Positions 1-25,179 of a stretch of DNA of 25,179 nt are shown piece after piece (positions within the stretch are counted from its first letter, which is position 1; every line of letters begins with the position of its first letter). Source of the DNA: a virus. A program made the translations under genes and the position numbers. The notes under the pieces were generated by a model, which was not told where the DNA came from, did not search any database, and saw nothing but the letters and a program-made list of their open reading frames with translations. The DNA is taken from the IMG/VR virus record IMGVR_UViG_3300046698_000109, positions 1 to 25,179 of that record; one strand, given 5' to 3'.

Positions 1-100
1 AGCCGTTCACGTCGAGCGAGCCGAACTCGACGACGATGCCAGGGACGTCGACGAGCTCGTTGAGGCAGCGCTGAACCCAGTCCCGGGCCGCGGCGTGCAT
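1..100 (-). CDS. SAM-dependent methyltransferase-like protein, N-terminal part (cut by window edge)
   Basis: Only the first 33 codons are visible; the gene runs off the left edge. The start is the ATG at 100-98, which shares a base with the stop of the upstream glycosyltransferase-like gene (TGATG), so the two are translationally coupled. The visible part reads MHAAARDWVQRCL, then a strand-turn VVEFGSLDVNG. That resembles the amphipathic first helix and motif I (hydrophobic strand ending E-F-G-S/A-L) of class I methyltransferases common in phage sugar clusters. The substrate cannot be told; a sugar or glycan is plausible from the neighbours. The family call rests on one short motif. Confidence 0.5.
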   Translation of the reverse strand, partial: MHAAARDWVQRCLNELVDVPGIVVEFGSLDVNG

Positions 101-723
101 CAGGCGCTCCAGAGGTGGCGACGGGACCGATACAGCGCCGTGTCGGCATCGAGGCTGGCGAAGCCGAGCCGGTAGACCTCGTCGTCATCAGCCTTCCCCG
201 CGACGGGGTGCAGGTGCTCGACCACGGACTCGGCGCAGTAGGCGAACCGACCGCGGGACGCGGCCGTCTCGAACAGCTCGGTCTCGCTGAACACGTGACC
301 GTAGCCCTCGTGGATGATGGCCCCGGTCCCGTCCACCGTGCCGCCCTCTTCGAGCAGGTAGCGCCGGGAGACGAGGGCGAGCGTGCCGCGCGGGTTCCAC
401 AGGTCGTTGACCGCGACCACGCCGTCAACCTGCTCCATCGTTGCTATCGCCGCGTCGAGCCAGCCGGGGTGGAACCTCACGTCGTCGGCACCGAGGAACA
501 CGTACGGCTCCGTCGTGCAGCCGAACAGCTTGTTCAACCGACCGCCCCAGGTCCCGCCCTCATCGGGGTAGTAGCGGACCGGGCCGATGACGGGCCGAAC
601 CACGTCCGGGGTCGCCGCGATGAGCACGACATGCTCATAGGGTGTCGTCTCCTTAATGTTGGCGACAAGACCAGCCAGACGGTCGCCGCGCATCGCCGGG
701 ATCAGAATCGCTGCCTTAAGCAC
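100..723 (-). CDS. Glycosyltransferase-like protein (GT-A fold)
   Basis: 207 residues from a GTG start at 723. The N-terminus (ILIPAMRGDRLAGLVANI) looks like the first beta strand and helix of a GT-A nucleotide-sugar domain. YVFLGADDVRFHPGWLDAA near residue 80 has the Asp-Asp cluster that binds metal and sugar nucleotide in family 2-like enzymes. IHEGYGHVFSETEL and EHLHPVAGK follow in the C-terminal half, as in small phage glycosyltransferases. It is shorter than typical cellular GT2 enzymes (about 250-300 residues). It lies in a run of sugar genes and overlaps the downstream methyltransferase start by one base. Role inferred: glycosylation of a virion or host component. Donor and acceptor unknown. 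Confidence 0.6.
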   Translation of the reverse strand: MLKAAILIPAMRGDRLAGLVANIKETTPYEHVVLIAATPDVVRPVIGPVRYYPDEGGTWGGRLNKLFGCTTEPYVFLGADDVRFHPGWLDAAIATMEQVDGVVAVNDLWNPRGTLALVSRRYLLEEGGTVDGTGAIIHEGYGHVFSETELFETAASRGRFAYCAESVVEHLHPVAGKADDDEVYRLGFASLDADTALYRSRRHLWSA

Positions 724-744
724 GGCGCAACCACCCGCTAGGGG

Positions 745-945
745 TCATGGTGATATAGGGCTCGATGTCGTGGTCTGCGGCCAACTCAGGTGGTTCTCGC
801 GGTCGCGCTCGTCGCCATCGGTGTTCAGCCAGACCTGGACCTCGTCGATGATGGGGTCGAAGCGGCGCAGGTTTGTGAGCAGGATGCTCTCTGTACGCTT
901 CCGGCCCGAAGGGATGAAGGCGGAGATTCGCCAGCCGTCGATCAT
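745..945 (-). pseudogene. Truncated glycosyltransferase-like gene, probably frameshifted
   Basis: The ATG at 945 overlaps the upstream stop (ATGA). The 66-residue product begins like a glycosyltransferase: WRISAFIPSGRKRTESIL, then RFDPIIDEVQVWLNTDGDE, where the GT-A N-terminal strand and sugar-nucleotide loop are usually followed by some 200 more residues. After residue ~50 the frame gives a Thr/Ser tail (WPQTTTSSPISP). Another minus frame gives a more protein-like continuation (ELAADHDIEPYI, then TMTPSGWLRRA), ending in a TAA that overlaps the start of the next gene by 8 bases, the usual junction style here. I read this as a frameshift near 785-800 in an already shortened gene. A genuine short protein is the alternative. 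Confidence 0.45.
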
Positions 946-1505
946 GGCCGTCCCTCCACCGTTGCCAGCCGGGCGACTTCCCGGTCCACGCTATCGACGT
1001 CCCAGCTCCCCTTGAACCTCCGGAGCCAGGCGTTCTCCACCACCATGTTCAGCCGGCCGTGGCGCTCGACGAAGATCCCTGAGTGGGGCAGGTCACCCAG
1101 CGTGACGTAACGGTGGAGCTCGGCGTACCCCCGGCACCAGTCGACCTCTAACTCGACGGCGGCCTCTTTGCTCGGGACTGTCGGGCAGCCGAGCCGGCCG
1201 ACGTCGTCCGCGAGGTACTTGCCCATGTACATGCCGAACGGACCGGGTGTCTGCGACAGTGACACTGCCGTCCCTTGGTAGCGGTCAAAGACGAGACCCC
1301 ACAGCCCGTTGTCGAGTACTTCGGTCGAGTAGGGGAGGAACACGAACTCCTGGAACGACCGGGCACCCAGGGCGATCGAGTGCAGCTCGAACTCCCACGT
1401 CCAGTCGATGACGACCGGGTAGTCGGTGTCGACCGTCGCCAGCAGGCCAGCCAGCCAGCCGGAGCGGTCCCGAGCGGCACCGATGACTATGCCGGCGGGT
1501 TCCAC
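942..1505 (-). CDS. Conserved phage protein of glycosyltransferase-like type
   Basis: 187 residues from a GTG at 1505. An alternative start lies nearer the stop of the upstream epimerase. Features are VIGAARDRSGWLAGLL at the N-terminus, an Asp/Glu-rich WTWEFELHSI, FVFLPYSTEVLD near residue 80 (position of the DxD strand in GT-A enzymes), PGPFGMYMGKY, and a C-terminal NMVVENAWLRRFKGSW. This pattern recurs in actinobacterial phage proteins beside glycosyltransferases. No canonical DxD is visible, so enzyme activity is unproven. It overlaps the epimerase by 19 bases and the broken glycosyltransferase by 4, so it belongs to the sugar operon. Confidence 0.5.
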   Translation of the reverse strand: MEPAGIVIGAARDRSGWLAGLLATVDTDYPVVIDWTWEFELHSIALGARSFQEFVFLPYSTEVLDNGLWGLVFDRYQGTAVSLSQTPGPFGMYMGKYLADDVGRLGCPTVPSKEAAVELEVDWCRGYAELHRYVTLGDLPHSGIFVERHGRLNMVVENAWLRRFKGSWDVDSVDREVARLATVEGRP

Positions 1506-2410
1506 GTCACGCCCTTGTTCTGATGGAACCACTCGACCGTCTCAGCCATTCCCGACTCAAGTGGAACGAACCCCCCGGGGTCGATGCCAGCGGAGTACAG
1601 CGTGTCCACCTTGGCCGTGACCGTGTCGCCCTCGATCTCACCTGGCCGCATCGGCAGGTAGACGATCTCGACCTTGCCGCCCGTGTGCGCTATCGCGAGC
1701 TGGCTGACCAGCCTGGCGACGTCGTTGACGGTGTTGTGGACGACCGGCCCGGCCTCGATCGCGTGGGGGTGGACGACGCCAGCCGCCGCTAGCTCAAGTG
1801 CTTTCACCAGCACACGCGCCAAGTCCTCGACGTAGAGCATGTCGCTCACTTGCTCGCCATCCCCGTAGACCTCGATCGGCATCCCCGACAACGCCCGGCA
1901 AACGAGGGCCGGGACGATCTTGCGGACCCTGCCGGGGGCGAACGGCAGGGCGGCGCGCTGGCCTGGCCCGTAGGCGTTCACGCAGCGCACGTTGTTGACC
2001 CTCGTGCCCCGTTCTCGGTTGAACATCTCGACGAAGTGCTCGCCGCAGGTCTTGGTGATCGAGTAGGTGTTCCGCATCCACCAGTTGCCGACGCAGATGT
2101 AGATGCCGGGGACGTCGTACTGAGCCGCCGCCTCCAGGACGTTCAGCGTGCCGAAGACGTTGGTCTCGGCTGATGGCCGCGGGTTCGCGATCGTCTCCTG
2201 AGTACCGAGAACCGCCGCGAGGTGAACGAAAGCGTCCACGTGGGCGAACGCCTCAGTGACAGCCGTCGAGTCGCGCACGTCGCCCAGGAACGTCTCTTCG
2301 CCGACCCGCGCAAGGTGGTCGAAGGCAACGGGCGTGTGACCCCTCCGCTGCAGCTCGGCGCTCAGGTGGTGGCCGATGAACCCGGAAGCCCCGGTGACAA
2401 GGACTCGCAT
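1487..2410 (-). CDS. NAD-dependent sugar epimerase/dehydratase (extended SDR)
   Basis: 307 residues. The ATG at 2410 shares a base with the upstream stop (TGATG); GTG codons at 2413 and 2416 are alternatives closer to a GGGGAGA ribosome site. The N-terminus has the NAD-binding TGASGFIG (TGxxGxxG) of extended short-chain dehydrogenases. An acidic residue in VAFDHLARV ends the second strand, GDVRDSTAV follows, and the catalytic YSITK (YxxxK) comes in the middle. RCVNAYGPGQ is typical of the UDP-glucose 4-epimerase / dTDP-glucose dehydratase group. It probably interconverts a nucleotide sugar for the adjacent glycosyltransferases. Exact substrate is not predictable. Full length for the family. 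Confidence 0.85.
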   Translation of the reverse strand: MRVLVTGASGFIGHHLSAELQRRGHTPVAFDHLARVGEETFLGDVRDSTAVTEAFAHVDAFVHLAAVLGTQETIANPRPSAETNVFGTLNVLEAAAQYDVPGIYICVGNWWMRNTYSITKTCGEHFVEMFNRERGTRVNNVRCVNAYGPGQRAALPFAPGRVRKIVPALVCRALSGMPIEVYGDGEQVSDMLYVEDLARVLVKALELAAAGVVHPHAIEAGPVVHNTVNDVARLVSQLAIAHTGGKVEIVYLPMRPGEIEGDTVTAKVDTLYSAGIDPGGFVPLESGMAETVEWFHQNKGVTWNPPA

Positions 2411-3090
2411 CACCACGGCGTCTCCCCTCGTCTCACGCGCATGTCAACGCTATCGCTCCTGTAGCGCTTGCAGTCAGTCGGGCGCTCGGGGACATCGACC
2501 GGCACGAACACGTAGCCCGCGTCGGTCAGCCGGTTCCAGAAGTGGGCGTCGGCCTCGCGCCACATCTGCGCCGTCGGTGGCGTGTCGGGGAAGCCCCCCA
2601 CCGCCTCGAACGCCGTCCGGGTCAGCATGACCGAGTTGAGGTCGACCTGGTGGTAGGCGTTGGCGAGGACACCCTGGCAGGACCGGACGCCGAACTCGGT
2701 CCCGTCCTCGTGGAGCAGCCGTTGCGCGCCGTAGACGACGTCGTGGCCCTCGTCGAGCTTGGCGACCATCCGCTCGAGCCGGTCCGGGTAGTAGAAGTCG
2801 TCGCCGCAGAGGAAGGTCAGGTAGTCCGCCCCGAGCGCGGCGCAGCGGTTGATGATGGTCGCGTACCGGACCGTCTCGGCCCGCTCGGCGTCGGTCGTGT
2901 CGAGCTGGACGACGGTCACGCGCCGGTCGCTCCGGACGCGGTCGAGCGCCGCGTCGACGCCGCGGTCCTGCGAGCCGTCGTCGACGGCGAACAGCTCCCA
3001 GTCCTCGTAGGTCTGCCCGAGGACGGAGCCCAGGGCGGCGGGCAGGTACTCGGCCGCCCGATAGATCGGCATGACGACCGAAACGGTCAC
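2410..3090 (-). CDS. Family 2 glycosyltransferase
   Basis: 226 residues. The GTG at 3090 overlaps the upstream stop (GTGA). The N-terminus is a textbook GT2: VSVVMPIYRAAEYLPAAL, SVLGQTYEDWELFAVDDGSQD (UDP/metal-binding Asp in VDDGS), then FLCGDDFYYPDRLERM, where the DD pair replaces the DxD metal ligand. A C-terminal WREADAHFWNRL sits near the expected catalytic-base region. It transfers a sugar from a nucleotide donor, probably made with the help of the downstream epimerase with which it overlaps. No membrane segment is seen, so it should be cytoplasmic. Among the sugar genes its family assignment is the most secure. Confidence 0.85.
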   Translation of the reverse strand: MTVSVVMPIYRAAEYLPAALGSVLGQTYEDWELFAVDDGSQDRGVDAALDRVRSDRRVTVVQLDTTDAERAETVRYATIINRCAALGADYLTFLCGDDFYYPDRLERMVAKLDEGHDVVYGAQRLLHEDGTEFGVRSCQGVLANAYHQVDLNSVMLTRTAFEAVGGFPDTPPTAQMWREADAHFWNRLTDAGYVFVPVDVPERPTDCKRYRSDSVDMRVRRGETPW

Positions 3091-3230
3091 TGGTGCAGCT
3101 CGCACCGCGGGCGGGCGTAGCTCCCCGTCGAGCGCCCGCAGCCCGGCTCCTTGCAGAGCCACCCGCCGACCCACGCCGTGTGAAAGCGCCTGCGCGCCCA
3201 GGCGAGCCACCGCTTACCCTTCCGGCGCAT
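3087..3230 (-). CDS. Small basic Cys-containing protein
   Basis: 47 residues from an ATG at 3230, inside the 3' end of the upstream glycosyltransferase-like gene (17-base overlap), and ending in GTGA overlap with the GT2 gene. Composition is strongly basic (MRRKGKRWLAWARRRFHTAW), followed by WLCKEPGC and RPRCELHQ: three Cys and a His that could bind zinc. The coupling at both ends and the lack of spare DNA support it as a real gene. No function recognised. Confidence 0.5.
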   Translation of the reverse strand: MRRKGKRWLAWARRRFHTAWVGGWLCKEPGCGRSTGSYARPRCELHQ

Positions 3231-3786
3231 AGCGCCCCTCCCTGTCCACTGGGTACGGTTCGTGCTCGGTCCCGCAGGCGCACAGCCCGTGGAAGACGTG
3301 GTGCTGGAACACTGCCGGGAAGTGTAGGTGCGCCGCGTACCCCTGGTCACGTAACGCCCCGAGCACCCGGACATCGAGCCGCCGCCAGTCCCCGCGCCCC
3401 AGTCCCGGCGCGTCGTCCACGTTGCCGACGTCGGCCATCAGGCCAGGGTGCGTCGCCATCAGCGTTGCCCGGAACCGGACGCAGCCGAGCGCGCCGGAGA
3501 GCGTCGGGTCGCCGCCGTCCGCCCCGCCGTAGCCGGGGCCGTTGTACGGGAACACGCACCAGGGCTCGGGACAGCGCCGGAACTGCGAGAGCACCGTCCG
3601 GTGGAGCTCGATGTCCTGCTCGACGACCACCAGGTCCCCCCCGGCGCCCCACAGCGCCGTCAACTCCCGCCAGTAGCCGGTCGTGTCGTCCGGCCCGATC
3701 TGGACCCGCCTGGCCGTCGGGGCGAACCGCTCCAGCGCCGCGAGGGCGAGCGGGTGGGCGTGGACGTGGACGAAGCAGACGGTCAG
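3214..3786 (-). CDS. Glycosyltransferase-like protein with apparent CTG start
   Basis: About 190 residues. Recognisable sequence starts at LTVCFVHVHAHPLALAAL and continues through DLVVVEQDIELH (acidic position of the DxD strand), WCVFPYNGPGYGG, VGNVDDAPGLGRGDW and LHFPAVFQHHVF. This matches the layout of short phage glycosyltransferase-like proteins. No ATG or GTG lies before it in frame close by. The codon overlapping the stop of the upstream gene is CTG (CTGA), the same junction geometry used elsewhere with ATGA and GTGA, so I place the start there. The next in-frame GTG, about 52 codons on, would remove the conserved N-terminus. No good ribosome site precedes the CTG, so re-initiation is likely. 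Confidence 0.55.
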   Translation of the reverse strand: MTVCFVHVHAHPLALAALERFAPTARRVQIGPDDTTGYWRELTALWGAGGDLVVVEQDIELHRTVLSQFRRCPEPWCVFPYNGPGYGGADGGDPTLSGALGCVRFRATLMATHPGLMADVGNVDDAPGLGRGDWRRLDVRVLGALRDQGYAAHLHFPAVFQHHVFHGLCACGTEHEPYPVDREGRYAPEG

Positions 3787-4235
3787 CGGCGGGGAGGTGC
3801 CGCGCCGTCGTCCCCGAGCGCCCGGTTCGTCGGCCGGGCCCGAGTAGGGCGTGCGGGCTGCCCCGCGGGCGGGGCCTGCTTGGCTGCCCGCGGCGGCGGG
3901 ACAAGGCGCGCCTGCGGCCGCGGCGGCACCACGGCCCTGCCGAGGGCCAGCTCCGACGCGTCCATGAACCCGGCGCGCACCTGGGCCTGGGCGTCGACCT
4001 CGGTCATCCACGACGACTGCTCGCCCGCCGCCAGGGTGACGTGCATCCGCAGGTACAGTTCGGCCACGTCCGGGGGGACCTCGAACCAGCCGGCGCTGTC
4101 GGCCGCGTACTCGTCCCCGCCGTGGGCGATGGCGTCCGTGCCGCTGGCGACCCACTGGTAGGCGATGAGGCTCCGGCCCGGGTTCGTCGGGTCCTTCGAG
4201 CGCCATGCGTTCTTCGTGAAGTGCTTGATGTGCAT
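3783..4235 (-). CDS. Hypothetical phage protein with Pro/Ala/Arg-rich tail
   Basis: 150 residues with an ATG at 4235 preceded by a strong CAGGAGG ribosome site. The first ~95 residues look folded (HIKHFTKNAWRSKDP, WVASGTDAIAHGGDEY, GWFEVPPDVAELYL). The last ~55 are low-complexity Pro, Ala and Arg and probably disordered. The stop overlaps the CTG start of the next gene. I do not recognise the family. Its own ribosome site after a 35-base gap suggests it starts a new translational unit leading into the sugar module. Confidence 0.6.
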   Translation of the reverse strand: MHIKHFTKNAWRSKDPTNPGRSLIAYQWVASGTDAIAHGGDEYAADSAGWFEVPPDVAELYLRMHVTLAAGEQSSWMTEVDAQAQVRAGFMDASELALGRAVVPPRPQARLVPPPRAAKQAPPAGQPARPTRARPTNRALGDDGAAPPRR

Positions 4236-4270
4236 GTCAGCCTCCTGTCAGTGGGTCGCGTTCTCTCAGG

Positions 4271-4783
4271 CTACGCGCTCAGCGGTACGCGTGTGATCCG
4301 CCCCTGGACACACTCGGGGCAGGCGCAGCGCCAGCGGTACTTCTGCGCTGGCGGCGGCTCGTTCCACTCGAAGCGAATCCAATCGTCGTTGTCCTCGGTG
4401 ATCGTCCCCACGGCCCCGATGATTGCCACGGCGTCGGCGTGTTTGTCCGAGTCGCCACACAAGCCGACGTACGGGCGCTGGCGGTGTTTCTCGCCCTCCT
4501 CAACCGGGTCACCCTGACATGACACCCAAGTCAAGACGCCAGCGGCCCACAGGTCGAGAATCAGCGGCTCGATGTAGCGGTCCACCCAGGCGACGTGCTC
4601 GAAGTCCGTGCAGAGCACTTGGAGATGGCTGTCGCCCGCGTACGTCCCACCCACCTTGAATGGCGCTAGCGCGCATCCGTTCGGGCAGACATCCGAGTAC
4701 CAAGGCGACGGGTAGGTGAAGCCCGTTCCCCAGCACAGGTGACAGTCGGGGTTCCACTTGGCGGGGGCTGGGTGAGGTCGCAT
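4271..4783 (-). CDS. Hypothetical Cys-rich protein
   Basis: 170 residues. The ATG at 4783 lies one base after the upstream stop (TGACATG). Cysteine pairs occur at the N-terminus (CHLCWGTGF, VCPNGC) and the C-terminus (RCACPECVQG), suggesting two zinc-binding knuckles around a middle domain (LCTDFEHVAWVDRYIEPLILDLW, WVSCQGDP). The middle segment suggests a small alpha/beta fold, but I cannot name a family. Confidence 0.6.
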   Translation of the reverse strand: MRPHPAPAKWNPDCHLCWGTGFTYPSPWYSDVCPNGCALAPFKVGGTYAGDSHLQVLCTDFEHVAWVDRYIEPLILDLWAAGVLTWVSCQGDPVEEGEKHRQRPYVGLCGDSDKHADAVAIIGAVGTITEDNDDWIRFEWNEPPPAQKYRWRCACPECVQGRITRVPLSA

Positions 4784-4784
4784 G

Positions 4785-5345
4785 TCAGCCGTCCGTCGCG
4801 GCCCAGTCAGCCGGTACGGCCCCGTCGAGCTTCGGCGCGCCTATGTGGGACAAAGTCACGCGGACCCCGTCGAGCTTCGCCAAGTCCCGCTGGTAGTGCC
4901 GCGCGCTCCGGGCACGCTCGTAACGCAGCCACAGCTCAGGGGCCACCCGTGTCCTGACCATCGCCCACGCCCACGTCCGGAGGGGCGGGATCGTGCGCCT
5001 GTTGGCCCGCATCAGGTGTGCGAAGTAGCCGCTGAGCGCCTCGATCTCGCGCTCTCGGTCCTCGGCCGCGCTGAGCTTGCCCGTGCCCGTGTAGATGAAG
5101 GCGGCCCAGGCGTCGCCCCATTCGTCGCCGCAACTGCACCTGATCGTCGACCGGATCGCGGCCACGTTTAGCGACAGCGCCCTGTGGACGACTGGCACGA
5201 GTGACGAATCCGGTATCTGGCAATGAACCCTCCCCAGCGTGTCTATCCACTGCGCGGGCCGGTGGCGGTCGGTTGCCTCGGCGTACCATGGACGCCGCAA
5301 ACGCTCTTGCTCCTTGCGGTGCTTCTTGCCCCGTCGCTTTGCCAT
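4785..5345 (-). CDS. Hypothetical protein with basic N-terminus
   Basis: 186 residues from an ATG at 5345, preceded by CAGGAGGC. This start is preferred over an in-frame extension of 48 codons that reads into the upstream gene. The N-terminus is highly basic (MAKRRGKKHRKEQERLRR) and could contact nucleic acid. CSCGDEWGDAW holds a Cys pair, and the rest is predicted helical (EREIEALSGYFAHLMRAN, TWAWAMVRTRVAPELW). No family recognised. Confidence 0.6.
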   Translation of the reverse strand: MAKRRGKKHRKEQERLRRPWYAEATDRHRPAQWIDTLGRVHCQIPDSSLVPVVHRALSLNVAAIRSTIRCSCGDEWGDAWAAFIYTGTGKLSAAEDREREIEALSGYFAHLMRANRRTIPPLRTWAWAMVRTRVAPELWLRYERARSARHYQRDLAKLDGVRVTLSHIGAPKLDGAVPADWAATDG

Positions 5346-5346
5346 T

Positions 5347-6195
5347 TCAGCCTCCTGTCGCCTCCGCGGCCAGCCACAGGTCGCGGAGGATTTCCTTGCC
5401 GACGATCCGCAGCGCGTCGGCGTGCTGGTGGCCCTTGGACCAGGGCGAGCCATCAGGCGCGGGTTTGCCGCTGGGCCCGCATCGCACACACGGCCCGGCG
5501 TGTTCCCTCTTGACCGTCTCGGCGCGCCGCTCCTCGTAGATGCGTCGATAGCGCCGTTTGGCGTCGCTGACCCAACCTAGGCCGAAGTCCTCGGATGCCA
5601 TCAGTTCCTTGATGTCCCTACCAGGTTCCATACACACGTGATCCACTATGAGCCAGAGGATCGTCTTGAGCCTCGGATTGCCCAGCTTGAAAGCATCCTC
5701 TTGGCTCATGCCCGTTCGCTTCTTACGCGTGGGGTCGCCGACACCGCAGTAGGCCCAGAGCTGCGACACCGACCGCCGGTACGGCTCTTGGTCGATGAGC
5801 ACGCGCTTGGGGTTGTCGGTCCGGCTGGACGGCTTGGACGGATCGAAGGCTTGGTTGTCCGCCCATGCCTTCGGCGTGGCAACGTCGACCGGCCCCAGGT
5901 GGCCGAGGAGGCGCGCCATGAGGTGTTCGCCGACACCTTTCTCCGCTCGCTGCCAGGCGATGACGGACGGGGGGACGGTCTTCCGGTAGCAGCGCACCAG
6001 GTCCAGGCCGATCTGGTGTCTCAGGGCCTTCAACGCTTGGAGGTGGACGATATACGGTCCGGCATCGACGTTCAGCGGCCGGACGATTTCACCATCGCCG
6101 TTCACGCCGACCCGGTTCGACTGACGCGTGTATTCCTGGTCGATGTCGGCGAACATTTCGGCCCACATGCGCAGCTCGTCGTAGCCGCCCGTCAT
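5347..6195 (-). CDS. Helix-hairpin-helix protein resembling the C-terminal half of IS110/IS116 transposases
   Basis: 282 residues. I take the ATG at 6195, one base after the upstream stop; longer in-frame versions read through the upstream gene. EKGVGEHLMARLLGHLG resembles the helix-hairpin-helix of the Transposase_20 (IS110-family C-terminal) domain. SQLWAYCGVGDPTRKK, a short insert, then KLGNPRLKTILWLI follow in the order seen there (usually written QLAAYAGL ... GNPRLRRAL). The C-terminus HADALRIVGKEILRDLW is shared by similar phage-borne proteins. The N-terminal DEDD catalytic domain of real IS110 enzymes is absent, and no element ends are visible. It is therefore more likely a phage DNA- or RNA-binding protein than a transposase. 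The relationship is judged by eye. Confidence 0.5.
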   Translation of the reverse strand: MTGGYDELRMWAEMFADIDQEYTRQSNRVGVNGDGEIVRPLNVDAGPYIVHLQALKALRHQIGLDLVRCYRKTVPPSVIAWQRAEKGVGEHLMARLLGHLGPVDVATPKAWADNQAFDPSKPSSRTDNPKRVLIDQEPYRRSVSQLWAYCGVGDPTRKKRTGMSQEDAFKLGNPRLKTILWLIVDHVCMEPGRDIKELMASEDFGLGWVSDAKRRYRRIYEERRAETVKREHAGPCVRCGPSGKPAPDGSPWSKGHQHADALRIVGKEILRDLWLAAEATGG

Positions 6196-6196
6196 C

Positions 6197-6646
6197 TCAT
6201 GCCACCCTTGGGAGCACCGGCTTGAGCTTGAGATCGCCGAACCGTGCGACGCGCTCCCTGCGCATCTGCGCGATGCAGGCGTGGTAGAAGGCGATGGACT
6301 CGCCCAGGTCGCGGCGCTGATCCTCCAGCTCGGCGATGCGGCCCTTGAACTGTTCGACCGTCGCATCCTCGTAGCGCACCCACTCGCCGTCGAGCGGGAA
6401 GCCTTCGGCGAGAAGCTGCTCGCGACCGTCCTGGGTGAGCCGGTCGGTCTCGGGATCGTAGACACGGCGCTCGACCCCCCGCACGGCGTCGCGGAGCCGC
6501 ATGAGCACGTAGTCGTTGATCGCCGCGGACGCGGCCCCGACCGGGTCGGGTAGCTTCCGCAACTTCGCCTCCACCCAGAGCACGGCTCGTTGGCCGATCA
6601 GGTCGCGCCGCCGCGCCTCTGTGATAAGTGAGTCAATGGATGCCAT
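6197..6646 (-). CDS. Hypothetical helical protein
   Basis: 149 residues with an ATG at 6646 preceded by AGGAAGGAGC, a good ribosome site. Almost entirely predicted alpha-helix: SLITEARRRDLIGQRAVLW, then a charged coiled-coil-like stretch EQFKGRIAELEDQRRDL. No known motif found. It is the first gene downstream of the hairpin array at 6673-6952, so that array forms its 5' leader if transcription reads through from the right. Confidence 0.6.
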   Translation of the reverse strand: MASIDSLITEARRRDLIGQRAVLWVEAKLRKLPDPVGAASAAINDYVLMRLRDAVRGVERRVYDPETDRLTQDGREQLLAEGFPLDGEWVRYEDATVEQFKGRIAELEDQRRDLGESIAFYHACIAQMRRERVARFGDLKLKPVLPRVA

Positions 6647-6672
6647 GGGATTGCTCCTTCCTGTCTGTGGTG

Positions 6673-6952
6673 CTACCGGGCGAGTTCGGGATGGGTTTCG
6701 GTGGACGCTTGGCCCGGCAGAAGGTTGTCACCGCGGCGAGCGCCAGCTGGGTTTCGTCACCAGCTTGGCCGCGGTGACAAAAGGGTGCCCGGAGCGAGGC
6801 GGTCATGGGTTTCGAACGACCTTTGGCTCCGGGCAGAAGGGGCGACCGCGGCGGCGGGCGGGTGGGTTTCGTCACGATCGTGGCCGCGGTCGCGAAGTGG
6901 GCAGGCGCGGCGGAGGGACTGTGGGGCTCGCGCCGACATTGGCCGCGCCTGC
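6673..6952 (-). repeat. Array of five tandem ~57-bp hairpin units with conserved core
   Basis: No gene fits this stretch. It holds five tandem units, each a long inverted repeat around ~30 bases. Arms (plus-strand coordinates) are 6673-6681/6712-6720 (9 pairs, one A-C that becomes G-U on the minus strand), 6725-6737/6768-6780 (13), 6786-6795/6826-6835 (10), 6842-6852/6883-6893 (11) and 6901-6911/6942-6952 (11). Arm sequences differ between units but stay complementary. The core TGGGTTTCG recurs at 6692, 6748, 6806 and 6863, and as TGGGGCTCG at 6922. Most units also share GAG after the left arm and TTG before the right arm. Spacings of 56, 58, 57 and 59 bases are not multiples of three. An RNA is inferred; the strand is unproven, and minus fits the operon. 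Confidence 0.8.
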
Positions 6953-6972
6953 TCGATCTCATCTGTCTCCCG

Positions 6973-6996
6973 TCTGAAGTGCCTAGACGTCTAGGG
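6973..6996 (-). promoter_or_regulatory. Dispersed element copy 1, perfect palindrome CCTAGACGTCTAGG
   Basis: The 14-base palindrome at 6982-6995 covers the stop codon of the small RHH gene (its last codons and TAG lie inside it). It stands upstream of a GGGAGA site and the hairpin array. Copies at 20711-20733 and 21117-21140, and a half copy at 25098-25113, share the palindrome and mostly the flank TCTCGATTG. A dimeric regulator binding site is the natural reading. An RNA-level role is also possible. Confidence 0.6.
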
Positions 6997-7159
6997 ATTG
7001 TTCGGACTCCGCGGGCGGATACCCACGCGTCTCGGCATCGACCACGAGCACGATGTAGCGATTCAGCGACAGTCCGAGCCGCGCCGCCTTGGCCTTCGCC
7101 GCCTCATGCGTCGCGGGGGGAAATCGGACGATGACGTTCGTGGTCGTCGCTCGCGCCAT
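6983..7159 (-). CDS. Small ribbon-helix-helix (Arc/CopG-type) protein
   Basis: 58 residues. The ATG is at 7159 and the TAG at 6985-6983 lies inside the palindromic element. TTNVIVRFPPATHEAAKAKA, then ARLGLSLNRYIVLVVDAET matches the RHH layout: a short beta strand (NVIVRF), helix A, then a helix starting L-S-L-N-R-Y, the usual spacing of Arc/HicB-antitoxin-like DNA-binding dimers. It lies directly downstream of the capsid gene behind a likely terminator, so it probably has its own promoter. The palindrome at its own 3' end is a candidate target. No toxin partner is visible next to it. Confidence 0.7.
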   Translation of the reverse strand: MARATTTNVIVRFPPATHEAAKAKAARLGLSLNRYIVLVVDAETRGYPPAESEQSLDV

Positions 7160-7165
7160 GCGCTG

Positions 7166-7171
7166 ATACTA
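7166..7171 (-). promoter_or_regulatory. Possible -10 box for leaderless transcript of the RHH gene
   Basis: On the minus strand TAGTAT (TANNNT pattern) ends seven bases before the ATG at 7159, with no ribosome site between. That is the geometry of leaderless actinobacterial promoters. The -35 region is not clear. Confidence 0.35.
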
Positions 7172-7215
7172 CCGCAGTGTCGCGGGCGGTGCTACTACTC
7201 CGGAGAAACAGTGAG

Positions 7216-7245
7216 GGCCGGCGGGGACAGGAGTACCCGCCGACC
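7216..7245 (-). terminator. Hairpin downstream of the major capsid gene, probable terminator
   Basis: On the minus strand a 10-bp stem (GGTCGGCGGG with CCCGCCGGCC, one G-U) closes a 10-base loop. It lies 18 bases after the capsid stop and is followed by a short weak T stretch (TGTTTCT). It would separate the capsid transcript from the RHH gene. The poor T run keeps the call moderate. Confidence 0.5.
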
Positions 7246-7263
7246 CCCTTCCGTTGCCCGTCC

Positions 7264-8760
7264 TTAGTGGATCCCGGGGGCGATGTTGGCCAACACGCCC
7301 ATGGTCGGCCCGACGACCGTCTCGAACGCCTCGAAACAGCGCACGTCGAACTCGTGACGGGGTCCGCCCGTCGCGGAGTTGGCGACGTAGTTCGGGGCGT
7401 AGTCGAAGCGCTGGTAGTCACGCAGCGTCTCGACACGGCTGGCCGTCTTGACGTTCGACCCCATGAACGGGACCGACCGGACCTCGGCGATGAGCTCGCC
7501 GGGGACCATGTACGGGTCGACGAAGATCTCGATCTGCGTCTTGCCGTCGGTCTTGTTCAGGTAGTTCGCCACCGTGCCGCCCATGCTCAGCCGCTGCCGG
7601 TCCTCGAGCGCGCCCTGGTAGAAGAGCACTGCCTGGGGACTGTTCAACGCGGCGTTCGCCAAGTCGTTCACGATCTGGGTCCCGACGATGTAACGCGCCG
7701 GGCTGACGCCCGGGTAGTTGTTGTAGATCGCCAGGTTCAGCGCGTCGAGCTCCTCGATCGCAGCGCCGGAGACGTGGAACGTCCCGCCGTCGAGCGACGT
7801 GAAGATCGAGCCCTGCGCCGTGCCAGATCCCGGCGTCGCGTACGAGGTGCCGAACGCGCCGGTCGACCAGTCACCGAGGATCGAGGCCACGTAGCCGTTG
7901 ATCCAGTAGGACTGGTAGGACGTGTCCGCCGTCGGCGGGGTCGTCGGCTGGGTGCTCGAAAGCAGCGCCAGTGACGGCAGCGCCTGCGGGGTCGTCGGCA
8001 CGGTCGTGATCGTGACCGAGTTCACCGTCGTGGTCGTGTAGTACACGGCCGCGGCGGCGGTGGCCCCCACGAACCAGTCGTAGGCGACGATCGTCCGCTG
8101 GGCCGTGACGAACGCCGAGACGGAGTTCGTCGTCGACGTGGTCCCGGTCGTCAGGTGGGACGACGCGCTTGCCGGTCCTGAGCCGCCGTAGAAGTAGTTC
8201 TTCCCGGTCCGGCCCGCAACCAGTACGTAGACGGGAGCGCCGGAGCCGATGAAGCCGTTCGACGCGCTCGCTGAGAGCGACGGGGCTCCGAGGCTCGGGG
8301 CGGCGAACGCCTGCGAGTGGAGGATGTTGATGTTCTCGGTGATGAACTCCTGCTTCATCGTCTCCAACGTCTGGACCGCCAGGGCGTCGGCATAGCCGCC
8401 GGCCAGGGCGATCGCATCCTCGGTCACGATGCCATGCTTGGCGATCAGGCCGAAGGGCGCGAAGACGTTCTGCATGTTCATCTCGGTCGCTGAGCCTCCA
8501 TAGTCGAAGGGCTCGGCACCGTCCGCCTGTAGCGCGTTCACGTTGGTGAACGTCCGCCAGTAGGCGAACTGGGCGCCCTGCGGCGCCGCTGACCGCGGCA
8601 GGGAGTCCCTCGTCGGCGTCAAGCACGGAACCAACGACACGTAGTCCTGCAGGTTCACACCTTGCAGGCCGGTCGAGGCCGTGAGGCCGACGGTGAGGGT
8701 TCCCTTGATCGCGGCGAAGGTCTCCTCGGTCACGCCGAGAAGATCCGCTGCTGCACTCAT
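7264..8760 (-). CDS. Major capsid protein (HK97-fold type)
   Basis: 498 residues from an ATG at 8760 preceded by AAAGGAGC. It follows protease and scaffold genes, the usual head order. The N-arm (GLTASTGLQGVNLQDYVSLV, then CLTPTRDSLPR) and QFAYWRTFTNVNALQ look like actinophage capsid proteins. Near the C-terminus, ARYIVGTQIVNDLANAAL, then IEIFVDPYMVPGELI and EVRSVPFMGSNV, suggest the HK97 P- and A-domain strands. Roughly residues 160-300 form an unusual Ser/Thr/Ala-rich insertion (HLTTGTTSTTNSVSAFV, VYYTTTTVNSVTITTVP) that may be a surface domain. Fold assignment is by pattern and position. Confidence 0.8.
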   Translation of the reverse strand: MSAAADLLGVTEETFAAIKGTLTVGLTASTGLQGVNLQDYVSLVPCLTPTRDSLPRSAAPQGAQFAYWRTFTNVNALQADGAEPFDYGGSATEMNMQNVFAPFGLIAKHGIVTEDAIALAGGYADALAVQTLETMKQEFITENINILHSQAFAAPSLGAPSLSASASNGFIGSGAPVYVLVAGRTGKNYFYGGSGPASASSHLTTGTTSTTNSVSAFVTAQRTIVAYDWFVGATAAAAVYYTTTTVNSVTITTVPTTPQALPSLALLSSTQPTTPPTADTSYQSYWINGYVASILGDWSTGAFGTSYATPGSGTAQGSIFTSLDGGTFHVSGAAIEELDALNLAIYNNYPGVSPARYIVGTQIVNDLANAALNSPQAVLFYQGALEDRQRLSMGGTVANYLNKTDGKTQIEIFVDPYMVPGELIAEVRSVPFMGSNVKTASRVETLRDYQRFDYAPNYVANSATGGPRHEFDVRCFEAFETVVGPTMGVLANIAPGIH

Positions 8761-8825
8761 TGGGTCCTGCTCCTTTGTCGATGTCCGGGCACACGCCTAA
8801 CGGCGCGCGCCGTCTGTGGGTACTG

Positions 8826-10610
8826 CTACTGCGGGACCACCGGGGAGGGGACCTTGTCGGGTCCGCCTGCCGTCGGGTAGCCGCGGCCGATCTCCGCCCG
8901 CTTGGCGAGCTCGAACGCCTTCTCGCTGCGGATCTGGTCGGCCCCCATCACGTCGCCAGCCTTGACGGCCGCTTCGATCTTCTCGTCGAAGCTCTTGGCG
9001 ACTGCATCCTGGGTCGTGCCACCGATCCCGTCCCCGCGGGAGAACCCTGCCAGCGCTTCCAGCGCCTTACGCGCAGCTCCATCGCCAGCCTCGGTGCTCA
9101 GGGGGAACCGTCCGGAGTGGGGCACGTCCGACGCGAACTTCTCGACCTGGCCGCGGAGCTCCTCGATTTCCTTCCGCAGGTCGTCCGGGACCTCGCCCTT
9201 CGAGACGGCCTTCGCCATCCGCTCGAGCGCGCCCGCGTCACCCTTCTTGGCGACCTTGGCGAGGCTGCGGAGCATCTTCGCGTCGGCCAGGGCCTTCGCT
9301 GCCACCGCCTTGGCGGCGTCATCCGTCGCCCTCTCGTCGTCGCTCATCCCCGCCCGGCGAGCTGCCTCGGCCTTCGCCGCTGCCTCCACCTTGGCGGTCT
9401 TCTTCTCTTTCTTGGCGACCTTGGCCGCCTTCTTCGCGGCCTTCTTGTCGGCCGCTTTCTTCTTGGCAGTCGCTTCGGCCTCGGCCTTTGCGGTCTCGCG
9501 GTCGGCGACTACCTTCTCGGCGATTTCCGCGGCCTTGACGGCCACGATCTCGTCGAGCTGCTCTTTGGTCAGTTCCATGTCGAACGCCCCTTTCGTGGCG
9601 GTTTGGCCGCCCGCCGCGGCCGGATCGTCCGGGCCGAGCAAGTCGGTTAGGTGACTACGCAACTGGTCGGCCGCGTCCCGGGCACCAACGACCTTGTCGA
9701 TGCTCACGCCCGAGAGCCTCCGTCCAGCCTTCGACATGCCCGCGGCCTGGCCCTCCGCCTGTTCGGTGAAGGCCATCCGTGCTGTGATGCCGAGCACTGC
9801 GTCCAACGCGCTGAGCGCGTCTTCGAGGTCGAAGACATCCTCCACATCGTGAGGCTTGCCTCCGACCGCGACCTCTGTCTGCTCCCTGTCGAGGGAGAGC
9901 TGCAGCTTCTGACCGGCCTGGGCGATGAGCGTCCCGGCGTCGATCAAGATCTGCGCGTCCTGTGCTTCCCACTCCGCGGACCCGGGGTACGGCCCGGAGC
10001 TGCCCGCCTGGTTCAGCGCCGAGACGATGGCGCCGCCGTCCTGGACCTTGAGGACGATCCCGTCGCCCTTCTCGGCCGAGATCTCGATGCCGAACTTGTG
10101 ACAGGCCGCCTTGATCTTCGGCATGGCCTTATCGCCGAACGGGGACTTCGGGGCTTGAGCGAGAGCGTTGCGGGCGTGCGCCTCGTCGTGGACGGGGAAG
10201 TGGCGCAGCCTCCGCGGGGTCGTCTTGCCGTCCGCGTCCTTGGTCCCGCCCGACTCGATGTAGGCGAACGCGGAGTCCGGCAGGTCATTGATCGTCTTGC
10301 CCGACAGCTCGGCCTTCGCGATCTCGGCGTCGTCGCCCTCGGCGAGCGCCTTCTGCAGCGTCGTCAGCCAAGCGCAGGCGTCGCAGGCGCAGGCCAGGGC
10401 CTTCTCGACGGCGACGGGCGATGCCGTCCCGGCGCAGTCCGGGCACTTCCGGTTGCCCGCGAGGATCTTGCCGGTGCCGTCGCAGGTCGCGCACTTGGCG
10501 TCCGCCTCGGCCTTGGCGGCGAGCGGGCGGAACCCGTTGGCGCCCGCCTTGACCAGGTGCAGCGCCGTCGGGGTCAGCTCCTCCAGCTCCGTGATCGTGA
10601 TGTCTGCCAT
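8826..10610 (-). CDS. Scaffold-like head protein with N-terminal zinc knuckle and Lys/Ala coiled coil
   Basis: 594 residues; the ATG at 10610 lies one base after the upstream stop with GAGGAG before it. The N-terminus ITELEELTPTALHLVKAGAN resembles proteins paired with phage prohead proteases. CATCDGTGK and CPDCAGT (Cys 40, 43, 56, 59) form a DnaJ-like zinc knuckle, with three more Cys at 74-79. HFPVHDEAHARNAL and KIKAACHKFGIEIS match a segment common in actinophage scaffold or capsid-associated proteins. Around residues 335-480 there is a very Lys/Ala/Glu-rich helix, as in scaffolding proteins. It lies between XkdF-like protease and capsid genes, so a role in prohead assembly, with proteolytic removal, is inferred. 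Confidence 0.65.
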   Translation of the reverse strand: MADITITELEELTPTALHLVKAGANGFRPLAAKAEADAKCATCDGTGKILAGNRKCPDCAGTASPVAVEKALACACDACAWLTTLQKALAEGDDAEIAKAELSGKTINDLPDSAFAYIESGGTKDADGKTTPRRLRHFPVHDEAHARNALAQAPKSPFGDKAMPKIKAACHKFGIEISAEKGDGIVLKVQDGGAIVSALNQAGSSGPYPGSAEWEAQDAQILIDAGTLIAQAGQKLQLSLDREQTEVAVGGKPHDVEDVFDLEDALSALDAVLGITARMAFTEQAEGQAAGMSKAGRRLSGVSIDKVVGARDAADQLRSHLTDLLGPDDPAAAGGQTATKGAFDMELTKEQLDEIVAVKAAEIAEKVVADRETAKAEAEATAKKKAADKKAAKKAAKVAKKEKKTAKVEAAAKAEAARRAGMSDDERATDDAAKAVAAKALADAKMLRSLAKVAKKGDAGALERMAKAVSKGEVPDDLRKEIEELRGQVEKFASDVPHSGRFPLSTEAGDGAARKALEALAGFSRGDGIGGTTQDAVAKSFDEKIEAAVKAGDVMGADQIRSEKAFELAKRAEIGRGYPTAGGPDKVPSPVVPQ

Positions 10611-10611
10611 G

Positions 10612-11148
10612 TCAGCTCCTCAGCGCGGCGAGCACGTCCGGCGCCGGCCGCAGGTTCCGTGAGCACGGTCCTTCCGGACTGGCGCCGCCGATCAGGCCCT
10701 TCTCGTACATCTCCCAGGCGTAGGGCTTCAGCTCCACCTTGACGAGCCAGTCCCCCTGGCAAATCTCCATCTCGTCGCCGCTCGGCCCCTTCACGACCCA
10801 TGACGTCGGGGACGGGAAGACGTAATTCTCCAAGACGGTCCCGCAGTCCTCGTGGCCCTTCTCGTGCCACAGCCCGAGCTGGTAGCCGCCCTTGGCGAAC
10901 TCGTGGCACGCCTTCTCGACGGCGTCGGGGCCCGCGAAGTCGCGGAACCCGTCGGCGGCGCGCCCGACGTCGGCCTTCATGGCCGGGTAGGCGACGAGCA
11001 GCAGCTGGCGCTTGGCGGCCTGCGCTTTGACGATGGTCCCGGGGCGCGACGCTTCGACGTGGGACGGCGCCGGGGCGTTGCCGGTCCCGCCGAGCAGTTT
11101 CGACAGCGTCTCGGCATCGACGTCCTCCAGGACCACGGCGCGGCTCAC
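10612..11148 (-). CDS. XkdF-like putative prohead serine protease
   Basis: 178 residues; the GTG at 11148 overlaps the upstream stop (GTGA). RQLLLVAYPAMKADVG, GFRDFAGPDAVEKACHEF, LGLWHEKGHE, ENYVFPSPTSW, GDWLVKVELKPYAWEMYEKG and GLIGGASPEG follow the arrangement of the XkdF / Peptidase_S78_2 family: a conserved His in the middle and a Ser in the GxSxxG near the end. These would be the catalytic pair. It would cleave scaffold and capsid arms during head maturation. Its position just before the scaffold and capsid genes fits exactly. Confidence 0.75.
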   Translation of the reverse strand: MSRAVVLEDVDAETLSKLLGGTGNAPAPSHVEASRPGTIVKAQAAKRQLLLVAYPAMKADVGRAADGFRDFAGPDAVEKACHEFAKGGYQLGLWHEKGHEDCGTVLENYVFPSPTSWVVKGPSGDEMEICQGDWLVKVELKPYAWEMYEKGLIGGASPEGPCSRNLRPAPDVLAALRS

Positions 11149-11501
11149 GAGACGGCCTCCCGGATCCGGTGGTGGACGCGCTCGACGGGTCCCATGCGCG
11201 CCTCGGCCGCGGCGGCGGTCAGCGACTGGTCGAGGGCCAGCGCCTCGGCAACGCGCTTCTGTTGGCGGGCGATGTTGTGCCGCTTGGCCTTGGCCCCGCG
11301 CCAGCCGAGCGCGCGCGCCATCCGGCGGGCCTCCGCCCTGGTCATCTTGGGTGCGGGCGTGTCCGAGACCAGCCCCTCGGGGCCGTGCTCGCGGAGCAAT
11401 TGCCGCGCGCCGGCCATGACCTCACGGCGGCGGCGCTTCGGCAGGGAGACGAGGAACGGCTGCGCGACCTCGTGCGCGCGCGTCGCGCGTGTGTCGCTCA
11501 C
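11145..11501 (-). CDS. Hypothetical basic helical protein
   Basis: 118 residues from a GTG at 11501 that overlaps a possible 28-codon ORF (GTGA), and ending in GTGA overlap with the protease gene. Very rich in Arg and Ala, e.g. SLPKRRRREVMAGARQLL and MTRAEARRMARALGW, with a helical C-terminus ERVHHRIREAVS. The basic charge suggests contact with DNA or the acidic head proteins. No family recognised. Coupling at both ends supports a real gene. Confidence 0.5.
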   Translation of the reverse strand: MSDTRATRAHEVAQPFLVSLPKRRRREVMAGARQLLREHGPEGLVSDTPAPKMTRAEARRMARALGWRGAKAKRHNIARQQKRVAEALALDQSLTAAAAEARMGPVERVHHRIREAVS

Positions 11502-11584
11502 GGCCGGGCTCCGGCTCGGGTCACCCCCTCAGCGTGCATCGTTGCCGAGTCTACGCACGGGGGGACGACACGCGTGGGATTCAT
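11498..11584 (-). CDS. Possible 28-residue ORF between HAD and basic-protein genes
   Basis: ATG at 11584, product MNPTRVVPPCVDSATMHAEG followed by VTRAGARP. It fills the 91-base gap and stops in GTGA overlap with the next gene. Only position and coupling support it; no ribosome site is obvious. Confidence 0.25.
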   Translation of the reverse strand: MNPTRVVPPCVDSATMHAEGVTRAGARP

Positions 11585-11592
11585 CGCGCCAG

Positions 11593-11958
11593 TCACTCCC
11601 GCGTCTGCCAGCACAAAAGACCGAGACAGGACGGCGGCATCGCCTTCACGTTCGCCTTGTCGTTGTCCACCAGCGCCCGGCAGTCGTTGTCCGTGCACCA
11701 CTGGGCCTTGTTCTCGTCGTGCGGCTTGGCGACCAGGACGAGCTCGTCGTACAGCGCGCCGTAGCCCAGCTCGGCGAGGTACTGGCGCTTCTCCTCGAAC
11801 TCCTCGGGCCGGACCGGGGGGTCGTGGTCCACGCCGGTCAGGACGACGACCTGGACCTGCGCGCCGGTCGGGTCGCCCTGCTTGACCGCGGTGAGCAGCG
11901 GGAGAAAGAACGCGGTGAAGCTGTCCAGCGTGCCGTCTAAATCGCAGCAGAAGCGCAT
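11593..11958 (-). CDS. HAD-superfamily phosphatase-like protein
   Basis: 121 residues. The ATG at 11958 shares a base with the upstream stop (TGATG) and is preceded by GGAGGGAGC. Motif I is RFCCDLDGTLDSF (DxDGT, nucleophile Asp at residue 6), motif II VVVLTGV (Thr), then KPHDENKAQWC, and ALVDNDKANV supplies the acidic motif IV. The cap is minimal, so the enzyme is small, like polynucleotide 3'-phosphatase or nucleotidase-type HADs. Substrate not predictable. It sits among head genes, which is unusual but seen in phages. No signal peptide, so cytoplasmic. Confidence 0.7.
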   Translation of the reverse strand: MRFCCDLDGTLDSFTAFFLPLLTAVKQGDPTGAQVQVVVLTGVDHDPPVRPEEFEEKRQYLAELGYGALYDELVLVAKPHDENKAQWCTDNDCRALVDNDKANVKAMPPSCLGLLCWQTRE

Positions 11959-12119
11959 CAGGGCTCCCTCCGCCGCTCGCCGCGCCGGTCCTCTCGATTC
12001 TCCCGCGGCTTGCGGCGCGAGAGCTGCCATTGCTGGTGGCCGTGCGCGCCAGACCCGCGGCGGCGCGGAGGCCACCACGCCCCCATCCGCCACGGCGACG
12101 CGCCCGGCCTGCGCGGCAT
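11958..12119 (-). CDS. 53-residue Arg/Trp-rich protein
   Basis: ATG at 12119 overlapping the upstream stop (TGATG), and a TGA overlapping the HAD start in the same way. The ORF exactly fills the interval between two genes and is coupled at both ends, which is strong circumstantial support. The product is extremely basic: MPRRPGASPWRMGAWWPPRR at the start, then HGHQQWQLSRRKPRENREDR. It may bind DNA or RNA, or be disordered. No family recognised. Confidence 0.5.
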   Translation of the reverse strand: MPRRPGASPWRMGAWWPPRRRGSGAHGHQQWQLSRRKPRENREDRRGERRREP

Positions 12120-12304
12120 CAGATCGGCCTCAGTCGGACCGTCATCGTCGCCGCCACCGGGAGCCTGCGCTTCTTGCCCTTCTCGGGTGACTCGTACTCG
12201 ATCTCCAGGTCCATGCCCGACAGCGCCCAGCCCTCCTTCTGCAGCTTGACGATGCCGAACACGACGCTGTCGATCGTGTCCTCGGGGTCGACGCGCTTGG
12301 GCAC
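12119..12304 (-). CDS. Small hypothetical protein
   Basis: 61 residues from a GTG at 12304, seven bases after the upstream stop, with AAGGGG upstream. DTIDSVVFGIVKLQKEGWAL and GMDLEIEYESPEKGKKRRLP suggest a helix followed by beta strands with a basic loop. It ends in TGATG overlap with the next gene. Function unknown; probably a small head-associated protein by position. Confidence 0.55.
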   Translation of the reverse strand: MPKRVDPEDTIDSVVFGIVKLQKEGWALSGMDLEIEYESPEKGKKRRLPVAATMTVRLRPI

Positions 12305-12311
12305 TTACCAG

Positions 12312-12650
12312 TCAACCCCTTCCCGGTACGACGAGCCGCGGGCCCGCCCGTTGGTCCCTCATCTGGCGGTTGCGCTCCTCGGCCACGGCGACCTCCTGGG
12401 CGTACGCCTGGTGCGCCAGCGGCTCGTTCACGTCCAGCGACTCGGCGCGGCGCTCCTCGTAGAGGACGCACGCCTCGACGTGCTGGGGCGAGCCCGGTCC
12501 GCCGAGCAGGGTTTCCAGCAGCGCGATCACGTAGACGTTCGACAGGCCGCCGATGGCCTTCCCCGTCTCGTCGTACATCGTCTTGGCGCGCGCGTCGTTC
12601 GCGTCGCGCAGCTCGGCGAGCAGCGCCTGACGTTCCTCCAGGTCGGCCAT
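12312..12650 (-). CDS. Hypothetical helical protein
   Basis: 112 residues from an ATG at 12650 with GAGG upstream, five bases after the previous stop. Nearly all helix and charged: MADLEERQALLAELRDANDA, NVYVIALLETLLGG, EERNRQMRDQRAG. An in-frame extension upstream reads through the previous gene and is not used. No family recognised. Confidence 0.55.
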   Translation of the reverse strand: MADLEERQALLAELRDANDARAKTMYDETGKAIGGLSNVYVIALLETLLGGPGSPQHVEACVLYEERRAESLDVNEPLAHQAYAQEVAVAEERNRQMRDQRAGPRLVVPGRG

Positions 12651-12655
12651 CGGCC

Positions 12656-12850
12656 TCACCCCTCTCCTGTCTCCGCGAGGATATGCGCTCGGCCGAGCAA
12701 GTCGCGGACACGGCGGCGCTTGGCCGCGTTCTCCGCCTTGGCGGCCAGCCCAGCGGTCGCCGATGGGGCCGGTGTCTGCGGCGTCGCTCGTACCGTGACG
12801 CGCCCGCGGTGCTCGACTGGCGGCCTCGGGCGCCGCGTCTGCTTGCTCAC
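12656..12850 (-). CDS. Small basic protein following the portal fusion
   Basis: 64 residues from a GTG at 12850 overlapping the stop of the portal-Nudix-MuF gene (GTGA). MSKQTRRPRPPVEHRG is basic and Pro-rich, and GLAAKAENAAKRRRVRDLLG is a basic helix. No known motif. The overlap indicates translational coupling to the portal fusion. Confidence 0.5.
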   Translation of the reverse strand: MSKQTRRPRPPVEHRGRVTVRATPQTPAPSATAGLAAKAENAAKRRRVRDLLGRAHILAETGEG

Positions 12851-15800
12851 TCGCCCTCCTCTGCGGACGGCGCGCCGGGGATGTTCGAGGGCGCCAGCGC
12901 GCAACGGCAGTTGTGAACAACTAGACTGTTGGCCATGTACCAGCCACTTTCCGTCTCAAGGTTATAGACGTGGCCGCTCCACTTGACCCTGCGAAGGTCG
13001 ATGACGCGATCGCTCTCTACCAGTCCGGCAAGACTGCCGATGAGGTTGCGGCCATTGTCGGCATCGGGAAAACGAGCGTCTACCGAGTCCTCAGACGGCA
13101 CGGGCTTAGGGCCCGCCCGAAGTTTCGAGACCTGGACGTCGCCGCCATCGTGAGCCGCTACCTTGCCGGCGAGAGCGAACTTGCGTTGTCTCGTGCCTTC
13201 GGTATCGACCGCAACGGCATCCGGCGGAGGCTCACCGACGCTGGAGTCGCTCCCCGCGACTGCTCTGCTGCCATGTTCGTCCGCATGGCCCGTTCCACTC
13301 CCGATGAACGGCGCCAATGGGCTCAAGCTTCCCACGACGCGATCCGAGGGACGAAGTTCTCCGACGCTCGTTTGGCCAACAAGGCGCTCGGCATCGAACG
13401 TATCGGCCATGTGACAAGCAAACTCGAACTCACGATGACCGAGTGGCTCCGCGACCGTGGCGTGGACCGCATCGTTCCCCAGAAGGCCATCGGTCCGTAC
13501 AACGCAGACATCGGAGCCGCCCCCGTCGCTGTGGAAATCTACGGTGGCAACTGGCACGGATCGGGCCACCACGCGGAACGCTCCCCCAAGCGTTTCCGCT
13601 ACATCCTCAATCAGGGCTGGGCCGTGATAGTCGTCTGGGTGAATCGCAACTACCCGCTCGACGGCAGGGCAGCGAATTACGTTGCTGCCTACATTGAGGA
13701 GGCCCGCGGCGACCCATCCCTTGTCGGTGAGTACCGGGTGATTCGGGGTGACGGACAGCTCGTCGCCCAAGGCCGTGACGATCTCGACAAGCTCACCGTC
13801 ATACCACCGCTCAACTGACCCGACTACCCGTGGGCCCGCGGTGATCGTCCCAGCTGGGAAGCACTGGGGGTGGATCGGTACATCCGGCGCGTCGTCGAGG
13901 TCGTAGGGGTTCGCGTCCTCAAGCTCCTCGCACTCGTCGCACGGCTCGAATGTCAAAAGGTCCACCTGCTCGACGCCGTTCTCCTGGTAGGTGTCGATGC
14001 TGGCCGAGGTCATCGCCCTGGCCGTCTCCGTGTCCGCGATCATGAACGCCCGGTCGGGGTCGGCGATCACGTCCGACATGGCCGAGGCGATGGTCGCCGG
14101 GGGGTCGCCTGCCGCGATCCCGTCCGCCAGCGCCGTCCCGATCCGGTCCATCGCCGAGTCGCTGATGCCCTGGATGGTGATGCCGCGGGCGTCGAGGAGC
14201 GTCTTGAGACCGCCCCCGGCATCCTTCAGCGCGGCGTCGCCCCAGCCGGGCGTCCACGTCTCCCAGTCGCGGCTGACGCTCGTCAGCATGTCGTCGGAGA
14301 GCCAGGACGGGGCGCGGGCGTCCACCCCGAGAGCGTCGCGCGCCGCCTTGGTCCCGCCCGCGTAGGCGTCGGCGTACATCTGGGCGAAGACGGCGTTGGC
14401 GCGGGCCGCGTCAATCGAGACGTTCGCCTCCACCGCGGCCCGGGCGTCGCGCGCCGCGTTCGGCCCGCTCGGCGTCGGTGTAGCCGGTGAAGCCTTGGAA
14501 GCCCGCGTCACCATAGAAGCCACCGCTGCGTCGATCCCCTTCGTCCCCTCCCGGAGCGCCTGGGCGATCTTCGGGGCGTACGCCTCGGGGATCCGGCGGC
14601 GCAGGCCGGAGCCCTGCCACCGCGAACCTTTTGGGTCGGCTTTCACCGCCTTGAAGAACGTCTGGACCTGCTCCTTCGTCTTCATCTTCGCCAGCGACTT
14701 GTAGATCCGGTGGCCGAGCTCGACCGGGATGCAGGCGTCGGTGAAGTACTTCGGCGTCCGCCCGAACCGCAGGGCCAGGAGGGCGTTCGTCCGCCACTGG
14801 CTGAGCGCCTTCTGCAGCGCCTCCTCGGCGTCCGCCTCGTCCTCGTCGTCGTCATTGAAGCCCGTCAGGTTGACACCCTGCAGCCCGGTCTCGGCCGTGA
14901 TGCCCGCCGTCGGGCCCGCGTCGCACTTGGCGAGCTTGCCGGCCTGGGCGATGACCACCCAGTCGCTCGTGTGGCACTCGTCGCGCAGGTTCGGCATCGA
15001 GGGCAGCTCGACCGGGTCGAGCCAGCACACGACCTCGATGAGGTCCTGGTCCGGGTCATCCGGGTTGAGTACGCCCCGGTTCTCCGGGTCCGGATTGAGG
15101 TGGACGAGATCCTCGGAGGCGATGACGTAGACGAACCCGCGGTAGATGCCGTTCGGACTCGTCCAGGAGCCGTCGAAATAGCCGTCGGGCAGCGGTACGC
15201 CGACCTCCTCCTGCCACTCCCGGACCGCTGCCTGCATCGCCGTCTCGCCACCCTCCATGTGGCCACCGGGGAACTCGAAAGTCCCCGCCGCCGGATCGCC
15301 GGGCTGCAAGGCGCGCTGGATCATCAGCACCCTGCCGGAGTCCGCCGCCTTCACGACCAGGCCGCCGACGTCAAGCTGCTCGAGCTGCTTGGCCGCGGGC
15401 TTGGTGCCCGGCGGCGCCTTGCTCCCTGCCGCGGGCGCGACGTTCGTCTCGTCGTGGGCCGGTTCCTGCCCGGCCGCGGGCTTGGCTCCGCCGCTGGTCG
15501 GGGCGGGCGCGGGCGCTACCGGGGGCGGATTCTGTCCAGGCGCTTGTCCACCCGGTTGTCCGGGCGGGAGCTGGCCGCGGGCACCGGGCGTCGGACCGCC
15601 TGCCGGCGGCGCCTGCAGCTCGCCGGGGACGATGAACTCGCGCGGCTGGATCTTGTCGAGGTCCGGCGCGCCCGTCGTCGGGTCCCAGTCCGAGAACCAC
15701 TTCGAGATCGCCTCGATGTAGCCGAGCGGCGTCACGCCGAGCCGGCCGCCGGCGTCGTAGAAGCGAGGGATGCGCTTGTCCGGGTCGACCGACAGGCCGA

Positions 15801-17220
15801 GGATCTTCTCGCGCACGTCGTCGGGGGAGATCACGCCGGCCTTGATGTAGCCGACCTGCTCCTGCATCACCTCGACCCGGTCTTCCTTCTCCCGGCCGGT
15901 GTCGAAGAAACACTCGACCGGGAGCCCGAGCTCCTCCTGGGTGATCGGGTTGAGGAACACGTCCTCAATGAAGGACGTACGCGGAAGGTCTGAGATGCGG
16001 AATTGCTGGTCTACCTGCGTCTCTGACGTTGCGCGGTTTACATCTGCGAGGAGGCCGAGGTCCTGGGGCGTGCGGTGGAACATGGCGATCGTCCGGCGCT
16101 CCAAATGCTCCGAGAACGCGACATCGAAGTTCTGCGGCTTGTACGGCGTGAACTTGGCGCCGAACGGTAGCCAGCGCATCCCCCAGCGCGCCGACTGGTC
16201 GCCCGTCATGAAGTTGTCCCACAGTTCCTGCCAGGCGGCGAGGGCGTCGGGGTCCGACTGGTCCGGCGGTGCCTCGGCGAAGCCCTCCGGGATTTGCCCG
16301 CCCGTGAACATCTGCAGAAAGTAGAACTGGAACCTCACGTCCGTGTTGGCGTTGAGCAGCACGCACTCGATGGGCGACAAGCCGTAGCGGGGGTCCTCGG
16401 CGCGCGCCGTGAACGGCTCGTACACGATCAGCGTCTCGTCGGTCCAGCCCCAGGGGAGGCCCTGGACGAACTGGACGAACGCCGGGCCCGGTGCGTCGGG
16501 CCGCTCGCCCCAGTAGTCGACGACCGGCGCCCACATCCGCCCGTCCGGGACCTGGACCGCCTTGAGGCGCCCGCCCTTGTCCTTGACCTTGTAGACCATC
16601 GCGCAGTCGTAGGCGCACTGCTGGTAGACGAGCTTGGTCAGCCACACCTTCCAGGGGTGCTTGCCGTCCGGCTTCTTCCAGAACTGCTTGGCCTGGGCGA
16701 TCTCCTTGCTGACATCGCCCTCGTAGCCCTCGACGGCCCGGAACAGGAGCGGCATCGAGGTCATGCTGGCGATGATGTGCGAGATGCAGATCTGGGCGAT
16801 GTCGTAGCCTTCTATGATCTGCGTCAGCGTAGAGAACGGGATCCGCCCCGTCCTCGTCTCCGAGGCGATGTTCGTCCCCGGCGTGTACGGCCAGGTCCGG
16901 ATCGGCGCGTTGTAGCCCGCGTAGGGCCGGATCGGTGGCCCAGGACCGAGCGGCGGAGAGAACGAGATGCCCTGCTCGATCAGCGCCGCGGCGATGTCGT
17001 CCGGCGTGAGCGTCGTGCGCGGGGCGAACGATCCCGAGGCGGCCGCGGCGACGGCGGCGAGGTCGACGTGCCCGGTGGAGATGTCCTCCGCGGTGTGCGT
17101 CGCCATCAGCGCCCCAGCCGCGGAGCGCGCCGCGTCCTTGACCGCCCGGGCGGCGACGACGTGCTCGCCGGGCAGCGGACGGTAGCGGGTGCCCCTGACG
17201 GCGTCGCGGACGAGGCTCAC
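12847..17220 (-). CDS. Portal - Nudix - MuF head-morphogenesis fusion protein interrupted by an intein
   Basis: 1457 codons; about 1139 residues remain after splicing. Residues ~1-570 are a portal: PYTPGTNIASETRTGRIPFS, DETLIVYEPFTARAEDPRYG, then the DLGLLADVNRATSE loop. A Pro/Gly linker follows. A Nudix hydrolase domain spans ~616-760, and its box GGHMEGGETAMQAAVREWQE plus EVGV fits GX5EX7REUXEEXGU fully, with the metal-binding glutamates present. From ~840 to 1119 is a MuF-type domain (ANAVFAQMYADAYAGG, FEPCDECEELED, DVPIHPQ). It ends, after the intein, with CRCALAPSN, restoring HPQCRC. Portal forms the DNA gate and MuF lies inside the head. Portal-MuF fusions are known; a Nudix domain between them is unusual. 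The gene overlaps its neighbours by four bases each. Confidence 0.85.
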   Translation of the reverse strand: MSLVRDAVRGTRYRPLPGEHVVAARAVKDAARSAAGALMATHTAEDISTGHVDLAAVAAAASGSFAPRTTLTPDDIAAALIEQGISFSPPLGPGPPIRPYAGYNAPIRTWPYTPGTNIASETRTGRIPFSTLTQIIEGYDIAQICISHIIASMTSMPLLFRAVEGYEGDVSKEIAQAKQFWKKPDGKHPWKVWLTKLVYQQCAYDCAMVYKVKDKGGRLKAVQVPDGRMWAPVVDYWGERPDAPGPAFVQFVQGLPWGWTDETLIVYEPFTARAEDPRYGLSPIECVLLNANTDVRFQFYFLQMFTGGQIPEGFAEAPPDQSDPDALAAWQELWDNFMTGDQSARWGMRWLPFGAKFTPYKPQNFDVAFSEHLERRTIAMFHRTPQDLGLLADVNRATSETQVDQQFRISDLPRTSFIEDVFLNPITQEELGLPVECFFDTGREKEDRVEVMQEQVGYIKAGVISPDDVREKILGLSVDPDKRIPRFYDAGGRLGVTPLGYIEAISKWFSDWDPTTGAPDLDKIQPREFIVPGELQAPPAGGPTPGARGQLPPGQPGGQAPGQNPPPVAPAPAPTSGGAKPAAGQEPAHDETNVAPAAGSKAPPGTKPAAKQLEQLDVGGLVVKAADSGRVLMIQRALQPGDPAAGTFEFPGGHMEGGETAMQAAVREWQEEVGVPLPDGYFDGSWTSPNGIYRGFVYVIASEDLVHLNPDPENRGVLNPDDPDQDLIEVVCWLDPVELPSMPNLRDECHTSDWVVIAQAGKLAKCDAGPTAGITAETGLQGVNLTGFNDDDEDEADAEEALQKALSQWRTNALLALRFGRTPKYFTDACIPVELGHRIYKSLAKMKTKEQVQTFFKAVKADPKGSRWQGSGLRRRIPEAYAPKIAQALREGTKGIDAAVASMVTRASKASPATPTPSGPNAARDARAAVEANVSIDAARANAVFAQMYADAYAGGTKAARDALGVDARAPSWLSDDMLTSVSRDWETWTPGWGDAALKDAGGGLKTLLDARGITIQGISDSAMDRIGTALADGIAAGDPPATIASAMSDVIADPDRAFMIADTETARAMTSASIDTYQENGVEQVDLLTFEPCDECEELEDANPYDLDDAPDVPIHPQCFPAGTITAGPRVVGSVERWYDGELVEIVTALGDELSVTPNHPVLTDKGWVAAGLLNVGSNVIRCPAVERVVAIHPDDYHGPALIEDVAETLGGAFRVVARSVPVATVDFHSDGGGSDVCVVRTDGLLGNDAVHATVAEPLGHREFEFACHMADTFDAERLVGQTSVGELRPSDRVVGSLSPLAPFIGSGTGHADEHGSRAVAGSDSSVGEPPPDAVAVDTEGTRQRKFALAGKVAAHDGGDVQVSKLRAGPKPVPSEDSVDARFPDADNGRNLIGSLAGLVESDRVIDLRRVKWSGHVYNLETESGWYMANSLVVHNCRCALAPSNIPGAPSAEEGE
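12910..13863 (-). other. Intein (318 residues) inserted in the MuF HPxCRC motif
   Basis: Residues 1120-1437 of the portal fusion. The N-terminus CFPAGTITAG with Cys1 is block A, VTPNHPVLTDKGWVAAG holds the TxxH of block B (His 42), GHVYNLETESGWYMANSL is block F, and it ends VVHN before an extein Cys. So the splicing residues Cys1, TxxH, His-Asn and Cys+1 are all present, giving a normal class 1 intein. Removal joins HPQ to CRC. Between blocks B and F there is no LAGLIDADG or HNH domain in this frame; the plus strand instead encodes a complete endonuclease (12970-13818). The insertion site is a highly conserved motif, as inteins prefer. Confidence 0.92.
12970..13818 (+). CDS. Antisense homing endonuclease, two HTH units plus Vsr-like nuclease core
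   Basis: 282 residues, the only convincing plus-strand gene. The start is a GTG at 12970 with AAGG nine bases upstream; an in-frame stop at 12922 excludes a much longer version. Residues 12-47 (AIALYQSGKTADEVAAIVGI, then KTSVYRVLRRHG) and ~57-92 (IVSRYLAGESELALSRAFGI, then RNGIRRRLTDAG) are two HTH units. Residues 150-225 resemble the Vsr-like EDxHD nuclease group: KLELTMTEWL (Glu153), YNADIG (Asp180), VAVEIYGGNWHG (Glu189, His196), then RFRYILNQGWAVIVVWV. It lies antisense inside the intein and should cut intein-less MuF alleles. Expression signals on the plus strand are weak. Coding quality is clear; homing function is inferred. Confidence 0.85.
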   Translation: MAAPLDPAKVDDAIALYQSGKTADEVAAIVGIGKTSVYRVLRRHGLRARPKFRDLDVAAIVSRYLAGESELALSRAFGIDRNGIRRRLTDAGVAPRDCSAAMFVRMARSTPDERRQWAQASHDAIRGTKFSDARLANKALGIERIGHVTSKLELTMTEWLRDRGVDRIVPQKAIGPYNADIGAAPVAVEIYGGNWHGSGHHAERSPKRFRYILNQGWAVIVVWVNRNYPLDGRAANYVAAYIEEARGDPSLVGEYRVIRGDGQLVAQGRDDLDKLTVIPPLN

Positions 17221-17456
17221 TCAGGCGCCTCGTCGTGGCGGCTCAGGAGCCCGCCGAGCCACTGGAGCAGATGCCCCGCGGCGCCGACTGCGTCTATCTC
17301 ACCCCCGTCCATCGCGAACCCGATGAGCACCACGATGGCCGCGGCGACGAGCAGCCCGGCGTTCGACCCGGCGAAGCGCCAGGTGGCGGCGTCCGCGAGG
17401 CCGAAGCCGATCAGCTGCACGAAGCCGCTCTGGAACCGGGTCGAGAGGTGTGGCAA
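17217..17456 (-). CDS. Small protein with one membrane segment
   Basis: 79 residues from a TTG at 17456 with GGAGG four bases upstream. A hydrophobic stretch AGLLVAAAIVVLIGFAM near residues 33-49 would span a membrane once. A second moderately hydrophobic part (VQLIGFGLADAATW) precedes it. It lies between terminase-side genes and the portal gene, with which it overlaps by four bases. Single-span phage membrane proteins include holin-like and superinfection proteins, but nothing specific points to either. Confidence 0.5.
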   Translation of the reverse strand: MPHLSTRFQSGFVQLIGFGLADAATWRFAGSNAGLLVAAAIVVLIGFAMDGGEIDAVGAAGHLLQWLGGLLSRHDEAPE

Positions 17457-17525
17457 CGCGCCTCCATTCGATGAGCGACTACCTGGCGACAGTGTAGGAC
17501 CGGCGAGCAGGGGCGGGCGTGATTC

Positions 17526-17810
17526 TCAGCCGTGGCCGTGACGGGGTCGACGCTCCCACTCGTCCAGGCGCTCGACTCGGCTCGGGTCGTAGCGTTCGCC
17601 CTTCCACCCTGGGCGGAGGTAGTCATCCCAGTTCCAGGGGCCACGCGTCCGGCGGTGGAACACCCCGCAGGCGACCCACTCATGGTTCCCGCCACGGCGT
17701 GCGCCCTGGTTCGCCCAGCGAGACAACGCGAAGCGAAGCACGCAGCACAACGGGTAGCCGCTGTCGAGTCCGTTGCGAAGGTCGATCCAGCGAGCGCGGA
17801 TCTGCCCCAT
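17526..17810 (-). CDS. Conserved phage hypothetical protein with Cys-Cys motif
   Basis: 94 residues from the ATG at 17810, which shares a base with the upstream stop (TGATG); a GTG one codon earlier is an alternative. IRARWIDLRNGLDSGYPLCC, then VLRFALSRWANQGARRGG and EWVACGVFHRRT form a compact pattern that I recall from other actinobacteriophage genomes. Function is unknown. The Cys pair plus the downstream Cys and His may bind metal. Confidence 0.6.
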   Translation of the reverse strand: MGQIRARWIDLRNGLDSGYPLCCVLRFALSRWANQGARRGGNHEWVACGVFHRRTRGPWNWDDYLRPGWKGERYDPSRVERLDEWERRPRHGHG

Positions 17811-18037
17811 CACGGCCACGTTTCGTACACGGTCAGCGGCAGGAGCGGTTCGCCGTCCTCATCGGTGACCATTGGCTCGGACCCGTCCGTCTTGCACGGC
17901 CGAACGGCCGCCGTATGCCAGCCGTCATGCCCTTCGGCGCGCTGGCAGAAGATGACCTCGGGCGTGTCTGGAGCAATCGCCCCGCATAGCGGCTCGCCGT
18001 CCTCTTCCAGTGGTGCGAGATGGAGCTCCATGCTCAC
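17810..18037 (-). CDS. Small hypothetical protein with Cys/His motifs
   Basis: 75 residues. The GTG at 18037 overlaps the terminase stop (GTGA), a better start than in-frame codons upstream. The sequence has PLCGAIAPDTPEVIFCQRAE and GHDGWHTAAVRPC, a Cys/His set found in many small phage proteins of the form C..R..GH.G.H, possibly a zinc fold. Function unknown. Confidence 0.55.
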   Translation of the reverse strand: MSMELHLAPLEEDGEPLCGAIAPDTPEVIFCQRAEGHDGWHTAAVRPCKTDGSEPMVTDEDGEPLLPLTVYETWP

Positions 18038-19821
18038 GCCGCGGGCGGCTGCCACGGCGGCGCCTGCTGGCACACGTTGCAGCGGATCGCCCCGTCCGGC
18101 TGGCGGACGTAGAGGTGCTCGTGGCGCGGGACGCGCGTCGGGCGCGCCTGCCGCTTCGCCGCCTGGGCCTGCGCCTTCGCTATCGCCAGCTCCCCCTTCG
18201 TCAGTGGTCGTCCCTCGTCGGCCATGCCCGTCTCCTCCTGCTCACGCTTCGCGGCCTGTGCCCGCATGTACTCGGCGAACCCCGACCCGGCGTTCCGGTC
18301 CAGCATGACCATCACGATCGCGTCGCCGAAGTCGGTCGAGCGCCCGATCCGCTTGCGGATGTCGTCCTTCGCCTCGACCTGGATCCGGCCGCCGGTGATC
18401 TCCCGCCACTTCGGCGCGACGAGGTCGCCCGTCACCCGGTCGTCGGGCGGCAGCGCCACGTCGAGCCCGGTCGACGGGTCGAGCATCTCGCGCAGGTTCC
18501 ACCAGGCCAGGGAGCGCTTGTTGAGGAACCCGAACTCGCCGGAGATGTCCTTCAGCTTGGTCCCCTCGGACGCGACGAACCCCTCGCAGGGCCGCCGGAG
18601 CTTGCGGACCCGGTGATAGACGCCGACCCCGATCCCGATGGCGTCGATGATCGCCTTCGGCCAGCGCTGCCCGGTCGCGGTGGGCTCGTCGAGCTGGTGG
18701 GCGTCCTGCTGGGCCGTGACGATCTCGGCGAGGTCCATGACGTCGTCAGTGAACGGGTAGGCCAGCACCTCCGCCACGACGTTGCCGATCCGCAGGGCGA
18801 TGGTCGACAGGTCCCCGCCCCCCGCCGCGACGTCCACGCCCAGCCGGTCGACCGGATCGTCGTCCCCGAGCACGGACGGCGTGCCGAGCCTCGGGTCGCG
18901 CCCGCGCCGCACCGCGGCCGGGAACAGCACCTCCCAGCGCTCGTTCGCCTTCTCGAGCCACGACAGCGGGATCACGCCGTCCGTGCCGCCCGCCGCGAAC
19001 TCGCCCTCGACGCGGTTCTTGTAGATCGGCGACTCCGTGCCCCACAGCGCGGCGGAGTCGTCCGCCCAGGACTGCGTGATTCGCCCGGCGGACAGGGCCA
19101 TGTCCTTGGTCACGTGCGTCGGGTGCCAGTTCTCCGTGCCGGGCTTGCGGGCGCAGATTTCGTAGAAGCGGCCGACAGGCTCGCCGGGCGTCGAGATCGC
19201 CAGGGCGAACGCCTCCGTGCCGCCCTCGCCGGCCGTCGAAAACGCGCCCTCGGCGGCGTCGAAAATCTCCGTCTGGATCGCCTTGGCCTCGTCGAACACG
19301 TACAGCAGGTGCTCGGCGTGCGCTCCCTCGATGGCGGACGGGTCCCCGACGGCCGCGGCCAGCGCCGAGCCGTAGCCGAGGTGGAGGTGGAGCTTCAGCA
19401 GCTCCCGCGCCTCGTCGAACGGCGCGCGGCCGAGCTTCGCCCAGTCCAGGAGCCGCCCCCACTTGTGGATCTCCGGCCACAGGTAGTCCTCGAGCTGCGC
19501 CTTGACGGACGCGGTCGTGACGATCTTCCAGTCGACCTCGGCCCGGTCCCGCGTCGTGGCGAACCACAGGACCACTAGTGAGGCTGTCGTCGACTTCCCG
19601 GCGCCGTGGGGCGACCGGATGCATTCGCGGCGATGCTCGACGAGGTCGCGCATCCCCTGCTCCTGGTAGTCGACGAGCGCCTGGCCCCGCGGCCAGCGGA
19701 CGCAGTCGTGGCACCAGCCGACCGGGTCGAGCCAGTACGGGACGGCCTGGGGCGGCGGCTTCGGCGCGAACCCCCGCGCCGCGACGAGGAACGGGTTGCG
19801 CCGGGCGTCGCCGAGCGACAC
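18034..19821 (-). CDS. Terminase large subunit
   Basis: 595 residues from a GTG at 19821. The ATPase part has Walker A SPHGAGKST (residues 70-78) and Walker B HLLYVFDEAK (Asp177-Glu178). A nuclease part follows with candidate acidic metal ligands in RLGVDVAAGGGDLS (Asp330), AIIDAIGIG (Asp393) and DFGDAIVMVML (Asp500). This is the motor that packages DNA through the portal and cuts it. The length is typical for actinophages. A Cys pair near the C-terminus (IRCNVCQQ) is additional. The probable small subunit lies 2.6 kb upstream rather than adjacent. Confidence 0.92.
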   Translation of the reverse strand: MSLGDARRNPFLVAARGFAPKPPPQAVPYWLDPVGWCHDCVRWPRGQALVDYQEQGMRDLVEHRRECIRSPHGAGKSTTASLVVLWFATTRDRAEVDWKIVTTASVKAQLEDYLWPEIHKWGRLLDWAKLGRAPFDEARELLKLHLHLGYGSALAAAVGDPSAIEGAHAEHLLYVFDEAKAIQTEIFDAAEGAFSTAGEGGTEAFALAISTPGEPVGRFYEICARKPGTENWHPTHVTKDMALSAGRITQSWADDSAALWGTESPIYKNRVEGEFAAGGTDGVIPLSWLEKANERWEVLFPAAVRRGRDPRLGTPSVLGDDDPVDRLGVDVAAGGGDLSTIALRIGNVVAEVLAYPFTDDVMDLAEIVTAQQDAHQLDEPTATGQRWPKAIIDAIGIGVGVYHRVRKLRRPCEGFVASEGTKLKDISGEFGFLNKRSLAWWNLREMLDPSTGLDVALPPDDRVTGDLVAPKWREITGGRIQVEAKDDIRKRIGRSTDFGDAIVMVMLDRNAGSGFAEYMRAQAAKREQEETGMADEGRPLTKGELAIAKAQAQAAKRQARPTRVPRHEHLYVRQPDGAIRCNVCQQAPPWQPPAA

Positions 19822-19830
19822 GCTGAGAGG

Positions 19831-20100
19831 CTACGCGCTCGGCGGTCGGAGCCGGGAGATCAGCGAGGGTGCGCGCCGTGTCGCTTTCCCCCATCGGTAA
19901 CCGGCACGCCACAGCGCCCAGCGGCCCCCGAACCACGTCCTCGGCAGAACGTACCGCTCGGTGCCGCCAAGGGGCGACGGGAAATCGACGAACCGCTCAC
20001 GGTTGAGGACAGCGCAGACCAGACGGCTCTCACGCTCGCGTAGCTCCGCGCGCATCTGAGCTTGCGCCGTGTGGTCGAACAGCTCGTCGGCGTAGCCCAC
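19831..20100 (-). CDS. Hypothetical basic protein
   Basis: 89 residues. The GTG at 20100 overlaps the last base of the upstream stop (TAGTG), with GAGG five bases before. HTAQAQMRAELRERESRLVC is helical, followed by FVDFPSPLGGTERYVLP and a basic C-terminus. It is the gene immediately before the large terminase. A longer in-frame version reads through the upstream gene and is not preferred. Family not recognised. Confidence 0.5.
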   Translation of the reverse strand: MGYADELFDHTAQAQMRAELRERESRLVCAVLNRERFVDFPSPLGGTERYVLPRTWFGGRWALWRAGYRWGKATRRAPSLISRLRPPSA

Positions 20101-20498
20101 TACGCCTCGGACCAGGTGGACTGGTCTGTCATGTGGCCGGGGGAGTGGATCGGGTCGTCCGCGTACTTGCAGCACGCACGGCCATCACCGACGGGATAGT
20201 TACACGCCACGACGCGCGTCCCGTCCTCCGCCGGATGCAGCGTGTACGGGTGGTGCCCTCGCGGCAGGATGCAGACATCCTCGAACACGAACTCGGCGTG
20301 GTCGTCAGCGACGGCGCGGATCACCCGCGTCGCCCCGCACGTCTGCGGACCGTCGAGCGCAGAGCGGATGCGCTCCTCGGCCACGGGAACGTCATTGTCC
20401 AGCTCGTGCCGCGTCCAGGCCTTGCAAGTGAGCAGCCGGATGTCCTCCTCGTGCAGCTCGGTCCCGTCGTCGGCTCGGAATATGCGATCAGCCATCAT
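20100..20498 (-). CDS. Hypothetical Cys-containing protein
   Basis: 132 residues. The first of two adjacent ATGs is at 20498, overlapping the upstream stop (ATGA), with a CAGGAGACC leader. The product has DDGTELHEEDIRLLTCKAW, RVIRAVADDHAEFVFEDVC, ILPRGHHPYTLH and VGDGRACCKYADD. The ILPRGH part and spaced cysteines resemble small phage zinc-containing proteins. Function unknown. The start region from CAGGAGACCATGATG onward is nearly the same as that of the methyltransferase gene at 25088. Confidence 0.55.
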   Translation of the reverse strand: MMADRIFRADDGTELHEEDIRLLTCKAWTRHELDNDVPVAEERIRSALDGPQTCGATRVIRAVADDHAEFVFEDVCILPRGHHPYTLHPAEDGTRVVACNYPVGDGRACCKYADDPIHSPGHMTDQSTWSEA

Positions 20499-20698
20499 GG
20501 TCTCCTGTAGATAATCGGGGCCGAGTTATACCAGGTCCACGGAATCCCGGGCCCGTCTGGACACCAGTGCATCAACACATGGCCGAGCGGTGCGACACAC
20601 CGCCAGCGATTACGAAACACGGACTCACAACGCGGCTCGGTCTCATCAGCCTCGGGCTCAAATACCCAGTCAAAAAGATCAGTTTTCGGTCGGCTCAT
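20495..20698 (-). CDS. Small Trp/Cys-rich hypothetical protein
   Basis: 67 residues from an ATG at 20698 with a strong GGAGG site, placed right after dispersed element copy 2. KTDLFDWVFEPEADETEPRC, WRCVAPLGHVLMHWCPDG and GIPWTWYNSAP include the C..PLGH...H.C pattern found repeatedly in this cassette, probably metal-binding. Function unknown. It overlaps the next gene by ATGA. Confidence 0.5.
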   Translation of the reverse strand: MSRPKTDLFDWVFEPEADETEPRCESVFRNRWRCVAPLGHVLMHWCPDGPGIPWTWYNSAPIIYRRP

Positions 20699-20710
20699 CG
20701 CTTCCTCCTA

Positions 20711-20733
20711 TCTCGATTGCCTAGACATCTAGG
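20711..20733 (-). promoter_or_regulatory. Dispersed element copy 2 (CCTAGACATCTAGG plus TCTCGATTG flank)
   Basis: The near-palindrome at 20720-20733 contains the stop codon of the upstream gene (TAG at 20723-20721). On the minus strand it reads into a 7-codon frame (MSRQSR then stop) and ends in the GGAGG site of the next gene. Same orientation as the other copies. Confidence 0.6.
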
Positions 20734-21134
20734 GTTTTGCGCGGGTACGCGTACCCGACGCGTCTGAGCAGTTCCGCCACGCCTTCTTCGTCCAGCTCCT
20801 CGGATTCGCGGAACACGACCCAGTGGGGTGGCCCGACCGGCATCTCTTCGAGTCCATTCGGGCCATTTCTCAATCGGCTAGATGGGTTGCCTCCGTTGTC
20901 TTTGGCGATGCATGAGCAAGCGCTACACGGCTCATCGGCGATGGAGCCGCCATCGAATGTCTCTCCACAGCCGGTGCAGTAGAAGACCTGCGCTGGTCTA
21001 TCGAAAATCCCGCCAGGTCCCCAGTAGGTCCCGGTGTCCTCATGCTTCGTGTCATCCCCATGCTGCGATCGCTGGCAGATGCTGTCGCCACTCGTCGCTC
21101 CGCAGATACTTACGTCTCTCGATCGCCTAGACAT
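20721..21134 (-). CDS. Hypothetical protein with zinc-ribbon-like core
   Basis: 137 residues from the ATG at 21134, which follows directly on the stop of the upstream gene (TAGATG) and lies inside dispersed element copy 3. The first residues, MSRRSRD, are thus encoded by the element. The core VFYCTGCGETFDGGSIADEP followed by CSACSCIAKD supplies two CxxC pairs, a zinc ribbon. The C-terminus HWVVFRESEELDEEGVAELL is folded and acidic. No good ribosome site is seen, so re-initiation after the upstream stop is likely. A shorter start would also keep the zinc ribbon. Confidence 0.5.
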   Translation of the reverse strand: MSRRSRDVSICGATSGDSICQRSQHGDDTKHEDTGTYWGPGGIFDRPAQVFYCTGCGETFDGGSIADEPCSACSCIAKDNGGNPSSRLRNGPNGLEEMPVGPPHWVVFRESEELDEEGVAELLRRVGYAYPRKTLDV

Positions 21135-21140
21135 CTAGGG
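21117..21140 (-). promoter_or_regulatory. Dispersed element copy 3
   Basis: TCTCGATCG followed by CCTAGACATCTAGGG. On the minus strand it contains both the stop of the upstream gene (TAG at 21137-21135) and the start codon of the next (21134), so it forms the junction itself. Confidence 0.6.
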
Positions 21141-21416
21141 CTTCTTGTGGCGGGCGGGTGCCGTTTCGCTTGTGCTCACGCTCATGCGCAGGTAGGACAT
21201 CAGCGCGTTGCCCTTCGCCCTCGGGTCGTACACGTAGTCGGCGACGTAATTGTCGCCAGACGTTGCTGCCCGGAAGAGGTCGGCGAGTCGCGGACTGCCC
21301 CCGTAGACGAAGTCCACAGCAGACGATGACTCGCTGATCTTGTTCTCCCACATGCAGACCCCCGAATGGCCGTAGTCGAGGCATCGCACAACACGAGTGG
21401 AACACCAGATGCTCAC
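21135..21416 (-). CDS. Small hypothetical protein
   Basis: 93 residues. I choose the GTG at 21416 because it has a near-perfect GGGAGGAAG site six bases upstream; in-frame ATGs further up read into the GIY-YIG gene. VVRCLDYGHSGVCMWENKIS again carries the C..YGHSG.C signature of this cassette's small proteins. The rest (DFVYGGSPRLADLF, YVYDPRAKGNALMSYLRMS) is probably globular. The stop lies in dispersed element copy 3. Function unknown. Confidence 0.5.
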   Translation of the reverse strand: MSIWCSTRVVRCLDYGHSGVCMWENKISESSSAVDFVYGGSPRLADLFRAATSGDNYVADYVYDPRAKGNALMSYLRMSVSTSETAPARHKKP

Positions 21417-21454
21417 GGCTTCCTCCCTCTGAGGTAGGCGTCCTTCTTGGTCAT
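21413..21454 (-). CDS. Possible 13-residue coupling ORF
   Basis: MTKKDAYLRGRKP. It starts in TAATG overlap with the stop of the GIY-YIG gene and ends in GTGA overlap with the next start. It may be a re-initiation bridge rather than a functional peptide. Only geometry supports it. Confidence 0.2.
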   Translation of the reverse strand: MTKKDAYLRGRKP

Positions 21455-21921
21455 TACTCGCCATCCTTCGACAAATAGGCGGTGAGCTGGTCCGATTCTT
21501 TGAACCACTCGCCATGCACCCGATCCTCCGCGAATATCTCGTGAAGTTCTCGTTCCCTTGCGAGACCGCCCGGCTCAGTACACAGGAGTTCCATCGGTCC
21601 AGCCGCCGTGCTCAAGTCCCGCACACGCCCAGCGACATTGGTGGACTGCCCGATCTTCACGAGTCCGTCACCGCGGCGGACAAAGTACACGTCGGCGGGA
21701 CGAGCGATCGGCACCGACGGGCGGATACGGGTCGGGAGATTGTCCTCGTCGCCCTCCCACTCGGTCTCGACTTCGATCGCCGTCTGGACCTGCGACCCGA
21801 TGGTGAACATGATCGCGCTGTGATGCGCCTCGCAGACCTCGACCCTCGCGCCGCTCCGTAGCGTCACGCTCCACTTCGAGCAGGCGGGGCACCCAGCGAA
21901 CTCACAAGGCGTGTCCATCAT
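21454..21921 (-). CDS. GIY-YIG-like protein of the T5orf172 / MUG113 type
   Basis: 155 residues. The first of two adjacent ATGs (21921) overlaps the RHH stop (ATGA). The N-terminal part has Cys/His (CEFAGCPACSKW, EVCEAHHSA), likely a zinc module. From ~residue 77, VYFVRRGDGLVKIGQSTNVA, then GRVRDLSTA, ARERELHEIFAEDRVHGEWF follows the T5orf172 domain: Y-F-V replaces GIY, K-I-G replaces YIG, then the Arg, and E/H in the last helix. Such proteins are free-standing nuclease-like genes in phages and may be mobile. Catalytic competence is plausible because the Arg and Glu are kept. Confidence 0.7.
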   Translation of the reverse strand: MMDTPCEFAGCPACSKWSVTLRSGARVEVCEAHHSAIMFTIGSQVQTAIEVETEWEGDEDNLPTRIRPSVPIARPADVYFVRRGDGLVKIGQSTNVAGRVRDLSTAAGPMELLCTEPGGLARERELHEIFAEDRVHGEWFKESDQLTAYLSKDGE

Positions 21922-22115
21922 CGTCCGCCCTTCGGGATCGGAGTCACCTCATGGCGACCGGGCGGGGCAGCGCTCGGCGTAGTCGTGCCAGCGCGGACCC
22001 GTTCGAGGCAACGCCTCACGAAATCAGATCGAGACACCTCGCGCCGCTTGGCCTCCGCGTCGATCCATGAGAGGAGATCATCCGCGACTCGCACAGGAAG
22101 AACGACCTTCGCCAC
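21918..22115 (-). CDS. Ribbon-helix-helix transcriptional regulator
   Basis: 65 residues from a GTG at 22115. AKVVLPVRVADDLLSWIDAE, then AKRREVSRSDFVRRCLERV is a clear RHH (CopG/MetJ-like): beta strand VVLPVRV, helix A, the turn V-S-R-S-D-F and helix B. The C-terminus is a Pro/Arg tail. Three CGTATAC repeats lie just upstream and would overlap its promoter, so autoregulation is likely. It overlaps the GIY-YIG gene by ATGA, so both would be controlled together. Confidence 0.75.
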   Translation of the reverse strand: MAKVVLPVRVADDLLSWIDAEAKRREVSRSDFVRRCLERVRAGTTTPSAAPPGRHEVTPIPKGGR

Positions 22116-22116
22116 A

Positions 22117-22152
22117 CGTATACGTTACCACGTCGTATACGGCCGCGTATAC
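22117..22152 (-). promoter_or_regulatory. Triple CGTATAC operator upstream of the RHH gene
   Basis: CGTATACG occurs at 22117-22124 and 22134-22141, and CGTATACA at 22146-22153, within the 50-base gap before the GTG at 22115. The first two are perfect 8-base palindromes. Short palindromes in series are the usual target of RHH dimers. The first copy touches the probable leaderless -10 region (TAACGT). Confidence 0.65.
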
Positions 22153-22165
22153 AACTGGGGCGTAC

Positions 22166-22405
22166 CTACGCCGCGCCAATCCGGTGCCTCGCCGCGGCGC
22201 GCGTCGCACCCCGCCGAGGTCCGCCGACCTCACCCCCGGCGCCACAGGAGCACTCCCAGAACCAGACCTCGCCCATGCCAGCCCCCTCGGCGTCCATGTC
22301 GTGCCAGACCGTCGTCGCGTGCTCGAGCCCGACGTGGACGCGCCCTGGGACGCGCAGGGAGAGCGACGGGGGCCGGTCCGGGATGGCGAGCAGGTCGTCG
22401 TCCAT
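22166..22405 (-). CDS. Small hypothetical protein with CSC motif
   Basis: 79 residues from an ATG at 22405, one base after the upstream stop. Begins MDDDLLAIPDRPPSLSL and contains WFWECSCGAGGEVGGPRRGA, followed by ATRAAARHRIGAA. The arrangement Trp-x-C-x-C-G, a basic loop, then Ala-rich helix with His is common in small actinophage proteins and may be a half zinc site. Function unknown. Its stop is followed by the operator region of the RHH gene, so it ends a transcription segment. Confidence 0.5.
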   Translation of the reverse strand: MDDDLLAIPDRPPSLSLRVPGRVHVGLEHATTVWHDMDAEGAGMGEVWFWECSCGAGGEVGGPRRGATRAAARHRIGAA

Positions 22406-22406
22406 G

Positions 22407-23144
22407 TCAGGCGACCGGCCGGACGAGCTCGAGGTGCCGCTGGGCGACGGCGGCCTGCATCTCCGCAGTGGCGGTCACGCCCAGGTCCGGGTCGGCGAGA
22501 ATCGCCCGGATGACCTCGATGATGAGCAGACCTTGCTGCTCATCGAGCCGGACCAGGCGTTCGGCGAGCCCGAGCCGCAGGATGTCCACCGACAGCATGT
22601 GCAGCTCGTGCTGCCAGCGTCCGAGCACGACGAGCGCGGCGTGGACGCGCATCTCCCGGACGACGGTGGCATGACTCCGCGTGGTATCGCCCTCACGCTG
22701 GCCCGTCCCGTGGCCCTCTTCATGGCCGGCCTCCTCGCGCGCCTTGCCGTAGAAGAGCTCGTCGGCTTCCAGGTCAGCGACGTAGCTGGTCACCCAGGCG
22801 ACCTGTCGACGCAGCTCGCGGTGCTGCCAGATCAGTGAGTCCTCGGGGCTCATGTCCCCGACCGGCGACGAGAAGGTCTTTGCCAGCTTCGCGATCTCCT
22901 CGATGCGGCGCTCCTCTAGCACGGCCTCGGCGTGCTTCTCGGCACTCTCGGTGTTCCCGCCATGGGCGACGCATTGGCCGATGCCCTGATGGTCGGTCCC
23001 CCAGCCCAGCTCGTGTGAGCAGGGTGAGCCCGCGGGTCGTGTGGACCGCCGCGAACCACCTGTGATGTGCCCCGGGCAGGCCGGCTTGCCGTAGCGGGTC
23101 AGGTGGACCTGGCCGCAGCGCTCGCAGGGGGCGGGGTCAGGCAT
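22407..23144 (-). CDS. Probable terminase small subunit / DNA-binding phage protein
   Basis: 245 residues from an ATG at 23144, which overlaps the upstream gene by eight bases; an ATG seven codons earlier is an alternative. The N-terminus PCERCGQVHLTRYGKPACPG, then GTDHQGIGQCVAHGGNTESA is a Cys/His-rich head seen in small terminase-like proteins of actinobacterial phages. A helical body follows (EERRIEEIAKLAKTFSS, LIWQHRELRRQVAWVTSYVA). The C-terminal LIIEVIRAILADPDLGV is helical. This module would recognise phage DNA for the large terminase. No classic HTH is obvious and the gene is 2.6 kb from the large subunit, so the call is moderate. Confidence 0.5.
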   Translation of the reverse strand: MPDPAPCERCGQVHLTRYGKPACPGHITGGSRRSTRPAGSPCSHELGWGTDHQGIGQCVAHGGNTESAEKHAEAVLEERRIEEIAKLAKTFSSPVGDMSPEDSLIWQHRELRRQVAWVTSYVADLEADELFYGKAREEAGHEEGHGTGQREGDTTRSHATVVREMRVHAALVVLGRWQHELHMLSVDILRLGLAERLVRLDEQQGLLIIEVIRAILADPDLGVTATAEMQAAVAQRHLELVRPVA

Positions 23145-23472
23145 TAGGCCCCCATGCTTGCTCAATGAACTCAGTCGCGGTCATTGGGTGGTCAGCCTCC
23201 TCGACATACCGCCAGAGCCATTCGACAAAGCTGGAGGAGAACACGGCACCCTGCCAGATCTGATTCGCCACTTCGAGCAAGAGGACGTCCCCTTCCAGCC
23301 GTTCGGGGATCGCCTCTCTGAAACCTCGAGCCCGGCGGCCCCGGTCAGCGTCGTCGGCGTGGCGCGCGGTGTCGTCGTAGCAGCGTTTGAGACACTCGTT
23401 CAGGCCCTCGATGGTCAGCCTCGTCGTCGAGCTGTCAACGTTCGTTCCGAACCAGCCGGGCAGCTCAGGCAT
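23137..23472 (-). CDS. Hypothetical protein
   Basis: 111 residues, ATG at 23472, overlapping both neighbours by eight bases. TRLTIEGLNECLKRCYDDTA and EGDVLLLEVANQIWQGAVF are amphipathic helices; the C-terminus TATEFIEQAWGPNA is acidic. No motif recognised. Codon use looks like its neighbours. Confidence 0.55.
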   Translation of the reverse strand: MPELPGWFGTNVDSSTTRLTIEGLNECLKRCYDDTARHADDADRGRRARGFREAIPERLEGDVLLLEVANQIWQGAVFSSSFVEWLWRYVEEADHPMTATEFIEQAWGPNA

Positions 23473-23866
23473 GGTGCCACCAGTGGACGCGGATATCCCG
23501 GCCCTGGAGAGTCACCTCCATCAGAGCGGCCCGAAACTCGTCGGGCTCCTCGGCGAGCGCGGCGCGCAGGTCAAACCCGCCATCGACCTTTTCAAGCTGC
23601 GTGTATCTGTCCTGCGCCATCCACGCGTCAACGCGTCGCGCCGCCGCCTCGATCCTGCGTCCCCGCCGGACCGCGGCCAGCAGGGCGCGCAACGTGGAAG
23701 TGGTGACCATCGTCATCGGAACCGCCACGGGAGTGCTCTCGATTGGCGTCAACTCATCAGTCGAGCGCGTCGCTAGTTCTGTGAGTGCGCCAAGGGTTTC
23801 CACATACGCCTCGGCGTAGTCGAGGTCGGCATCGGTCATCATGGTTGACTTTTGTTCATCGGCCAC
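23465..23866 (-). CDS. Hypothetical helical protein
   Basis: 133 residues from a GTG at 23866, chosen because GAGG lies six bases before it; the tandem ATGs at 23842/23839 have no ribosome site. The product starts MADEQKSTMMTDADLDYAEA and has helices (TLRALLAAVRRGRRIEAAA, DLRAALAEEPDEFRAAL). The last residues HVWWHHA-like (VHWWHHA) are His/Trp-rich. Family unknown. Confidence 0.5.
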   Translation of the reverse strand: MADEQKSTMMTDADLDYAEAYVETLGALTELATRSTDELTPIESTPVAVPMTMVTTSTLRALLAAVRRGRRIEAAARRVDAWMAQDRYTQLEKVDGGFDLRAALAEEPDEFRAALMEVTLQGRDIRVHWWHHA

Positions 23867-24125
23867 GGTAAGCCTCGTTCCTAACGATGTCGAAGCCGCA
23901 GGTACATGAGCGTTCCGGCACACGTCCGAAGTAGTACGTGAAGAGACTGACTCGCTGAGTCTTGATGCTGCACGTCGAGAGGTGATCTCCGAACGTAATG
24001 AGAGCAACCCGATAGCGGTCGGCTCGTTCCTCTGGGGTAGCCGCATAGCCATCGGCTCGCAAATGCCGAGGTACTTCGGGAAAGCCTAGAAGGATAGAGT
24101 TCTCGGCGTCGGTCAGGTCAGCCAT
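23856..24125 (-). CDS. Hypothetical small protein with Cys motif
   Basis: 89 residues from the ATG at 24125 (ATGA overlap with the HTH gene); a GTG one codon before is possible. ENSILLGFPEVPRHLRADGY, EERADRYRVALITFGDHL and SCTCGFDIVRNEAY, with three Cys in the second half. Small acidic-basic mixed protein without recognised family. Confidence 0.5.
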   Translation of the reverse strand: MADLTDAENSILLGFPEVPRHLRADGYAATPEERADRYRVALITFGDHLSTCSIKTQRVSLFTYYFGRVPERSCTCGFDIVRNEAYRGR

Positions 24126-24391
24126 CACACGCTCCTAACAGAGCGCCACCAGGGCGATCTGCGCCCGCCCCGGACCCTTCCCCCCTCCCTCCTTCTCAGC
24201 GCGTCGGTGATGGCCGCCCTGCTCACCCCGGACATCTCCGCCAGGCGTGCCTTGGGGACGCCCTTGGCGATGTAGCGCGCCCAGACCGCGGCACGGTCAT
24301 CGCGCGCGACCGCGGCCTGCGCGTCGTCGTCGTCGATCCGCCACTGCACCTTTTCCAGCGCGGCCCTAGCCTCGGCCAGTAGGTCAGCCAT
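24125..24391 (-). CDS. Small helix-turn-helix protein
   Basis: 88 residues from the ATG at 24391, overlapping the methyltransferase by eight bases. WARYIAKGVPKARLAEMSGV followed by SRAAITDALRRRE is an HTH: helix, the A-x-x-S-G-V-S turn, recognition helix, as in resolvase-type and small Xre-like proteins. The N-terminal MADLLAEARAALEKVQWRI is a helix and the tail is Arg/Trp-rich. It may regulate this cassette or support the methyltransferase. Target unknown. Confidence 0.65.
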   Translation of the reverse strand: MADLLAEARAALEKVQWRIDDDDAQAAVARDDRAAVWARYIAKGVPKARLAEMSGVSRAAITDALRRREGGRVRGGRRSPWWRSVRSV

Positions 24392-25088
24392 TCGCCACCG
24401 CCTCCCCAAATAGGACGCCTTGAGCGAGACGCTTGGCCGCGGCCTCGCAGTAGGACTCCTCGATCTCGATGCCGATCGCTTTCCTCCCTAACTGCTTCGC
24501 TGCGACCAGCGTGGATGCTCCACCAGCGAAAGGGTCGAGCACGATGCCGCCCGGTGGCACTACGAACGCGACTAGCTCACTCAGTAGGGACACGGGCTTC
24601 TCCACGGGGTGCACGCGGTCGCTGGAAGGGGTCGAGGGATGGCGCAGCACGTCCACAGGAGCGCCGGTGGCGGACCAGTAGGAACTAGACCAGCGGGCGT
24701 CGATAATCAGCTCGTGCGAATGCCGCCACGTCGCGCCCATCCCCGGCTTCTGTTTGTCCCACACGACGCAGTTGAGATTCGTGAATCGGCTGTAGAGGAC
24801 CGGGTAGAACACCGCGTACGCCTCGTCATCACAGAACACCAGGAAGTGCCCCGAGTCATCCAGCTTCGGAGCGATCGCGTCGACCACGGTCTTCCACCAC
24901 CAACCAAGCACGGATGCGTCGCCCCAGGTCCGCTGCCACCCCGAACGGCCCGCGTATTGCTGGGTAGGCATAAAGAAGGGAGGATCTGAAATGACAGCCG
25001 CGACCTTCGGGAGGATGCCAGCGACCTCCAGACAGTCGCCGTGATAAAGCGTCACCCATTCGTCCTGGTAGTAGGGATCAGACATCAT
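24384..25088 (-). CDS. Orphan DNA methyltransferase (beta-class, N4-cytosine or N6-adenine)
   Basis: 234 residues, the first of two ATGs at 25088, with a CAGGAGACC leader. Motif IV DPPF (residues 35-38, in VAAVISDPPFFM) comes first; motif I-like GIVLDPFAGGASTLVAA (181-197) comes near the C-terminus, followed by GRKAIGIEIEESYCEAAAKR. That order defines beta-class amino-methyltransferases. VHPVEKPVSLLSELV is motif X-like. No restriction gene is seen nearby, so it is probably an orphan enzyme that protects phage DNA or marks regulatory sites. The target recognition part (about 90-150) is small. Specificity cannot be read. Confidence 0.85.
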   Translation of the reverse strand: MMSDPYYQDEWVTLYHGDCLEVAGILPKVAAVISDPPFFMPTQQYAGRSGWQRTWGDASVLGWWWKTVVDAIAPKLDDSGHFLVFCDDEAYAVFYPVLYSRFTNLNCVVWDKQKPGMGATWRHSHELIIDARWSSSYWSATGAPVDVLRHPSTPSSDRVHPVEKPVSLLSELVAFVVPPGGIVLDPFAGGASTLVAAKQLGRKAIGIEIEESYCEAAAKRLAQGVLFGEAVANG

Positions 25089-25179
25089 GGTCTCCTGTCT
25101 CGATTGCCTAGACGGGCAGTGTCCTCCAAGAGATCGACAAGCGTTCGAATCTCGTTGCGTCGGATGACAACTGGATCAT
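25085..25179 (-). CDS. 3' end of an unidentified gene (cut by window edge)
   Basis: The last 30 codons are visible: DPVVIRRNEIRTLVDLLEDT, then ARLGNRDRRP and a TGA that overlaps the methyltransferase start. A charged helix is followed by a tail encoded by the half copy of the dispersed element. Function unknown. Confidence 0.45.
   Translation of the reverse strand, partial: DPVVIRRNEIRTLVDLLEDTARLGNRDRRP
25098..25113 (-). promoter_or_regulatory. Dispersed element, half copy 4
   Basis: TCTCGATTGCCTAGAC is identical to the corresponding part of copy 2, but the other palindrome arm is replaced by GGGCAG. It stands directly upstream of the methyltransferase ribosome site, in the same orientation as copies 1-3. 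Confidence 0.5.

Follow-up and report, generated by a model that had tools for sequence, protein, structure and literature searches.

Introduction

In classical homing inteins such as PI-MtuI and PI-SceI, the homing endonuclease forms a domain in frame with the splicing blocks, within one polypeptide. I-Bth0305I and other Vsr-like homing endonucleases are encoded in introns, or are free-standing beside or between split inteins, and are not known to lie antisense inside a contiguous intein. 'Fractured gene' loci with Vsr-like homing endonucleases were reportedly described by Dassa in 2009.

In the ShiLan-type 'hidden HNH' insertion of phage methylases, a mobile insertion in a phage gene is open in the host frame and its endonuclease is hidden in another frame (Arsenault, Gosselin, Gogarten 2025, PMC11855218). 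That paper cites a preprint on actinobacteriophage inteins and 'non-canonical architecture' for overlapping frames in actinobacteriophages (Gosselin, Arsenault, Gogarten 2025, doi 10.1101/2025.01.02.630785). In addition, the Methylococcus capsulatus genome paper (2004, PMC517821) notes an intein with no recognizable endonuclease in F of a Mu-like prophage.

The locus described here lies in a stretch of viral DNA of 25,179 nucleotides (IMG/VR record IMGVR_UViG_3300046698_000109, positions 1 to 25,179), which we refer to as the window. We used sequence comparison, structure prediction and analysis of substitutions to investigate an apparent intein on one strand of this DNA and an apparent endonuclease gene on the other.

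Results

A putative intein and a putative endonuclease gene on opposite strands

On the minus strand, a head gene of the window is interrupted by an element of 954 bp, which encodes a 318-residue intein inserted between HPQ and CRC of the MuF motif. The features of this strand, with their basis in parentheses, are as follows.

12847-17220, minus strand: host gene, fused portal-NUDIX-MuF ORF of 1457 codons, interrupted by the intein (ORF list and Pfam)
12910-13863, minus strand: intein, 318 aa (sequence; Pfam Intein_splicing; NCBIfam; AlphaFold)
13861-13863, minus strand: intein Cys1 (sequence)
12910-12915, minus strand: intein His317-Asn318 (sequence)
12907-12909, minus strand: extein Cys+1 (sequence)
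13738-13749, minus strand: intein block B, T39-P-N-H42, opposite endonuclease residues 257-260, apparently dual-constrained (sequence and family codon analysis)
13522-13536, minus strand: intein F110-H-S-D-G114, opposite the endonuclease VAVE that includes the catalytic E189, apparently dual-constrained (family codon analysis)
12910-12972, minus strand: intein blocks F and G, His298 to Asn318, antisense to the nuclease start codon and ribosome site (sequence and family comparison)

With portal, NUDIX and MuF domains in a single ORF, the host gene is an unusual head-gene polyprotein. The intein has the complete signature of the class 1 type (Cys1, the TxxH of block B, a His-Asn end with its penultimate His, and Cys+1) and reads HVYNLE at residues 298-303. 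It was matched by Pfam Intein_splicing (6.7e-6) and NCBIfam intein_Nterm (2.9e-5), and a profile search matched it to the solved structures of PI-MtuI and the Pho RadA intein. AlphaFold supported the Hint fold, with pLDDT of 94-98 for the splicing halves, residues 1-70 and 281-318; residues 126-265 were mostly below 50, consistent with a disordered linker without predicted fold. No endonuclease was found in the intein frame by Pfam. From its sequence, we conclude that the minus-strand element is a class-1-type intein; splicing itself is inferred and has not been shown.

The plus strand of the same DNA carries these features.

12970-13818, plus strand: predicted homing-endonuclease gene, GTG start, TGA stop, 282 aa (ORF; Pfam; AlphaFold; purifying selection in the family)
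12988-13098, plus strand: first helix-turn-helix (HTH), residues 7-43 (Pfam HTH_7 and HTH_23; helices 7-18, 23-30 and 34-43)
13138-13239, plus strand: second helix-turn-helix, residues 57-90 (helices 57-65, 70-77 and 81-90; profile match to the two-HTH Cbp1 structure 2lvs)
13420-13704, plus strand: Vsr-like nuclease domain, residues 151-245 (conservation; profile search; Foldseek)
12958-12961, plus strand: Shine-Dalgarno-like AAGG of the endonuclease gene, antisense to the Asn-Leu of intein block F (sequence)

The two frames are exactly codon-aligned and antiparallel, such that position 1 of an intein codon is position 3 of a nuclease codon and position 2 is common to both; the GTG start (12970-12972) pairs with the codon of intein His298. 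Pfam matched the plus frame to HTH_7 (4.6e-7) and to MTES_1575, a Vsr-like nuclease (8.9e-4). In the nuclease domain, Y177, D180 and E189 are invariant in the family, and E153 and R208 are nearly so. When set against the EDxHD catalytic motif, E153, D180 and E189 are conserved in the family and His196 is common, with the residue-by-residue correspondence to I-Bth0305I remaining unsettled. An AlphaFold model built on a 70-sequence alignment had a mean pLDDT of 93.5. A PDB profile search with the nuclease found 3hrl (7e-7) and the I-Bth0305I catalytic domain 3r3p (1.2e-5), with Vsr itself only weakly matched (0.05), and 3r3p was also the best Foldseek match (prob 1.00, TMt 0.63, E 0.027). Foldseek gave no PDB match to the model at E < 0.001, probably because the chain consists of separate domains. 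Judged by sequence and by predicted fold, the protein has a Vsr-like catalytic core. Its N-terminal two-HTH part (window 12970-13239, plus strand) resembles the CRISPR-repeat-binding protein Cbp1 (2lvs, NF040595).

The original prediction, made without database searches, had placed the intein and the 282-residue plus-strand ORF at the coordinates listed above, and both were confirmed. The splicing residues (Cys1, TPNH, His-Asn and Cys+1) are all present in frame with portal-MuF, as it had stated, and the Pfam result bears out its claim that this frame lacks an endonuclease domain. It had described the plus-strand product as a complete two-HTH, Vsr-like protein, a description now supported by Pfam, the AlphaFold model, and the PDB profile and Foldseek searches. 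Its codon-for-codon antiparallel frames are seen in the pairing of the GTG start with His298, and the N-terminal part of the splicing domain does lie antisense to the C-terminal part of the nuclease, block B residues 39-42 being opposite nuclease residues 257-260.

Distribution of the two-strand arrangement

When each protein was used separately in tblastn, 127 and 120 phage records were found, with matches on opposite strands of MuF or head genes and all below 60% identity. For a check of the arrangement, 16 diverse phage loci were fetched (Gordonia, Idiomarinaceae, Edwardsiella, Pantoea, Vibrio, Klebsiella, Salmonella, Pseudomonas, Aggregatibacter, Acinetobacter, Helicobacter and E. coli phages, and Virus Rctr197k). 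The full plus-strand ORF was present in 16/16 of them, at a GC content of 36-68%, and the intein was open in the identical codon phase in 15/16 of these very divergent loci.

Family members were retrieved by degenerate DNA patterns; single-protein queries returned near-identical copies only. A pattern for the nuclease motif YNxD...VAVE matched at least 120 viral contigs, and the antisense intein was present in all 120 that were listed. A pattern for block B only, which ignores the nuclease, led to an antisense nuclease in 102/105 viral and 43/64 bacterial matches. Those without it were mostly other Hint proteins, in which the antisense frame closed within ~50 codons. Viral contigs and bacterial records together yielded 217 complete, distinct elements (GC 32-73%), all in the same codon phase. 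Cys1 is present in 204/217 and Cys+1 in 198/217, and the terminal Asn is almost universal. According to their titles, the bacterial records represent at least ten phyla (Actinobacteria, Firmicutes, Chloroflexi, Chlamydiae, Cyanobacteria, Proteobacteria, Bacteroidota/Ignavibacteria, Planctomycetes, Spirochaetes, Gemmatimonadota and others). The exteins are mostly MuF, and also include uracil-DNA glycosylase, a glycosylase-DNA polymerase A fusion, a phage metallopeptidase and a head maturation protease.

The uracil-DNA glycosylase-DNA polymerase A fusion with the same intein type is found at L179:7024-10434 (minus strand), and a single ORF at L023:1-4006 seems to contain two inteins, with an antisense nuclease motif in each. 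In a contig of an Acidimicrobiaceae MAG (L288, bog_793), the element matches that of the window in nuclease score and flanking residues, which suggests an actinobacterial host for the window virus. For the window's own element, no relative turned up that was close without being identical, and selection is therefore shown for the family and not for the window copy.

Evidence for mobility

Exact empty sites were detected with a Jerseyvirus query made of the joined flanks, at least 80% of which was covered in one place in 323/392 phage records; in those listed, the match was uninterrupted through the insertion site. Similarly, in Gordonia phages, 948 bp present in Vivi2 are precisely missing from Brandonk123. 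Among Kagunavirus phages, vB-Eco-KMB36 carries the element (L297) and KMB35 has the empty site. In the Jerseyvirus pair L008/L020, the intein DNA is 96.6% identical, and third positions differ in 11/177 codons of the nuclease versus 103/254 of the extein. A near-identical intein within strongly diverged exteins is as expected after recent transfer.

Most of the nuclease has been lost from three elements (L086, L112 and L276) that have kept the splicing parts, and in a fourth (L246) the splicing parts are kept and the antisense frame is closed. A free-standing relative of the nuclease is an annotated gene of Acinetobacter phage BUCT629 (L013:2501-3394), which is convergent with a MuF gene that lacks the intein and lies directly behind the stop codon of that gene; L013 has no intein, and its minus frames are full of stops. 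The nuclease-reduced elements and this free-standing gene fit a homing life cycle. At the MuF site of the Vivi2 element, Gordonia phage Nordenberg (L299) carries a different intein of ~269 aa without an antisense nuclease, so more than one intein type invades the site. Within the family, insertion at an exact site and recent horizontal movement are demonstrated by these computational comparisons.

It is possible that the antisense protein is real but acts as a DNA-binding regulator or antirepressor and not as a homing endonuclease, given that its two HTH domains resemble Cbp1 and resolvase HTHs. We consider this improbable, since E153, D180 and E189 are conserved in a domain like that of Vsr and I-Bth0305I, and the empty sites and horizontal spread fit homing.

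Selection on both strands

Seventeen independent pairs, 72-97% identical, were compared, and codons with a single change were classed by the effect of the change on each strand. In the exteins, changes that were synonymous in the intein frame and altered the antisense frame outnumbered the reverse by 981 to 124. In the middle of the intein the pattern was inverted in 17/17 pairs, with 224 such changes versus 662 that were nuclease-synonymous (extein versus intein middle, Fisher p 7e-196), which indicates that the nuclease strand is under purifying selection there. At intein residues 20-70, the block B region, the counts were 107 versus 77 and divergence was low at all three codon positions. 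These balanced counts and low divergence indicate that both strands are constrained in this region.

Synonymous codon choice in the nuclease frame was unbiased over residues 1-184 and strongly biased at residues 185-189 and most of 239-279. The biased codons lie exactly opposite intein residues that are conserved for their own sake, namely block B and FHGDG, the family consensus for F110-H-S-D-G114 of the window intein, which is opposite the nuclease catalytic Glu189. Intein codons also suit the nuclease; for example, Val44 is GTA, which preserves nuclease Tyr255. As judged from these patterns, the dual constraint is local, being found in intein block B, a segment around residues 85-114 and the ends, and intein residues ~115-285 look like passenger sequence. 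The low-confidence part of the intein model agrees with this map. On this computational evidence, dual coding with selection on both strands is a property of the family, and the recurrence of the same two-strand arrangement in over 200 widely differing phages and prophages argues that a single piece of DNA has been kept as two proteins.

The absence of a predicted fold for intein residues 126-265 and the evolution of the middle as nuclease sequence only would also be compatible with a free-standing endonuclease gene that was inserted antisense in MuF, with in-frame translation of the minus strand merely tolerated and no splicing, a view that has been put forward for the ShiLan insert. This is very unlikely, because Cys1, Cys+1 and the terminal Asn are retained at the frequencies given above, the Hint halves fold with high confidence, block B is constrained on the intein strand, and the four elements that lost most of the nuclease or its open frame have nevertheless kept the splicing parts.

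Chance as an explanation for the antisense frame

In bacteria and phages, long overlaps between antisense genes are commonly suspected of being annotation noise. The antisense-stop codons TTA, CTA and TCA account for only 4/1140 extein codons of the window host gene and are so rare in this GC-rich gene that 283 codons would remain open antisense by chance with P ~0.37. Near the element there are longer, meaningless antisense ORFs of 427 aa and 522 aa. ORF length was therefore discarded as proof of an antisense gene, and the open frame of the window, being weak evidence alone, required comparison with relatives. In low-GC phages, TTA, CTA and TCA are avoided across the element, with probabilities of ~1e-5 to 1e-28 for the most strongly affected genomes taken individually; these values are somewhat inflated, since the stop-free run was defined from the data. 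By family comparison, the plus-strand ORF is not a chance antisense ORF. That it is a by-product of GC-rich coding opposite a normal mini-intein, as might be supposed from the window, where a frame of this length is expected about one-third of the time and other long antisense ORFs are present, can be practically ruled out and is refuted for the family by a frame that stays open at GC 32-50% with strong avoidance of these codons, by plus-strand purifying selection, and by the conserved catalytic residues, fold and free-standing homologue.

The original prediction had also named outcomes that would refute it: homologous inteins lacking a conserved plus-strand ORF, absence of purifying selection on that strand, and a 282-residue protein known only as a translation artefact. 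In the event, the antisense ORF was nearly always conserved among the viral block-B matches (102/105), the substitution classes of both strands revealed purifying selection on the plus strand (17/17 pairs inverted), and the confident fold and the free-standing relative in BUCT629 (L013) argue against an artefact. Its central idea, one segment encoding two proteins, is upheld for the family; the ORF itself provides no evidence in the GC-rich window, and the dual constraint is local.

Expression signals within the element

The nuclease gene of the window has a GTG start with AAGG only as ribosome site, and a promoter scan upstream of the nuclease in the window detected no sigma-70-like promoter and no recognisable -10 box. 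In the family, the block F His codon, read in antisense, provides the nuclease start codon (ATG in 141/213, GTG in 35/213), and this His codon is CAT in 141/176 versus 73 expected. The block F Leu codon is CTC, the complement of the GAG of a Shine-Dalgarno sequence, in 135/189 versus 51 expected (p 1.2e-36). Antisense to the last intein codons before His-Asn, TATAAT was found in 18.6% of elements versus 1.9% expected from synonymous shuffling, and the extended -10 sequence TGnTATAAT in 12.9% versus 0.4%. The putative start codon, ribosome site and, in many members, extended -10 promoter of the nuclease are antisense within blocks F and G; promoter use is inferred. Signals inside the element would make the nuclease gene expressible wherever the element lands.

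Discussion

The best explanation of these results, and in our judgment a highly probable one, is that a self-splicing intein on the minus strand and a separate homing endonuclease on the plus strand together form one mobile element. There are no transcript, protein, splicing or cleavage data, and splicing, cutting and promoter use, like any control through colliding transcription, are inferences. On the minus strand a portal-MuF precursor would be made, and the intein would remove itself from it by protein splicing; the plus strand would yield the separate two-HTH, Vsr-like endonuclease. This enzyme would recognise the intein-free MuF site of another phage, either co-infecting or resident, and cut it, and repair on the template of the invaded copy would then insert the whole 954-bp element. 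Since a late structural gene hosts the element, the nuclease would probably be silenced by late transcription running in the opposite direction, and may then act in early infection; this is an inference only.

With less assurance, we favor the broader view that the element represents a widespread, anciently formed class of mobile intein in phages and prophages of at least ten phyla. One strand of this class would specify splicing and the other its homing endonuclease, whose start codon, ribosome site and extended -10 sequence are antisense in the splicing motifs and whose expression is probably limited to periods when the host late gene is silent.

This would be another way of building a mobile intein, one that is missed by searches for an in-frame or same-strand endonuclease. 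Inteins of this kind have been recorded as lacking an endonuclease, and intein surveys confined to the host frame undercount mobile elements. The element family also provides a clean natural test case for dual coding: two unrelated folds share ~280 codons, and more than 200 natural variants allow selection on each strand to be mapped at the level of single codons.

A literature search found no account of an antisense endonuclease within an intein; the 2025 actinobacteriophage intein preprint (doi 10.1101/2025.01.02.630785) and Dassa 2009 were outside its scope. Some of the Gordonia phages found here may be in the data source of that preprint, and priority is uncertain. The intein of M. capsulatus also lies in a MuF-type gene, and the available part of PMC517821 does not mention the antisense strand; this intein is likely to belong to the same class, viewed from a single strand.

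With the classical homing inteins, the window element shares the splicing blocks and the homing logic, but its endonuclease is antisense, so it departs from the canonical architecture. To I-Bth0305I it is related through the catalytic domain, by profile (E 1.2e-5) and by fold, and differs in its location. The closest published precedent is the ShiLan insert, which resembles it in the respects outlined in the Introduction. In the ShiLan insert, however, the hidden HNH enzyme is encoded on the same strand, and neither a splicing domain nor a detectable ribosome site is present, whereas the window element places a Vsr-like enzyme on the opposite strand and has full splicing motifs and an embedded ribosome site.
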